NCBI RefSeq assembly: GCF_012027395.1
Contig: NZ_SNUJ01000001.1
Location: forward strand, 434,001 to 498,000
Length of the DNA stretch: 64,000 nucleotides
Reading direction: 5' to 3'
Source of the DNA: Thermococcus sp. LS1
Lineage (GTDB): Archaea; Methanobacteriota_B; Thermococci; Thermococcales; Thermococcaceae
Shown: positions 1-64,000 of the stretch, piece after piece
Position numbering within the stretch: the stretch's first letter is position 1
Layout: each line of letters begins with the position of its first letter
Notes under the pieces: model-generated
Told to the model about the DNA's origin: nothing
Seen by the model: only the letters and a program-made list of their open reading frames with translations
Database searches by the model: none
Translations under genes and position numbers: made by a program

Positions 1-208
1 CCTGCTTGATGTTGATTTTTGCACTTGCCAGTGTCTTGCCCCCAACCTTTAAGTACAGGGTAGTGGCCTGACCGACATTGTTGAAATCCGTCCACTCACT
101 CATTGTTTTGTCAGTGATTACAATTTTATTTAGCAGTGTCCATACGGATACGTAAGTCATCGTTCCGGAGTAGTGGTCAGCGGTGATTGTCTTTGCATTC
201 GTTCTCAT
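1..208 (-). CDS. partial secreted/surface-protein fragment, runs off left edge
   Basis: Open frame starting at an ATG at 208 preceded by AGGAG, and still open at base 1, so only the first 69 residues are visible. Residues about 40-68 (TMSEWTDF...TTLYLKVGGKTLAS) closely match a segment late in the large surface protein at 1589-4465 (TMSEETTF...TTLHLKVNGVELAS), so this is a paralogous beta-rich domain. There is no signal peptide at the visible start, so the gene may be truncated at its 5' end or start further upstream: the frame stays open into the end of the neighbouring membrane-protein gene. Function unknown. It is the last visible gene of the minus-strand accessory block. Confidence 0.5.
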   Translation of the reverse strand, partial: MRTNAKTITADHYSGTMTYVSVWTLLNKIVITDKTMSEWTDFNNVGQATTLYLKVGGKTLASAKINIKQ

Positions 209-233
209 CTCGCTCCTGAGTGCCTCCTTTATC

Positions 234-653
234 CTAAGTTTTAACCTGTGATTTCTGGCATCTCTTATTTATCCATCGGTATGTGAGCCCAATTAAGCCT
301 GTTGTAAGAGGGAAGAGTGACAAGAAGAATCCTATGGAATCCTCAACCAGCGGAAGGTTAGGCAACCCGCTGAGGGCAAAATACCCTACGAAAAGGGCAA
401 AAAGTTGTCGGGATTTACCCTTAGCACCTGAGAGCTTGGTATAGCCGATTATATACTGTGTTATCCTACCTCTGTAACTCTGAGAATTTAACTGCTTACC
501 AGTCCAGCAAATTGATAACATGAGTATGAACGCCACTGCAGAACCCGCTATTGTCCTGATGGCGCTCCATAACCCAAAGTACTTAGTCTGCAAAAATAAA
601 GATAGAAAAATCAGAGAGCCAAAGACAAACCTGGGGCTAGTTTCACTCCTCAT
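234..653 (-). CDS. small membrane protein, unknown function
   Basis: 139 residues with about four hydrophobic segments (near residues 10-27, 33-50, 83-101 and 106-126) and a basic tail. The start ATG at 653 has a strong GGGGGAT ribosome binding site. It lies 13 bp downstream of the decayed LEA14-like gene and 25 bp upstream of the partial surface-protein fragment, on the same strand, so all are probably one transcription unit with the large surface-protein gene. I recognise no family. The position suggests an accessory membrane component of that surface-protein locus, but this is inference. Confidence 0.6.
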   Translation of the reverse strand: MRSETSPRFVFGSLIFLSLFLQTKYFGLWSAIRTIAGSAVAFILMLSICWTGKQLNSQSYRGRITQYIIGYTKLSGAKGKSRQLFALFVGYFALSGLPNLPLVEDSIGFFLSLFPLTTGLIGLTYRWINKRCQKSQVKT

Positions 654-666
654 TTTCTATCCCCCT

Positions 667-1033
667 TTACGTGTGTTCTAAGATAACTGGCTTGATGAAT
701 GTATTCCAGAGTATCGGCCACAGATCCGTGCTTAGTTTAATATTGACACTCCTACCGAAGACTGTCACTGTTCCAATGTTGTAGCTTATCACAGTATCTG
801 GATCGAAAATAGCCATTCCTCCGCTGAGTATGTAGTCCGCCGCAACGGTCTTACTGTCCATTTCTACTTTCACCCCGTATCGAATGTTGCCAGTGAAATG
901 CAACCATGCATCTTGAATTCAAGTTTGTAGCCCAGAGTGTACATTATATATCCACTGTGCTCGGATCGTTGTTTTTAATCACTACCTCCGTGGCATCAGC
1001 AACACTGACTGGAACCCAATTGCTAATTTCCAT
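667..1033 (-). pseudogene. decayed LEA14/WHy-domain-like protein
   Basis: Three short reading-frame pieces lie end to end. An ATG at 1033 opens a 29-codon frame ending VVIKNNDPSTVDI. The next frame reads YTLGYKLEFKMHG. A third frame from 903 (TTG) to 667 reads a 78-residue stretch ending in KLSTDLWPILWN. Joined, they resemble the second half of the LEA14-like protein at 11074-11973 (NP-rich strand, 'YTLYVNG', 'DTNALPEAW'). At least two frameshifts are needed, so this is probably a dead gene; a surviving 78-residue protein from the TTG start is possible. It follows the 168-residue membrane protein by 44 bp. Confidence 0.45.
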
Positions 1034-1076
1034 TCAGGAGTTTAAATGTAACCCATATAATCTCGCCTCTGCTTCA

Positions 1077-1583
1077 TTATTTCCTCTCAAGTTCCCACTC
1101 ATAAATTGTTCCCCCTATTGCGATAAAGGTTAGGAGATATATGAGATTCAATGGAGCAGGAACCGCTATATAGACGAGTATCCCAATTGAAATAAAAACC
1201 GTAGGCAAGAGCATGATACTGTGATCCCTTAATATTCTTATGGTATCTCTGATTTTCTCTTCTGTCCTGCCAAAGAGTACAAGGATAAAAATCCACACAG
1301 CGACACTAACAAAAAACTGTATACCTGTGCTTGAAAGTGCTGCTCCTATGAAAAGAACAGAGACACCTATTATCATGAACAATAGGTACCAAATCTTATC
1401 CTCAAACGATATTCTCTTTTCATTAAGAACTTCTCGAACGAAATGATAATAATAAACGCCCCAGAATATCCCGGGGAGTAAATACAGTAAAGCCGTGTTC
1501 ATACTGCCCAATTGGAGTCCCTTATAAAAAAGATACAAAGAGGAAAGTACTGCCAAAAACCTAAAGGCTTTGGAGATCCACAT
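1077..1583 (-). CDS. multi-pass membrane protein, unknown function
   Basis: 168 residues, mostly hydrophobic, with about five or six membrane segments (near 8-25, 28-46, 66-84, 88-106, 120-138, 142-160) and only short polar loops. The ATG at 1583 lies 5 bp after the stop of the large surface-protein gene and its ribosome binding site (GGGAGGG) overlaps that gene's end, so the two are almost certainly co-transcribed and translationally linked. No conserved motif is visible. It may anchor or assist the surface protein; that is inference from context only. Confidence 0.65.
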   Translation of the reverse strand: MWISKAFRFLAVLSSLYLFYKGLQLGSMNTALLYLLPGIFWGVYYYHFVREVLNEKRISFEDKIWYLLFMIIGVSVLFIGAALSSTGIQFFVSVAVWIFILVLFGRTEEKIRDTIRILRDHSIMLLPTVFISIGILVYIAVPAPLNLIYLLTFIAIGGTIYEWELERK

Positions 1584-1588
1584 CTTCC

Positions 1589-4465
1589 CTACCCTCCCAC
1601 AATATTGTTTCCGTCATTTCCTGTGTTTGGTGTCGGAGCAAACAGCCAGTCATGAAGATCCGTTACTAGGAAAAATCCACTGACAAAAACCATTGCTCCA
1701 TTGACGACTTTCCCGTATTTTCCAGCTACTGTTACAAACTTTTTACCTGCGCTAGACAATCTTGTAACCTCTGAGACGATAGCTTTGCCCTTAGTTGCGA
1801 CATCTACTGCTTCATCAAATCCAGATTGCTCAGCCACTGCAAACACATCGCTAACAGTTACTCCATTGCTGAATTTTGCCTTAACAAGATACGTGTACCC
1901 TGCAAACTGGCCAACAAAGCTCTCCTTGAAAATATACCTGTCAATCGGATCCCAAGGCCTCTCTCCAAAGTAGTAGTTTGCCAGCTCATCATCTATGTCA
2001 ATTGTTATTGTCAATTCTCCCTGCATGTTCATGGGGGTTAAAGTTACGCTCTGCTCACTTACGATAACACTACTAGGTCCGTTCGGCCACACTTTCTTGC
2101 CTCCAAAGTCAATCTCTTCCAAGCTCAGCGTGACAGTATCAGCACTCTTAAGTTCAAAGTGCACAGTACATTGGGTTGGCTTGCCCAGTGGAACAACCGT
2201 AGGCTTGCACTCCATGCTTGCCTTAACTGGCCCAGGTTGTATCACGTTGATCCTTACACTCGCGAGTTCAACGCCATTGACTTTTAAGTGCAGAGTAGTG
2301 TTTTGAGTTAATCCTTTAAAGGTAGTTTCTTCACTCATAGTTTTGCCCGAAGCGATCGTTAATACTCCATTGATCAGTTTATAATCGTTTTCCAATATTG
2401 CGCAAGGCCATGTTTCAGGGCCAAGCAATACGTAATCTCTTTCCGGCCACCAAACAGCCCCAGAATCATCAACCAGGGCAATTTCTCCCTGGTAGAAACA
2501 CGAAGCTGAACCAATATTCTTCACAACAATGTGCACGCTAACGTTGCCACCGGCTTCTACTGGATTGGGATAAACTTCCAGATATCCAATCAGGGGCAAA
2601 TCTGGATGTCCAACCTGGATAGGCTTTGTTTCACTGTCTTCTGGATTCCAGGGATCATCTGAGCCGATGTTTCTTGACCAGGCTTCTATCTTTACAGTAT
2701 ACTCGCCCCCTGGGAAGTCATCCGGAACATTCCAGATAAGGATCACTCCCGAGGAACTACCTGCAGCAACAGTGGTCTCAACGACATTAACGGTAGTCCC
2801 ATCGACTTCTAATTTAACCTTCACAGACTTGTCTACCGAATACGTATTCACCAAATCCACATCAAATTCAACGGAATCCCCAAGACGAGCCGTACTTGGC
2901 CAACTTGTTGGAACAACATCAATCATCTTCACAACAATGGGATCCGTGGAGTCACTCTCCTCCACCGTCACGCTTCCGCTGAAGCTTTTTGTGTACTGGT
3001 CGAAACTGCACTCTCCAGTGTACGTGAAGGTTCCGGACCAGGCATAATGAACACTACCAAAAGTTTCCGTTGCACTCCCACCCACGGGAGCGTTAACGCT
3101 AACGCTAAAACTCCTCGTGCTCGTGTCGCTACTGCTTATTGGGTACCTCACATCAATCCGGCAGACTCCTGCAACATTAGCATTATTGTCATTCTCCACC
3201 ACAACCTTAAAGGTAACGTCCTCGCCTGCCGTGACGGTCCCATCACCATTCTCATCATAAGTCTCAATGCTTACGTAAATCTTACTGGGATCAACGCCCT
3301 CATCCAGCGTTATCGTCTTTGAGTAACTCTTGGTTATCTCACGCTCGTCATTAGCCGGACCAACACTGTTCGGCGTTGGGCCAGAACTGGGAGTGTACGT
3401 TATCTTAACAGTTCCGCTCACCGTCACTTGACCGCTACCATACACCTTTCCACTGACGGCACTTTCCACTACAAGGCTATCATCAGGATACAAGAAGCCC
3501 ACAGACTTGGAGTCACTCAACTCAGTTCCCTGAAACTCTGCATTTACGTTTGAGACTGCGTTATCCTCAACATGGAGATAAACTACAACCCTGTAGGTGA
3601 CGTAATCAGAAGTTACCTCAACCACTTCCACATCAACGCTGTCAACCACTAAGCGTCCTTCCTCGTTGTTGGGATCAAGGGCCAACAGTGTAATCTCATC
3701 GGGCTGAGTTGTGGTAGTGGTGCTTTCTGGGAGTGTAGTGGTTGAAAGCGTGCTCGTGCTTTCAATGGATGATGTAGTGGAGGAGTCAGGCAGCAGGATT
3801 GGCTCTGGTGGAGAAGGTATTATCGGGTCTTTAATTATGGGATCAATAGGTTCTATCGGTTCAAGGGGAGTTACACTTGTGCTACTCTCAATGACAATGA
3901 CTTTCAAGGCTTCCCTTAACTCTGCGACTTTCTGGTTAAGCATCCAGTCTAATTCAACGTTGGCATTACCGTAGTTTCTTGCCTTCACCAGCGTGTAAAC
4001 GTTGCCGATAAGCTCGTAAGCATTAAGCGCGTTAGGCCAGTAGTACGTCGTCTTAGTGGTGACTATTCCGGTAGAAGTCACTGAAGTGGAAGTTGCAGTG
4101 AAAATAAGACCACCATCATTAACCCAAGTGACGCCTCCAACTTCACCATTCGCCGTGATAAGCGATAAGTCCTTGTAAAACATTAAGCTAGTACTCGTGC
4201 TCTGGTCAGTTAGCAGCTTATAAGCAGCTCCTCTCAAGCTTTCAATGGCTGGCTCCATTTTCTGATAGTCTCTTTGATAATACCCCACATAAAACAACAC
4301 CCACGGGTTAGCTAGAACTGGGTTTATCAATTCTCCATTGTTCGCCGTCGGAGCTTCAGCGGGCTGAGTCCACTTCCATTTCTCCAGCGCCCAAGCCTCG
4401 TAGTGATTATATTTAAAACCAACTTCAATAAATGCCATCGAGAAGTCTTTGAGGAAAGCAGTCAT
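1589..4465 (-). CDS. large extracellular surface protein, main (C-terminal) part of a frameshifted gene
   Basis: 958 codons without a signal peptide. An N-terminal helical part (residues 1-190) is followed by a Pro/Thr/Ser-rich linker (about 200-265), then tandem beta-sandwich modules resembling CARDB/COG1361 adhesive domains (about 270-840), and a hydrophobic segment near 925-945. Upstream, the 152-residue ORF at 4462-4920 carries the missing signal peptide and ends by frameshift at a C5 tract (4487-4491): in this frame the sequence immediately before the ATG reads NITEDFN, a natural continuation. The real product is probably one exported protein of about 1,100 residues, or the locus is a pseudogene. 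Thr-rich linkers suggest glycosylation. Function unknown. Confidence 0.6.
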   Translation of the reverse strand: MTAFLKDFSMAFIEVGFKYNHYEAWALEKWKWTQPAEAPTANNGELINPVLANPWVLFYVGYYQRDYQKMEPAIESLRGAAYKLLTDQSTSTSLMFYKDLSLITANGEVGGVTWVNDGGLIFTATSTSVTSTGIVTTKTTYYWPNALNAYELIGNVYTLVKARNYGNANVELDWMLNQKVAELREALKVIVIESSTSVTPLEPIEPIDPIIKDPIIPSPPEPILLPDSSTTSSIESTSTLSTTTLPESTTTTTQPDEITLLALDPNNEEGRLVVDSVDVEVVEVTSDYVTYRVVVYLHVEDNAVSNVNAEFQGTELSDSKSVGFLYPDDSLVVESAVSGKVYGSGQVTVSGTVKITYTPSSGPTPNSVGPANDEREITKSYSKTITLDEGVDPSKIYVSIETYDENGDGTVTAGEDVTFKVVVENDNNANVAGVCRIDVRYPISSSDTSTRSFSVSVNAPVGGSATETFGSVHYAWSGTFTYTGECSFDQYTKSFSGSVTVEESDSTDPIVVKMIDVVPTSWPSTARLGDSVEFDVDLVNTYSVDKSVKVKLEVDGTTVNVVETTVAAGSSSGVILIWNVPDDFPGGEYTVKIEAWSRNIGSDDPWNPEDSETKPIQVGHPDLPLIGYLEVYPNPVEAGGNVSVHIVVKNIGSASCFYQGEIALVDDSGAVWWPERDYVLLGPETWPCAILENDYKLINGVLTIASGKTMSEETTFKGLTQNTTLHLKVNGVELASVRINVIQPGPVKASMECKPTVVPLGKPTQCTVHFELKSADTVTLSLEEIDFGGKKVWPNGPSSVIVSEQSVTLTPMNMQGELTITIDIDDELANYYFGERPWDPIDRYIFKESFVGQFAGYTYLVKAKFSNGVTVSDVFAVAEQSGFDEAVDVATKGKAIVSEVTRLSSAGKKFVTVAGKYGKVVNGAMVFVSGFFLVTDLHDWLFAPTPNTGNDGNNIVGG

Positions 4466-4920
4466 ATTGAAGTCCTCAGTAATGTTCCCCCATCCTGGAC
4501 AATATACTCTTCCAAAGCCTGAATCTGCTCGTCAGTCCAGTTCTCAGCCTTTAGGGCCCCTATAGTCTCCTGTGGAAGGCCGTTCTCACTAACGTTTTGC
4601 GCCATCTCCTGGAGTTCTTCAGCAGTATAATACGTTTTGACCCCAGAGGTTTTCAGCTCTTCCAAAGCCTGCCAGATTAAGGCTGAAATGTTCGCAGCAT
4701 TATCCGCACCAAGGCGAGAATTCTGAATTAACTCTGGAGCAAGACTGAGGTTGCCGTTTTCAATGCCAACCACAAGCTCTGCCTCCCGGTTTAGGATGTC
4801 CCAGAATGTCTCATAGGGATCGCTGGTCGTTGCTGCTGCCACGTAGTTACTTGACATTCCAGCACTTACTGTCATGCTCAAAATCAGTATTACTAACCAC
4901 AGTCCCAACGTCTTCCTCAC
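4462..4920 (-). CDS. signal-peptide part of the frameshifted surface protein
   Basis: 152 codons from an ATG at 4920. Residues 1-30 form a classical signal peptide (MRKTLGLWLVILILSMTVSA then AAA). The rest is a soluble helical region, ending EEYIVQDGG and then an out-of-frame tail TLLRTSI. The stop overlaps the ATG of the following 958-codon frame by ATGA. Reading one base differently at the G5 tract of the coding strand (C5 at 4487-4491) joins the two frames as GNITEDFNMTAFL. A TATA-like TTTTAAATTT lies about 40 bp upstream (near 4960). I regard this as the 5' part of one gene, not a separate small protein. Confidence 0.55.
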   Translation of the reverse strand: MRKTLGLWLVILILSMTVSAGMSSNYVAAATTSDPYETFWDILNREAELVVGIENGNLSLAPELIQNSRLGADNAANISALIWQALEELKTSGVKTYYTAEELQEMAQNVSENGLPQETIGALKAENWTDEQIQALEEYIVQDGGTLLRTSI

Positions 4921-5026
4921 GAGAGCTTCACCAAAATACTAAGGTTAATTGAAATTTAAAAGCCTTTTCTATCCAAATTTTGCACACCACTAAAAATAGT
5001 ACACGAAAAATCTGAAAGAGCACTCA

Positions 5027-5539
5027 TCACCACGGCACGCTCTTCCAGCCCATTTTGTAGGCGAAGTAGTTGGCCCCCCAGTGAACGAAGGGCGAGACGA
5101 CGAGGAGGAAGATTATCTGGCCAGAATCGAGTGTTTTGACTGGATAAGCAAAGGCCAGCGCTGAAATCAGGAAGCCGAGCTGGTCGAGACCTATCGCCGG
5201 AGAGCCACGCGGAAGATCTATCCTCCTCTTGAAGAAGCTCCCGACCAAATCGCCAAAAAGGGCACCGAATGACAGCAGGAACGCAAGAAGAAGGGCCTTC
5301 TCAAGTGAACCGTAGAACTCAGGGGTAATGAAGTACTGGAGAGCGCCAACTGCAGTTCCAATTGCAACTCCTCCGATTAAGCCGCGCCAGGTTTTACCGT
5401 CCCCGAAGACCCTCCGCCCGTCTTTCCAGTACCTGCCGCCGTCTATCGGCCTCCCACCGCCGACCAGGACGGGCGATGCATTGGCAAAGTAAGCGGGAAG
5501 GATATACCAGAATGCCCACAGTAGCGATGACAGCGACAT
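5027..5539 (-). CDS. carS: CDP-2,3-bis-(O-geranylgeranyl)-sn-glycerol synthase
   Basis: CarS transfers a cytidylyl group from CTP to digeranylgeranylglyceryl phosphate, giving CDP-archaeol, the activated intermediate for archaeal phospholipid headgroups. It is an integral membrane enzyme. The 170 residues have about five membrane helices and the family signature: GRPIDGGRYWKDGRRVFGDG followed by KTWRG near residues 28-53, and GDLVGSFFKRR with RGSPAIGLDQ near residues 96-120. Length is normal for the family. The ATG at 5539 has a GGTGGAG ribosome binding site and its own TATA (CTTTAAAACC) lies at the 3' end of the upstream regulator gene, so it may be transcribed alone as well as by read-through. 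Confidence 0.93.
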   Translation of the reverse strand: MSLSSLLWAFWYILPAYFANASPVLVGGGRPIDGGRYWKDGRRVFGDGKTWRGLIGGVAIGTAVGALQYFITPEFYGSLEKALLLAFLLSFGALFGDLVGSFFKRRIDLPRGSPAIGLDQLGFLISALAFAYPVKTLDSGQIIFLLVVSPFVHWGANYFAYKMGWKSVPW

Positions 5540-5579
5540 TCCTCCACCCCGATTTGACTATCAACGGCTGGTTTTAAAG

Positions 5580-6101
5580 CTACCGCCCAAGCTTTTCCTC
5601 CAGACACTCAAGCAATGCCCTGAGGACTGCATCTTCGTCGTTCTTGAGGAAGATGTTAACTATCTTTTCGGTTATAGCGTTTCTCTCGAGCGCAAATTCA
5701 ATCCTCTCCTTTATTCTCTGCGCTTCCTCACTTTCATCCCCCTCTATCTCCTTCAGGGCCCTTAAGAGGTTTTCACGGGTCTGTCTAACGTCCTCCTCTA
5801 TCTTCCTGTAGTAGGCCTCCCTGCGCCATTCCCGAATGTTTTTTATGGCCTTGAAGTAGGCCTTTTTGTCGCCGGGCTTCTTAATTCTCTTTACCAGCCC
5901 GATGTTTTCGAGAAGTTTCAGTGCGGTGCTTACGTGAGAGAGGGAATAGCCCGTCTTTTCAGCAATCTCTCTCAGGCTCATCGGCTCCTCCTCAAAAAAC
6001 AAAACCCCGTATATGTAGCCGTAAAGCTCATTCAGACCGAACCTCCGAGCGGTGTTGGCAAAATGTTCCATTATAATCCTCTTGGCCTCTTCCACACCCA
6101 A
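5580..6101 (-). CDS. GbsR/MarR-type winged-helix transcriptional regulator
   Basis: 173 residues. An N-terminal winged helix-turn-helix (about residues 20-90, with MSLREIAEKTGYSLSHVSTA as the recognition region) is followed by a helical dimerisation part, the layout of archaeal GbsR/MarR-like repressors. Translation probably starts at TTG 6101, preceded by GGGGGGAT. The gene is divergent from the RND exporter operon, whose promoter carries a 26-bp perfect palindrome (6354-6379), so it is the obvious candidate repressor of that operon. A TATA-like TTTATACA lies about 25 bp upstream of the start. The ligand is unknown; regulators of this kind often respond to small amphipathic compounds. Confidence 0.8.
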   Translation of the reverse strand: MGVEEAKRIIMEHFANTARRFGLNELYGYIYGVLFFEEEPMSLREIAEKTGYSLSHVSTALKLLENIGLVKRIKKPGDKKAYFKAIKNIREWRREAYYRKIEEDVRQTRENLLRALKEIEGDESEEAQRIKERIEFALERNAITEKIVNIFLKNDEDAVLRALLECLEEKLGR

Positions 6102-6391
6102 CTCTATCCCCCCTAGATATCAGTGCCCCTGTATAAAAGAGCGAGACCGCTTTTTATTACGTTCCACCTAAACCTCGCAGACATCAGAGCTTCCTCACCC
6201 CAATCTCGACAGTGCCATCGTAGTCCCCGCAAGTTGCGTGGGCTCCCTGACATTTTTGGGAGCACTTCAACGACTCCCCTGCTGGGAAGAGTCGCCGCCA
6301 ACACTGGGGTCATCATGATGACCTCCAAAAGCTTTTTAAGTTCACGATATATAAAACTTTCGGAAATTTCCGAAAGTTTGGAGGGGAAATA
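6102..6391. other. divergent intergenic region between regulator and RND exporter
   Basis: 290 bp without a convincing gene. The left end holds the TATA element of the regulator (near 6137-6145, minus strand). The right end holds the exporter promoter and palindrome. The middle (about 6180-6330) is unusually GC-rich for a Thermococcales promoter region and has short inverted repeats (for example GGGAGC near 6240-6273), but I find no complete RNA gene or conserved ORF in it. Confidence 0.4.
6348..6379 (+). promoter_or_regulatory. RND operon promoter with 26-bp perfect palindromic operator
   Basis: A TATA box (TATATAAA, 6348-6355) is followed immediately by a perfect palindrome, 6354-6379, whose half site is AAACTTTCGGAAA. 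The predicted transcription start (about 25 bp after the TATA) lies at the right end of the palindrome. A dimeric repressor bound here would block polymerase recruitment. The divergent GbsR/MarR gene is the likely binder (inference). Confidence 0.7.
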
Positions 6392-8650
6392 ATGGAAGTG
6401 CTGCGCAGTGCCGCAAGAATAATCGTGAGGTACAGAGTCGCTTTCGCCCTAATAGCGATATTTCTGTTAGTGGTCTCCATCTACGGGATTCAGAACCTCC
6501 GCTTTGAGAGCGACCTGAGAAGCATGCTTCCCGAGGGGCATCCTGCCATAGACGACTATACAACACTTCAGAATGAGTTCCAGAGCGGCGACAGCACTAT
6601 CATAGTGGTCAAAGTGAACTCCATCGAGCCGGGTGGAGTTTACGACGTGAGGGACCCCCAGGTAATTCAAGCCATTTATGAACTCGAGCAGAGGCTCCTC
6701 CAGAGGGAGTACGTCACGGACACGATAAGTATCGCCGACATCTACATGCAGGTTCTTGGCAGGCTCCCGGAAAATGAGGAAGAGGCAAAGTTCGTCCTTG
6801 ACATGCTTCCACCGGAAACGAGAAATCAGCTCGTGAGCAGGGATTACACGACGACGATGATAGTGGTGACCATAAGCAGGGAGAAGAACTCCAAAACCCT
6901 CGTCAGGGTCTATGAGGGGATTCAGGAGGACATTAACGACGTGAAGTTCCCGAAGAACGTCGAGGTTATCCAGACCGGCAACATAGGTATAACATACCGC
7001 ATACTGGAGCTCCTCCAGAGCGACCTCAACAAGACGATGGCGATATCGTTCATAATCGTTCTCGCCCTGCTCCTCTACTTCTACCGCTCGCCGGTCAAGG
7101 CGCTGATACCTCTAACGCCGCTCGTCTTTGGCGTGGCCATGACCCTGGGTGCGATGGGGCTCCTCGGCATTCCCCTCGACCTTGCGACGACCACCATAGG
7201 TGCGATGCTCATAGGAATGGGCATAGACTACGGAATCCACGTCACGAACCGCTATTACGAGGAGCGCAAAAGGGGAAGAACCATCGAGGAGGCCGCTGAG
7301 GAGGCTATAGCCGAGACGGGAAAGGCCCTGCTCGGAGCGGCGCTGACGACCGTTGCCGGCTTTGCTGCCATGTACCTCTCGAGCCTTCCGATGCTCCACA
7401 ACCTGGCGACGACCTTGATCCTAGGACTGAGTCTGGCGGCACTGAACGCGGTCGTGATAACACCCTCTGTGATAATCCTTGAGGAAGACGTCATGAAGAA
7501 GCTCAAGGGGCACTACGAGGTTCCGGAGATACGCTCCCATTCAGGCTTCGTTGGGAAAGCCTTCCGCTCCCTTGGAGAGGCCGTGAGGAGGAAGCCCTTT
7601 GCGTTTCTCGGTGCAGTCTTTCTGATAACGCTCATCTTCGGCTATGGTGTGACGCAGGTAACTACCGAGGTCAGACTCGAGAAGTTCGTCCCCAAGGGAA
7701 TGCCCGAGATAGAAGCTTTGCTGGACATACGCAGCGATTTCGGCGGCCAAGATGAGCTCTACATTCTCGTAAAAGCGGATGACGTGAGGGATCCCACCGT
7801 AGTAAGGAGCATCTACCGCTTCGAGAACCAGATAAAGGCAGACACCTACTACAACAACGTCTTTGACTCCGAGAGTATCGCCGACATCGTTGTCCAGAAG
7901 TACGGCTACATCCCCGACGACAGGGAGAAGATAAAGGAAGCTCTGAAGGACTACCAGGGGGTTCAGCTCGTTTCATCGGACTATTCCATGACGATAATCA
8001 AATTCACCGGCGACTTCAGCGGCTCGAGTATAGACGACTTTAGGAGGATAATACGCTATTTTGAAGAAGAAGTTCAAAACGCCGTCTTCCCACCGGGAGT
8101 GAGCCTCTCCCTGACGGGTGACATCTACCTCAACTACGTTCTCGACCAGCTCACAAACGAGGAAATAAACCGCATCTCCATGTATGGAACGGTTTTCGTC
8201 GTCCTGATAGTTTTGCTCCTCTTCAGGCGCCCAAAGGTCTCCCTGGCGATGATAACGCCGATGTTCCTCGGTGCCCTCTGGACGGTCGGCTTCATGGGTC
8301 TCGCTGGCATTCCTTTCACCCAGACACTGGCTGGTGTTATCTCGATGATAGTCGGCCTGGGCGTCGATTACGGGATGCACCTGACCCACCGCTTCCTTGA
8401 GGAGATGAACGAAGGGAACCCGCGCCCGATAGTCACTTCGATAGAGAGCGTGGGTCCTGGAATACTCGCCGGCGCCCTGACGACTGCCGGAGGCTTTCTG
8501 GCGCTCCTGGCTGGAGAGCTGCCGACGATACACGACTTTGGATTGACACTCGCGTTTGGAATATTTGCCTCTATGTTTGCCGCTTACCTTGTAACGCCTG
8601 CACTGCTGCAGGTCTTCTACGGAAAGAAAATTGGAGGTGATGCGGGATGA
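6392..8650 (+). CDS. RND superfamily (MMPL/HAE3-type) exporter
   Basis: 752 residues with two homologous halves, each made of one N-terminal helix, a large extracellular domain and a five-helix bundle, the architecture of archaeal HAE3/MMPL transporters. The proton-relay type motifs are visible as GMGIDYGIH (about residue 275) and GLGVDYGMH (about residue 655), followed in both halves by an RxxEE-type loop. Substrates of this archaeal group are unknown; related proteins export lipids, hopanoids or amphiphiles. It is the first gene after the palindromic operator and overlaps the next gene by ATGA, so export is probably coupled to the secreted CARDB-type protein that follows. Confidence 0.9.
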   Translation: MEVLRSAARIIVRYRVAFALIAIFLLVVSIYGIQNLRFESDLRSMLPEGHPAIDDYTTLQNEFQSGDSTIIVVKVNSIEPGGVYDVRDPQVIQAIYELEQRLLQREYVTDTISIADIYMQVLGRLPENEEEAKFVLDMLPPETRNQLVSRDYTTTMIVVTISREKNSKTLVRVYEGIQEDINDVKFPKNVEVIQTGNIGITYRILELLQSDLNKTMAISFIIVLALLLYFYRSPVKALIPLTPLVFGVAMTLGAMGLLGIPLDLATTTIGAMLIGMGIDYGIHVTNRYYEERKRGRTIEEAAEEAIAETGKALLGAALTTVAGFAAMYLSSLPMLHNLATTLILGLSLAALNAVVITPSVIILEEDVMKKLKGHYEVPEIRSHSGFVGKAFRSLGEAVRRKPFAFLGAVFLITLIFGYGVTQVTTEVRLEKFVPKGMPEIEALLDIRSDFGGQDELYILVKADDVRDPTVVRSIYRFENQIKADTYYNNVFDSESIADIVVQKYGYIPDDREKIKEALKDYQGVQLVSSDYSMTIIKFTGDFSGSSIDDFRRIIRYFEEEVQNAVFPPGVSLSLTGDIYLNYVLDQLTNEEINRISMYGTVFVVLIVLLLFRRPKVSLAMITPMFLGALWTVGFMGLAGIPFTQTLAGVISMIVGLGVDYGMHLTHRFLEEMNEGNPRPIVTSIESVGPGILAGALTTAGGFLALLAGELPTIHDFGLTLAFGIFASMFAAYLVTPALLQVFYGKKIGGDAG

Positions 8651-11019
8651 AAAAGATAAAGGTTGTCCTGCTCGGATTGATGCTCATCACGAGTCTGCTC
8701 GGAAGTGCGGTGAGCGCCTCGACGGGAAGCCCGCTTTTCGAGGGCTACTTAAGCAAGGGCGAGGCCATACTGGTTGGGCCGCTCATAATCTCGCTGACAG
8801 ATACGCAGAAGGACTATGGGAACGGCGAGTACTACGCCTTCCTGGTGATAATGAAGGATGGAAAGATACTCAACGCCGAGTATAAGACGATATACGTACC
8901 CGACCCTGAAAAGATTCAGAGACTCCTCCTCGACCCAGAGTTCCTGCTGGCCCTCGCCGAAACTCAGGGCTACGATGTAAGTTCGTGTTCCCAGTACGTC
9001 AACGACACTACAGCGTTCAACGCGTGCCTGATGGCCAACGCCTTCGGCTTCTACCAGTGGCTCAACACGGCATCGCCGAAGGAGATAGCCGACGCGGTCG
9101 TGAAAACCATCGAGGAGCACCCAGAGCTCGGGATAAACAAGGAAGACATCTTAATGCCCATAACGTATCCAGACATAACTCCCGTGCGGGAGGGAGAAAC
9201 GGTAGAAGTTGATGTTGATGATCAGACAGTTTACGTGACCGTCCTCGAAGTATATCCGAACGGGATAAAGATAAGCATCAGCGGGCCACCCGAGTGGAGA
9301 GCAGCAACCGCCCCGGGAGTGGTGATTTCAAGCGTTGAAATGCCAGAAACGGTCCAGCCAGGCGATACAGTCATGATAAAAGTCCACCTGAGGAACGAAG
9401 GAGCGCTGAAGGTTCGCTATCTGAACGTCTTCGTTTCACCAGCGCCGGTGAGCTTCAACGACAGCTCCTCCATAGCGAGCGCGATATCAATGGCACTGAG
9501 TCAGAGCGGATTATCCCAGAGTGCATTCTACCCCGAGGGGAGCGCGATCCAGTACATAGAGTATCTCGACGGCAAGGAGAACACAACACTGACGTTCAGG
9601 ATAAAGATAAACCCCAACGCCGACGTCGGCACCTATCCGCTCTACGTTGGGGTGGTTTACTTTACGGGCCTGGGGACTAACATGAAAATGCTTCAGAGCT
9701 ACAACTTCGTCGCCCTTACCGTCAAAAAGAGCAGGGAGGGCTTCGTCGAGATAACGAAGGTCGAGACGATTCCAGGGGAGATAAGCCCCGGCGATACCTT
9801 CACAGTGAGGTTTACGGTGGAAAACACCGGAGCCGAGCCCATCAAGGCCCTCAGCTTGAAGATAACCTCCTACCAGGTCCCGGTCCAAGGGGAAATCAAA
9901 AACGTTGACCTCTCAGCCCTTTCACAGTTGCCAATCCAGGGAAGCGAGGCCCTAAGCGAGAACCTTCAGACGTCGCTCAACCAGATAATGCGCGAGCTGG
10001 CGAAGCAGAACATTGACGCATTCCTGCCCATCGGCGAGGACAACGTAAAGTACGTGGCCGAGCTCCAACCGGGACAGAGCACAACGCTGGAGTTCAGGAT
10101 TAAGGCCAACGACAGGCTCGAGAACGGCATATACCCTCTCAGGATAGAGCTCAAGTATCTCAGCGAGCCGGACGAGAAGGAAATAACCGATGAGAGGCTG
10201 GTGGGAGTAGACATCACAGGAAGGGCCGAGCTGATCCTCTCAAAGGTCTCCACCTCGCCGAGCAAGATTTTGCCAGGAACCGACAACGTGGAGGTAAATA
10301 TTCAGATAGACAACGTCGGAACCGGAACCGCAAGGACGGTCATAATAAAGCCCCAGTCGGTCTGGCCGTTTGAGCTCAGCGAAACGAGCCAGCAGGTCAT
10401 AGGTCTGGGAAGCCTAAACAAGGGCGACTCGGCCCAGACATCTTTCAGGGTCAACGTTGCAGAGAACGCGAGCTCCGGAACCTACGAGATACCGCTCCTA
10501 ATTATGTACACCAACAGCCTTGGGGTACAGAAGAACATCACACTGAAGGTTCCAATCATCATAGGCGCCAAGCCGAATATAGAGGTCGTTGACATCAGGT
10601 TTGAACCCGAGCCCCTCCAGGGAGAGAGCGTCAAGGTTTACATCACCCTGAAGAACACAGGCGGAGAAAAGGCCACGAGCGTGCTCATCGAGGGTGTGGT
10701 TAAGGCGGATCAGCCATTCAACCTCGACAAGAGGACGGACTACGTCGGTGATATAGCACCCGGAGCAACCGGTGAGGGTGTAATAATCCTCAGGATAGAC
10801 CGCGACGCCATACCCAAAGACTACAAGATTCAGCTCAGGATAAGGGCCGTCGGAGACCCCTCCCAGGGTGACGACAACGTCTACGTCTTCGAAAGGACCG
10901 TAGATGTAACGGTGAAGGAGAACACCAAGACCTCAACCAACCTGAGGAACCTCGCCGTGGTCGTGGGAGTACTGGTGGTGATCGTGGTAATCTACACCCA
11001 CAGGAGAAGGGCCAGCTGA
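8647..11019 (+). CDS. secreted, membrane-anchored COG1361-type (CARDB repeat) protein
   Basis: 790 residues. Signal peptide at 1-26 (hydrophobic core VVLLGLMLITSLLGSAVSA), about four tandem CARDB/NEW3-like beta-sandwich domains (roughly 225-365, 370-530, 535-650, 655-760; each starts with motifs like 'PGDTV.I.v.lrNeGa') and a C-terminal membrane helix with basic tail (765-790). Two cysteines near residue 117-127 could form a disulphide. The overlap with the RND gene indicates translational coupling. COG1361 proteins next to MMPL exporters recur in archaea and probably act as an extracellular partner of the transporter (inference). Confidence 0.85.
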   Translation: MKKIKVVLLGLMLITSLLGSAVSASTGSPLFEGYLSKGEAILVGPLIISLTDTQKDYGNGEYYAFLVIMKDGKILNAEYKTIYVPDPEKIQRLLLDPEFLLALAETQGYDVSSCSQYVNDTTAFNACLMANAFGFYQWLNTASPKEIADAVVKTIEEHPELGINKEDILMPITYPDITPVREGETVEVDVDDQTVYVTVLEVYPNGIKISISGPPEWRAATAPGVVISSVEMPETVQPGDTVMIKVHLRNEGALKVRYLNVFVSPAPVSFNDSSSIASAISMALSQSGLSQSAFYPEGSAIQYIEYLDGKENTTLTFRIKINPNADVGTYPLYVGVVYFTGLGTNMKMLQSYNFVALTVKKSREGFVEITKVETIPGEISPGDTFTVRFTVENTGAEPIKALSLKITSYQVPVQGEIKNVDLSALSQLPIQGSEALSENLQTSLNQIMRELAKQNIDAFLPIGEDNVKYVAELQPGQSTTLEFRIKANDRLENGIYPLRIELKYLSEPDEKEITDERLVGVDITGRAELILSKVSTSPSKILPGTDNVEVNIQIDNVGTGTARTVIIKPQSVWPFELSETSQQVIGLGSLNKGDSAQTSFRVNVAENASSGTYEIPLLIMYTNSLGVQKNITLKVPIIIGAKPNIEVVDIRFEPEPLQGESVKVYITLKNTGGEKATSVLIEGVVKADQPFNLDKRTDYVGDIAPGATGEGVIILRIDRDAIPKDYKIQLRIRAVGDPSQGDDNVYVFERTVDVTVKENTKTSTNLRNLAVVVGVLVVIVVIYTHRRRAS

Positions 11020-11073
11020 GAAAATAGGAAACATTTAAACGCCCCACAGATAACAAATAGGAAGGTGAGAGAA

Positions 11074-11973
11074 ATGAACTGGAAAATAGCGGTCTTAGCA
11101 GTACTCCTCGCGTTCATCCTGTGGGGCAGTTACGTCGGCTACGCCATCCTCACGCTTCAGCCCAGCATCAACGCCCGGTGGGGCTACGTGGACGACAACA
11201 CAACGGAAGTATGGATAAGCGCCCACCTCGACAAGCCTCTGCTCGTTCCGGCATCCATAGAGAACGTTAGCCTCGAGTTCGCTGGTGTCCCTGTGGCAAA
11301 GGTGGAGAGGTTCGATTACGGGGCGACTGAAAAAGACGTGACGCTCGCGATATCCATAGACAACAGGAACCTCGTGAAGGCCATGATAAACTATCTGAAC
11401 AACGGGCAAAGAGGCTCCTTCACCATATACCTCAAAGGCAAGCTCCTCGGAGTGGTACCAGTGAAGGGAAGCATCAGCGAAGAGGTAAACGAGGATATAC
11501 TGAGCTATCTCGATGTAAAAGCCGAGAGCAGGGACCTTGGCATAGCCAAAACTCCCGCCCTCGTCGAGACAGAGACAGAGTGGGCTGGAGTGCGGGGGAA
11601 CAAGGCGGTAATAATTAACCACCTACAGCTCTACAACCCCAATCCCTTCCCCCTCCCGATCACCGGAGTCAGCTACACCCTCTACGTGAATGGGGTCAAG
11701 ATAGGTGAAGGCACAATAGTCGAGAGCGTCGTCCTTCCGGCGAAGGGCTACGGAACGGTTGATGTTGAAACGTTCATAGACACAAACGCCCTTCCAGAGG
11801 CCTGGGTCAGGCACATAAAGAACAACGAGACCAGCTACGTGAAAGCGGAGATATACCTCGACGTCACGGTGCTTGGTAAGGAGTTCAAGATGGAGCTGGC
11901 GACGGTAGATGAGACCGTCCGGACGGACATAATGGGAGACCTCAACAGGATGCTGGAGGGGCTTGTGAGGTAA
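11074..11973 (+). CDS. LEA14-like (WHy domain) membrane-anchored protein
   Basis: About 299 residues with an N-terminal membrane helix (residues 5-25) and two WHy/LEA_2-type beta-sandwich domains; the second is clear from NPNPFPLPITGVSYTLYVNG and DTNALPEAW. A GTG nine bases upstream (11065) is in frame, but it lies inside the GGTGA ribosome binding site of the ATG at 11074, which I choose. LEA14-like proteins are extracytoplasmic, of unclear biochemical role, often tied to desiccation or envelope stress. A possible own promoter (ATTTAAAC, near 11034) lies in the 54-bp gap after the exporter operon. Confidence 0.75.
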   Translation: MNWKIAVLAVLLAFILWGSYVGYAILTLQPSINARWGYVDDNTTEVWISAHLDKPLLVPASIENVSLEFAGVPVAKVERFDYGATEKDVTLAISIDNRNLVKAMINYLNNGQRGSFTIYLKGKLLGVVPVKGSISEEVNEDILSYLDVKAESRDLGIAKTPALVETETEWAGVRGNKAVIINHLQLYNPNPFPLPITGVSYTLYVNGVKIGEGTIVESVVLPAKGYGTVDVETFIDTNALPEAWVRHIKNNETSYVKAEIYLDVTVLGKEFKMELATVDETVRTDIMGDLNRMLEGLVR

Positions 11974-12018
11974 CCAAAGTTTTTAAGCCCTCCATCTTTT
12001 TCCTTTCTGGTGGGAGAA

Positions 12019-12537
12019 ATGAACGTGAGAGAGGTTCATGAGTTTCTCAACGAGATGTGGGAGAGCATCTTCAGGCTCAACGAGGAACTTAAGGCCGAGC
12101 TTCCTGAGAAGGGCTTCAAAGTGGAGGACGTGGAGGAGGTCTTTGGTGCTTACATCTTCCTCGACGGCGAATGGAGGCTCATGAAGTACCCACACCCGGC
12201 CTTCGAGATAAAGCCCCAGATAGAAGTTGGGGCAACACCAGAGGCTTACTACTTCGTGGTCGCGGTTCCAAAGGAAAGGATAAGCGAGAACTTCGTTGGC
12301 CTCTTCGTGGAGCTCTTCCCGAGGAGCTTCATCTACGGGGCGGAGGACTTCCTGAGCGACGTATACAACTGGAGGCGCGACGGGAGGATTTCTCCGAGCG
12401 AGATAATGGCACGCATAGAGAAAAGCAATGAGAAGATTTTCCAGTTCGAAGCCAACTTCGAGAGCGTGGAGACCCTCCGGGAGGGCATTGAGAGACTCAT
12501 TGATATCGGGAAGCGCTTTGAAATCTTCGACCTCTGA
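12019..12537 (+). CDS. conserved Thermococcales protein, unknown function
   Basis: 172 residues, soluble, alpha/beta, acidic, without signal peptide or membrane segment. I associate this sequence type (MNVREVHEFLNEMWE at the start, FPRSFIYGAEDF in the middle) with a small archaeal domain-of-unknown-function family, perhaps DUF3201, but cannot verify that here. The start is chosen at ATG 12019 because the alternative in-frame GTG at 12010 is part of the GGTGGG ribosome binding site. It is 9 bp upstream of the tRNA methyltransferase gene, so the two are probably co-transcribed. Confidence 0.7.
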   Translation: MNVREVHEFLNEMWESIFRLNEELKAELPEKGFKVEDVEEVFGAYIFLDGEWRLMKYPHPAFEIKPQIEVGATPEAYYFVVAVPKERISENFVGLFVELFPRSFIYGAEDFLSDVYNWRRDGRISPSEIMARIEKSNEKIFQFEANFESVETLREGIERLIDIGKRFEIFDL

Positions 12538-12546
12538 GGTGTCGGG

Positions 12547-13698
12547 ATGAGCTACGAGGAGGCATTTCCACCGGAGCTGAGGGAGTACTACAGGCGACTC
12601 TTTGGCGAAGAGGCCGAGGAGATAATGGCCTCTCTCAGGACGCCGGTTGAGAAGTACTACATCCGCGTTAACACACTCAAGACGAGCCGCTCAAAGCTGA
12701 TGAGAATTCTCCGAAAGGAAGGTCTGAAGCCGAAGAGGAGTCCCTATCTGGAGGAGGGCATCTACTTCGAGCGCGAGGGTCCAAACTTCCCCGATGACTA
12801 TGAGCCCGACCTTCCCGTTGTAAGGGCAAACAAGTTCGCCAGCGAGAGCGTCTATCAGGGGGCAATGCTCTACGCACCCGGTGTCCTCCAGGCGGACAAG
12901 AAAATCAGGCCCGGCGACGAGGTCGAGATTCGCGATCCAAGGGGCCTCCTCGTTGGAATTGGAATAGCGAGGATGAGCGCCAAAGAGATGATCGTCTCGA
13001 CGAGGGGTATAGCGGTGGAGGTCACCCTGCCCAAGTTCAGGCTTCCCAGCCTGAGCGAGCTGGAGAGCTTTAAGGAGGGGCTCTTCTACGCCCAGAGCCT
13101 GCCTTCAATGATCGTTGCGAGGATTTTAGAGCCGAGCGAGGAGGAGCTGATAATCGACATGGCGGCCGCTCCAGGAGGAAAAACGAGCCACATCGCGCAG
13201 CTCATGCAGAACAGGGGTGAGATAATAGCCATCGACAAATCAAAGAATCGGCTGAGGAAAATGGAGGAGGAGCTTAAGAGGCTCGGGGTCAAGAACGTCA
13301 AACTAATCCACATGGACTCAAGGAAGCTGCCCGAGCTCGGAATAGAGGCCGACAAGATACTCCTCGACGCTCCCTGTACCGCCTTGGGAATCAGGCCAAA
13401 GCTCTGGGAGAGCAGGACGCCAAAGGACATCGAGGCGACGGCGCGCTACCAGAGGCACTTCATCAACGCGGCAATCAAATCCCTCAGAAAGGGTGGCGTT
13501 CTGGTTTATTCTACCTGCACGCTCAGCTATGAGGAAAACGAGGCGAACGTTAAGTACATGCTGAGCAAAGGTTTAAAGCTCGAGGAACAGAGCCTATTCA
13601 TAGGCTCCCACGGCATAGGCCTCGACGGAGTGCAGAGGTTTTACCCGAACAGACACCTAACGCAGGGCTTCTTCATAGCGAAGCTCAGGAAGGTGTGA
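12547..13698 (+). CDS. NSUN6-type tRNA m5C methyltransferase with PUA domain
   Basis: 383 residues. An N-terminal RNA-binding part (1-90) is followed by a PUA domain (about 95-170, PGDEVEIRDPRGLLVGIGIA) inserted before a class I SAM domain with motif I AAAPGGKTSH (about 206), motif IV DAPC (catalytic-cycle Cys, about 278) and motif VI STCTLSYEENE (nucleophilic Cys, about 325). This domain order matches archaeal homologues of NSUN6, which methylate C72 of tRNA acceptor stems; the archaeal enzyme from Pyrococcus has been characterised. Specificity for C72 here is inference by homology. Confidence 0.9.
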   Translation: MSYEEAFPPELREYYRRLFGEEAEEIMASLRTPVEKYYIRVNTLKTSRSKLMRILRKEGLKPKRSPYLEEGIYFEREGPNFPDDYEPDLPVVRANKFASESVYQGAMLYAPGVLQADKKIRPGDEVEIRDPRGLLVGIGIARMSAKEMIVSTRGIAVEVTLPKFRLPSLSELESFKEGLFYAQSLPSMIVARILEPSEEELIIDMAAAPGGKTSHIAQLMQNRGEIIAIDKSKNRLRKMEEELKRLGVKNVKLIHMDSRKLPELGIEADKILLDAPCTALGIRPKLWESRTPKDIEATARYQRHFINAAIKSLRKGGVLVYSTCTLSYEENEANVKYMLSKGLKLEEQSLFIGSHGIGLDGVQRFYPNRHLTQGFFIAKLRKV

Positions 13699-13700
13699 GG

Positions 13701-14747
13701 ATGGACTGGAAAAAAATAGCATTCCTCACCCTCGGACTGCTCATAATCGCCCTCCTCATTGGATGGGTAGGGGTAGAGGAGGTACTGGACGTTTTAAAAA
13801 AGGCCAGGCTGGACTACTTCCTGCTCGCCGTTCTCGCTTATCTAGCTGGGATTTTCATCTGGGCCCTCCGCTGGCGTGTACTTCTTAAGAGCCTCAACAT
13901 AACCGCACCATTCAGGGCCATCCTGGGGGCAATATTCGTCGGTATCTTCGTAAACAACGTTACGCCGGGAGCGAGGGGCGGCGGCGAGCCCATTAGAATG
14001 TATTACCTCTCTAAACGCTCCAACGGAGCCTACGGTCCGGTCTTTGCCACAGTCATGGCAGACAGGATACTCGACCTCATTCCCGTGGTGATAATGCTTC
14101 TGGCCTCCACCATCTACGTTTACCTTCTCGGTTCGAGATCTTTAACGATAATGCTCCTCATACTCGACTTCCTCCTCGCCCTCCTCATAGTCATAACCCT
14201 CGTCATACTCCTCAACGAGAGGAGGACGAAGAAGATACTCTACTGGTTCTTCAACTTGGTCTCCAGGATCATGCCCAAAAGGGCACAGAAGTACGAGGAG
14301 AAGTTCATTCACAACATAGAGGTCAGCGTTCCCAAGTTTCAGAAGGGCTTCAGGCTCCTGCTGAAGGATAAGAAGGCCTTCTTTTTGGCCCTGGCTTATT
14401 CCTTCGTCTTCTGGTTTCTGACCCTCCTCCGCGCATACTTCATCTTTCTGAGCATAAACTATCCCATTGGACTGATGGACGTAATGGTCGTTCAGATGAT
14501 AGGCATAGTTGTCGGGCTACTCAGTATAATTCCAGGCGGAGCAGGCTTCATTGAGGCTATTAATTCAGGTGTTTACGTCCTCCTGGGCATAGACAAGAAC
14601 TTCGCGGTAACGGCAACGCTCATCGAGAGGGTCGTATCCTACTGGGCCCCGACGGTTTTCGGAGGCTTCATAACCACACACTTCGGGATTAAGGTCAGCG
14701 AGGAGAAGAAAAAGAAAAGTTTAACTGATGAAGGGGAGAAGAAGTAA
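13701..14747 (+). CDS. lysylphosphatidylglycerol synthase-like/UPF0104 flippase-domain membrane protein
   Basis: 348 residues with about eight membrane segments and the family hallmarks: [14 protein letters not shown] near residues 90-105 and a late [15 protein letters not shown] (about 272-286). The family (UPF0104, AglD/LPG flippase-like) is thought to move lipid-linked substrates across the membrane; the substrate is unknown here. The start is ATG 13701 with ribosome binding site AGGTG overlapping the previous stop; the in-frame GTG at 13695 is too close to that site. It sits between a tRNA methyltransferase and nadK in one tight cluster. Confidence 0.82.
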
Positions 14748-14749
14748 CC

Positions 14750-15569
14750 ATGAAGTTCGGGATAGTGGCCAGGAGGGATAAAGAGGCCGCCCTCAAGCTC
14801 GCATACAGGGTCTACGACTTCCTCAAGGTCAGCGGTTATGAGGTGTACGTGGATACCGATACGTACAAATATCTTCCCGAGTTCCACGAGGAGGACGTTC
14901 TCCCGCTGGAGGACTTCGACGTCGACTTCATCATCGTTATCGGGGGAGATGGAACGATTCTCAGGGTGGAGCACAAGACCAAAAAGGAGATACCCTTGCT
15001 GGGCATCAACATGGGGACGCTCGGTTTTCTCACGGAGGTTGAACCACACGAAGCCTTTTTTGCCCTCAGCAAGCTGATTGAAGGTGATTACCACATAGAC
15101 GAACGCATAAAGCTAAGGACGTACCTAAACGGCGAGAACGTAGTTCCCGATGCCCTCAACGAGGTTGCCATCCTGACCGGCATACCGGGCAAGATAATCC
15201 ATCTGCGCTACTACATAGATGAAGGCCTCGCCGATGAAATCCGGGCGGATGGGCTCATAGTATCGACTCCGACGGGCTCGACTGGCTACGCTATGAGCGC
15301 GGGAGGTCCCTTCGTAGACCCAAGGCTCGACGTAATAGTGATAGCTCCTCTTGCGCCGATAGCTCTGAGCTCAAGGCCAATGATAGTACCCTCCTACACC
15401 AAAATAGACGTCAGGAACTTAGCCTTAACTAGAGAGATAATCCTGGCGATAGACGGCCAGTTCTACACCTACCTCGAGCCTGAAACGGAGATAACGATAA
15501 AGCTTTCCCCGAGAAAGGCAAAGTTCGTAAGGTTCACGAATGAGGTCTACCCAAAGTACACCATGAAGA

Positions 15570-15586
<17 letters not shown>
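14750..15586 (+). CDS. nadK: NAD kinase
   Basis: Phosphorylates NAD to NADP; cytosolic. 278 residues, usual length. The GGDGT motif ([12 protein letters not shown], about residues 62-73) and the NEVAIL motif (about 138) with the conserved [16 protein letters not shown] segment (about 175-190) are all present. It starts 2 bp after the stop of the UPF0104 gene (ATG 14750) with GGGGAG in the leader, so it belongs to the same operon. Its 3' end overlaps the convergent DUF835 gene by 17 bp, so transcripts from both sides are complementary at their ends. Confidence 0.95.
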
Positions 15587-17934
<2,348 letters not shown>

Positions 17935-17943
17935 TTAAAAGCC

Positions 17944-19260
17944 TCAGCGGCGGGAGAGCCACGCCAAAGCTTTGGCCGCCCTCTCCGGCGTCGGGAAGTT
18001 CTTTATCCCACTTCCCTCCAGCAGCTTAACCCCATCCCTGACGAGCTCTCCGGCCATGAAGTTCACTATCACTGGCTTGTCGCACTCGGCGTCGATTACG
18101 GCCTTCGCTATCTCTTCGCTCGGGATGAATATCGGCGGGACGCAGATTACCAGCAAAGCATCGACGTTCCCGTCCCTGCAGACAATCTCAATCGTTTTCT
18201 TGTAGCGCTCGTAGTCCGCGTCGGCTATGAGGTCTATCGGGTTCTTAACCGAGCACTGCGGTGGAAGGAACGAGTGGAGCTCTTCAACGGTTTCATCGCT
18301 TAGCTGGGCTATTTCGAGACCGAGGCTCTCAAGCTTGTCGGTGGCGAGAACACCGGGCCCGCCAGAATTAGTAATCACGGCAACGCGCCTCCCGGCTTTC
18401 TCGTACATCTCAAAGGCCTTCGCCGCGTCGAATAGCTCTTCCATCTCCTCAACCTCTATGGCGCCGGCCTGCTTGAAGGCCGCCCTATAAATCTCGTAGC
18501 TTCCGGCGAGCGAGCCGGTGTGTGAAGCGGCTGCCCTTGCACCACTCTTGCTCTTTCCAGCCTTGAGGATTATCACAGGCTTTTTGCTAGCCGCATAGCG
18601 GAGGGCCTCCATGAAGCGCCTCCCGTCCCTAACGCCCTCAATGTAGAGTGCTATGGCCTTCGTGTTTTCGTCGTCTGCAAAGTACCTCAGAAAGTCGCTC
18701 TCGTTCAGGTCGGCCGCGTTTCCATAAGAGACGAAGGCCGAGAAGCCTATTCCCTCGTCGTTGCCCATCGCCAAAGCGGCACCGCCGAAGGCGCCGCTCT
18801 GACTTATGAGCGCCAGTCCACCGGGATTAACGCGAACCTCAAAGGAGCCGAAAAACTTGCCGTGGACGCCGAAGATGCCGGCGCAGTTAGGACCGATGAT
18901 TCTAACGCCATGCTTTCTGGCTTTCTCGACGAGCTCGCGTTCAAGCTCAACGTTTCCGACTTCGGAAAAGCCAGCACTTATGACGACGGCACCCTTGATT
19001 AGTTCACCAATCTCGTCTATGAGCGATGGAACGAACTTCGCCGGAATGGCAATTATGGCAGTATCAACGGGCTCCTCCAGCTTCGGGCGAATTTCAAAGG
19101 CTTTCCCCGCGACCTCAACGGTTCCACCCTTCGGGTTGACTAGAACTATCTTCCCATCAAAGCCACCTTCGACGATGTTCCTGAGAATCTCGTAGGCTAT
19201 CGCACCCACCTTAAAGGAGCCAAAGACCGCGACGCTCTTGGGATAAAAGAAGAAATCCAT
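17944..19260 (-). CDS. orphan ADP-forming acyl-CoA synthetase alpha subunit
   Basis: 438 residues with the CoA-binding domain (1-125), succinyl-CoA-ligase-like domain containing the phosphorylatable His loop AAASHTGSLAGS (about 245-256) and the third alpha-subunit domain. These enzymes make ATP from acyl-CoA, ADP and phosphate in peptide or sugar catabolism; the alpha subunit holds the CoA site and transient phospho-His. Compared with the paralogue at 49747, the nucleotide loop after SVAV is altered (FGSFKVGAIAYEIL instead of IGASNVPGKIGNSIM), which may change CoA binding. No beta subunit is adjacent. The ATG abuts the stop of the upstream secreted-protein gene. Confidence 0.88.
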   Translation of the reverse strand: MDFFFYPKSVAVFGSFKVGAIAYEILRNIVEGGFDGKIVLVNPKGGTVEVAGKAFEIRPKLEEPVDTAIIAIPAKFVPSLIDEIGELIKGAVVISAGFSEVGNVELERELVEKARKHGVRIIGPNCAGIFGVHGKFFGSFEVRVNPGGLALISQSGAFGGAALAMGNDEGIGFSAFVSYGNAADLNESDFLRYFADDENTKAIALYIEGVRDGRRFMEALRYAASKKPVIILKAGKSKSGARAAASHTGSLAGSYEIYRAAFKQAGAIEVEEMEELFDAAKAFEMYEKAGRRVAVITNSGGPGVLATDKLESLGLEIAQLSDETVEELHSFLPPQCSVKNPIDLIADADYERYKKTIEIVCRDGNVDALLVICVPPIFIPSEEIAKAVIDAECDKPVIVNFMAGELVRDGVKLLEGSGIKNFPTPERAAKALAWLSRR

Positions 19261-20466
19261 TTACTCACCTCCAGGTTCGGAGGTTTCATCATTCGGCTCC
19301 TCGACTTTTTCATTTTCAGTGCTTCCTTCTTCAACAGCCCCACTCTCTTCTCCAGTTGGCTGCTCTGGCTCCTCTGAAGATGTCCCACGCCTCTTGATCC
19401 AGAATATTCCGAGAACGACAACCAGAATCAGGCCCGCCCAGATGTAAGGCAGACGGCTCGTCTTTTTCTCAGTCACAGTGATTACGATGGTGTTGTCGGG
19501 AGCCATCTTGTAGGTGCCGCCCACCACTGAAACCCTGTCAAACGACCCGGGCAGTTTAAGAAGGGCCTCCCATATCTTTTCGGAGGAGGTCTCCCTGTAG
19601 GCCACCTTGGGTTTTGCCACACCTATGACAACCAAGGTGCCGTTCTCCTGGCGGGTGTCCAGGCTTATTATGTCCATCGTGGCCTTGAAGCTCGAGAGGA
19701 GCTGATCGATAACCACGGGCGTTGCGTTGGCACCGGTAAATGTGGCATTAAACTGAACGTAGCCCTCGTGGGGGTCGTACTGGAGCGATATCTCCTTCCT
19801 GGTCGAGTTCAGAAATATCACATAAGAATACACGGGGGTGTAAAGCTCTATTAGGGGTATGAAGTCGCCGTTAGTCCAGACGGCGACGTTGTCACTGAAG
19901 TCGTCGGGAGCAGGAGCAAGGTTTTTCACCTCGTAGTCCTTCGGAAGCACGAGCGTCAGCTTGTCCCAGCTGTAGTCGAAAACGTGGCCCTTAAATACGA
20001 AGTCCATCGGGCCGCTGAGAGGACAGCTGATGATTTTCCCATCACTGACAAGGAAGTTTGAGAGAGCAAAGGTAACGACCGCAGACCAGTTGTCGAGAAC
20101 TTTAACCGGACCCCCGGAGGGGAGGTAAATCGTGCTGTTAATGCCTTTGGCCTCAAAACGATCCTTGAAGTTGTTCTTCAGGTTGTCGTAAATCAGCTGC
20201 TTGACAAATGACCGGAACTCCTCGTTTGCCTTCGTCGTGTTGTTTGTGGCGAGGTAGTCAAAATAGGCTCTGTAACCCGGATCCTTGAGGGTGGCGTATA
20301 TCCTGAACTGGCCCATCCAGGTGGAAGAGCCGTTTATGACCACCGGTGAGACCCGAATCATAATCTCGACCTTGAAAAGGGGCTGTGGGTTCCCAGCGGC
20401 ATTGACCTCACTGACCAGGGGCGTGAGAAGAAGAACTGTCAGAATGAACGCGATGAGCTTCTTCAT
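19261..20466 (-). CDS. secreted, membrane-anchored protein of unknown function
   Basis: 401 residues. Signal peptide at 1-23 (IAFILTVLLLTPLVSEVNA), a long extracellular beta-rich region with many N-glycosylation sequons (NGS, NNT, NST, NAT), a membrane helix near 342-360 (IWAGLILVVVLGIFWI) and a strongly acidic Glu/Pro/Ser-rich cytoplasmic tail. The ribosome binding site GGAGGTGG before ATG 20466 is one arm of an inverted repeat at 20473-20497. It abuts the acyl-CoA synthetase gene, so the two are co-transcribed. I recognise no family. Confidence 0.7.
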   Translation of the reverse strand: MKKLIAFILTVLLLTPLVSEVNAAGNPQPLFKVEIMIRVSPVVINGSSTWMGQFRIYATLKDPGYRAYFDYLATNNTTKANEEFRSFVKQLIYDNLKNNFKDRFEAKGINSTIYLPSGGPVKVLDNWSAVVTFALSNFLVSDGKIISCPLSGPMDFVFKGHVFDYSWDKLTLVLPKDYEVKNLAPAPDDFSDNVAVWTNGDFIPLIELYTPVYSYVIFLNSTRKEISLQYDPHEGYVQFNATFTGANATPVVIDQLLSSFKATMDIISLDTRQENGTLVVIGVAKPKVAYRETSSEKIWEALLKLPGSFDRVSVVGGTYKMAPDNTIVITVTEKKTSRLPYIWAGLILVVVLGIFWIKRRGTSSEEPEQPTGEESGAVEEGSTENEKVEEPNDETSEPGGE

Positions 20467-20472
20467 TCTACC

Positions 20473-20497
20473 ACCTCCAGGAAAAATCTCTGGAGGT
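20473..20497. repeat. inverted repeat over a divergent promoter
   Basis: Eight-base arms ACCTCCAG and CTGGAGGT separated by nine bases. It sits between the divergent secreted-protein gene (start 20466) and coaD (start 20539), and its left arm contains the complement of the secreted-protein gene's ribosome binding site. It could be an operator or, if fully transcribed leftward, a structure masking that site. The minus-strand TATA is probably TTTTTTAT near 20500-20510, so only part of it would be in the mRNA. Confidence 0.4.
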
Positions 20498-20538
20498 TGA
20501 TAAAAAAGCTTATTGGTTCTTCAGCCTAATTTCAGCCC

Positions 20539-21021
20539 ATGAGGAAAAAGTACCGCAAAGTGGTCGTCGGAGGGACCTTTGACAGGCTCCATCTCGGGCA
20601 TAAGGCGTTGCTGAGGAAGGCCTTCGAAGTGGGGAAGTACGTCTATGTTGGACTGACCGCCGACGAGATGGTGAGGAACAAGCCCCACGCAGATAAAATC
20701 CTTCCCTACGAGCTCCGCCTGAGGGATCTGCTCAAGTTCTTCGAGGTTAACGGCTACTCCAACTACAGGATCATCAAGATACACACGGCCATAGGCTTCG
20801 CGGATAAGATGAAAAGCCTTGACGCCATAGTCGTCAGTGAGGAGACCTACAAAGGGGCACTCATAGTGAACAGAGCCAGAGAAGAGAGGGGCCTGAAGCC
20901 CCTCGAGATAGTGACCATAGGGATCGTAAGGAGCAGCCTCGGGGCGAAGATAAGCTCCTCCCTGATCAGGGCAGGCCTCATCGACCCGCTCGGAAACCCT
21001 AGGAAGAGAGATTCACCGTAA
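20539..21021 (+). CDS. coaD: phosphopantetheine adenylyltransferase (archaeal/eukaryotic type)
   Basis: Converts 4'-phosphopantetheine and ATP to dephospho-CoA, the penultimate step of CoA synthesis; cytosolic. 160 residues, normal for the archaeal enzyme. The nucleotidyltransferase motif GGTFDRLHLGH (residues 11-21) and the second motif ISSSLIR (about 143-149) are both present. ATG 20539 is close to the predicted start of transcription (TATA-like GATAAAAAAG near 20499), so the leader is short. Confidence 0.92.
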   Translation: MRKKYRKVVVGGTFDRLHLGHKALLRKAFEVGKYVYVGLTADEMVRNKPHADKILPYELRLRDLLKFFEVNGYSNYRIIKIHTAIGFADKMKSLDAIVVSEETYKGALIVNRAREERGLKPLEIVTIGIVRSSLGAKISSSLIRAGLIDPLGNPRKRDSP

Positions 21022-21226
21022 TGCTCCCCATGTTATTGATACATACTCCATCTGACCTCCTCCCCCTCCCGAGGGTGAGGGCTCCAACGAGGAACCCCAT
21101 ATCCGGCGGGCAGAAAGGGTGGTGGGCTTCAATAAGGCCCCTTAGGATTGGCATCTTGACTCTCAGGAGAGTCTTCCCTATTACCCCCAACCTGAAGTAG
21201 AATAATCCCTCCGGATTCAGGAGCAT
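20999..21226 (-). CDS. possible small protein of unknown function
   Basis: 75 codons from ATG 21226, overlapping the 3' end of coaD by 23 bases. Codon choice looks like real Thermococcus coding sequence (AGG/AGA for Arg, CTC, GAG, ATA), and a TATA-like TTTTAATATTTT stands about 30 bp upstream, which would give a leaderless or near-leaderless message. The sequence (HHPFCPPDMGFLVGALTLGRGRR in its middle, two Cys, two adjacent His) matches nothing I know. It could also be chance, since the region is otherwise a 317-bp gap. Confidence 0.3.
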   Translation of the reverse strand: MLLNPEGLFYFRLGVIGKTLLRVKMPILRGLIEAHHPFCPPDMGFLVGALTLGRGRRSDGVCINNMGSITVNLSS

Positions 21227-21305
21227 CTTTCCAGCAACCTTTTTTCAAAATATTAAAAGTCCCAACCGGGTCCGAGGAAAAGTTCCTCACCAGGAAAGAA
21301 TTTAA

Positions 21306-22019
<714 letters not shown>

Positions 22020-22680
22020 GCTTTTCTCTTAAAATTTTCAACGCCGATGCGGACAACCTTTGCAAAGCAAAGCCTGATCAAAGTTGAGACTGCCCGATAA
22101 AATGTTCCTTTGGATGAGTGCCCCTCTAAATTCTGCAAGTTCGAGGGGATTTCCATTTAACAGGAGACTTTAATTTGGAGTCTGCTTTTCTTTTTGACGC
22201 CCTTTGGGCGTCGTACTTTGAGAGACTTCTTGAAAATTGGCCAGTTAAGAAGAAATCCAACTTAAATCGCCTTTTTGAAGGAGTGCACACTCAAAAATCA
22301 TCATTTTTAGAAGCAGTCAGAATTTTTCCGCCAGCGCCGAAGCTTTTGGGAAAAGCTTCACCAAAAGTTTGTAGCTCTTGGAAAATTTGGGGTATTTGAG
22401 TGTGATTACTTCTTGATAGGACGCTCTTAACTTGGAATCTTCTCAACCTGCGAGTTAAAAGGAGTTCCTCCTTGTTGACGCCCTTCGGGCGTCGGTTGAA
22501 AGTGAACTCCTCACAAAAGGGTAGGCTTTAATGGATTCCAACACCCCAGAGACCAATCTAACAGCAATCACGCTCTGGAATAGGATTTTGAGAAGGAGCT
22601 ATGAACCTTGATCAAACTCAACGGGACTATCGTCCCGTGCGTTGAAGCTTCGCTTCAACGTCGCGAAGGCGAAGTTTGTA
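22020..22680. other. hairpin-rich non-coding region
   Basis: About 660 bp without a convincing ORF. It holds short perfect hairpins with 3-4-base loops: GACGCCC/GGGCGTC at 22196-22212 and again at 22477-22493 (loops TTT and TTC), ACGGGAC/GTCCCGT at 22621-22638 and GTTGAAGC/GCTTCAAC at 22641-22659. The segment near 22061-22087 (GCAAAGCAAAG..GATCAAAG) resembles the hairpin at 22929-22950. It could be a remnant of a mobile or repetitive element, or structured RNA; I see no terminal repeats of an insertion sequence. Confidence 0.5.
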
Positions 22681-22681
22681 T

Positions 22682-22757
22682 TGGTAGCCCCGCCGGGATT
22701 CGAACCCGGGTCGCGGGATCCAAAGTCCCGCATGCTTGGCCGCTACACCACGGGGCT
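22682..22757 (-). tRNA. tRNA-Gln (anticodon TTG)
   Basis: A complete 76-nt cloverleaf on the minus strand. Acceptor stem AGCCCCG/CGGGGCT, T arm with GGGTTCGAATCCC, anticodon stem CGGGA/TCCCG around loop CTTTGGA giving anticodon TTG, discriminator A and an encoded CCA end. There is no intron. A TATA element (TTTATAAG, near 22785-22793) lies about 30 bp upstream. Confidence 0.97.
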
Positions 22758-22928
22758 GCCCGATAGGAAAAGCTAAGAAAGAGCTTATAAACCTTAAGCC
22801 CACAAGTAAGCCAACACCCCTGACCCCTTGCTCTCCAAGCTTTGATTGGTGTGCGATTGTCCACTGTCCCCTCTAAAATTGCACGCTTCAGTTCTCTCGC
22901 CTTTGAAATAGAGGCAAACTTTTTGATC

Positions 22929-22950
22929 AAACTTTGCGCAAGCAAAGTTT
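22929..22950. repeat. short perfect hairpin after the zinc-ribbon gene
   Basis: Arms AAACTTTGC and GCAAAGTTT around a GCAA loop, starting 2 bp after the stop of the minus-strand gene at 22952. It may act as an RNA end or processing signal. A related but degraded sequence occurs near 22061-22087. Confidence 0.5.
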
Positions 22951-22951
22951 G

Positions 22952-23650
22952 CTAGAAGGCGAACTCCTCCACGCTGAAGCTCTCCATGACACGCTCGAAG
23001 TCGTTCTCCGGAGCGTAGACGAAGCCGCAGCGGGTGCACTTAAGAACGCCGTTCTCCTCACTCAGTGGGGAAAAGCAGACCGGACAGCGGTACTCCTCAC
23101 GCTGGAGGGAATCATAGACCTCATCCTTCATCACGAGGAGATTAAGCTCGGCCTCCCAGTCCTCGTGGAGCATGCCCCAGTAGGGCGTTTCGATGGGATA
23201 AAAGTCCTCCAAAATCAGGGCGTTTATTCCGATGCTCTTAACACCAGGCGGGAGCTTTCCTGTCGGCTCTATACTGACCACGTACTGATCGTAGAACTCG
23301 ATGTACTCCGCGCGGATCGTTAAGCCGCGGGAGAGCCTTGAGCGGAGGGGAATAATCTGAAGGAAGAGATTTTCCCGCTCGACGTCCCAGCTCGCGCTTA
23401 TCGAAACGCTACCCTTAGTAAAGAACTGAGTGATGTAACGGTCGTCCCTTTCTTCACCGGCCAGAGAAAAGCCCAGCTTGGCCATTGCACGGTTTAGGAA
23501 GTTCGGCCGCGGGAGCTTCTGGTAGTTTATCAGATACTCCCCTACCCATCCGGCCAGGGGCATGGAATAGCCTAGGAAGACCTGCTTCTGCACGCGGAGG
23601 TAGGCGACGCTGGGGAGCAGTTTGAACTGGTGTTGTGTAGGCAGTCTCAT
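22952..23650 (-). CDS. unknown protein with C-terminal zinc ribbon
   Basis: 232 residues, soluble. The first 180 residues are beta-rich with no motif I recognise. Residues about 186-212 form a zinc ribbon (CPVC-x16-CTRC), the type used for nucleic-acid or protein binding. Translation probably starts at ATG 23650; the TTG one codon earlier is less likely. A TATA-like CATATATATTA lies close upstream, giving a very short leader. It is transcribed separately, downstream of polC on the same strand by 42 bp of spacing, so read-through from the polymerase operon is possible. Confidence 0.75.
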   Translation of the reverse strand: MRLPTQHQFKLLPSVAYLRVQKQVFLGYSMPLAGWVGEYLINYQKLPRPNFLNRAMAKLGFSLAGEERDDRYITQFFTKGSVSISASWDVERENLFLQIIPLRSRLSRGLTIRAEYIEFYDQYVVSIEPTGKLPPGVKSIGINALILEDFYPIETPYWGMLHEDWEAELNLLVMKDEVYDSLQREEYRCPVCFSPLSEENGVLKCTRCGFVYAPENDFERVMESFSVEEFAF

Positions 23651-23691
23651 CAAAAGGAAGGAAAGTCATAATAATATATATGGTTATCGGC

Positions 23692-26600
23692 CTAACTGCC
23701 GCCGAAGAACTCGTCCAGGCTTATGCCCTTCTTGGGCTTCTTCATCTTGGACTTCTCCTTCCTGATGTCCTTCTCAAGACCTTCAGAAGGCTTGGTCTTT
23801 TTCTCAGCTTTTTTAGACTTCTTTTCAGATTTCGTCTCAGCTTTTGACTTCTCAGCCTTTTTCTTGAGCTTCCCGTTGGCCTTAAGCTCGTCAAGGTAAC
23901 CGTTCCTGCCGTTAGACTTGCCGGTCCTAGCCTTTATCATCTTCTCGCAGATGTCAGCAGAGAAGCCCATCAAAGTCCTCTGCCTCTCCGGAAAGACGTT
24001 CTCAAAGAGGCTCTTGATGTCCTTTTCTGTCATGCATATCCTCTGCCTCGTGTAGTCCAGCACGTTGTACCGCGTAACCAACATCTTGGCCGTCGGCAGG
24101 TACTTCTCAATTGCACCTTTACTGACGGTCAGGACGATTTTGCCGCCGCACTTGGGGCACTTGCCGGTGAGCGGTGGCCTCCGGTACTTCGTGTTGCACT
24201 TGACGCAGCGGAACTCCTGTCTGGTGAAGCTCCTGAGGTTGCCCCTCAGATCTGGAACGAGGTGGGAGTTGATTATCGTCTCGGCAACGTGGTGCTCGTC
24301 AACTGCGCGAATACGCTCCGCCAAAGCCAGCTGGCGGGCGACCTTCTCCTCCATGTCGCCGAGCTGTTTGTACAGGCTCATCTTCGGGCCGAGGCCGATG
24401 TCATCAGTGTCGTGGGTGAATTTTATGCCTTCGTACATCTCGGGCTTTCCTAGGCGGTCCTCAACGCGCTCGATGAACTTTATCTCCTTGGGCGATTTCA
24501 TCTCGTAAGTGGCCGCGTAAAACTCGAGTGGATAATACCTGACAACGTCCATGTTGTGAACCTCGCTGTCAACCTCGCGCGGGTCAAGGCGGGTGGTAAC
24601 GACCAGCGGCGCGTCCATCTTTCCACCGCGCTTTTCGGGCAGGTAGTACTTGCTGAAGTTCAGGAGGGCATCGAGGAGGAGCATTACTGCATCTTCGTCG
24701 CCATCACAATTTGCTGTAGTAATATTATTACTAATTATTATAGTATGATACTTCGAGGCACTTAGCGAGTACACGAAGTCGTCGGGAGGTTTAATGTACT
24801 GAACTTCAGTGACTCTAAGAAGGCTAACGTCCCCAATCTGAAGGGTAGAAAGCCCATTTTCAAAAACAGGAATCAAATCGCCCTCCTTGACCTCAAATGC
24901 CCTCTTCTCTATGAATTTCCCGTTTTCGTAGACAAGAACCGGATGGTCAACGGTTGTCTCAAAGGCCCTTCCCAACTCAAGCTCGAAGCGAATGGTGTGG
25001 TCAGTGCTTGGAGCTTTGATGACATCCTCGATATCTGTCAGAACGACCTTTCCGCTCTCTGGGTCAAAGGAGTAAACTTTGACATCAACCTTCGGCTTCC
25101 TTCTGACGTAAACCATGTTCTCGTAGTGCTCATCCTCGAAGAGCTCGTAGAGCTCTCTAAGCGTTATCCTCATTGGCATTCCGTCAATCTGGACGAGTAT
25201 CCTCGTGTCGCCAGGGAAGCAGTTCCTTCTCTTCGCGGCATGATAATACGGGTGAGCATAACCAACCAGCACGTCGGAAAAGCCTATTATCCTGCCAATG
25301 ATTCCGGCAGACGTGTGGGGAGCAAGACCGATGACGAGGTGGCCTATCAAATCCTCCATCTTCTCGGCGTTGTAGAACCTCGGCAGTCCGTAGAACTTCT
25401 CAAGCAGGTCATCTATGAAGCGTGCGACTTTGAGGAGGTACCTGCCAGCCTCGTAGGAGAGGATTACGTCCTGCACCTTGAGCTCGACTATCTGGTCGTC
25501 TCGCTCTAACGGTTTGCCCTCGAAGTCGTGGGTGTAGCCAAGCTCGCGGAGCTTCTCAACGCTTACACCTATCTCTCTCGGCTTGAAGTGGGTTATCGGG
25601 GCATCGGTGGCGTCGAAACGAATTGTACCATCTTTAAAGACGTAAACGTCGTTCTTGGCCCTGAGTAGGCCTTTCTCTAAAGGTTCAGCCATCTTGTAGC
25701 CCGAGGTCATTCCCTGGACGCCCTTGAGCTTGTCTATGCCGTAGACCTTGACGTTCTCCATGGCAGCGCGGAGAAGCTCAGAGGGTTTTATCCTCCGCCT
25801 GGTGTAGGGCTTGAGCTCGATCCCACACTTCGGACACCGGAAGTCGAAGTTATCGGCCTCACCCTCAGGATAATCAGTGTTGCACTTCGGGCAGTGCCAG
25901 AGAAGCTCTTTCCTCGTTCCGCAGCTAGGACATATATGTTCTGGCCCAACGTGGCCGCATTTTGGACACTTGAAGAAGGCTATCTCCACCTCTGTGGTCT
26001 TTCCTTCTTCAGCGGCCTTCTTTATATCACGGGAGCTTCCGCCGGCGAGGCCTATCGGGAAGAGCACCTGAACGGGCGGCTTCATCTTCCTCTCTTTGGC
26101 CTTCTCAGGCCTGCCCATTCTCGCGCCGATCCAGCTTATGCCCCTGTCGCGGAGCTTAATCCTGTTGCCCTTGTTGATGATGTCAATTACTGTGTGGAAG
26201 GGCTTGGCCTTGAATTCCCACTCGAGGTTGCCGAGAGGAGTCAGTAATGCGGCACTCCAGGGATATTCGATTATGATAACCTTCTTCCGATCTTCCGTCC
26301 GCTCCAATCGGTGCGGAAGGCCCAAAAGCTCGAGGTAGCGCTTTATCTTCGAGTCGTTGTCGAGGATGACTTTTCTCGCGAACTTGTTCTTCATGTGCTC
26401 GTCCCACCCGATTTGGGCGCCGAGAAGGGCCTTCTGGAGCTCCTCGACTTCCTCCGGCTTTAGTGTGTTCCAGTAGAGGGTGTAGTAGGGGTGGAAGGGA
26501 ATGTCGAGAACCTTGGAGATGTGTATGGCTTCTTCAATGCTCGGCCTGACGCGAAGAGGGTCTTTAAGGAGCCTTTCAAGGAAGTCAGGATCAAGCTCGA

Positions 26601-28101
26601 TGTATTCAGCGGCCTCTTCTACCGCCTCGCGTGGGTTGTCCTCGAAGGGCTTCAGCTCGACCTCGTAGATATCCACGATGGCTTTAGCAAACTCCTGAAT
26701 CCACCATTCTTCAGCGTAGTTGGCAGGCAAGAGAGTCTGATTGTTCTCAACAAAGTCGCCGAAGTTAACAAGGGCGTCGCCGACGTAGAGTATCTCCTCG
26801 ATTTTGTCGCGGATTTTGAGGGCGGTTTGATAGTCGTCAACCCGGATAACCGAGCCATCCTTGAGCTTGACTATCGGGCCTTCGACGGTGGTTGCGGGGG
26901 TTACGATACAGCCCTTTCCGGGGCGTTCAGTCTTCATCTGCGTGCCTATGGCTATGAACTCGTCGAGGATGAGCATGGTTGCAGGATTGACGCTCCAGGT
27001 TGCGAAGCCACTAACCCTCGAACGGCCGTATCTAAGCCTGAAGCCACCGTTAGTGGAGGGTTCGGCGAAGAGCGGCCTGCCACCGATTATCTCCTTCGTG
27101 TACTTCTTGTTGGGGGCGATATTAGCCCTGAACTTCTCGTAGAGTTCGTAGTAGAAGCCCTTCTCAATTTTCTCCTCAACTTTCTCAGTGGGAGCTTCTT
27201 CACCGGCGCTCTCGACCTTCTCTTCCTTGACCTCAGCTTTGCCTTTCTCCTTCGCCTCGACGAACTCCTTTATCCAGTCCCAGCCCTCTATGCCCATCTT
27301 GTCAATGTACTTGACGAGCTTCTTGGCCTTCTGGAGGACACCTTCAGCAAGAACGAGGATTGCACCGCCGCGCAGGTGGTTGGTCTCCACTCCAGGGACA
27401 TCGCGGTGGGAAACTTCAACCTTGTCGGTCTCTTCGCCGGTTATCTCTATGGGGATGTTCTTCATGGCAAGTCTTACTTCGTCTGCCTCCGGATGATACT
27501 GGAGCCTCGTAACTGCCCGGTGGTAGAGGTCTATCTCCTCAACCATTCTCTCAATGTGCTTCTCGCTCGGCTTGAACCTGTCGAGGCCGAGCTTTTTTCT
27601 CACGTAATCGCCAACGAGAACACTCAAAGCCTGGGCCGTTCCACCAGAGCTTCTTATTGGCCCGGCATAGTAGAGGGCTAAGTACTCACTCCCATCAGCC
27701 CACTCGTTGCGCTTGATTTTAACGTCGGCTATTCCTTCCAGCGGGGCGGAGACGATGCCCTCAGTGAGAATAGCAAGGGCCGTCCTTACCGCCTGCTCTG
27801 CGTATTTCTCCTTGCTCCCAAGGTCACCGAATTTGCCATCTATTATCTCGTCAACGACCTTAAGGGCGGCCAGTTCCTTTCCATACTCTTTGACGAGCGC
27901 CCTAATCCTCTCGGCAACGCCTGGAGGGCCAACGAGGCTTTCGACACGACCGGCCATGTCAGTAGCTTGAGGAACCTCAACATCGGTGCTCGGATCCTTA
28001 CCCTGGGCGCGGGCCTTTCTCGCTATCTCGTAGGCCCTGTCGATCTCGCGCTGGAGAGATTCAAAGTAAGCCTTCATTTCTTCAGAATAAAGCTCGGCCA
28101 T
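23692..28101 (-). CDS. polC: DNA polymerase D large subunit DP2, with in-frame mini-intein
   Basis: Catalytic subunit of the replicative polymerase PolD. 1,469 codons from ATG 28101 (GAGGGTG upstream; a TTG at 28107 inside the polB stop is less likely). Removing the intein leaves 1,298 residues, a normal length. Visible: conserved N-terminal domain with YYAGPIRSSGGTAQALSVLVGDY (here in two halves around 145-167), zinc clusters near 705-755 and 1298-1320, the active-site signature NCDGDEDAVMLLLDALLNF interrupted after N960 by the intein, a lysine-rich linker and a C-terminal PIP box (SLDEFF) for PCNA. It directly follows polB and orc1 in one operon. Confidence 0.97.
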   Translation of the reverse strand: MAELYSEEMKAYFESLQREIDRAYEIARKARAQGKDPSTDVEVPQATDMAGRVESLVGPPGVAERIRALVKEYGKELAALKVVDEIIDGKFGDLGSKEKYAEQAVRTALAILTEGIVSAPLEGIADVKIKRNEWADGSEYLALYYAGPIRSSGGTAQALSVLVGDYVRKKLGLDRFKPSEKHIERMVEEIDLYHRAVTRLQYHPEADEVRLAMKNIPIEITGEETDKVEVSHRDVPGVETNHLRGGAILVLAEGVLQKAKKLVKYIDKMGIEGWDWIKEFVEAKEKGKAEVKEEKVESAGEEAPTEKVEEKIEKGFYYELYEKFRANIAPNKKYTKEIIGGRPLFAEPSTNGGFRLRYGRSRVSGFATWSVNPATMLILDEFIAIGTQMKTERPGKGCIVTPATTVEGPIVKLKDGSVIRVDDYQTALKIRDKIEEILYVGDALVNFGDFVENNQTLLPANYAEEWWIQEFAKAIVDIYEVELKPFEDNPREAVEEAAEYIELDPDFLERLLKDPLRVRPSIEEAIHISKVLDIPFHPYYTLYWNTLKPEEVEELQKALLGAQIGWDEHMKNKFARKVILDNDSKIKRYLELLGLPHRLERTEDRKKVIIIEYPWSAALLTPLGNLEWEFKAKPFHTVIDIINKGNRIKLRDRGISWIGARMGRPEKAKERKMKPPVQVLFPIGLAGGSSRDIKKAAEEGKTTEVEIAFFKCPKCGHVGPEHICPSCGTRKELLWHCPKCNTDYPEGEADNFDFRCPKCGIELKPYTRRRIKPSELLRAAMENVKVYGIDKLKGVQGMTSGYKMAEPLEKGLLRAKNDVYVFKDGTIRFDATDAPITHFKPREIGVSVEKLRELGYTHDFEGKPLERDDQIVELKVQDVILSYEAGRYLLKVARFIDDLLEKFYGLPRFYNAEKMEDLIGHLVIGLAPHTSAGIIGRIIGFSDVLVGYAHPYYHAAKRRNCFPGDTRILVQIDGMPMRITLRELYELFEDEHYENMVYVRRKPKVDVKVYSFDPESGKVVLTDIEDVIKAPSTDHTIRFELELGRAFETTVDHPVLVYENGKFIEKRAFEVKEGDLIPVFENGLSTLQIGDVSLLRVTEVQYIKPPDDFVYSLSASKYHTIIISNNITTANCDGDEDAVMLLLDALLNFSKYYLPEKRGGKMDAPLVVTTRLDPREVDSEVHNMDVVRYYPLEFYAATYEMKSPKEIKFIERVEDRLGKPEMYEGIKFTHDTDDIGLGPKMSLYKQLGDMEEKVARQLALAERIRAVDEHHVAETIINSHLVPDLRGNLRSFTRQEFRCVKCNTKYRRPPLTGKCPKCGGKIVLTVSKGAIEKYLPTAKMLVTRYNVLDYTRQRICMTEKDIKSLFENVFPERQRTLMGFSADICEKMIKARTGKSNGRNGYLDELKANGKLKKKAEKSKAETKSEKKSKKAEKKTKPSEGLEKDIRKEKSKMKKPKKGISLDEFFGGS
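24709..25221 (-). mobile_element. PolD DP2 mini-intein (171 residues)
   Basis: Starts with Cys in CFPGDTRILVQIDG (block A) at residue 961 of the precursor, has block B TTVDHPVLVY, block F VYSLSASKYHTIIIS and ends ITTAN before the +1 Cys of CDGDED. No LAGLIDADG endonuclease is present, so it cannot home by itself. It splits the catalytic NCDGDED site, as in the PolII inteins known in Pyrococcus. The penultimate residue is Ala instead of the usual His. The 3' end of its DNA is visibly AT-richer than the flanking extein DNA. Confidence 0.93.
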
Positions 28102-28103
28102 TG

Positions 28104-30209
28104 TCAAACACCCTCACAGTACTGGTCAAAGTGCACAACAGCCCTCAAACGGGCGGTTTCCACATCGATTATTGGAACCCTTGCCGGGGTAGGAACGATG
28201 TTCACCATCTTCTGGAACTCCGTCTGAGCCTGCCATGTGCCGGTGTTTATCAAAAAGACGCCGTTGTAAATCTTATACTGCATAACGTGGACGTGGCCGG
28301 CCTGGAAGAGGTCTGGAACGCTGTCTATGACAAGGGTATCCTCCGGATCCGGAGCTATTGGCACCTTCTCACCGAAGGTGGGTGCAAGGTGGCGGAGCTT
28401 GAGGAGGTCGAGCATTGCCTCCGCAGGCCTGTGGTGGGTTCTGTTCGGGATAAAGCTAACGACGTCCTCTATCCCCCTTCCGTGAGCTATGAGAAAGTCC
28501 CTGCCGTGAAGCCTTACCACCGCGGGATTGCTTATTATGACCGCGTTCTTGAGCTTAAGGAGTGGTCTGGCGTATTCTTCGTAAAAGCCCGGCTGAGGAA
28601 GGGCTGTTCTGGCCGCATCGTGGTTGCCCGGGCCAATGAACATTGTTATATGGTCCGGCACGTTGGAGAGGAGGTTCGCCAAAGCCTCGTACTGATCGAA
28701 AATGTCAGGGATAGCAAGCTCGTTGTACTGGCCGGGATAGATGCCTATGCCATCAACGACGTCGCCAGCGATTATCATGTACTTAATCCGGCTCACGAGC
28801 TCCTCCTCGGCCCTGTTGTTGACATCTCCGTTGAGCCACTCAAGGAAGCGCATAAAGGCTTTCTCGCAGAACTTATTGCTTCCGACGTGGATGTCACTGA
28901 GCAGAACAGCGTAGACCTTTTCTTCGAGGGGTGGCTTTTCGCGCTTGAACTTTGGAACGTCCGGCAGGTAAATCTTATCCGCGAAGAAGATGCCCCTTCC
29001 AGAGTAGCGGCCCTTGAAGGCCACCACAGCGTCGGGCATTATCTCGAAGAACTTCTTCGAGTCCTCGTTGTTGCGGTTTATGAAGACCTTGATTATTCCC
29101 GTGTTGTCCTCAACCTCGAACATGAAACCCTTAGCAGTCTCCCTCTTGGAGTTCACGAGGCCGATTATCGTGACGTCCTCATCGGTTCTAACGTAACTTA
29201 GCTTGGCTATGTCTATCACACTACCTATCTCCGGATTCTCGCGGAGAATGCGGCGCATCTTCTTGAGCCTGCTCCTGAAGTAGTCCGCATAGACCTTGAT
29301 TATTATCTCCCCTTCCTTGCCCCGGGCGTCCTTAGCCTTTGGAAGGGTGAACTTGACGTTCTTGACATCGAAGGCAATCTCGTAATCATCGGGAATCTCT
29401 TTGGCCCTGTAGTGGAAGCCCTCCTTTGGGGATACCCTAAAGTCAGAATAGACGGAATAACTCTTCTCCTCTTCGGGAACCTCCTCGACGTAGGCTATCG
29501 GGACACCGTAGTCACCGTAAACTATCTTCGGCTTGACGTCATTATCAGTCTCCTCACTGTTCGCGTAGCCGTGGGCATAACCATTGTCATTTTCAGTCGG
29601 AGTCTCTTCGACTGAAATCTCCCCTTCCACTGGAAGGGTTTCATCAGCAACCTCCGAAAGGGAGGCAGCCATGACTTCGGTTTCAGATTCAGAGTCGCCT
29701 ACGAGGGGGGATTCCCCCAGAGTTCCAGTAGAAATATAACTCTCCCCCCCAGAAAAGTCGGGCTCTTCTTGCCCCGACGGACCCATTTCAGACATATCAC
29801 CCCCGCTTTCAGAGGAGGTTCCAGTGGAAATAGACGTCTCTTCGCCAGTATCATGAACAACAACCACAGTTGTTGGTTCAGACATTTCTCCACGCATAGC
29901 AGATGATTCGGCAGTTCCAGGTATTTCAGTAGGCATTTCCGCTTCAGAAGCCATATCATCCGAAATTTGCTCTTCAGCATGGGGGTGGGATTCTGCAGAA
30001 GAAGAGATCGAATTTTCCAATGGAGCCATGCCCTTTTCCATGAGAAACTCCCTGGCAATAGTGGCGTCTATTACAAAGGTACCCCTCGCCTTAGCGAACT
30101 TGATGAGCTCCGCGAGAGTAAAGTCCTTCTTATAGCCATCAACGAGAAGGTAATAGGCCGACGGGGTGATTAGATAGTTGTTAGCCATTAAATCCTCAAT
30201 CAAGCCCAT
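28104..30209 (-). CDS. polB: DNA polymerase D small subunit DP1 (3'-5' exonuclease)
   Basis: Proofreading subunit of PolD with an Mre11-like phosphodiesterase. 701 residues: an N-terminal helical domain (1-65), a long low-complexity Ser/Glu/Gly-rich linker (about 70-250), an OB fold (about 300-400) and the nuclease domain with DIHVGSN (about 433), GDVVDG (about 474), GPGNHDAAR (about 528), AHGRG and GHVHVM. The linker contains two similar segments, SISTGTSSES and YISTGTLGES, whose DNA resembles origin recognition boxes. The ATG shares its A with the orc1 stop (TGATG), so orc1, polB and polC are translationally linked. Confidence 0.96.
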   Translation of the reverse strand: MGLIEDLMANNYLITPSAYYLLVDGYKKDFTLAELIKFAKARGTFVIDATIAREFLMEKGMAPLENSISSSAESHPHAEEQISDDMASEAEMPTEIPGTAESSAMRGEMSEPTTVVVVHDTGEETSISTGTSSESGGDMSEMGPSGQEEPDFSGGESYISTGTLGESPLVGDSESETEVMAASLSEVADETLPVEGEISVEETPTENDNGYAHGYANSEETDNDVKPKIVYGDYGVPIAYVEEVPEEEKSYSVYSDFRVSPKEGFHYRAKEIPDDYEIAFDVKNVKFTLPKAKDARGKEGEIIIKVYADYFRSRLKKMRRILRENPEIGSVIDIAKLSYVRTDEDVTIIGLVNSKRETAKGFMFEVEDNTGIIKVFINRNNEDSKKFFEIMPDAVVAFKGRYSGRGIFFADKIYLPDVPKFKREKPPLEEKVYAVLLSDIHVGSNKFCEKAFMRFLEWLNGDVNNRAEEELVSRIKYMIIAGDVVDGIGIYPGQYNELAIPDIFDQYEALANLLSNVPDHITMFIGPGNHDAARTALPQPGFYEEYARPLLKLKNAVIISNPAVVRLHGRDFLIAHGRGIEDVVSFIPNRTHHRPAEAMLDLLKLRHLAPTFGEKVPIAPDPEDTLVIDSVPDLFQAGHVHVMQYKIYNGVFLINTGTWQAQTEFQKMVNIVPTPARVPIIDVETARLRAVVHFDQYCEGV

Positions 30210-31456
30210 CAGAGCAGCCTCCTCTGGCGGGACATGCTTATAGTGAGCACCGTCTGGAGCTGATGATCATGACGGTATATGTTCTTGACCTTATAAGGAG
30301 TTACGTTGAGCCTTATCTCTTTGGTTCTACCATAGCGGCCCTTGCTGACAACCTTGGCGTTTATGATGCCGAGCATGTCTAGTTCATTTATTAAATCACT
30401 CACACGCCTCTGAGTTAGCGGTTCAAGATCTATGTGGTCACATAGGGACTTGTAGACAGAATAGACGTCGCCAGTGTTTGCGGGCAACTCGCCGTTCTCG
30501 TCCAGGAGAACTATAGCATAGAGGAGAACCTTTGAGTGGAGCGGAAGGGTCTTTATGACCTCCTCCATGGTGTCCTGCTCTATCTTCTCCTGGGCCTTCC
30601 AGACGTGGCGCTCGGTTACCTTGCTCGCCCCTTCGCGCTCGGCTATTTCTCCAGCGACGCGGAGCAGGTCGAGGGCGCGCCTTGCATCACCATGCTCGCG
30701 GGCTGCCAAGGCGGCACAGAGGGGAACTACACCGTCATCGAGAACACCCTCGTTGAAGGCATCCTTCGCACGCTGCATGAGTATATCCCGCAGCTGGTTG
30801 GCGTCATAGGGTGGGAAGACAACCTCCTCCTCGCTTAGACTTGAGAGAACGCGTGGGTCCAGGTAGTCCTTGAACTTGAGGTCGTTGGATATACCGATTA
30901 TGCTAACCTTCGCCCGGTGAAGTTCGGTGTTTATCCTCGTGAGAGAGTAAAGAATATCGTCACCGCTCTTTTTGATGAGTTTGTCAATCTCATCGAGGAC
31001 TATGATGACGAAGCGCTCTTTGGCGTCTATGACAGCCTTGAGCTTGGAGTACACCTCATCGGTCGGCCATCCTACGAGCGGAACTTCAACGCCGCTCTCC
31101 TCGCGGAAGTAGTTCACAATGTTGGCGAGAACGCGGTACTGTGTATCAACTATCTCGCAGTTGACATAGATAACATCAACGGGAACGTTGTACTTTTGAG
31201 ATATCTTCTTCAGCTCCTCTGTGACGAACTTTATGGTGACGGTCTTACCAGTACCTGTTTTGCCGTAGACGAAAACGTTGGAAGGAGTTTCACCTCTAAG
31301 AACCGGAACAAGGATGTGCGCAAGGTTTTCAATCTGCTCGCGCCTGTGAGGAAGCTCTCTGGGTGTATAGCTATGCCTTAAAACCTCCTTATTTTTGAAA
31401 ATCTTCTTGGCATGAAGATACTTCTCGAAGATTGAATCAAGGTAATTGTCGTCCAT
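30209..31456 (-). CDS. cdc6: replication initiator Orc1/Cdc6
   Basis: AAA+ initiator that binds origin recognition boxes and recruits MCM. 415 residues from MDDNYLDSIFEKYL; ATG 31456 has GGTGGTG upstream, preferred to an in-frame GTG further up. Walker A GKTGTGKT (about 64), Walker B IIVLDEIDKL (about 155), sensor 1 GISNDL, sensor 2 region HGDARRALDLL and a C-terminal winged helix (about 310-400) are present. A mini-ORB (31468-31480) sits 12 bp before the start codon, and the origin is within 900 bp, so the gene is probably autoregulated (inference). Confidence 0.96.
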   Translation of the reverse strand: MDDNYLDSIFEKYLHAKKIFKNKEVLRHSYTPRELPHRREQIENLAHILVPVLRGETPSNVFVYGKTGTGKTVTIKFVTEELKKISQKYNVPVDVIYVNCEIVDTQYRVLANIVNYFREESGVEVPLVGWPTDEVYSKLKAVIDAKERFVIIVLDEIDKLIKKSGDDILYSLTRINTELHRAKVSIIGISNDLKFKDYLDPRVLSSLSEEEVVFPPYDANQLRDILMQRAKDAFNEGVLDDGVVPLCAALAAREHGDARRALDLLRVAGEIAEREGASKVTERHVWKAQEKIEQDTMEEVIKTLPLHSKVLLYAIVLLDENGELPANTGDVYSVYKSLCDHIDLEPLTQRRVSDLINELDMLGIINAKVVSKGRYGRTKEIRLNVTPYKVKNIYRHDHQLQTVLTISMSRQRRLL

Positions 31457-31715
31457 CAGCACCACCCATTCCACTGGAAATCCAGCTCCAGCAGTGATTA
31501 TTGTACAGAGCTCCGAATCACAGTTGGAACATATGACAATTTTAACGACAATAATTGTAAATCATGCGACTTTATCATCTGGATTATGAACGCTAAACAT
31601 GTGCTCCACAGGAAGCACCGGATACAGAGGAAAGCATAGGTAGTGAGCCCCAGGGGTTTATATGCCTTGTTGAACAGAGGGATGTAAAAAGAACAGAGAG
31701 CCAACAGGAAAATCG
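31457..31715. other. leader/promoter region of the cdc6-polB-polC operon
   Basis: 260 bp between the YbjN-like gene and cdc6. Apart from the mini-ORB it contains AT-rich TATA-like sequences on the minus strand (for example GTTAAAATTG, near 31545) and degenerate ORB-like pieces (CACAGTTGGAAC near 31520, TGCTCCACAGGAAGC near 31600). No convincing gene is present. Confidence 0.4.
31468..31480. promoter_or_regulatory. mini-ORB in front of cdc6
   Basis: ATTCCACTGGAAA, one base from the perfect 13-bp palindrome TTTCCACTGGAAA, lies immediately upstream of the ribosome binding site of cdc6. It matches the palindromic core of the origin recognition boxes at 32597-32623 and 32878-32906. Confidence 0.7.
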
Positions 31716-32342
31716 TCAGAGATATATTGTGTTGTCCTGTTCACGAGAGTTGGCCTCTTCCTGGGCCTCAAATATCTCTTTAAGCAGCTGTTTGGCATCA
31801 GCTTCGGGCATTCCGACTTTAACCACCAAGAAGCGGAGAAGTTCTTCCCGGGTAGCCCCTTTCTGAAGCCTCTCAAAGATCATCCAGACAAGGCGGTCGA
31901 ACACATCCTGGGCAAAGGCCTCCTCCAAGCCAAGGGCCTCGACGGCCGATTGAAGACCTATCAGAAGGGACGTCAGGGCGTCGTTGAACTCGGCCTTGCC
32001 CAAGGATTTCTTGTCGAGGTCCACGCGGAGGTATATCTCATCGTTCATTCCGGAGAGTGTGAATTTCATGAGGTTGACCCTATCATTGAGCAGGAGAAGC
32101 GTGTGATACACCTTCAAGCGCTCGTCTTTTGTCATGGAGAGGGTCTCCAGACGAAGAGGAACTATCAGATGGACGAAGTCGTCGGAGAACATCACGAGAA
32201 GGCTAAACGGCATACGGGGGTGCTCAGCAACATAAGCGTTCTGACCGACGTTTTTTATGACCCAGGGGAGGTCCACGATGTCCTTAGCGTTGTCGTCACC
32301 CTCCCTAAGCCAGCTGAGAACTTGATTCTCAATATCTTCCAC
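31716..32342 (-). CDS. YbjN/secretion-chaperone-like protein next to oriC, HbYX C-terminus
   Basis: About 208 residues from GTG 32342, which has GGTGA five bases upstream; a TTG at 32414 would add 24 residues from origin DNA and is less likely. The middle (about 30-150) has the alternating pattern of YbjN/type III chaperone-like folds (FSLLVMFSDDFVHLIVPL, then LLLLNDRVNLMKFTLSG, then EIYLRVDL). The tail is acidic and helical and ends NTIYL, a hydrophobic-Tyr-X motif like proteasome activators. The start codon overlaps a mini-ORB. Function unknown; the position between origin and cdc6 suggests a replication-linked role (weak inference). Confidence 0.7.
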   Translation of the reverse strand: MEDIENQVLSWLREGDDNAKDIVDLPWVIKNVGQNAYVAEHPRMPFSLLVMFSDDFVHLIVPLRLETLSMTKDERLKVYHTLLLLNDRVNLMKFTLSGMNDEIYLRVDLDKKSLGKAEFNDALTSLLIGLQSAVEALGLEEAFAQDVFDRLVWMIFERLQKGATREELLRFLVVKVGMPEADAKQLLKEIFEAQEEANSREQDNTIYL

Positions 32343-32596
32343 TGGAATCACCAAGGGAACTTTTGATTCGAAACTTAATAACGGTATCGCTCCAGCGGAA
32401 ACTGAAGGGGTCAAAGAACATAATAGTGCATCGAAGGTTTACATTCGAAAATGAACAATAGCATCCAAGAGGACATTTCCACTGAAAGAAGAATGAACAT
32501 TTTTGGGCAGAAGACTGTATACACTGACGTTCCAAATTGTACCATTTGGGCAAACATACATATTAAACACAAACCAGAACATTAAACGGTTTTGTA

Positions 32597-32623
32597 GTCC
32601 CCCAGAGTTCTGTTTCCTGTGGA
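32597..32623 (-). repeat. origin recognition box (ORB), left
   Basis: On the minus strand it reads CCACAGGAAACAG followed by AACTCTGGGGGAC: core half sites plus the diagnostic CTCTGGGGG string. The spacing between core and G-string equals that of the right ORB at 32878-32906. Confidence 0.88.
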
Positions 32624-32703
32624 GGAGGACTTTGGCTACTCCTATACTATCATTCCGTTTTTGGTGAAACTCTCCCGTCTTCTTTACAATTTCGAATATT
32701 TAT

Positions 32704-32732
32704 ATTTTTTCATGAACAATGTTCATAAAAAA
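32704..32732. repeat. AT-rich inverted repeat in the candidate unwinding element
   Basis: Arms ATGAAC and GTTCAT around AAT, flanked by T-tract and A-tract that extend the pairing with one mismatch. It lies in the most AT-rich part of the interval between the two full ORBs. Confidence 0.6.
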
Positions 32733-32877
32733 TCTTGAACTTACGGAAGTCATGAAAATTAGTCTAAATATCCAAAGAGTAGATTTAAAACCTGTTGATT
32801 TTATGTTTGTAATGTCCTTTATAAATGGAGTTTTCTGTTTTTTCTGACATGTGGGCCATCCATTCTCCGAAACTGGG

Positions 32878-32906
32878 TTCCAGTGGAAATGAAACTCTGG
32901 GGGGTC
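32878..32906 (+). repeat. origin recognition box (ORB), right
   Basis: TTCCAGTGGAAAT, then GAAACTCTGGGGGGTC. This is a full-length match to the type of ORB described for Pyrococcus: palindromic core plus G-string. A second core (TTTCCAGTGGAAA) follows at 32936-32948. Confidence 0.9.
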
Positions 32907-33019
32907 TTTCAGATAATCATCGAAATGGACTTCCGTTTCCAGTGGAAATATACCTCCATTCTTGGACAACACAAGGCATCAATGATAATTTTTTAAACCT
33001 GCCAACGATAGTGTACAAC

Positions 33020-34135
33020 ATGATTCCAGTACCCCTCGTTAGAAGACTCCTGAAGCTCAAGATCCGGGTGAGTAGGAACAAGCTTCTCCTAATTGCCACC
33101 GTGGTTCTGGGACTGGCGTTAGTTTTTGCGGGTCTGTTCATGTATTCTGAGGGTGTGGACTTCTTTACGGCGTTCTACTGGGCAATAATAACCATGGCCA
33201 CGATCGGCTATGGAGACATAACCCCCCAAACCGAAGCCGGCCGGATAGTGGCTATGATAGCCGCTGTCGCTGGAATCTCGACTTTCACCGCCCTGGTTTC
33301 CGTTCTGGCTGAATACTTCATTTCATCGTCTTTGAGGAGGATGATGGGCATGCACCGCGTAAAGTATTCTAGGCATTACGTTATCATAGGTCAGGGGAGT
33401 AGCGTTCCCAGCTGTGTGGGTGAGCTCATGTCGGCGATTTCCTCTGGAGATGCTGATGCGAGGCCAATAGTCGTTGTTCTCCCCAGTGAAGAGGAGCGCA
33501 AAAAACTGGAACTTCCGGAAGAAGTGGAGATACTCATTGGGGATCCCACGAATAGAGAAACTCTCGAGAGGGCTCGGGTGGGGGATGCGTCCCATGTGAT
33601 ACTTTCCCTCGAGGATGACTCGAAGTCTGTCTTCACAACCCTAATGATAAAGCGCATGTCCGATGCAAAGGTCTTTGTGGAAGCACTGAAGCCAGAGAGC
33701 GTCGAGCTGCTTAAGCAGGCGGGTGCCGACAGGGTTATAACAAGCAGGAGCCTCGCGGGCAGGCTTTTAGCGAGTTCCGTCTTCGAGCCTGAGGTCGTTG
33801 ATGTCATAGATGACCTCACTACCGCCTCCAGGGGCTATGACATATCCACCATTGTAAGGAAGAACCTCTGGGGTGTTCCCTACATCGAGGCGTTTCAGAA
33901 GCTTTATTCGGAGGGCTACTTCCTTGTCGGTTACTACACTGATAGAGCCATCCTCGGACCCAAGCTCAATGAACCCATCCCGGAGGGGGCAAAAACTGCT
34001 TGTGATAAGGAGTGTTGTTTCCACTGGAAAGGGCTGAGCTCCTGGGATTTTGGGGCTTTTGCTTTATTATCCTGTGTTTGCTCTACTAAATTTGGTCAGT
34101 TTGATGGCCTTTTGGCTTTAGAACCAAAATCTTAA
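33020..34135 (+). CDS. potassium channel with RCK/TrkA domains; C-terminus probably frameshifted
   Basis: Two-helix potassium channel subunit with cytosolic gating ring. From ATG 33020 (TATA TTTTTTAAA about 30 bp upstream, near leaderless): basic N-terminus, membrane helix 1 (about 22-42), pore helix and selectivity filter TIGYGD (about 64-69), helix 2, then a TrkA-N/RCK domain (about 112-240) and TrkA-C part. At an A5 tract (33991-33995) the other frame reads KLLVIRSVVSTGKG and stops at 34037, the typical end of a TrkA-C domain; the open frame instead continues with an unrelated 45-residue tail to 34135. An upstream open extension (32825-33019) encodes only ORB sequence. Confidence 0.85.
   Translation: MIPVPLVRRLLKLKIRVSRNKLLLIATVVLGLALVFAGLFMYSEGVDFFTAFYWAIITMATIGYGDITPQTEAGRIVAMIAAVAGISTFTALVSVLAEYFISSSLRRMMGMHRVKYSRHYVIIGQGSSVPSCVGELMSAISSGDADARPIVVVLPSEEERKKLELPEEVEILIGDPTNRETLERARVGDASHVILSLEDDSKSVFTTLMIKRMSDAKVFVEALKPESVELLKQAGADRVITSRSLAGRLLASSVFEPEVVDVIDDLTTASRGYDISTIVRKNLWGVPYIEAFQKLYSEGYFLVGYYTDRAILGPKLNEPIPEGAKTACDKECCFHWKGLSSWDFGAFALLSCVCSTKFGQFDGLLALEPKS
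34018..34030. repeat. mini-ORB palindrome
   Basis: Perfect TTTCCACTGGAAA, 1.1 kb right of the right ORB, in the 3' end of the channel gene. Confidence 0.65.
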
Positions 34136-34184
34136 AAGTTCCTTTCCCTGAGAAAAGTATATAACCCTCCAGCTTTTTACCCCT

Positions 34185-34208
34185 ATGAAAGGTAGTCGTA
34201 GCGGGTGA
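34185..34208 (+). other. short upstream ORF in the radA leader
   Basis: A seven-codon ORF (MKGSRSG, then TGA) begins 24 bp after the centre of a good TATA box (TATATAA, 34158-34164), the position expected for the transcription start. It would be read as a leaderless start, ending on the ribosome binding site of radA. It is in a different frame from radA. It may be chance. Confidence 0.3.
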
Positions 34209-34213
34209 GTGGG

Positions 34214-35275
34214 ATGCCGAAGAAAAAGAAGGCTGAGGATGAAATAAAAGAGCTCGAGGAGTTTGAGGAGCTCGACGTTGTTGAGGAGTCATCATCAAGC
34301 TCAACCAAGAAGAAGCAGAAAGAGATTAAGACGTTAGAGGATCTTCCGGGCGTTGGTCCCGCCACTGCCGAGAAGCTCCGCGAGGCCGGCTACGACAGCA
34401 TTGAGGCCATAGCCGTTGCATCTCCGATGGAGCTCAAGGAGATCGCCGGCATAAGCGAGGGAGCGGCACTCAAGATAATCCAAGCTGCCAGAGAGGCAGC
34501 CAACATAGGAACCTTCATGCGCGCCGACGAGTACATGGAGAAGCGGAGGACTATAGGCAAGATATCCACTGGAAGCAAGAGCCTCGATAAGCTGGTCGGC
34601 GGCGGTATAGAAACCCAGGCCATAACCGAGGTCTTTGGTGAGTTCGGAAGTGGTAAGACCCAGCTGGCCCACACTTTGGCGGTAATGGTTCAGCTCCCGC
34701 CAGAGGAAGGCGGACTTCACGGCTCGGTCATCTGGATAGACACTGAGAACACCTTCAGGCCTGAGAGGATACGGCAGATCGCTGAAAACCGCGGCCTCGA
34801 TCCGGAGGAGGTCCTCAAGAACATCTACGTTGCCAGGGCCTTCAACAGCAACCACCAGATGCTCCTCGTCGAAAGGGCGGAGGAGATAATCAAGGAGAAG
34901 GCCGAGACTGACAGGCCCGTCAAGCTTCTCGTCATAGATTCGCTCATGGCCCACTTCAGAAGCGAGTACGTTGGAAGGGGAACCCTCGCCGAGAGGCAGC
35001 AGAAGCTGGCAAAGCACCTCGCAGACCTTCACCGCATTGCTGACCTCTACGACATAGCTGTCTTCGTCACCAACCAGGTCCAGGCGAAACCCGACGCCTT
35101 CTTCGGCGACCCAACGAGGCCAGTTGGAGGTCATATACTCGCACACTCCGCGACGCTGAGGATATACCTCAGGAAGGGCAAGGCTGGAAAGCGTGTCGCC
35201 AGGCTCATAGACAGCCCGCACCTGCCCGAGGGAGAGGCTATATTCCGCATCACCGACAAGGGCGTTGAGGATTAA
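34214..35275 (+). CDS. radA: DNA repair and recombination protein RadA
   Basis: Archaeal Rad51/RecA recombinase that forms filaments on single-stranded DNA for homologous recombination. 353 residues, intein-free. An acidic/Lys-rich N-terminal tail, helix-hairpin-helix domain ([16 protein letters not shown], about 43-58), polymerisation motif FMRA (about 100), Walker [10 protein letters not shown] (about 138), Walker B LLVIDS (about 238) and L2 region are present. ATG 34214 is chosen because the in-frame GTG at 34205 belongs to the GGGTGAG ribosome binding site. In related Thermococcales radA and nucS are neighbours; here a cassette of about 1.7 kb separates them. Confidence 0.97.
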
Positions 35276-35556
35276 TTTGTTCCTTATTGTTTTTAATGTT
35301 GGCGTTTATAGGCTGGGTAGTTCTAATCATAGTAGGATTGAGCTGATATGCTTTGGGTTATGTGGGGGTAGATGGACATCTGTCTCCATTTGTTCTTTCT
35401 TTTACTTTGGCTTCTTTTGTCTTGTTCTCCTCTTGATACAATGGTTGAAAATTGGAAATTCTACGAAAAAAAACAGAATAGTTTAAAATTTATAATTAGA
35501 AAAACTTTTGAGGGGTTTTGCATTAGTTTTGATGACGACCTCTGGGGGTGTCCTCT
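35276..35556. other. AT-rich gap between radA and the inserted cassette
   Basis: 280 bp, with T-rich stretches after radA that fit archaeal termination (near 35390-35440) and an AT-rich promoter-like segment (TTTAAAATTTATAATT, near 35480-35495) for the following cassette gene. No convincing ORF. Confidence 0.45.
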
Positions 35557-36538
35557 GTGGAAGGTTTGGTTAAGAAGGCGGGTGCCATACTCTTGCTTGC
35601 CATGCTTTTGAGCCTTCAGCTTGTAGCCACTCCTCAAGCAGTAGCAATGACTACCAGCAACTCTACCATTACCTTCCGCAGGGCAGTCGTTGCTTGGTAC
35701 GATGAGAAGGACAAGCTTCAGCTCAATGTCACTTGGGTGAACAAGACCATAGACTTCGCGAACTTAACCAACGTCTCATGCTCTTGTCATAACTCAAGCT
35801 CTTGCAGTGGCACTAATCTCAATGTTTCTGTTGTCACTCTTTACAACCTCACTACGAAGCACGAGCAGTTATTGTTCTTGGGCATAAGCCTCTACAACAG
35901 TACATTCAATTACACGAACGATATACTCTCTGGTTTATAGAGCTGAGAAGAGTCAGTACAACTTCACATTAATTACAAGGATTTTTACTGATCCAGAGAC
36001 TGGTAAGTACCGAGTTTTCGTTACTGGAATGAACATTGCTCCGAAGGACGAGGATAAGGTCGTTCCGGTTGGTGACAATATCATTACTGCCAACAACTTG
36101 ACTCTCTCGGAGTACTACTGGACTCTGAACAAGGTTCTCATGAAGCTCAGGCGTGGAGATGAGACGAACTGGATTTGGGGCAGGAGCGCTTACGAGTTGA
36201 GGCACTTATCACACTTGGTAAGGCTAAAGTTGCCAGAATACAATCAGGAAAAAGCAGTAGGGGTAACCATAGCAATTGATGTAATTGGGATAACATTAAC
36301 ATGCATAACATATCCTAAGCACATAAGTTGGTGGTGTGCAATTACATCATGTGCAACCTCGATAATATTGGGGATAATTGAATGTGGTGAATGTGCCGCA
36401 AGTCTTTTAGCTAGAAAACCAAACACTAAAGCATGTACGGCATGTGTAGCCGCAATTGGCAGTATCAGTGGAGACTGTGGTAAATGTTTTAGTGACTGGA
36501 CAACAGTCTGTATGCCCGGATATGGGACACCGTCATAG
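35557..36538 (+). pseudogene. secreted precursor with C-terminal ten-Cys hydrophobic domain (halocin C8-like architecture), frameshifted
   Basis: GTG 35557 (GGGGGTG upstream) starts a signal peptide (AGAILLLAMLLSLQLVATPQAVA) and an extracellular domain rich in NxT/NxS sequons. The frame stops at 35940, but in the next frame coding continues without a break (YRAEKSQYNFTLITRIFTDPETG) to 36538; one gain or loss near the CTCTCT at 35927-35932 separates them. Joined product: about 326 residues. The last 85 residues hold ten Cys with pairs C-GE-C, C-TA-C and C-GK-C in a hydrophobic context. Halocin C8 is likewise the Cys-rich (ten Cys) C-terminal part of a secreted precursor, whose N-terminal part is the immunity protein. 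Homology is not established. Confidence 0.55.
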
Positions 36539-36549
36539 GTGATGATACC

Positions 36550-36897
36550 ATGAATCTCACGTTGACTGGAAATGTAATCTCGGCTCTGATGTTTCCTTTG
36601 CTTTTATATTATGCAATCTCGGCCGTAAAATCCCGGGAATTCGAGAAGCCTCAAACCTGGGCAGTACTTGCGGCTCTTTTTATGTCGGTTCGGGGAATAT
36701 ACAGCACTGCAGTTTATTTTAATATCATTCAGTTTTATCTGTTTGTCGATGAATTGCTTAATACATTGGCTGTGGTATCTGTGATTCCAATGTTGCTTAC
36801 AGTAAGAAGAAAGGGAATGACTAACAAATCAGAGGGAGAAACTTTCCGGGACTATAATCAGTCAGACCACGAAAATAAACGGAAGCTGATTTTTTGA
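36550..36897 (+). CDS. small three-helix membrane protein of the cassette
   Basis: 115 residues with three membrane segments (about 9-27, 36-58, 63-84) and a charged C-terminal tail. It starts 11 bp after the Cys-rich precursor gene with GGTGATG upstream, so the two are co-transcribed. AT-rich codon choice (TTA, ATA, TTT) differs from radA and nucS. If the precursor is a bacteriocin, this is a candidate immunity or export accessory protein; no family is recognised. Confidence 0.6.
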   Translation: MNLTLTGNVISALMFPLLLYYAISAVKSREFEKPQTWAVLAALFMSVRGIYSTAVYFNIIQFYLFVDELLNTLAVVSVIPMLLTVRRKGMTNKSEGETFRDYNQSDHENKRKLIF

Positions 36898-37083
36898 GTT
36901 TAAAATGGTTCAGCTTTAAAAATTCTGGTTCGTTCCGTGAGTATTACTTGGTGTCATTGGTAGTGCACTGGGTTTATTTGTTAGTGTCAAAGGTAATCAA
37001 CTCAGGATTACCCTTAATAGTGTATCTTTGGCTTTTTAGTCGGATGGACTGTTGTGAGTTTTGGATTATCCAAAGGTGGTAGG
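36894..37083 (+). pseudogene. remnant of a small membrane protein
   Basis: Three reading-frame pieces read naturally when joined: FKNSGSFREYYL, then GVIGSALGLFVSVKGNQLRI, then FLVGWTVVSFGLSKGGR and a stop at 37083. At least two frameshifts are needed. The single-frame alternative from TTG 36894 (62 codons) is possible but looks less protein-like. It belongs to the cassette between radA and nucS. Confidence 0.4.
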
Positions 37084-37159
37084 TAACTATATGCGTTCAC
37101 TGTTTAAAGTTCCTTTTTAAGACTTCACTTTTATAAACCCCTCTTCTTTACCTCTTCCC

Positions 37160-37912
37160 ATGTCAAAAGTTGAGGCAGTGACGAACCCCTCTCGCGAGGA
37201 GCTCCTCGGGATAATCGATTCCGCGCTATCAAAGGAGGCCATGCTGACGATTTTTGCCCGATGTAAGGTTCACTACGACGGCAGGGCTAAGAGCGAGCTA
37301 GGCTCCGGGGATAGGGTCATAATCGTCAAGCCGGATGGTGCTTTTCTCATCCACCAGAGCAAGAAGCGTGAGCCTGTCAACTGGCAGCCTCCTGGAAGCT
37401 TCGTAACCGTCGAAGAGCGCGATGGGATTATCGTCCTCCGATCCGTAAGAAGGAAGCCCAAAGAAATCCTTGAAGTTGAGCTGGAGGATGTTTACCTCGC
37501 CTCCCTCTTTAAGGCCGAGGACTACGAGGAGCTGGCATTAACCGGCAGCGAGGCTGAGATGGCGGAGATGATATTCAAAAACCCCGAGCTAATTGAGCCT
37601 GGCTTCAAGCCCCTCTTCCGCGAGAAGTCCATTGGCCACGGCATAGTGGACATCCTTGGAAGGGATAGGGAGGGCAACCTCGTGGTTCTGGAGCTCAAGC
37701 GCAGGAGGGCAGATCTCCACGCGGTGAGTCAGCTCAAGCGCTACGTTGAGGCTTTGCGGGCTGAGCACCCAGCCGTCAGGGGAATTCTCGTCGCACCTTC
37801 GCTTACCTCTGGCGCTAAGAGGCTCCTTGAAAAAGAGGGTCTGGAATTCAGAAGGGTTCAGCCACCCAAGAGGGAAAGCGTGGCTAAGGGCAGGCAGACG
37901 ACACTGTTTTAG
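37160..37912 (+). CDS. nucS: mismatch-specific endonuclease NucS/EndoMS
   Basis: Cuts both strands around mismatches (G-T, T-T, G-G) and is the non-MutS mismatch repair nuclease of many archaea and actinobacteria. 250 residues. N-terminal beta dimerisation/DNA-binding domain (1-120), RecB-like nuclease domain with GHGIVDILG (catalytic Asp about 164) and LVVLELKRRRAD (Glu and Lys about 178-180), and a C-terminal PIP box RQTTLF for PCNA. The TATA (TTTTATAAAC, near 37127) lies about 30 bp before ATG 37160, so the message is leaderless. It has its own promoter, independent of radA. Confidence 0.96.
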   Translation: MSKVEAVTNPSREELLGIIDSALSKEAMLTIFARCKVHYDGRAKSELGSGDRVIIVKPDGAFLIHQSKKREPVNWQPPGSFVTVEERDGIIVLRSVRRKPKEILEVELEDVYLASLFKAEDYEELALTGSEAEMAEMIFKNPELIEPGFKPLFREKSIGHGIVDILGRDREGNLVVLELKRRRADLHAVSQLKRYVEALRAEHPAVRGILVAPSLTSGAKRLLEKEGLEFRRVQPPKRESVAKGRQTTLF

Positions 37913-38289
37913 CCAATGTCCATCTCCTGCGGGAGCATCTCCCTGACCCTGACGAGCAGAATTGTATTCTTCTTCCTTATCTCGACGATTCTTCCCAGTC
38001 CCAGCAGCCTCACCTGCGCCCTGCAGACGGTGATTTCCCTCTCGTCGCTCTCCTCCCATGGAATGCGCTGCTCCATGCTCTCGAGTTTTAACAACTCGGC
38101 GAGGAGTCCCTCCGTTCCGATGGTTATATCCTGGTAGGTTTCGTAGGTGAGAAAGACCCTTCCCAGCTCGCGCGCCCTTTCGAGGGCTACGACGTTCCTC
38201 GCACTTCTGATTTCCAGCGTCTTGTAGGGGCTCCTGAGGAGCTCATCCAGAACGCGTCTCGCGATTCCAGCTAAGGTCACCGCCTCCAT
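37909..38289 (-). CDS. DUF473 protein
   Basis: 126 residues, the usual size of the archaeal DUF473 family, with the family-like segments ELLRSPYKTLEIRSARNVVAL and GTEGLLAELLK and a beta strand pair RAQVRLLGLGRIVEIRKKN. Soluble, no catalytic motif apparent; function unknown. It overlaps the convergent nucS by 4 bp and follows the PAC2-family gene by 9 bp on the same strand, so it is co-transcribed with that gene. Confidence 0.8.
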   Translation of the reverse strand: MEAVTLAGIARRVLDELLRSPYKTLEIRSARNVVALERARELGRVFLTYETYQDITIGTEGLLAELLKLESMEQRIPWEESDEREITVCRAQVRLLGLGRIVEIRKKNTILLVRVREMLPQEMDIG

Positions 38290-38298
38290 GCTCTCACC

Positions 38299-39027
38299 TC
38301 ACAGATAGATGCTCTCGTACTGCTTTTCGGCCTTTCTCCTCGCCTGCTCCATCTGCTCATGCATTTTCCTGAGCTGCTCCTCTATCATCTCCGCCTCCTT
38401 GATAAGCGGCTCCGTGGAGACCTCTATGGGCGTCAGCTTCTTGAGAACCTCAACAACGTTGGCTGCCGCCCTTGGGTCTGGTCTGTCTCCAAAGGTCTCG
38501 CCGAGAAGAACGTAGGCGTCCAAACCTTCTCTGCTAGCCTCCCATAGGAGCTTGCCGCTCATGCCCATTATTGATCCGTACTGGAGTATCTTAACGCCGA
38601 GGTTCTCCAGCTCCTTGTTGAGCTCCTCACGCGCACCGACGCCCCACACGTCCATTTTCTCCTTGAAGAAGCCTATGCCAATACCTCCAAGAGAAATGAC
38701 CTTCGCTGCGTTCATATCTTTCAGATACCTCACCAGCTCCTTTGCTATCTCGCTTACCAGAGTTGGAGGCACGTAGATATCGGCAACGGCGAGGATTATG
38801 TTGTCTTTTCCGTAGAACCTGAGTGGTGGGTTGGGCTTTCCCTCAAGGATGAGCGCCATCGGCGGGATGAATGGGCTCTCCACGTAGCCTATCATTTCCA
38901 TTCCGAGTTCCTTCGCTAAGAAGTTGGCCGCTATGTGGCCTACTAGGCCTATTCCGGGATATCCCTCGATGAGAATGGGGTTCTTTATCTCGGGCAGGAC
39001 TATCTTGACGGGCTTCCCGTTCTCCAT
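38299..39027 (-). CDS. PAC2-family proteasome assembly chaperone/activator (PbaB-like)
   Basis: 242 residues with the PAC2 fold pattern: LIEGYPGIGLVGHIAANFLAKEL at the start, a middle LGGIGIGF, YGSIMGMSGKLL and a helical, coiled C-terminal region (about 195-236). It ends SIYL, a hydrophobic-Tyr-X (HbYX) tail of the kind that inserts between 20S proteasome alpha subunits. Archaeal PbaB with such a tail opens the proteasome gate; PbaA lacks it. I therefore favour the PbaB type. ATG 39027 has GGGGGTGAGAGG upstream. Confidence 0.85.
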   Translation of the reverse strand: MENGKPVKIVLPEIKNPILIEGYPGIGLVGHIAANFLAKELGMEMIGYVESPFIPPMALILEGKPNPPLRFYGKDNIILAVADIYVPPTLVSEIAKELVRYLKDMNAAKVISLGGIGIGFFKEKMDVWGVGAREELNKELENLGVKILQYGSIMGMSGKLLWEASREGLDAYVLLGETFGDRPDPRAAANVVEVLKKLTPIEVSTEPLIKEAEMIEEQLRKMHEQMEQARRKAEKQYESIYL

Positions 39028-39084
39028 CCTCTCACCCCCGAGAAATTTTTAGTTTCTAAAGGTTATTAAAGTTTCGGAGTTTGG

Positions 39085-39097
39085 TTTCCACTGGAAA
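39085..39097. repeat. mini-ORB palindrome upstream of mtnP
   Basis: Perfect TTTCCACTGGAAA between the divergent PAC2-family gene and mtnP, just upstream of the mtnP TATA (TTTTAAATAAT, near 39104). It is 6.2 kb from oriC. Confidence 0.65.
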
Positions 39098-39145
39098 GGC
39101 AAGTTTTAAATAATTCGAGCCTGATTTTTACAGGGTGATGTCCAA

Positions 39146-39919
39146 ATGCCGAGGATAGGTATCATAGGCGGTTCTGGTGTTTACGGAGTTTTTGAGCCTG
39201 AGGAGACGGTGAAGATCCACACCCCCTACGGGAGACCATCGGCTCCGATCGAGATAGGCGAAATCGAAGGCGTTGAGGTGGCCTTCATACCGCGCCACGG
39301 CAAGCACCACGAGTTCCCGCCGCACGAGGTTCCATACAGGGCGAACATCTGGGCCCTCAAGGAGCTCGGCGTCGAGCGCATCATCGGCGTAACCGCCGTC
39401 GGCTCGCTCCGCGAGGAGTACAAGCCAGGGGACATAGTCATAACCGACCAGTTCATTGACTTCACGAAAAAGCGCGACTACACCTTCTACAACGGGCCAA
39501 GGGTTGCCCACATCAGCATGGCCGACCCCTTCTGCCCCGAGATGAGGGAGATATTCTACGAGACGGCTAAAGAGCTCGGCTTCCCTGTTCACGAGAGGGG
39601 CACCTACGTCTGTATCGAGGGACCGAGGTTCTCAACGCGCGCCGAGTCATTCATGTTCCGCCAATTTGCTCACATAATCGGAATGACCCTCGTTCCCGAG
39701 ATCAACCTCGCCAGGGAGCTCGGAATGTGCTACGTCAACATCGCAACGGTCACAGACTACGACGTCTGGGCAGACAAACCGGTTGATGCCCAGGAAGTCA
39801 TGAAGGTCATGGCTGAGAATAACTATAAGGTTCAGGAGCTCCTCAAGAAGGGAATTCCGCGCATACCGGAGGAGAGGAAGTGCGGCTGTGCTGATGTTCT
39901 CAAGAACGCTTTCGTTTGA
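39146..39919 (+). CDS. mtnP: S-methyl-5'-thioadenosine phosphorylase
   Basis: Splits methylthioadenosine with phosphate to adenine and methylthioribose-1-phosphate, in methionine salvage and polyamine metabolism. 257 residues. The phosphate loop GGSGVYG (residues 8-14), [19 protein letters not shown] (about 50-68), the purine-site region [12 protein letters not shown] (about 156-168) and the late TDYDVWA are characteristic. A Cys pair CGC lies near the C-terminus, typical of thermostable disulphide-rich MTAPs. The next gene, mtaD-like, acts on the same substrate, but it has its own promoter. Confidence 0.95.
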
Positions 39920-39989
39920 GGCTTTTCTTTTGACAACCTTTTTAACTCCCTTGCGGAATATCCCCTCTTAAAAAGCGAGGGTGGTCTGG

Positions 39990-41264
39990 ATGAGCGTTCT
40001 AATAAAAAACGGTTACGTCATCTACGGCGAGAACTTTGAAGTTATCAAAGCGGACGTCCTTATCGAAAGCAATGAAATAGTAAAGGTTGCCAAAAACATT
40101 AACGATGCCGCCGACACTGTCATAGACGCTAAAGGAAAAGTTGTTTCTCCAGGCTTCGTCAACCTGCACACCCACTCTCCAATGGGCCTCTTCCGCGGCC
40201 TCGCTGACGATCTGCCGTTGATGGACTGGCTCCAGGACCACATCTGGCCGAAGGAGGCTAAGCTGACAAGAGAGTACACCAAAGTCGGTGCTTACCTTGG
40301 CGCGCTGGAGATGATAAAAAGCGGGACGACGACGTTTTTGGATATGTACTTCTTCATGGACGCGGTCGCCGAGGTGACCCTCGAGAGTGGCCTGAGGGGA
40401 TACCTGAGCTACGGCATGATCGACCTGGGCGACCCTGAGAAGACGGAGAAAGAGATAAAGGAAGCCCTCAGAACGATGGAGTTCATCGAAGGGCTCGACT
40501 CGGAGCGCGTTCAGTTCGTCTTTGGTCCCCATGCGCCATACACCTGTTCCCTGGCCCTGCTAAAAGAGGTCAGAAGGCTTGCCAATGAGCACGGGAAGAT
40601 GATAACCATCCACGTCAGCGAAACGATGGCTGAGATAGGTCAGATATCCGAGCGCTACGGCAAAAGCCCTGTTGTCCTCCTCGACGAAATCGGCTTTTTG
40701 GAGAGGGACGTCATCATAGCCCACGGCGTCTGGCTAGACAGCAGGGACATACAGATTCTGGCGAGACACGGCGTCACCGTCGCCCACAACCCTGCGAGCA
40801 ATATGAAGCTCGCCAGCGGCGTCATGCCCCTTCAGAGGCTTCTTAATGCGGGCGTTAACGTTGGCCTTGGTACGGACGGCTCAGCGAGCAACAACAACCT
40901 CGACATGCTTGACGAGATGAAGCTTGCGGCTCTCCTCCACAAGGTTCACAACCTCGACCCCACCGTTGCCGATGCAAAGACCGTCTTCAGAATGGCAACC
41001 GTTAACGGTGCGAGGGCACTCGGACTCAAGGCAGGCATAATCAAGGAGGGCTACTTGGCCGACATCGCAATAATAGACTTCGACAAACCTCACCTGAGGC
41101 CGATTAATAACGTTATCAGCCACCTGGTTTACTCCGCCAATGGCAACGACGTCGAGACGACGATAGTGGACGGAAAGATCCTGATGCTCGACCGCGAGGT
41201 CTTCACTCTCGACGAGGAGAAGATACTCGATGATGTGGAAAAAGTTATAGAAAAGCTCGCCTAA
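39990..41264 (+). CDS. mtaD: 5'-methylthioadenosine/S-adenosylhomocysteine deaminase
   Basis: Amidohydrolase that deaminates adenosine moieties of MTA/SAH to the inosine forms. 424 residues from ATG 39990 (GGTGG upstream; the in-frame GTG at 39981 is part of that site). Metal and catalytic residues are visible: NLHTHSPM (about 55-62), FGPHAPYTC (about 178), IHVSET (about 207), AHGVWLD (about 240) and GTDGSASNNNLDM (about 293-305). It lies 70 bp after mtnP and is probably part of the same sulphur/purine salvage task. Other nucleoside deaminase activities cannot be excluded. Confidence 0.9.
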   Translation: MSVLIKNGYVIYGENFEVIKADVLIESNEIVKVAKNINDAADTVIDAKGKVVSPGFVNLHTHSPMGLFRGLADDLPLMDWLQDHIWPKEAKLTREYTKVGAYLGALEMIKSGTTTFLDMYFFMDAVAEVTLESGLRGYLSYGMIDLGDPEKTEKEIKEALRTMEFIEGLDSERVQFVFGPHAPYTCSLALLKEVRRLANEHGKMITIHVSETMAEIGQISERYGKSPVVLLDEIGFLERDVIIAHGVWLDSRDIQILARHGVTVAHNPASNMKLASGVMPLQRLLNAGVNVGLGTDGSASNNNLDMLDEMKLAALLHKVHNLDPTVADAKTVFRMATVNGARALGLKAGIIKEGYLADIAIIDFDKPHLRPINNVISHLVYSANGNDVETTIVDGKILMLDREVFTLDEEKILDDVEKVIEKLA

Positions 41265-42085
41265 AGGCTAGCGAGCCAGTCCGGATCGATCTCAGGCGGG
41301 ATTGTCTCTTTTCTTTCTATCACCACTGAAAGCCTGCTGTACATGGCAGCCCCTGCGGTGTTTGAAACAACGTTCATAAGGCCTGTGATTGAGCCATCTA
41401 TGAGGCCCACTATGAGGGCGCCAATGGCCCCATCGAGTACCCACGAGAAGACTTCCACAATTCCTGCGGCGGCAACAGTCAGTCCAATCAGCGCGAGCAG
41501 CATCACCGTGCCGAAGACTATGGTTTCCTTCTTGTTTTCCCACGCGGTCCCGATGACGCCAAGGCCAGCGTCGAAGTCGTCAGTCCAGATGTACGCGGGA
41601 ATCATCATGAAGAGCACTCCTGCGAGGAAGAGAGCCGGTGGGAGGGCAAAAGCAACTGTGATAACATCCCCAACGACTCCTGGTATTACGTAGTGGGCTA
41701 TTATCGCGGGGAGCAGCAGGATGACGGCGACTATTCCAAAAACAATGCCGTAGACTATGCTCACCAGAACCACCATAAATCCGCCTGCGATGGATTCCTT
41801 TATCAGGTCAGTTTCTTTGAAAGGGATGCCCTTTTTGTGGTAGTAGAAAGCCTTGGTGGGATAGTAGAGCACCGTGAGCTTAAGGAAGAGCGCGATTAGT
41901 ATCATTGCTACGATAGCCACCACCGGTAGGTCAGGTTCGTACTGGATGAGGGCTGCATCATCTCCTATTCCGGTCAGTGCAATGAGTGCGGCTGCCATCC
42001 CGGAGGCTATTACTGGATACCTCCATATTTTGGGATTCTCCGCAGTTGAGTTTATGGCATCTCCCACTGCATCGAACGCCTTCAT
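41261..42085 (-). CDS. multi-pass membrane protein, unknown function
   Basis: 274 residues with about six membrane segments in Ala/Gly/Val/Ile-rich sequence. The N-terminus (AVGDAINSTAENPKIWRYPVI) and overall layout resemble the large loosely related archaeal membrane families that include DUF4013-type proteins, but I cannot assign one. Its stop overlaps the convergent deaminase gene by 4 bp. The ATG at 42085 follows GGTGATGGG, and a TATA-like TTTAAAAAG lies about 35 bp upstream. Confidence 0.65.
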   Translation of the reverse strand: MKAFDAVGDAINSTAENPKIWRYPVIASGMAAALIALTGIGDDAALIQYEPDLPVVAIVAMILIALFLKLTVLYYPTKAFYYHKKGIPFKETDLIKESIAGGFMVVLVSIVYGIVFGIVAVILLLPAIIAHYVIPGVVGDVITVAFALPPALFLAGVLFMMIPAYIWTDDFDAGLGVIGTAWENKKETIVFGTVMLLALIGLTVAAAGIVEVFSWVLDGAIGALIVGLIDGSITGLMNVVSNTAGAAMYSRLSVVIERKETIPPEIDPDWLASL

Positions 42086-42223
42086 CCCATCACCTGGGTT
42101 GCTTAAGCAGAAGACTTTTTAAATATTACTGCTGCTAGTTGTATTGATGCTTTAGTCTCGGAATGTAATCTCTCGCGCAAGGGTTAAAATCGCGTGGAAG
42201 TAATTCTCAAGACGGTGATTGGG

Positions 42224-42781
42224 GTGCTCTCCTTCGAAATCGTCCGTGGAGACATCACCAGTTTCCCGGCCGAGGTGATAGTCAACGCGGCGAACAGGTA
42301 TCTGGAGCACGGCGGTGGTGTAGCCTACGCGATAGCCAAAGCGGCCGCCGGCGATGCCCGCGAGTATATACGGATAAGTAAGGAAGCGATGAGGGAGCAG
42401 CTCGGAAAAGACTGGATAGAACACGGCGAGGTCGTTGTAACACCAGCTTTGGGACTGGAGCAATACGGGATTAAGTACGTCATCCATACCGTTGGTCCGT
42501 ACTGCGGTGGGCGATGGGATGAGGATAAAAAGGAAAAGCTGAGGAAGGCTATACTCGGCGCTCTGAGGAAGGCCGACGAGCTCGGTGTCAAAACCATAGC
42601 CTTCCCTGCCATAAGCGCTGGCATCTATGGCTGTCCGCTTGAGGAAGTCGTGAGAACCTTCAAGGAGACAGCGGAAGAGTTCTCGCGGGAAACGAGGAGC
42701 GTCGAGAAGGTCTACCTCGTGCTCTATTCAGAGAGGGACTATAATAGGGCCAGAGCGGTGCTCGAAAATGGCGGTTATTGA
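42224..42781 (+). CDS. macro-domain protein (ADP-ribose binding)
   Basis: 185 residues from GTG 42224, chosen because GGTGAT lies five bases upstream and the product then begins LSFEIVRGDIT, the normal start of the domain; a GTG at 42194 would precede the likely transcription start. VNAANRYLEHGGGVAYAIAKAAG-type loop (about 20-42), VIHTVGP (about 86) and FPAISAGIYGCP (about 126-137) form the ADP-ribose pocket. Such proteins remove ADP-ribose or deacetylate O-acetyl-ADP-ribose. The 3' end overlaps the ABC ATPase gene by 14 bp. Confidence 0.9.
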   Translation: MLSFEIVRGDITSFPAEVIVNAANRYLEHGGGVAYAIAKAAAGDAREYIRISKEAMREQLGKDWIEHGEVVVTPALGLEQYGIKYVIHTVGPYCGGRWDEDKKEKLRKAILGALRKADELGVKTIAFPAISAGIYGCPLEEVVRTFKETAEEFSRETRSVEKVYLVLYSERDYNRARAVLENGGY

Positions 42782-43646
42782 AGTGGGGCATCTGACGAAG
42801 CACTACGGAACGGTTAAAGCTCTCGAAGACGTTACCTTCGAGGTCGATGGGGGCATAGTGGGCCTCATAGGCCCCAACGGTGCCGGAAAGACGACGCTCA
42901 TAAAAATCTTAACCACCCAGCTGAAGCCCACCTCTGGAACGGCGAGGGTTCTTGGCTTCGACGTTTTAAAGGAGCCAATGGAAATCAAAAGGAGAATTGC
43001 CCTCCTGCCCCAGGAGGTCAGAGCGCACTTCTACACCCTCACGCCGAGGGAGTATATCTACCACTACCTCAGAATGCGCGGCCTTCCGGGGGGCAAAGCG
43101 AGGGCAAAGGCCAGCGAGTGGGTGGAAAAGCTTAACCTCTATTACGCGGACAGGCCGATCGTCGAGCTCTCGGGTGGGATGGTTAGAAAGGCCCTTCTCG
43201 CGATGGTTCTGGCCTACGACGCTGAGCTCTACTTTCTGGATGAGCCGACGGTTGGCCTCGACCCCTCTGCGAGATTCGAGCTCTGGGACGTTCTGAGGGA
43301 GAAGTCTGAAAACGCCACGATTTTTCTAACAAGCCACTACGTGGACGAGATCTCCAGGGTATGCGATGAGGTGATACTCCTCAAGAGGCGGGTTCTTCTG
43401 AAGGGGAAGCCGGAGGAAATAGCCAGGCTCTACCTTCCGCACTTCAGGAAGAAGGTAGTGCTCTTTGAGAGCTTTGAGCTAGAGGGCTTCACATCAAAGC
43501 GCGCCGGGAGGTACACCTTCGTCTACCCCGCGAGCGAGACCGAGCTGAGGGAGCTTGAAGGCCTTCTCCTCGATAGGGGCGTTCCCTTCAGGGTGGAGGA
43601 GCTCACAATCGAGGATCTCTTCCTGATGGGGTGGGAGCATGATTAG
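42768..43646 (+). CDS. ABC transporter ATP-binding protein
   Basis: 292 residues. Walker A GPNGAGKTT (about 34-42), Q loop LLPQE (about 81), signature LSGGM (about 134), Walker B LYFLDEPT (about 153) and H-loop TSHY (about 188). The last 80 residues form the extension typical of CcmA/DrrA-like export ATPases. Translationally coupled to the macro-domain gene upstream and overlapping the permease gene downstream by 8 bp. The substrate is unknown; this group exports drugs, lipids or Na+. Confidence 0.93.
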   Translation: MAVIEVGHLTKHYGTVKALEDVTFEVDGGIVGLIGPNGAGKTTLIKILTTQLKPTSGTARVLGFDVLKEPMEIKRRIALLPQEVRAHFYTLTPREYIYHYLRMRGLPGGKARAKASEWVEKLNLYYADRPIVELSGGMVRKALLAMVLAYDAELYFLDEPTVGLDPSARFELWDVLREKSENATIFLTSHYVDEISRVCDEVILLKRRVLLKGKPEEIARLYLPHFRKKVVLFESFELEGFTSKRAGRYTFVYPASETELRELEGLLLDRGVPFRVEELTIEDLFLMGWEHD

Positions 43647-44346
43647 CATGCTGGAATACTATGCGGGGGCCTTAACTAAAAACCGCTCCTCTCTCATCAG
43701 CTTCGCGATTCAGCCGCTCTCGTTTATCTTCCTCTTGACAGTCATCAGCGGTGGACGGCTCCTTCCGAACGCTCTAATCGGTGCGATGGTGAGCTTTATC
43801 GCCGGCGTCGGAATAGCTGACCTGGCCATAGAGCTGGCCGGTCTTAAAACCCGCTCGAAGTTCTACGACATTCTCATGACCCTCCCAGTGCATCCACTCA
43901 AGCTAGGACTCGGCATCTCCATTGGAATGAGCCTTCCCGCGCTGCCTTACCTGGTTCTGCTCGTTCTATCCTTGGCTTACCTCGAAGGTCTGTCATTCCC
44001 CAAGCTTCTCTCGCTTCTCGCGGCTCTTGCCCTGCTATGGCTCTGGAGCGTCTTCGTAGGCCTTTACCTAGGGGTGAAGCTGAAGGAGCCCATCGTTATT
44101 ATGCGCGCCTCAAACATAGCGCTAACGCTCCTCACGGTCTTCCTGCCCGTTTACTATCCCGTCGAGGTCCTGCCGAGCGTTCTCCAAAAGCCTCTACTAC
44201 TGCTCCCCACGAGTGCCGCTGCCTACCTCATAAGGTCGCTCTACGAGTCCCTGCCTTACTGGAAGCTCTCCCTCGCCGCTCTGCTCATGTGGGCTGCCCT
44301 CTCTGGAATGCTGGCTTTTTGGGAGGGGATTTTCAGGGAGGAGTAG
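43639..44346 (+). CDS. ABC-2 type transporter permease
   Basis: 235 residues with six membrane segments (about 15-30, 35-55, 85-112, 115-138, 150-172, 212-230), as in ABC-2 permeases, and no extracellular domain. It overlaps the ATPase gene by 8 bp and must be its membrane partner. ATG 43639 is followed by a second in-frame ATG at 43648, either of which could be used. Confidence 0.85.
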   Translation: MISMLEYYAGALTKNRSSLISFAIQPLSFIFLLTVISGGRLLPNALIGAMVSFIAGVGIADLAIELAGLKTRSKFYDILMTLPVHPLKLGLGISIGMSLPALPYLVLLVLSLAYLEGLSFPKLLSLLAALALLWLWSVFVGLYLGVKLKEPIVIMRASNIALTLLTVFLPVYYPVEVLPSVLQKPLLLLPTSAAAYLIRSLYESLPYWKLSLAALLMWAALSGMLAFWEGIFREE

Positions 44347-44452
44347 TTGTCCTGACTCTGGGATTCCCTGGTGCTTTCGGGATAGGTGGGCAGGGGGCTC
44401 TCTTTGTGTTACCTTTTTATCATCAAAGACGGAGTTTTCACTGGTGGTGCCC

Positions 44453-45895
44453 ATGAGAATCGAGGACGTTTACATCTGGGACATCAACGCCAAGTGGCTC
44501 GGAATCTCACCCTTCCAGCTCATGGAGAACGCCGGCGCTGGAGTTGCCAGAACGATTGAGGAAAAGTTTGGGAAAGGCCTCAAGATAGCCGTCTTCTCTG
44601 GAACTGGCAACAACGGCGGCGACGGCTTTGTTGCCGCTCGGCATCTCAGCTTCGAGAACGATGTTACTCTCTTTCTCGTAGGCGATGAGGCTAAGATACG
44701 GAGTGAGGAAGCTAAGCATAACTGGGAAATCCTGAAGGGCCTCGACTTCGTGAGAATCAAGATCCTCAAGGACTCGACATACATTAAGGCCCTCGATTTG
44801 TCTGGCTTCGATGTCATAGTGGATGCCCTTCTTGGAGCAGGCACAAAGGGCGAGCCGCGCGAGCCGATCCGCTCGGCCATCGAGAAGATAAACGAATACG
44901 CCGGAAAGACCAAGATAGTCAGCGTTGACCTGCCGAGCGGCTATCCATCTGCGGTTCGCGTTAAGGCCGACTTCGCCGTAACATTTCAGTGGGACAAGGA
45001 GGAGTATGAGGGCTTCGAGCGCGTTGTGGTTAAGATAGGCTATCCCAAGGAACTCTACCACCTCGTTGGCCCCGGTGATGCGAAGTTCGCTTTAAGGAAG
45101 AAGGGCGAGCACAAGGGTCAGAACGGAAGGCTGTTAATAATCGGCGGAAGCGAGGACTACTTCGGCGCGCCCTACTTGGCGGCAAAAGCTGCTGCATATC
45201 TTGTGGACTTGGTTTATTTAGTGATGCCGGAATATTCAGCGAGACGCATAACTGACCCGGACATGATTTTGAGGCCCCTTGAAGGAAAGAACTTTACAAA
45301 AGAGCATCTTGAAGAAGTCTTGGCACTGGCAGAAAAGGCTGATGCCGTCATCATAGGGCCTGGCATAGGATTAAGGGAAGAAACTAAGGAGTTCGTCAGG
45401 GAATTTGTAAAGCGCTGCGAAAAGCCTTTAGTCATAGACGCCGACGGCCTAAAGGCCATAGCCGAGGACTTGAGCGTTCTCAAGGGCAAGACCTTCGTCC
45501 TAACTCCCCACGATGGCGAGTTCAAGGTTCTCTTTGGCGTCAAGCCCGAGGGTTCCTTCCAGGAAAAAGCAGAGCTCGTGAGGGCAAAGGCAAGGGAAAT
45601 TGGCGGCGTTATCCTGCTCAAAGGTGCTTACGACGTCATAAGCGACGGAAAAATCTGGAAGTACAACAGAACAGGCAACAGGGGAATGACCACCGGAGGA
45701 ACTGGAGATGTCTTGGCTGGCCTCGTTGGGGCCTTGCTGGCTCTGGGCAACGAGCCGCTAAGGGCCGCTTCCGTTGGCGCCTTCCTCAACGGCCTCGCTG
45801 GGGATATGGTGAAGGAAGAGCTTGGCGAGAACTTCACCGCACTGGACGTGGCAGGAAAGGTTCCCTACGCGGTTAAGTGGGTTTTGGAGTTCTGA
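44453..45895 (+). CDS. nnrD: bifunctional NAD(P)HX epimerase/dehydratase
   Basis: Repairs hydrated NAD(P)H. The N-terminal YjeF_N epimerase domain (about 1-205; FSGTGNNGGDGFVAARHL near 47-64, VDALLGAGTKG near 122, VDLPSG near 157) is fused to a C-terminal ADP-dependent dehydratase of ribokinase-like fold (about 215-480; VIIGPGIGLREET near 300, VIDADGLK near 326, LTPHDGEF near 346, TGGTGDVLAG near 415). 480 residues, normal for the fusion. The ATG at 44453 follows GGTGGTGCCC; the in-frame GTG at 44444 is part of that site. A TATA-like TTTTTATC lies near 44411. Confidence 0.94.
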   Translation: MRIEDVYIWDINAKWLGISPFQLMENAGAGVARTIEEKFGKGLKIAVFSGTGNNGGDGFVAARHLSFENDVTLFLVGDEAKIRSEEAKHNWEILKGLDFVRIKILKDSTYIKALDLSGFDVIVDALLGAGTKGEPREPIRSAIEKINEYAGKTKIVSVDLPSGYPSAVRVKADFAVTFQWDKEEYEGFERVVVKIGYPKELYHLVGPGDAKFALRKKGEHKGQNGRLLIIGGSEDYFGAPYLAAKAAAYLVDLVYLVMPEYSARRITDPDMILRPLEGKNFTKEHLEEVLALAEKADAVIIGPGIGLREETKEFVREFVKRCEKPLVIDADGLKAIAEDLSVLKGKTFVLTPHDGEFKVLFGVKPEGSFQEKAELVRAKAREIGGVILLKGAYDVISDGKIWKYNRTGNRGMTTGGTGDVLAGLVGALLALGNEPLRAASVGAFLNGLAGDMVKEELGENFTALDVAGKVPYAVKWVLEF

Positions 45896-45904
45896 GGTGG
45901 TTCC

Positions 45905-46552
45905 ATGGCTGACCGCCTTTCAAAGGCTTTCCTCTTTTTCATTGCTGTTGTCATTATAGTTGTGGGTCTTACTATTTCCCTTTCAGAGGAGAGATACCGG
46001 ATTAACGTGGAGGTCCACTTTGCTTCTCCCGCGGAGCTTGAGGGAATTGAGCTGCTGGAGAAGTATCCCAACGAGGTCACCCATGTTGCACTCTTCAGAT
46101 TCAGATATTCAGAGCATGGCAGGCGGGACTTTCACTTCACCGAGGACTTTGACGTTTCTCCCGATTACGTGGTGGCTGAGATTCGCAACGGGGACACCTT
46201 TTACTGCAGGGCGAGTTTTGAGGACGGACATTTTGTGATTCGTGAAGAAAAGTGCTCCCCAACCCTTGAAGGCGCCCTCAAGAGGAGGATAACCCTCAGC
46301 GCCTGCGTCAACGGCACCTACCTTGGCCACGAAATCGAGAGGGGCTCAATCGTCTACTTCCTCTTCGAGGCTTCCAACGGGACGACCTGCGTGAACGATA
46401 CTGTTGAAGTGCTCGGCAGAACCTGGGGGATATTTGCTAGAATAGTCAGTGGCAACGTAACGATACTCTGCAACCTGGAGAACATCAACGGGACATCTCT
46501 AACGGACGAGGTCGTGACAATAAATAAAGAATGGTGCGGGCCGGAAAATTAA
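45905..46552 (+). CDS. membrane-anchored extracytoplasmic protein, unknown
   Basis: 215 residues. One N-terminal membrane helix (about 8-26) is followed by an extracellular domain with several NxT sequons (NGT, NDT, NVT, NGT) and six Cys (about 101, 114, 135, 161, 182, 206), likely forming disulphides. It starts 9 bp after nnrD with GAGGTGG upstream, so it shares that transcript. No recognised family. It ends 2 bp from the convergent alpha-amylase gene. Confidence 0.68.
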   Translation: MADRLSKAFLFFIAVVIIVVGLTISLSEERYRINVEVHFASPAELEGIELLEKYPNEVTHVALFRFRYSEHGRRDFHFTEDFDVSPDYVVAEIRNGDTFYCRASFEDGHFVIREEKCSPTLEGALKRRITLSACVNGTYLGHEIERGSIVYFLFEASNGTTCVNDTVEVLGRTWGIFARIVSGNVTILCNLENINGTSLTDEVVTINKEWCGPEN

Positions 46553-46554
46553 TG

Positions 46555-47931
46555 TCAACCAACACCACAGTAGCTCCAGACGGAGTAGCCGTAATAACCA
46601 TTGGCAGGGTCGTGCGGCGGTGCCTCGAGGTAAACCCATCCGCTGTAGTCCACCCATTTGTCCACCCAGCCGCCCAGATTGCCTGTGTACTCGTGAATGC
46701 ATGAGCCCGCGAACTTGGGCACATATACCCACCTACCTGCCCAGCTGCTTCCTAGGTTGATGTATGTTATCAATCCTGGCTTGTCGCCGTAACCGTTTCT
46801 AACGAAGATGAGCTCGTCGCTGTCGTAGTAGACTATAGTTGTGCTCCCTCCTGCGAGGTGGTCGTGTATCCAGATGAGGTTTATCAGCTTGTCCTTGTTG
46901 AGCCACTCCTCGTAGTCGCGGTAGAATATCATGGGCTGACCCTCGTAGGTGAGGATGAAAGCGTATGCCGGATACTTGTTCCAGATTATGTCAGTGTCGT
47001 GGTTGGCCACGAAGGTTACGGCCTTGAAGGGGTCGCGAGAGACAACAGTTCCACCGTTCTGGAGGGCGTAAACGAGAGCCGGGATGTTGGTATTGTCAAA
47101 GGCCTCGTCCATCTTATAGTAAAGCGGGAAGTCGAAGACCTTGGCGCCGCTCGCGTAGGCCCAGTTGAGAAGGGCGTCGACGTTAGTGTCCCAGTATTCT
47201 CCAACGGCCCAGCCTCCCCAGTAGCTCAGCCACGAGTTAACCACCCACGCCGGGTAGCCCTTCACATAGTCGAAGCGCCACGCATCGAAGCCGATGCTTC
47301 TCAGATAGGCAGCGTAGCTCTCGTTGCTCTTCCAGAGCCAGTACTGGTTCCATTCCTTGTCATGGTCTATGTCTGGATAACCCCCAAAGGTACCCTCATC
47401 GGCGTAGCTGACATCGTTGGGATGGAAGTCGAGGTAGCAGGCAGTGTATTTGCCTGAAGCAACGCCGGAGAAGTCCGTCCAGGTGTAGTCGTTGACGAAG
47501 GGGTTCCACTCTAAATCGCCGCCCGCCCTGTGGTTTATGACTATGTCCGCTATCACCTTCATGTTGTAGACGTGTGCCGTATTGATTAGAGCTATGAGCT
47601 CGTCCTTTGAGCCGAACCTCGTTTCTACCGTCCCCTTCTGGTCATATTCGCCGAGATCGAAGTAGTCGTATGGATCGTAGCCCATGGAATAGCCGCCGCT
47701 CATGCCTTTACTCGCCGGCGGCAGCCATATTGCGGCTATGCCCGCTTGGGACCACTCAGGCACTTTAGCCCTTATTGTATCCCACCAGATTCCACCCATG
47801 GGCACATCCCAGTAGAAGGCCTGCATTATGACTCCGCCGTTTTCCAGTGTTTCCGCCCTGGCTGGGACTGCAAACAGGCTCATAGAAATCAGAAGGGCTA
47901 TCAAAACTGCAACGGCTGCTTTTCTGGCCAT
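46555..47931 (-). CDS. amyA: secreted alpha-amylase, GH13
   Basis: Extracellular, calcium- and zinc-dependent starch endo-hydrolase of the Thermococcales type. 458 residues from [16 protein letters not shown] 47931 has GGGTGG upstream. Signal peptide 1-25 (SLFAVPARA), then the (beta/alpha)8 barrel with catalytic Asp in WRFDYVKG (about 220), Glu in VGEYWD (about 245) and Asp in VANHDTD (about 308), and a C-terminal beta domain. Cys residues at CYLD and SCIHEY/YCGVG fit the known disulphides. The promoter carries a glycolytic motif, so expression should follow sugar availability. Confidence 0.96.
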
Positions 47932-47961
47932 GATACCACCCCAGGTAAGCTGCTCATAATA

Positions 47962-47978
47962 TATCACCGATGGTGAAA
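47962..47978 (-). promoter_or_regulatory. Thermococcales glycolytic motif at the alpha-amylase promoter
   Basis: On the minus strand TTTCAC-N5-GTGATA, one base off TATCAC-N5-GTGATA. The TATA (TTTAAATA, near 47979-47987) is immediately upstream on the transcribed strand, so the motif lies between TATA and transcription start, the repressing position for TrmBL1/Tgr. Confidence 0.8.
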
Positions 47979-48081
47979 TATTTAAACTTTGCCGCCAATG
48001 TGCATTGGAGAACCTAATCGTTCATCCACTGGGCGATGAAAATGAAACTTCATGTTTTATCAGGAATGATAAAAAGAAGCC

Positions 48082-48639
48082 TCAGAATTCCACGAGCTTC
48101 TTTACTTCTTTGGCTTTCTCGCAGAGCTCGCAGCTCTGGAGGAAAACGAGCATGTTGAGAAGGTGGAAGAGCTCTACCTCCGTCAGATCCACTTTGGCTT
48201 GGGATATTCTCTTGAGTATAGGCTGGGAGTTGAGTTCAATTTCGTTGAGCACTGTCTTGGTGAGATGCTTTAGTTTTTCTCGGTCTTTTATTTTGGCGCC
48301 TGCTTTTTCAAGGATTTGGATGAGCTTTTCAGCCTCTACCTGGAGATAGGCCTGTCTGAACTCTTCTATGACCTCGTCAGGGTCTGCTTTTATGAGGAAG
48401 AGCCTCGCTGTCCTGGTGTATATCCTCTCGTTACCGTCATTGTCGAGCTCCTTGATGAGTCCCGCGTTCTCGAGCATCTTCACGTGTCGATAGACGGTTG
48501 TTCTGTCCTTTCCAAGTGCGCTGCTAAGCTCGATAATTGTCATTGGGCGCTCTCTTAGTAATTGGAGGATTTTGAATCGTGTCTCCTCCGACAGGACTTT
48601 TACCTTTTCAGGTTCTGTGATAATGAGGACTTCCTTCAC
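48082..48639 (-). CDS. ArsR-family winged-helix regulator
   Basis: 185 residues. An N-terminal winged helix (about 12-75; RFKILQLLRERPMTIIELSSALGKDRTTVYRHVKMLENAG pattern) is followed by a long helical region and a late CELC pair (about 172-175) that might bind metal or sense redox. Translation starts at GTG 48639, directly abutting the stop of the DUF211 gene. It forms an operon with DUF211 and is paired with a second, related regulator upstream. Its target is unknown; the nearby amylase promoter has no obvious site other than the glycolytic motif. Confidence 0.8.
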   Translation of the reverse strand: MKEVLIITEPEKVKVLSEETRFKILQLLRERPMTIIELSSALGKDRTTVYRHVKMLENAGLIKELDNDGNERIYTRTARLFLIKADPDEVIEEFRQAYLQVEAEKLIQILEKAGAKIKDREKLKHLTKTVLNEIELNSQPILKRISQAKVDLTEVELFHLLNMLVFLQSCELCEKAKEVKKLVEF

Positions 48640-48945
48640 TCAGTACTCCTCCAACTTGTCTTGAGGGGTTTCTCCTTCCTCAACGATTTTCTTTCCGGCT
48701 GCAACCATATCGATGCTGTGAACAACTCCGCCGAACTCCTCGATAGTCCTGACTATCTCTTCGTAATCCAAATTGTCTCCGACCATGGTTATCTTGACGT
48801 TCTCCGTCTCCTTGTCTATCTCCACGAGGGTTATGTTAACTCCATCGACCCCCTCGAGCTCGCTCAGTCCCAAAGCCAGCTCCGTCACTATCGGCTGGTG
48901 TGGCTTAAGCACGTCTAAAACTAGAAGCCTTATCCCCTTTGCCAT
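48640..48945 (-). CDS. DUF211 protein
   Basis: 101 residues, an ACT/ferredoxin-like fold family restricted largely to archaea (IRLLVLDVLKPHQPIVTELALGLSELEGVDGVNI, then a beta strand pair and EEFGGVVHSIDMVAAG). Structures of this family show multimers that bind small ligands, but no reaction is known. It directly precedes an ArsR regulator (no gap) and follows another by 24 bp, so a ligand-sensing link to these regulators is plausible (inference). Confidence 0.85.
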   Translation of the reverse strand: MAKGIRLLVLDVLKPHQPIVTELALGLSELEGVDGVNITLVEIDKETENVKITMVGDNLDYEEIVRTIEEFGGVVHSIDMVAAGKKIVEEGETPQDKLEEY

Positions 48946-48969
48946 AGTCCATCGCTTCCCCTTTCACCC

Positions 48970-49545
48970 TCACTTTTTAAGTATTTTCCCGAGCTTCCGG
49001 AGGAGCTCCATCGCTTCCTCATCGCGGCCCATCTTGGCCATTGCCAGCCATTCTATGGCGTGGATTATGTCCTCGTTGGAGAAGTCCCTAAGCTTCTCCT
49101 CGTTTACCTCTATCTCCTTGGATATCTCGGTCTTGTATTCGTGCTCCTTCTCGAGGATGTGGTCCATCACGTCGAGGAGCTCATCGTCATCGAATTCATA
49201 TCCAAGGGCCTTGAATATCTCGAGTTTGGTCTTGAGCCTCGAGCGGGCGAAGTAGCGGAGCTCTTCATCGCCGAGATAGAGGTTGATGTAGAAGGCATCC
49301 GCCGTTCTTCCATAGTACTTCTCGACGAGGTTGCCTTTCATCTCCGTCCTCTTGACCTCAACGAGGCCGGCCTCTTTGAGCTTCTCTATGTGGTGGTATA
49401 TTGTCTGCGGCGTCTTACCGAGAATCTCGCTGAGCTGGGAAATTGTCATCTCCTTGTTGCGGAGCAGCTGGAGAATCTTTCTCCTAGTATCTTCGAGCAT
49501 AAGTTTTATGACCTCTGGGTCAGTTATGACCTTTACTTTTGCCAT
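48970..49545 (-). CDS. ArsR-family winged-helix regulator
   Basis: 191 residues from MAKVKVITDPEVIKLM (ATG 49545 with GGTGGTGG upstream). Winged helix at about 8-72 (RRKILQLLRNKEMTISQLSEILGKTPQTIYHHIEKLKEAG), then a long, acidic helical C-terminal part. It resembles widely conserved Thermococcales regulators of this size. Its promoter contains an inverted repeat AACGTTC-N12-GAACGTT (49563-49588), so autoregulation is likely. Probably the first gene of the operon with DUF211 and the second regulator. Confidence 0.82.
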   Translation of the reverse strand: MAKVKVITDPEVIKLMLEDTRRKILQLLRNKEMTISQLSEILGKTPQTIYHHIEKLKEAGLVEVKRTEMKGNLVEKYYGRTADAFYINLYLGDEELRYFARSRLKTKLEIFKALGYEFDDDELLDVMDHILEKEHEYKTEISKEIEVNEEKLRDFSNEDIIHAIEWLAMAKMGRDEEAMELLRKLGKILKK

Positions 49546-49556
49546 TTCCACCACCC

Positions 49557-49588
49557 AATTTTAACGTTCTAACGATTTTTTGAACGTT
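49557..49588. promoter_or_regulatory. inverted repeat in the ArsR promoter
   Basis: AACGTTC (49563-49569) and GAACGTT (49582-49588) separated by 12 bases, downstream of a TATA-like GTTATATCC on the minus strand. The first 17 bases (AATTTTAACGTTCTAAC, 49557-49573) recur with one mismatch upstream of the OPT transporter TATA (59110-59126). Confidence 0.5.
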
Positions 49589-49746
49589 TTGGGATATAAC
49601 TCTTTCCCTTTGGCGCTAGGTTTATATATGTAAAGTTCGCGCTCAAGTAAGACGTCTCCTGGACAAAATATCCAATATGGGACGCTACGCCCGTTCGGGG
49701 GAAAGCTTAAATAAAGCCGACCGAAAAACTTTCGGAGGTGGATACG

Positions 49747-51156
49747 GTGGAGACCCCAAACCTTGACTTCCTGTTTTACCCCAAGAGCGTCGCGGTTATA
49801 GGTGCGTCCAACGTTCCCGGCAAGATTGGAAACTCGATAATGCGCTCGATAACCCTCAACTTCGATGGTAAGGTCTACGCCGTCAACGTCAAAGGTGGCG
49901 AGGTTGAGGTCAACGGGAGGAAGTTCCCCGTTTACAGGAGCATTAAGGATATTCCCGACGAGGTTGACGTCGCGGTCATAGCCGTTCCGGCCAAGTTTGT
50001 TCCTGATGTCATCGATGAGTGTGGCGAGAAGGGCGTCAAGGGTGCGGTCGTTATTTCCGCCGGCTTCAAAGAGGCTGGAAACATAGAGCTTGAGGAAGAG
50101 CTCGTTAAGAGGGCTAAGAAGTGGGGCATTCGCTTGGTTGGCCCCAACTGTCTCGGTGTTACCAACCTTGAGAACGGCTTCGACTGCAACTTCAACCCGC
50201 CGGAGAGGCAGGCGAGGCCGCCCTTTGGAAAGATTGCTTTCATGAGTCAGAGCGGTGCTTTTGGAGCCGCCATTCTCGACTGGGCCGCCAACCACATGAT
50301 AGGTATGAGCAAGTTCATCAGCCTTGGAAACATGGCTGATCTCGATGAGAGCGACTTCATGGCCTACCTAGGCGAGGACCCCAAGACCGGAGTTATCACC
50401 GGTTACATCGAGGGCGTCAAGGACGGAAGGAAGTTCTTCGAGACGGCCAAGGAGGTTACCCTCAGGAAGCCCGTCATAATCATCAAGGCCGGAAGAACCG
50501 AGGCCGGCGCTAAGGCGGCGGCTTCCCACACTGGCTCGCTCGCAGGCTCGTACAAGATATACGAGGCTGTCTTTGAGCAGACTGGAGTTCTCTCGGCCAA
50601 GAGCATGAGGCAGCTCTTCAACTACGCCAAGGCCCTTGCAATGCAGAAGCCGGCAAAGGGCAACCGCGTCGCTATAGTCACAAACGGCGGCGGCGCTGGT
50701 GTCATGATGAGTGATGGTTTGCTTGAGCGCGGCATGAAGCTCGCCGAGCTGAGCGAAGAAACCAACGAGAAGTTCAGAAAGGGCATAGAGGAAGGAAAGC
50801 TCCCGCACCACATGAGCTACAAAAACCCGATAGACGTCATAGGTGACGCCCCGTCCAGCAGGTACGAGATAGCCATGCGCTATGCCCTTGAGGATCCGAA
50901 CGTTGACGTTCTCGTTGTCATAGCCCTCTTCCAGAGCCCGGCTTTAGACGAGGGGATAGTTGACGCAGTAGCTAAGATGCAAGAGTACGGCAAGCCCATA
51001 ATCTTCGTCGCTCCTGGAGGAGACTACCCGCACAGGATGGCAAGGAATATCGAGCTCAAAGGCGTTCCGGTCTACGAGACTGTTGAGGATGGAGTTGATG
51101 CTGTTTATGCCCTTGTCAAATACGGTGAGTGGCTTAGGGAGAATGGAAGGCTTTGA
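49747..51156 (+). CDS. acdA: acetate-CoA ligase (ADP-forming) alpha subunit
   Basis: Converts acetyl- or acyl-CoA, ADP and phosphate to acid, CoA and ATP, the main substrate-level ATP step of sugar and peptide fermentation in Thermococcales. 469 residues. CoA-binding SVAVIGASNVPGKIG (about 15-29), VGPNCLG (about 136), phospho-His loop AAASHTGSLAGS (about 257-268) and the NPIDVIGDAPS segment (about 359). GTG 49747 follows GGAGGTG; the in-frame GTG at 49738 lies inside that site. No beta subunit adjoins, as is usual for this order. An inverted repeat CCGAAA-AAC-TTTCGG (49721-49735) sits at the predicted transcription start. Confidence 0.93.
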   Translation: METPNLDFLFYPKSVAVIGASNVPGKIGNSIMRSITLNFDGKVYAVNVKGGEVEVNGRKFPVYRSIKDIPDEVDVAVIAVPAKFVPDVIDECGEKGVKGAVVISAGFKEAGNIELEEELVKRAKKWGIRLVGPNCLGVTNLENGFDCNFNPPERQARPPFGKIAFMSQSGAFGAAILDWAANHMIGMSKFISLGNMADLDESDFMAYLGEDPKTGVITGYIEGVKDGRKFFETAKEVTLRKPVIIIKAGRTEAGAKAAASHTGSLAGSYKIYEAVFEQTGVLSAKSMRQLFNYAKALAMQKPAKGNRVAIVTNGGGAGVMMSDGLLERGMKLAELSEETNEKFRKGIEEGKLPHHMSYKNPIDVIGDAPSSRYEIAMRYALEDPNVDVLVVIALFQSPALDEGIVDAVAKMQEYGKPIIFVAPGGDYPHRMARNIELKGVPVYETVEDGVDAVYALVKYGEWLRENGRL

Positions 51157-51348
51157 GCCTTCTTTTTACCATAAAATCCTTTTTATTGTGATTTTGTAAG
51201 TTCAAAATAGTGACGCTAGGGGAGTTTTTGAAGGAAAATTGGGGCAGAATAAGTTGAGGTTTAATCTCTAATCCATGATTACTTTTTGAAAGCCTTGCTC
51301 CTCCAGGCCACGAAGAGGTCAGTTTATTGAACTTTTTGTAGGAGAATT
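51157..51348. other. AT-rich gap after acdA
   Basis: 190 bp between convergent acdA and the small Cys-containing protein gene. T-rich tracts just after acdA (TTCTTTTTACC, CCTTTTTATTG) fit archaeal termination. Nothing else seen. Confidence 0.35.
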
Positions 51349-51768
51349 TCACCCGATGGAACCACACTTTGAAAGGATATTTTTCTCGTCTTCTTTGGTT
51401 GAGTTTTCCAAGGATATAATCTCCCAGTTTCTCATGTCGATAGTTGCTTTGTAAACAGAGTAATTATCAGTGCAGGCTTCTAGATTGGGCCCTATGTGGA
51501 TGAAAACTACTGCTGTACAGGTTGTTATGTTGAAACAACCGACATGGCCACAATTTGTCATGTTGGGAAACTTTTCTGAGGTTATTTCATCTGCAATAGT
51601 GTCAAGTTTGGCAACATTGATGGAGCAGTTCTGTATTCCAGCAGAAGATGTGTTCGTATGATTTATCACTTTTCCATAGTCTTCGTGATCGATGAACTTT
51701 GGAACTTTGACGAAGAGATAGGTAGCGGCCAATAAAAAGATAACAAAGAAGAAAAGAAGCTTTTTCAA
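51349..51768 (-). CDS. membrane-anchored Cys-containing protein, unknown
   Basis: 139 residues: an N-terminal membrane helix (about 3-20), then an extracellular domain with six Cys (NCS, NCGHVGC, TTC, EAC, KCG) and several NxT/NxS sequons. The ATG overlaps the stop of the upstream 343-codon gene (ATGA), so the pair is translationally coupled. AT-rich codon use, unlike the flanking acdA and trpS genes, marks an accessory insertion. No family recognised. Confidence 0.6.
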   Translation of the reverse strand: MKKLLFFFVIFLLAATYLFVKVPKFIDHEDYGKVINHTNTSSAGIQNCSINVAKLDTIADEITSEKFPNMTNCGHVGCFNITTCTAVVFIHIGPNLEACTDNYSVYKATIDMRNWEIISLENSTKEDEKNILSKCGSIG

Positions 51769-52796
51769 GAGTTATCCCCCCTGATCGTTACATTTATCCC
51801 GATAGGTTCTGGATAATAATAGACAGGTTTTCCAGACTTTTTAAATTTCTCTGCGATCGATTTTGGCAATCCAAACTTTGAACTGTACTTGTATATTGCG
51901 TTTGGGTTAATTTTGTAAACTGGTATCCTTTGGCCATTATATGTAATGTAGAATTTTGTTATGTCTCCATGATATCGTATCCGATAATAGACGTTGATTA
52001 TTTTATTTAGGACTCTATCCGTTGTGCTTTGTATTGATATTACTTCTGGGTCTCCAGAACTTGGAAAGACGTCTATCATGACGTCAAATGCTACTTCTGT
52101 AAACTCATTGGAATTATACGCCCCGTAGACTCTGTCTTTCACTGAAAATTCTATGAGCTTATTTGTTTCTGTATCTATCCAGAATTTTAGATAATGGGAA
52201 CATTTTGACTCTCCAACTGGACCCAAGTCCCATTCGGCTGTTAGACTGCCATCCATAGTTTTGTCTCCGTTTAGAAACTCGTCTATGCCTTGCTTCATTT
52301 CCTTGGCTATTTCTGCCGCAGATATTGCAATACCTGCTTCCCAGAATAATTTGGAAGCTGCTATCTCTAGCAAATCACCTATGACGTCGGCAAAGTAATA
52401 ATCTATTCCTGGATGTGGCCAAGCACCAAGAACTTTCTTGTCGGTCTGACTGCTTAGTATGTAGAAGTAATCATGTCCTCCTACTTTATTTATGTACACA
52501 CCCATTTTGTGAATAGCAGGCCATGAACCAAATACGGGATTCTTTGCGGCTCCTGTAGATGTCACTTTAAAAACGTATATTGCACGCTGTTCTCCGTCCT
52601 CATATCCGACAAAATACCCGCTGTATTCTAGTACTGCGCTGTTGTATATAACGTACGATCCAAAGTCCTCATGGTTAACTTTGGACCATTTGGTTCCTAC
52701 AGGGGCCGCTAGTGCATAACTCGATATTATTACTCCTAATATGCACAACAATGTTAACATCTTTTTATGTTTAATCACGAGACATCGCCAACACAT
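51765..52796 (-). CDS. secreted protein, unknown function
   Basis: 343 codons from ATG 52796; GTG 52778 (then MIKHKKMLTLLCILG) is an equally good or better start. Either gives a signal peptide ending near SYALAAP. The mature part is beta-rich, with one helical stretch (about 135-170, AASKLFWEAGIAISAAEIAKEM), few Cys and no membrane anchor. AT-rich composition (TAT, AAA, ATA codons). Forms an operon with the small Cys-containing protein downstream. Not recognised. Confidence 0.6.
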   Translation of the reverse strand: MCWRCLVIKHKKMLTLLCILGVIISSYALAAPVGTKWSKVNHEDFGSYVIYNSAVLEYSGYFVGYEDGEQRAIYVFKVTSTGAAKNPVFGSWPAIHKMGVYINKVGGHDYFYILSSQTDKKVLGAWPHPGIDYYFADVIGDLLEIAASKLFWEAGIAISAAEIAKEMKQGIDEFLNGDKTMDGSLTAEWDLGPVGESKCSHYLKFWIDTETNKLIEFSVKDRVYGAYNSNEFTEVAFDVMIDVFPSSGDPEVISIQSTTDRVLNKIINVYYRIRYHGDITKFYITYNGQRIPVYKINPNAIYKYSSKFGLPKSIAEKFKKSGKPVYYYPEPIGINVTIRGDNS

Positions 52797-52887
52797 TGAT
52801 ATATTAAATTGTTTTTAAGATTTACTGTTTATCGTTTAATATTAAGGGTAGTAGCATAAAAGTCGTAATTTTCATGACTTCCAAAAA

Positions 52888-52895
52888 CTTTAAAT
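52888..52895 (+). promoter_or_regulatory. TATA box of the trpS transcript
   Basis: CTTTAAAT, 27 bp upstream of the short ORF at 52919, with a purine-rich stretch (CCAAAAA) before it. No better TATA lies between here and trpS, so the trpS leader should be close to 100 nt. Confidence 0.6.
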
Positions 52896-52918
52896 CCTCT
52901 TCCTTCCTTTCTCTTCCC

Positions 52919-52948
52919 ATGCTTGGTGATTGTTTTTGGCCTTGGTGA
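52919..52948 (+). CDS. candidate Trp leader peptide of trpS
   Basis: Nine codons plus stop, reading MLGDCFWPW. Two of nine residues are Trp, which is very rare by chance. Its ATG falls about where transcription should start (TATA centre 27 bp upstream), so it would be translated as a leaderless message. It ends 65 bp before the trpS start and is in a different frame. The intervening leader has a possible AAGCC/GGCTT stem (52948-52972) and a mini-ORB palindrome. A role in Trp-responsive control of trpS is inference. Confidence 0.45.
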   Translation: MLGDCFWPW

Positions 52949-52986
52949 AGCCTTCCTCTTCTGCCCCGGCTTAGTCTGGAGTTTCG

Positions 52987-52999
52987 TTTCCACTGGAAA
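52987..52999. repeat. mini-ORB palindrome in the trpS leader
   Basis: Perfect TTTCCACTGGAAA about 20 kb from oriC, just before the GGAGGTG ribosome binding site of trpS. Confidence 0.65.
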
Positions 53000-53013
53000 T
53001 GGAGGTGCTTTGA

Positions 53014-54168
53014 ATGGACGAGTTTAAGGTTACCCCATGGGACGTTGAGGGATTGGTAGACTACAACAAGCTGATAGAGGAGTTTGGAACGAGTCCTTTG
53101 ACGGACGAGCTGCTTGAGAAGACCGCCCAGCTGACCAAGAGCGAGCTGCCGCTCTACTTCAGGAGGAGGTTCTTCTTCTCCCACAGGGACTACGATAAGG
53201 TTCTCCAGGACTATGAGAGCGGAAAGGGCTTCTTCCTCTACACCGGGAGGGGTCCGAGCGGGCCGATGCATATAGGCCACATCATACCCTTCTTCGCGAC
53301 GAAATGGCTCCAGGAGAAGTTCAACGTGAACCTCTACATCCAGATAACCGACGACGAGAAGTTCCTCTTCAAGGAGAAGCTGAGCTTTGACGACACCAAG
53401 TACTGGGCCTACCAGAACATCCTCGACATCATAGCTGTCGGCTTCGACCCGGACAGGACCTTCATCTTCCAGAACAGCGAGTTCACCAAAATCTACGAGA
53501 TGGCCATTCCGATAGCTAAAAAGATAAACTTCTCGATGGCGAAAGCCGTTTTTGGCTTCACCGAGCAGAGCAAGATTGGAATGATCTTCTATCCGGCTAT
53601 TCAGGCCGCGCCGACCTTCTTTGAGAAGAAGCGCTGTTTAATTCCAGCGGCCATAGACCAGGACCCCTACTGGAGACTGCAAAGGGACTTTGCCGAGAGT
53701 CTTGGCTACTACAAGACGGCGGCTCTGCACAGCAAGTTCGTACCCGGTCTGATGGGCCTTGAGGGCAAGATGAGCGCCAGCAAGCCGGAGACGGCCATCT
53801 ACCTGACCGACGACCCGGAAGAGGCCGGCAAGAAGATATGGAAGTACGCCCTGACCGGCGGCCAGCCGACGCTCAAGGAGCAGCGCGAGAAGGGCGGCAA
53901 CCCGGAGAAGTGTGTCGTCTTTAAGTGGCTGGAGATATTCTTCGAGGAGGACGATAAGAAGCTCATGGAGCGCTACCACGCCTGTAAGGCTGGAGAGCTG
54001 ACCTGCGGCGAGTGCAAGCGCTACCTCATCAAGAAGGTGCAGGAGTTCCTCATCGACCACCAGAAGGAGCGTAAGGAAGCCGAGAAGAAGGTTGAGAAAT
54101 TCAAGTACACCGGTGAGCTCGCTAGAGAGCAGTGGGAGAGGAGCATCCCGGAGCCGCTGAGGGGCTAA
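53014..54168 (+). CDS. trpS: tryptophanyl-tRNA synthetase
   Basis: Charges tRNA-Trp; class Ic synthetase of archaeal/eukaryotic type. 384 residues. Signature HIGH exactly conserved in GPMHIGHIIPF (about 83-93) and KMSAS (about 252-256); the AIDQDPYWRLQRD region (about 212) recognises the adenylate/Trp. A C-terminal CxxC-like cluster (CKAGELTCGECKRY) lies near 327-340. ATG 53014 follows GGAGGTG. The leader is unusually long and contains a nine-codon ORF with two Trp codons. Confidence 0.96.
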   Translation: MDEFKVTPWDVEGLVDYNKLIEEFGTSPLTDELLEKTAQLTKSELPLYFRRRFFFSHRDYDKVLQDYESGKGFFLYTGRGPSGPMHIGHIIPFFATKWLQEKFNVNLYIQITDDEKFLFKEKLSFDDTKYWAYQNILDIIAVGFDPDRTFIFQNSEFTKIYEMAIPIAKKINFSMAKAVFGFTEQSKIGMIFYPAIQAAPTFFEKKRCLIPAAIDQDPYWRLQRDFAESLGYYKTAALHSKFVPGLMGLEGKMSASKPETAIYLTDDPEEAGKKIWKYALTGGQPTLKEQREKGGNPEKCVVFKWLEIFFEEDDKKLMERYHACKAGELTCGECKRYLIKKVQEFLIDHQKERKEAEKKVEKFKYTGELAREQWERSIPEPLRG

Positions 54169-54239
54169 GGCTCTGATTTTAATTCTCCTTCAAAACCCTT
54201 TTATACTTCTTTGGGTTTAAATTTTACTGGAGGATAAAA

Positions 54240-56023
54240 ATGCGGAGGGCATCGCTTCTGGTCCCTCTTGTGGTCTTCATGGTCATAGTGAGCGGCTGTC
54301 TCGGCGGTGGGAATACCCCGACTAGCACGCCTTCGAGTGCTTCTTCACCCGCGCTTGAAACCACTTCAACGACTTCCGTGGAGCAGGTTCCCCCTGTGAA
54401 GTTCCTCTATCCTGAGGAGCCAAAGGTCGTTAATCTGAGCTATGGGGAAGTCCAGGGATTTTTCGTGGAGAAATATGCCAAAGTTCCATACTCCCAGCAT
54501 GGCAACATAACAGTCAACTACACCAACGGCGTCTTCAGGGGAAGATACGAGTTTGTTCTCACCAATTTCACCTCAAGGACACTTTATCTGGCACTTCTCG
54601 TCACCCCAAACGGCCCCCTAACCCTCAACATTACCATTGAGGGCGTTCCGCTTGAGCTTTCCCGTATGAACGTTTACCGGTGGATTGATGATGAGGGCTT
54701 TGGTGTTGGGTTTTACGCGGTCAACGTTTCGACGAACTTCACCACCCTAAAAGGCGTTGTCACCTACGATTTCCGCTACCTCGAAAATAAGGACTATATA
54801 CGCCAGATGTGGGAGCGTGACGTTCTCATTGGAACGGACTTCTCTTGGTGGGAGTTTGCGTCGAAGAACGCGACTATTACTGTCACCCCCATCTGCCCAA
54901 AGACACTGTTTTCGTGCTCTTTGACTACGGAGTCGTCCGCAATGGTTCAAAGGTGGTCTACACTTCACCATTATACCCCCACCTCGGTTTCTCGCTTTAT
55001 CTCCAGAACCTCGGCTGGAAGGAGCTGTCGGTTAATGGCGTCAACGTGACGGTTTACTATTCGGGGAGCTGCTACAGCGAGGAGGGTCTAAACCTCGTCC
55101 AGAAGGAGCTTGAGTTCGCCTTTGGGCTGTACACGAACATTACTGGAATCAGACCGGTTGAGCGGTTCGACGTGGTCTTTGTCCCAGGATTTTTCTACCG
55201 TTCAAGGGAGATATTTGGGGAGATGGCCAAGGGTCTTGACGTGAAGGGAACGTTCCTCGTGGACTGTCCGGTGGATATGGAGGATTCCGCAACCAACTAT
55301 GCCTCCCTGTTCTTCCACGAGCTGGCCCACGAGTGGTTCGTCCACTACGCAAGCTTCCATCGCTTCAACGAGGCCTTTGCCGAGTTCATGAGGTTTGAGG
55401 CCTATTCCCGTTGGAACCCCGAGGGATTCCCCGCATGGGCAAACAATAGGGAGAGAAGGGCGATAATGGAATCCGGAAACTTCACCTACTACCAGGCCAT
55501 GAACGCTTCGATTCCCTACTGGAAGGTGCATTCCGTCCTCTATTACAAGGGTGCCTTCATACTACGCTCTCTCCGCTTTGTCCTTGGAAATGAAACGTTC
55601 AATGAGATTCTCCACGAGGCGCTAACGGAGTGCCACGGTTCTTACTGCACCGTCCAGGACTTCCAGCGTATAGCCGAGAACGTCTCCGGCGAAGACCTCG
55701 ATTGGTTCTTCAGCGAGTGGTTTAACTCGACGCTGCTGCCGGACTACACGGTTGAGAACCTCACGGTGGCCAATGAGAGCGGCTCGTACAGGCTCATCTT
55801 TAAGCTCGTTGACAGGAACAACTTCACGATGCCCGTTTACGTTAGAATAGTCACGGAAAACGGCAGGTTCGTGGATAAGACGGTCTGGGTGGAAAATGGC
55901 CTCGGGAGCGTTGATGTCACCCTGGAAGCTAAGCCAACGACGATAATAATCGACCCCGACGAATGGATGGCCAACGTGAACAGGGAGTTCGATATCAATG
56001 GCATCGCTGTGAAGGTCAACTGA
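54240..56023 (+). pseudogene. M1-like metallopeptidase lipoprotein, frameshifted
   Basis: Starts with a lipoprotein signal (VSGC lipobox, Cys about 20) and Thr/Ser-rich linker. The frame from 54240 runs out of register at a C5 tract (54886-54890) and stops at 55049; the second frame carries on to 56023. Joined with one base change it would be about 594 residues, collinear with the intact paralogue that follows. Gluzincin motif HELAHEW, with the Glu of FNEAFAEF only 13 residues after the second His. So it is either a recent pseudogene or an intact gene with a sequence error. Probably an extracellular, membrane-anchored aminopeptidase. Confidence 0.75.
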
Positions 56024-56032
56024 GGGGATAAT

Positions 56033-57748
56033 ATGAAACGCCTCCTCACTTTTCTCCTCGTTTTTATGGTTCTTGCGAGCGGCTGTCTCGGGGAAAGCGG
56101 CACGTCAACGAGCACTTCCAGCCTTACCCCTTCCAGTAGAGCCTCCAATTTCGCGGTGCTATATCCAGAAAATCCTAGGGTCGAAAACCTGACACCCGTG
56201 AGCGACGATCCCCTGTGGGATGAGCTCATCTCATCAACCTTGGTTCAGCGCGGCAACCTGAGCATTGAGTACGATGGGGAACTGATACGCGGGCGCTACG
56301 ACTTCGTGCTGAGCAATCTCTCGGAGAAGGTGATTTATTTCATGCTCTCCCACCTCAACGACAACTCGGGCTTCCTGAGGGTCAACCTCACGATTGAAGG
56401 CGTCCCCATTGACTTCTCACGGCTTGACGAGCACAGGATAGTTGAGAAGCACGGCTATCTGTCCATTTACGCGGTGAGGTTCAACTCCTCGGGGGAAACC
56501 CTTCGCGGGGAGCTCACCTACGTGCTGAACTACAGCGCCTTCGTGGAATTAACCTACCACTACATCGGCTCACCGCTTACCTGGTGGGAGATAAACGCGG
56601 TTTCCACCGGTCTGAACCTCTCGTACTCCCTGCCCGATGGATACACCCTTGTAGTACCGGGCTACGGCTTCTTCAACTCCACCGGCCGGCTCAGCGGCCC
56701 TAAGCTCCCCTATGCCCTCGGTGAGGCGTTTATTTATCATTGGGGCATCGTTACCGAGGACTTCACAACGGCCGGCATCGAAGTTACGGCCTACATTCCG
56801 CATGAGAAGTACGACCCGGTTATCTGGCGGAAGATGGAGCGCTTAATAGCACTCTCCCTCGGACTGTACATCAACGTCACCGGCGTTGCACCGCTTGAGA
56901 ATTTATCTGTGGTGTTTGAGCCCTACTACAACATCGGGCACGGCATGGAGATGCCGGGGGTCAATTCGGTCGTTCTGGGTGCCAGAGAGGGTTTTGGCGA
57001 CCTCGTCTACCGCAACCCGGCACTTGTGTTCCACGAGATCGCCCACATGTGGTTCGCCGGCTACGTAAAGCTCGGCTACCTCGACGAGAGCTTCGCCACT
57101 TACTTCCAGATGCTTGCCACCACCCACTACGCGCCTGCGAGCTACACTACCGTATTTGACCGCATAGAGGACTTCGTTGCCGAATACGGCACATCCAGAC
57201 CGATTTACGAAGCGATTAGGATCAACAACCCCAAGGCTTACTGGGCCGAGGACTTCATCCCCGTGGTGTACTACAAGGGCGCTTTCGTATTTCGCTCGCT
57301 CAGGTTCGTGCTCGGAGACGAGGTTTTCTTTGAAGGGTTGAGAAAAATACTTCACGACTGTCACGGAGCAACCTGCGATTTTGCCGATGTCCAGAGGGCC
57401 TTTGAAGGGGCCTCGGGCAGGAACCTAAACTGGTTCTTCGGCGAATGGTTCAACAGAACGGAACTGCCCGACTACACCATCGAAAACCTCTCGGTTGACA
57501 ACGAGAGCGGCAGCTACAACCTGACCTTCAGGCTGATTGATGCAAACAACTTCACAATGCCGGTAGAGCTTAGAATAGTCATGGAGAACGGCAGGTTCAT
57601 GGACACGGTCGTTTGGGTCAACGGTACCGCCGAAGTGTCCATAACCCTCGAAGCCAGGCCAATCATAATTATTGTTGACCTCGAGGAATGGGTGGCAAAC
57701 GTGAACAAGAAGTTTGAAATTGACTGGGTTGAGGTGAAGGTCAACTGA
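56033..57748 (+). CDS. M1-like metallopeptidase lipoprotein
   Basis: 571 residues. Lipoprotein signal with lipobox ASGC (Cys 18), Thr/Ser linker, an N-terminal beta domain of M1 type (about 45-190), then the gluzincin domain with HEIAHMW (about 335) and the zinc-binding Glu in YLDESFATYF. The spacing HEXXH-13-E is shorter than the usual 18 of M1 aminopeptidases. A C-terminal beta domain follows (about 485-571). It starts 9 bp after the frameshifted paralogue, a tandem duplication with divergence to perhaps 40% identity by eye. Likely role: peptide degradation outside the cell, supplying the peptide transporter nearby. Confidence 0.82.
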   Translation: MKRLLTFLLVFMVLASGCLGESGTSTSTSSLTPSSRASNFAVLYPENPRVENLTPVSDDPLWDELISSTLVQRGNLSIEYDGELIRGRYDFVLSNLSEKVIYFMLSHLNDNSGFLRVNLTIEGVPIDFSRLDEHRIVEKHGYLSIYAVRFNSSGETLRGELTYVLNYSAFVELTYHYIGSPLTWWEINAVSTGLNLSYSLPDGYTLVVPGYGFFNSTGRLSGPKLPYALGEAFIYHWGIVTEDFTTAGIEVTAYIPHEKYDPVIWRKMERLIALSLGLYINVTGVAPLENLSVVFEPYYNIGHGMEMPGVNSVVLGAREGFGDLVYRNPALVFHEIAHMWFAGYVKLGYLDESFATYFQMLATTHYAPASYTTVFDRIEDFVAEYGTSRPIYEAIRINNPKAYWAEDFIPVVYYKGAFVFRSLRFVLGDEVFFEGLRKILHDCHGATCDFADVQRAFEGASGRNLNWFFGEWFNRTELPDYTIENLSVDNESGSYNLTFRLIDANNFTMPVELRIVMENGRFMDTVVWVNGTAEVSITLEARPIIIIVDLEEWVANVNKKFEIDWVEVKVN

Positions 57749-57811
57749 ACTTTCTCTTTTTTCTGCGTAGGGTTATAAACCCTTGAAAAGTAGGTCTTCT
57801 GGTGGTTTTCA

Positions 57812-58495
57812 ATGTCCCTAATTAGACTCCCCTTTCGTGACACCTATTACGAGATCAGGCCGACCAAGATAATAGCGCTCGCCAAGAACTACGCGGAGCA
57901 CGCTAAGGAAATGGAGAGCGACGTCCCTGAAAGGCCAGTCTTCTTCCTAAAGCCGCCCTCGGCTCTAATCGGTCCCAACTCAACGATAGTCCTCCCACGG
58001 ATGAGCAAGCGCGTTGACCACGAGGTCGAGCTTGCTGTGATAATTGGTAAGCGCGCGAAGAACGTCCCTGCGAAGAAGGCGATGGACTACGTCCTTGGCT
58101 ACACAATACTGCTCGACATTACGGCGAGAGATTTGCAGGCGGAAGCAAGGAAAAGCGGCATGCCGTGGACCCTCTCGAAGGGCTTCGATACATTCGCACC
58201 GGTCGGGCCTAGAGTTGTGGACAAGCGCGAGCTTGACATCAGTGACCTTGAAATCGGTCTGAAGGTAAACGGCGAGCTTAGACAGCTCGGCAGAACGAGT
58301 GAGATGGTCTTTAAAGTTCCCGAGCTGATAGAGTACATAAGCTCAATAATGATGCTGGAGCCGGGCGATATCATCGCCACCGGCACCCCCGCAGGCGTCG
58401 GTCCGCTCAGGCACGGCGACAGGATTGAGGCGTGGATAGAGGGTATCGGGACTTTAGAGGAGGACGTTATAGCGGAGAGCTCGATACTCTGCTGA
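57812..58495 (+). CDS. fumarylacetoacetate hydrolase-family protein
   Basis: 227 residues, the single-domain FAH type (2-hydroxyhepta-diene-dioate isomerase/acylpyruvase-like). Metal ligands are visible in DHEVELAVIIGK (two Glu, about 70-76) and TILLDITARDLQ (Asp, about 101-108); KGFDTFAPVGP (about 125-135) and ATGTPAGVG (about 190-198) are standard. These enzymes hydrolyse or decarboxylate acylpyruvates and oxaloacetate; the substrate is not predictable. It has its own TATA (TTATAAAC, near 57772) and GGTGG before ATG 57812. Confidence 0.9.
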   Translation: MSLIRLPFRDTYYEIRPTKIIALAKNYAEHAKEMESDVPERPVFFLKPPSALIGPNSTIVLPRMSKRVDHEVELAVIIGKRAKNVPAKKAMDYVLGYTILLDITARDLQAEARKSGMPWTLSKGFDTFAPVGPRVVDKRELDISDLEIGLKVNGELRQLGRTSEMVFKVPELIEYISSIMMLEPGDIIATGTPAGVGPLRHGDRIEAWIEGIGTLEEDVIAESSILC

Positions 58496-58541
58496 GAAAC
58501 TTTTTAAAGTTTTTCTTTCATAACTCTCTTCGGTGGTGTGG

Positions 58542-58898
58542 ATGAGGCGCCTTGCTGTTTTCCTCGTTGTGCTCTTGGTTCTCTCTGCCGGCTGCGTTGA
58601 GACCAAATTCGCTTACAGCAAGGCGAAGTTCTTGGGTTCTGGAGAAACTCTGGAGTACGTCTTTGCTGGCCCCTCTAACCTAACGGTGAAGATTGACTCC
58701 GACATTCCAGTAGATGTGAAGATAGTATCAAACGACGGCGAAGTTTTGAAGGACTTTGGAGAAACCCATCATATAGACACGGTGATTGAGTTGCCCAAAG
58801 GAAAGTGGAAGCTCACCATACACAAACCGAACGACAAAAAAGCCGTTCTGAGTATGACACTGAGGGTAATAAGTCGACTTTCATTCGTTTTCTTTTGA
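58542..58898 (+). CDS. small lipoprotein, unknown
   Basis: 118 residues from ATG 58542 (GGTGGTGTGG upstream; the GTG at 58533 is part of this site). Signal peptide with lipobox SAGC (Cys about 18) and a compact beta-rich domain of about 95 residues (AYSKAKFLGSGETLEYVF, LTVKIDSDIPVDVKIVSND, GKWKLTIHKP), similar in pattern to small emp24/GOLD-like or pre-peptidase C-terminal domains. Transcribed alone from TTTTTAAAG near 58501. Confidence 0.65.
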   Translation: MRRLAVFLVVLLVLSAGCVETKFAYSKAKFLGSGETLEYVFAGPSNLTVKIDSDIPVDVKIVSNDGEVLKDFGETHHIDTVIELPKGKWKLTIHKPNDKKAVLSMTLRVISRLSFVFF

Positions 58899-59219
58899 AT
58901 TTCTTCTAAGTTACTTTCGAGTTATCTTCTCCAACGGGTCATCGTTCGTTTTGTTTCATCTGTCCTCAAAGATTCTTCGATACTGTAATGACGTAATGTG
59001 CGCTGGTGTCCATTTGAACATGCTGCTGATGAATCCTTATTCATGAAATATCAAAAACCTCCATAAAGGCTTAATTTGGCTGTTTGTTGGTTTTAAATTC
59101 CCGTTCTTGAATTTTAACGTCCTAACAAACTTTATATCCTAAAAAAAGCAATACCTATGCCCTAAGCTTTCCATACCAATGTGGACATGAGTGCTCATAA
59201 CTGTGCAGGGGGTTGAGAA
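58899..59219. promoter_or_regulatory. intergenic region and long leader of the OPT transporter
   Basis: 320 bp. It holds an inverted repeat ATGAAT-CCTT-ATTCAT (59029-59044), the 17-mer shared with the ArsR promoter (59110-59126), a TATA (TTTATATCC, 59131-59139) and a leader of about 60 nt. The leader has three tiny ORFs: ATG-CCC-TAA at 59157, MWT at 59179-59190 and MSAHNCAGG at 59187-59216, the last ending on the GGGGG ribosome binding site of the transporter. Confidence 0.5.
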
Positions 59220-60932
59220 ATGGGTGAAGAAAAGGGAACCTATCGCGAAGTCACGCCTGCGGCGGTAATACTTGGTGTGATCTGGGGCGCCTTCATGGCT
59301 GCGAGCTTCACCTACGCCGGAATGATTATGGGATTCACCTCCGGCGGCTCTGCAATAGCCGCTATAGTCGGCTGGGGAATCCTCAGGGGACTGCTCAAGA
59401 AGGGAACCATCGTCGAGAACAACATCGTCCAGACAATAGCCTCCGCAGTTAACATCTCGGTCTCCGGAGTCATATTCACCATACCGGCGCTCTACATAAT
59501 GGGTCTCAACGAGGAAATCAACATGCCGTATTTCTTCATTGCAACCGCGGCTGGAGCCATACTGGGAATCACCTTCATAATCCCACTGAGGAAGCAGATG
59601 ATCGAGATAGACCGCCTCAGGTTCCCGACGGGAACTGCAGTCGCTACCGTCCTCAAGACCCCGGGAAGCGGAATCGAGAAGGCCAGGCTGCTCTTCCTTG
59701 GAATGATAGTCAGTGCCGGAGTCTATCTCGTTCAGCAGTTCCCCATCCTCGGCCTTCCAGAAATAATCCCGGAGTACGTTGACCTCGGCTCTATCCTTCA
59801 CCTGCCCTCCTGGGTCAACCTCACAATAGCGCTCTCCCTTATGGTCTTCGGAATGGGACTCATAACCGGAAGGAATGGTCTCATAGTCCTTGCTGGTGGA
59901 GTGCTCTCCTACTACATTATCACCCCACTCGTCAAGGCCCTTGGATGGATTCCAAGTGATGTCACCGACGGTGCGATAAGCTCCTTCGTCTACGCCAACA
60001 TGACAAGGCCCCTCGGTATCGGAATGCTCCTTGGAGGCTCCATAGCTGGTCTCATACTCTCGCTTCCAGTCATAGTCGTTGCCATCAAGAGCATTGCGGG
60101 AGCCAGCAAGCTGGGCTCAAGGGCTAGGAACGAGGAGCTGCCGATAAGCTACCTCTACGCTGGAATCGCCCTGGCGTTCCTCCTTCTGCTGGTGACAACC
60201 TACCAGCTTGGAGACCTCGGCCTGGGCAGGAGCCTGCTCACGGCCCTCGTCGGCGTCGTGTGGATTTTCGTCGCGTCGCTCCTCGTTGCAATGTCCACTG
60301 GAATGACCGACTGGAGCCCGGTTTCCGGCCTCTCGCTCGTGTCGGTCATGATACTCCTCTACCTGACCGGCAAGAACGTCCCGCTCACGATACTCCTTGG
60401 CGCCACCGTCGGAGTCGCCATCTCCGGAGCGGCTGACATGATGCAGGACCTCAAGACGGGCCACCTCGTAGGAGGCATCCCATCAAAGCAGCAGAAGGTC
60501 GAGCTCCTCACCGCCTGGATAGGGCCGATAATAGCCCTGACCGTCGTCGGTCTCATCTGGAAGGCCTACGGAATAGGAAACGAGATGGTTCCGGCGCCGC
60601 AGGCAATGGCCCTCAAGTCGATGGTCGAGGCCATCCTCGGAGGAAATGTCCCGGTGGACAAGTTCATCGCCGGTGGAATCCTCGGCTTCGCCCTTTCGAT
60701 GAGCGGCATTCCAGGACTTGGAGTCCTCGTTGGACTCTCGATGTACCTGCCGATGCTCTACATCATTCCCTACGGAATAGGCTGTATCGTCCACGAGGTC
60801 GCCAAGAGGAAGAAGGGACACGAGTTCATTACGGAGAAGGTCCTCCCGGTTGCGGCAGGTCTGATGGTAGGAGAGGCCGCGATGACCCTCCTGTTCGCGG
60901 TCCTCACCGTGCTGGGAGTCCTTCACCCATGA
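59220..60932 (+). CDS. OPT-family oligopeptide transporter
   Basis: 570 residues with about 14-16 membrane segments. Family features: TPAAVILGVIWGAFMAASFTYAGMIMGFTSGGSA at the start, PLRKQMIEIDRLRFPTGTA (about 123-141) and SAADMMQDLKTGHLVGG-type loop (GAADMMQDLKTGHLVGGIP, about 402-420). OPT carriers import small peptides with protons or Na+. Physiologically it fits the neighbouring extracellular peptidases. It starts at ATG 59220 with GGGGG upstream and shares its transcript with the next gene. Confidence 0.93.
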   Translation: MGEEKGTYREVTPAAVILGVIWGAFMAASFTYAGMIMGFTSGGSAIAAIVGWGILRGLLKKGTIVENNIVQTIASAVNISVSGVIFTIPALYIMGLNEEINMPYFFIATAAGAILGITFIIPLRKQMIEIDRLRFPTGTAVATVLKTPGSGIEKARLLFLGMIVSAGVYLVQQFPILGLPEIIPEYVDLGSILHLPSWVNLTIALSLMVFGMGLITGRNGLIVLAGGVLSYYIITPLVKALGWIPSDVTDGAISSFVYANMTRPLGIGMLLGGSIAGLILSLPVIVVAIKSIAGASKLGSRARNEELPISYLYAGIALAFLLLLVTTYQLGDLGLGRSLLTALVGVVWIFVASLLVAMSTGMTDWSPVSGLSLVSVMILLYLTGKNVPLTILLGATVGVAISGAADMMQDLKTGHLVGGIPSKQQKVELLTAWIGPIIALTVVGLIWKAYGIGNEMVPAPQAMALKSMVEAILGGNVPVDKFIAGGILGFALSMSGIPGLGVLVGLSMYLPMLYIIPYGIGCIVHEVAKRKKGHEFITEKVLPVAAGLMVGEAAMTLLFAVLTVLGVLHP

Positions 60933-60942
60933 GGTGATGGAA

Positions 60943-61455
60943 ATGAAGAAGCTCATAGGCAACGTCATACTCACCATTGGACTCGTTGGGGGAGCTATCA
61001 CGGCTGCCAGGATACCGCCGATGTGGAGTGGCTTGGCGGTTTCGCTCGGTGTCATGGCCGTTGGCATAGTCCTGAGAAGACAGGGTGCCAAAGAGGAGCT
61101 CCACAGAGCTGCCCAGAGCGGAACCGGCGGCGTCAAGGAGCTTGAAAGGCTCCTCACCGAGAGTCTCGCAAGGCTCGAGGCCATAATGGACGTCCCAAGG
61201 GAGAAGGTTCTCAGTGAACTCACCGCCGTACTGGAGGAGCTCGAAGAGTTCGCAGAGAAGGCCCAGCCTCTCAGGATAGAGGGCCTCATGACCTATGGAA
61301 CCATAATGACAGTCTTCAGCAGGGGCGAAAGGGCCCTTAACAGAGCCTGGAGCGCCTTCGCCGACGGCTATGAGGAAGAGGGAAGAAAGTACCTGCGCTT
61401 TGGCTACGAGGATCTGAAGGAGACCCTCCAGGCCATCAAGGGCCTGAGGGTCTGA
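60943..61455 (+). CDS. membrane-anchored helical protein partnered with OPT transporter
   Basis: 170 residues from ATG 60943 (GAGGTGATGG upstream; GTG 60934 and ATG 60937 are in frame but lie in the binding site). Two membrane segments (about 3-18 and 24-42), then a cytosolic helical bundle of about 120 residues rich in Glu/Arg/Leu. It follows the transporter gene by 10 bp. No family recognised; a regulatory or stabilising subunit of the transporter is possible. Confidence 0.7.
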   Translation: MKKLIGNVILTIGLVGGAITAARIPPMWSGLAVSLGVMAVGIVLRRQGAKEELHRAAQSGTGGVKELERLLTESLARLEAIMDVPREKVLSELTAVLEELEEFAEKAQPLRIEGLMTYGTIMTVFSRGERALNRAWSAFADGYEEEGRKYLRFGYEDLKETLQAIKGLRV

Positions 61456-61550
61456 CTCTCTTTCCCCTTCTTCTTAGCTGTTATTTATGCCCTTTTTTGG
61501 GAGCGAGAAGCTGTTGGCTGGCTTTAGCCCTTTAGGAAGATTAGGGATAG

Positions 61551-62651
<1,101 letters not shown>

Positions 62652-62654
62652 TCA

Positions 62655-63728
62655 TCACTCCATTATCACAACGACACCTTTCCACTTCTTCCCGAAGCAC
62701 TCACTCGCAAGGACATGCTTTCCGGTGAGCTTTTCGAGGAGCTTTATTCCGCCGTCGCACTTCTTGAAGCCCGTCGCAATGCCGACGGTGAACCCCTCAA
62801 TTTCCCGTATTCCAACCCGCTTCGTGTTGTCAAGCTTTTCCCTCAGCTCTTCGCCGTATTTCCAGAGTATCCTCCTTGGGTCGAGGAGCAGATCCTTCTC
62901 GATGCCGTCAAGAACATCTTCGAAGTCCCAGACGAACTCTTGGCCTTTCTCCTCTTCCTTTCCGAAGAGGGTGAACCTTCCGGTCTGCCACTCGCGGAGG
63001 AGCCAGCGAGCCGTTTCCTCAAGGTCAACCTCGCCGCCCTTCCTGATTATGCCCTTGCGCTTTCCTATATCCCTAAGGATGTCTTCTTCGCTGGAAAAGT
63101 CTTTAATGCCAAACTTTCCCGTTAGCGCCTCCTTTCTCGTCTCCAGGATTCTGCCGATGAGCTTCAGTGCCGGCTTAACGGGTTCCTCTATCTTGTCTGC
63201 GGGAAAGCCCCCTTTGATAACGAGCTCGTCGAAGTCGTCTATGGGAACCACTCCGGGGCTGTCGAGGAGCCATATCTTTTTGCTCAGCCTTATGAGCTGT
63301 TTTCCCTTTGTGTAGCCAGGAATAGGGGCTGTTCCTACGGCCTTCTTGCCCTTCAGCGTGTTGATTATCGTGCTCTTGCCGACGTTAGGATAGCCTATGA
63401 GGGCCACCTTGACTTTATCCTGCTCGTCCAGCAGGCCCTTTGCGAGCTTTTTGATTTCCCTCCTTAAAATTCCTGTTCCCTTCCTCTCGCGGGCGGAGAT
63501 AAAAACGACCGGAATCTCGCTCTTTCTCTTATATTCCTCGGCCCACTCCTTGGGCACGAGGTCGGCCTTGTTCATGACTATAAGGAGCGGCTTTCCCTCC
63601 TCCTGAACGAGTCTCTCCAGTTTTCTGTTCCTCGTTCCTATAGGGTCTCGCGCGTCAACTACCTCGACGATGATATCAGCCTCGTCAATTACCTCTCTCA
63701 CAACTCGCCAAGCTTTTCTCTGCTTCAT
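62655..63728 (-). CDS. circularly permuted GTPase (YlqF/Nug1-like)
   Basis: 357 residues. The GTP-binding motifs appear in the order G4 (NKADL, about 53), G5 (SAR, about 79), G1 (GYPNVGKST, about 113-121), G2 (T about 139), G3 (DSPG, about 156), the circular permutation typical of ribosome-assembly GTPases such as RbgA/YlqF and Nog2/Nug1. The C-terminal 180 residues are lineage-specific, with lysine-rich and helical segments. Role in large ribosomal subunit maturation is inferred. ATG 63728 follows GGTGGTGCGAG and overlaps the upstream gene by 44 bp. Confidence 0.9.
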   Translation of the reverse strand: MKQRKAWRVVREVIDEADIIVEVVDARDPIGTRNRKLERLVQEEGKPLLIVMNKADLVPKEWAEEYKRKSEIPVVFISARERKGTGILRREIKKLAKGLLDEQDKVKVALIGYPNVGKSTIINTLKGKKAVGTAPIPGYTKGKQLIRLSKKIWLLDSPGVVPIDDFDELVIKGGFPADKIEEPVKPALKLIGRILETRKEALTGKFGIKDFSSEEDILRDIGKRKGIIRKGGEVDLEETARWLLREWQTGRFTLFGKEEEKGQEFVWDFEDVLDGIEKDLLLDPRRILWKYGEELREKLDNTKRVGIREIEGFTVGIATGFKKCDGGIKLLEKLTGKHVLASECFGKKWKGVVVIME

Positions 63729-64000
63729 CTCGCACCACCGTTATCTCGAAGATTACCGTCCCTCCGTCTGTGTAGGGCGGTCCAGGATCAAGGCACTGCA
63801 CGTAGGCTTTCTCTCCCATACCAAGCCCAAGTTCTTTTGGCTTAATACCCTTTCGCAGTGCAACTATGTACGGCAGTAGCGAGGCAAGAGCATGGGTGCA
63901 CAGTGCGTCTGTCTCCTCTAGGTTGATGGTTGGGCCATCAATCACTATTTTGTCCCCAAGGCGAAAAACGGGACATTTTCCCCGAATTTCAACTACTCTA
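63685..64000 (-). CDS. TIGR04076 family protein, partial (right edge)
   Basis: The frame is open at the window edge; 104 residues are visible. It has the family pattern EIRGKCPVFRLGDKIVIDG, LCTHALASLLPYIVALRKG and CLDPGPPYTDGGTVIFEI, with three conserved Cys. TIGR04076 proteins are small, of unknown function, and sometimes fused to or beside redox and radical-SAM genes. The C-terminus overlaps the start of the GTPase gene by 44 bp. The true start lies just outside the window. Confidence 0.75.
   Translation of the reverse strand, partial: RVVEIRGKCPVFRLGDKIVIDGPTINLEETDALCTHALASLLPYIVALRKGIKPKELGLGMGEKAYVQCLDPGPPYTDGGTVIFEITVVRDEAEKSLASCERGN

Follow-up and report, generated by a model that had tools for sequence, protein, structure and literature searches.

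Organization of the trpS leader in Thermococcus sp. LS1

The trpS gene of Thermococcus sp. LS1 lies within the 64,000-nucleotide stretch of DNA that was analysed (the window) and encodes a tryptophanyl-tRNA synthetase (TrpRS), which scored 749.6 bits against the NCBIfam tryptophan--tRNA ligase model (cut-off 644). It is preceded by a short open reading frame (mini-ORF) with the codons ATG CTT GGT GAT TGT TTT TGG CCT TGG TGA (52919-52948), whose stop codon is separated by 65 nt from the trpS ATG at 53014 (Table 1). An earlier note on this DNA had described a TATA box at 52888, an ATG at 52919, the reading MLGDCFWPW-stop, the 65 nt gap and the SD sequence GGAGGTG, and all of these were found in place when the sequence was re-read. 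The 3' end of the LS1 16S rRNA is CUCGAUCACCUCCU.

Table 1. Features of the trpS leader region of Thermococcus sp. LS1 (window coordinates).
Feature	Coordinates	Strand	Evidence
TATA box CTTTAAAT	52888..52895	+	Sequence; TTTAWA 23-24 nt 5' of the mini-ORF ATG in 81/82 genomes
Mini-ORF in the 0 frame (MLGDCFWPW-stop), starting at the predicted 5' end of the transcript	52919..52948	+	ATG and near stop in 82/82 leaders
Internal SD-like site GGTGATTG, complement of the 16S 3' tail CGATCACC	52925..52932	+	16S end; duplex -9.7 to -13.1 kcal/mol, 82 leaders
Putative slippery P-site codon TTT, then T	52934..52936	+	TTT 80/82, CTT 2/82
Hungry codon TGG (Trp), invariant	52937..52939	+	82/82
Second Trp codon, variable	52943..52945	+	S, H, N, L, F, R, D, I or stop in relatives
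+1 frame ORF (putative post-slip frame), GLGEAFLFCPGLVWSFVSTGNGGALNGRV-stop, overlaps trpS start	52938..53027	+	Open in 82/82; stops 5' of SD 0 vs 14.6 expected
trpS SD GGAGGTG, within the +1 ORF	53001..53007	+	Sequence; GGAGG-ATG spacing 8 in 53/64 and 7 in 11/64 measured
trpS, tryptophanyl-tRNA synthetase	53014..54168	+	NCBIfam tryptophan--tRNA ligase

Upstream, the gene for a CoA-binding protein (end at 51156) is separated from the trpS promoter by a region of ~1.7 kb (51134-52796) that contains two ORFs of 343 and 139 aa on the minus strand. Because the end of the CoA-binding protein gene adjoins the trpS TATA box in several relatives (e.g., G014, G026 and G029), this region looks like an insertion. 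Downstream of trpS, two overlapping plus-strand ORFs, 54240-55049 (with a lipoprotein-like start) and 54845-56023 (with a HELAHEW-type metallopeptidase motif), look like a single gene split by a frameshift or a sequencing error.

Conservation of the mini-ORF in Thermococcaceae

We gathered the trpS upstream regions from 82 Thermococcaceae genomes representing six genera; counts refer to readable leaders. The mini-ORF was present 5' of trpS in all of them (82/82), with its ATG located 23-24 nt 3' of TTTAWA and a C at position -1 in 81/82 leaders each. In the transcript map of T. onnurineus, ~95% of leaderless mRNAs have an ATG and a pyrimidine at -1 (PMC5316973). Both the TATA spacing and the C at -1 fit a transcript start at the A of the mini-ORF ATG, which is therefore likely. 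An apparently leaderless ORF at a fixed distance from the TATA box, as proposed for LS1, is therefore a conserved property of these leaders.

The conserved layout was AUG-N-GGUGRU-NGY-YUU-UGG-(1-3 codons)-stop. Following the ATG and any second codon, codon 3 was GGT in 82/82, codon 4 was GGT (48) or GAT (34), codon 5 was NGY, and codon 6 was TTT (80) or CTT (2); the base after codon 6 was always T, and TTC was absent at this position from all 82 leaders. Codon 7 was TGG in every leader (82/82). The 0-frame stop was located two codons past TGG in 77 leaders, one codon in 3 and three codons in 2, and was TGA in 72, TAA in 7 and TAG in 3. The expectation that the Trp codons would be conserved was correct for codon 7; codon 9, the second Trp codon of LS1, is replaced elsewhere by S, H, N, L, F, R, D, I or a stop codon. 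Because codon 9 is free to vary among the 82 leaders, as are the residues encoded by codons 2 and 5, the alignment indicates that neither the tandem Trp codons nor the peptide is the target of selection.

These patterns also bear on whether the leader could be a nascent-peptide arrest switch similar to TnaC, sensing free Trp or a peptide. The leader peptide is indeed short, with conserved G, F and W; however, different residues occur at positions 2, 4 and 5 (C, R, G; L, P, R, F, H, Q) although nucleotides are fixed, codon 3 is GGT in 82/82 with no other Gly codon used, and the corresponding peptides of ileS and leuS (see below) are different. We consider such a switch extremely unlikely.

In genome scans, ATGNNNGGTGRTNGYYTTTGG occurred approximately once per genome, with 0 control matches, and nearly all occurrences were trpS leaders; the remaining few were other sites of the type ATGACNGGTGATGG. 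For GGTGRNNNNYTTTGG, 10 matches were found at other genome sites vs 8 in the control, and none of these sites had the trpS-type layout.

Both reading frames of the trpS leader are constrained

The sequence GGUGRU and the following YG may pair with the 3' tail of 16S rRNA through up to 8 bases. With the genome's own 16S tail, the predicted duplexes of the 82 leaders ranged from -9.7 to -13.1 kcal/mol (mean -12.0), compared with -13.3 kcal/mol for the trpS SD and -1.8 for 9-mers from the remaining leader. The distance from the GG of this SD-like site to the P-site codon is 7 nt, which would become 8 after a +1 slip; the commonest GGAGG-ATG spacing at trpS is also 8.

A ribosome slipping at UUU|U would enter a +1 frame that was open as far as the trpS start in 82/82 genomes, whereas the other two frames were closed by stops in all 82 leaders. 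The +1 ORF included the trpS SD and ended between -6 and +11 nt relative to the trpS start, with one case at +40. Between the slip and the SD (45-63 nt, a multiple of 3 in 77/81), no +1-frame stop was observed vs 14.6 predicted by 566 spanning-tree substitutions (P ~5e-7, an approximate value that takes no account of ancestry). The 0-frame stop is completed by a T that never changed, even though this base occupies the wobble position of +1 codons that do vary. The stop-free +1 frame and the invariant T together indicate that both the 0 and the +1 frames are constrained, as a frameshift switch requires. Purifying selection on the +1 peptide was not detected (50 synonymous changes vs 52.9 expected), which indicates that the +1 frame is selected for passability alone and that its product is irrelevant. 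A second overlapping frame (TTG GCN YTN GTN, +2) was considered and rejected: it looked conserved in part of the genus and was closed in Pyrococcus-like and other genomes.

We detected no excess secondary structure in trpS leaders (mean z 0.03 over 14 leaders). An Rfam scan of 52700-53100 yielded two chance matches, neither of them a T-box, and assigned no Rfam family. The strong conservation of the first 21 nt might still reflect an RNA or DNA element, such as a protein-binding site or a noncoding RNA, in which reading frames are incidental. This is very unlikely given the lack of an Rfam family and of excess folding, the frame-specific absence of stops, the three-base indels, and the presence of cognate codons at three genes.

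Similar leaders at ileS and leuS

Inspection of the regions upstream of other synthetase genes in four genera revealed an equivalent layout at ileS and leuS. The ileS leader reads ATG AGG GGG GAG TGT TTT ATC, with a cognate Ile codon (ATC) in the A site, and the leuS leader reads ATG AGG GGG GAG TGT CTT CTC, with a cognate Leu codon (CTC). No comparable leader was found at serS, proS, thrS, hisS, glyS, valS, metS, cysS or argS in the four genera. A pattern scan detected such leaders in 89/94 genomes (73/74 good ones), approximately two per genome, with 2 control matches in total; the scan pattern fixes the last codon, so that the conservation of this codon is partly search-selected, and the find in four genera is independent of the pattern. 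We examined 45 ileS and 42 leuS leaders, the identities of ileS and leuS being assigned by NCBIfam. The layout with an Ile or Leu codon was noted at loci L305, L313 and 80 more (L303-L314 and L327-L406) of Thermococcaceae, outside the window, and occurs in nearly all members of this family.

Among leaders in which the gene start was found, the +1 frame reached it in 41/41 for ileS, most frequently through an ATGA overlap, and in 40/41 for leuS, the remaining one ending 15 nt short. The +2 frame did so in 5 ileS and 6 leuS leaders. Because the TGA of ATGAGG closes the +1 frame, this frame had its own ATG, GTG or TTG 5' of the slip in no ileS leader and in one leuS leader. The SD-like site in these leaders is AGGGGGGA, located 5-6 nt from the slippery codon (AGGAGG register). 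The shift-site bases are UUU-A in ileS and NUU-C in leuS rather than UUU or CUU followed by U; re-pairing would be imperfect here, and it is less clear at exactly which codon the shift would occur. Some ileS and leuS leaders (L305, L313 and L314) also contain CCCCC(C)TATTCTGG farther 3'; this stretch, not seen at trpS, is the complement of the mini-ORF AGGGGGGA and may add a layer of RNA pairing at these genes.

That the leader ORFs of three synthetase genes each contain the cognate codon, and that some ileS and leuS leaders show the CCCCC(C)T complementarity, is also what might be expected of a classical leader-peptide attenuator, in which stalling at Trp codons alters RNA folding and hence termination or access to trpS. 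The earlier note had favored a mechanism of this type, but it is not supported by the alignment, in which neither the second Trp nor the peptide is conserved. Leaders of trpS showed no excess folding, and the z values were ~-1.0 for ileS and -0.3 for leuS leaders. In addition, an attenuator would not explain why a single codon, and not a run, is invariant, or why the +1 frame stays free of stops up to the gene start. We regard it as quite improbable. The other part of the earlier proposal, that Trp in the mini-ORF serves as a sensor of charged tRNA-Trp for trpS, is most likely correct, with codon 7 as the sensing codon.

Occurrence in Korarchaeia and Caldarchaeales-like archaea

The site was also identified outside Thermococcaceae. 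In Candidatus Korarchaeia, the class of Methanodesulfokora, it was present in 17/17 genomes with a canonical TrpRS. In 15 of these the +1 frame runs in frame into trpS, and in 2 it forms an ORF that overlaps trpS, the arrangement seen in Thermococcus. In the order of Geocrenenecus (Caldarchaeales-like), approximately half of the genomes had the site, 8 with the in-frame form and 2-3 with the coupled form. The leader peptides in these groups are different (MTGDLLWP, MPGDFLWP, MQGGSLWR, MGEYLWL, MGGYLW, MAGGSLWTAQKQ and MGDRLWQR); the layout G-G-(T/G)-G-NNNNN-YTT-TGG is retained, and the slippery codon is likewise followed by T. The motif was absent from part of the Caldarchaeales-like group and from other archaea examined, and no site was found at trpS in the more distant, Methanofastidiosa-like families of the class Thermococci.

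In two Korarchaeia loci, L256 (Methanodesulfokora) and L266, the TrpRS frame contains no ATG, GTG or TTG from the preceding stop to a point 20 or more codons inside the conserved domain, and the L256 protein scores above the NCBIfam tryptophan--tRNA ligase cut-off. Because a usual start codon is missing nearby, these two TrpRSs seem to need +1 frameshifting if translation does not begin at a rare start codon. The predicted N-terminus of the Methanodesulfokora TrpRS is MMGDRLGSVSPWEV or MGDRLGSVSPWEV... Automatic annotation probably shortens the L256 and L266 genes or calls them pseudogenes.

The TrpRS tree showed several switches among in-frame, coupled and absent forms. Korarchaeia-like TrpRSs (L020-L028) are up to 79% identical to the Thermococcus TrpRS and located beside it in the tree, which suggests a transfer of the TrpRS gene, possibly with its leader, between this group and Thermococcaceae.

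An alternative possibility is that the +1 ORF is an ordinary upstream ORF that begins at the GUG within GGUG (transcript nt 8) and is coupled to trpS with no frameshift. A +1-frame GTG is present as part of GGTG in all Thermococcaceae trpS leaders, and the frame is open from there; in this family, initiation at GUG could replace slippage, which counts against a switch. However, such an ORF would leave unexplained why the ATG and the T of TTT-TGG are invariant, why a 0-frame stop lies near, and why Trp, Ile and Leu codons occupy the equivalent position. A +1 start of this kind 5' of the slip is missing from ileS and from all but one of the leuS leaders, as well as from TrpRS in L256 and L266, and in several in-frame relatives (L250 and L213) the SD is located at a normal distance from the ATG, not from the GTG. 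This possibility is therefore unlikely.

A proposed hungry-codon frameshift switch

From the observed anatomy of the leader, its conservation, the constraint on both frames and the cognate codons at three synthetase genes, we infer slippage, a response to uncharged tRNA and a coupling step; the leader is most likely a switch based on programmed +1 frameshifting at a hungry codon, similar in operation to the autoregulation of bacterial RF2. According to this model, the ribosome would initiate at the AUG on the 5' end of the mRNA. With UUU (or CUU) in the P site, the SD-like GGUGRUYG would be free to pair with the 16S tail, and UGG would occupy the A site. When Trp-tRNA is ample, UGG would be decoded and translation would terminate 1-3 codons later, in LS1 65 nt before trpS. 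When Trp-tRNA is scarce, the ribosome would stall at UGG, and the peptidyl-tRNA would slip by +1 (from UUU to UUU). The slipped ribosome would then translate the 20-36 codons of the +1 frame (in LS1 yielding the predicted trans-frame peptide MLGDCFGLGEAFLFCPG...) and finish at the trpS start. In the simplest output, its arrival would boost trpS translation through coupled reinitiation. A possible extra output is shielding of the nascent mRNA from premature termination by aCPSF1/FttA; the idea of mRNA protection was discussed previously (PMC8116511). Korarchaeia and Caldarchaeales-like archaea mostly have trpS itself as the +1 frame, and in Thermococcaceae ileS and leuS, Ile (ATC) or Leu (CTC) would be the hungry codon.

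SD-like pairing may pull the ribosome toward +1, as has been proposed for RF2 with its shorter spacer, since a slip would change the spacing from 7 to 8, the commonest SD-ATG spacing of trpS. Several other features count against a switch: the spacer between the SD-like site and the slippery codon exceeds the 3 nt of prfB, the P-site tRNA of ileS would shift from UUU to UUA with an imperfect fit, and trpS has a strong SD of its own. The absence of the motif from some Caldarchaeales-like and other archaea, and the finding of no purifying selection on the +1 peptide, weigh in the same direction. Taken more generally, these leaders are probably archaeal amino-acid sensors, in which a hungry codon cognate to the synthetase, located in a mini-ORF, would cause a +1 frameshift toward the gene of that synthetase (TrpRS, IleRS or LeuRS); for TrpRS of some Korarchaeia the frameshift would be obligatory.

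Relation to known systems

The closest features are found in the +1 frameshift of prfB (RF2), which also has an internal SD-like site, a slippery CUU or UUU, a slow A-site codon that senses the product of its own gene, and a productive +1 frame. UUU is known as a slippery codon in some prfB genes, and the layout of the RF2 shift site has been described (PMC12421855). In the leaders analyzed here, the SD-like site is GGUGRU at trpS (82/82) and AGGGGGGA at ileS and leuS, CUU or UUU is followed by U at trpS, and the +1 frame is open; in most Korarchaeia, as in prfB, this frame is the gene itself. In contrast to prfB, the A-site codon is a sense codon for Trp, Ile or Leu (TGG in 82/82 at trpS) rather than UGA, the system is archaeal, the product is a tRNA synthetase, the +1 frame of Thermococcaceae ends on the gene start, and the AUG is apparently at the 5' end of the mRNA. 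Because the leader has no stop codon in the A site and lacks the 3-nt spacer of prfB (AGGGGG to the slippery codon; 7 nt after GG at trpS), it falls outside the prfB type, although its mode of operation would be alike.

Bacterial attenuators (trpL, ilv and leu leaders) similarly use a short leader ORF with codons for the amino acid of the downstream gene to read charged tRNA. They differ in that trpL has several cognate codons and mutually exclusive terminator and antiterminator hairpins, whereas here codon 7 alone is invariant, the 14 folded trpS leaders show no terminator/antiterminator fold, and the output would be a change of reading frame. T-box leaders are likewise located 5' of synthetase genes, use a one-codon key and sense uncharged tRNA; however, no T-box or specifier-loop structure was found in the scanned region, and the sensor would be a translating ribosome. 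The conserved peptide of TnaC-type leaders has no counterpart here. Programmed frameshifting in archaea has candidates in magnesium chelatase and the G-T proteins of halophilic viruses (PMC5009743, PMC3711429), but these are mostly -1 shifts at A- or G-rich slippery heptamers and are unlinked to amino-acid supply. In open-access papers, we found no report of frameshifting at archaeal trpS.

Implications

A 2016 review of frameshifting pointed out that hungry-codon frameshifting could make proteins during starvation and that no examples were known (PMC5009743). The transcriptome study of T. kodakarensis described attenuators and riboswitches in archaea as being without direct in vivo experimental support, and reported long, unexplained 5'-UTRs for 11 aminoacyl-tRNA genes (PMC4247193). 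If the proposed switch is real, it would represent a functional use of hungry-codon frameshifting as well as an archaeal translational attenuator, and would offer a mechanism for some of the 11 long 5'-UTRs. It would also tie amino-acid control to RF2-type recoding across domains and provide a system that can be tested in a genetically tractable archaeon. Finally, the annotation may be wrong for trpS start sites and, in some Korarchaeia, for the whole TrpRS gene.
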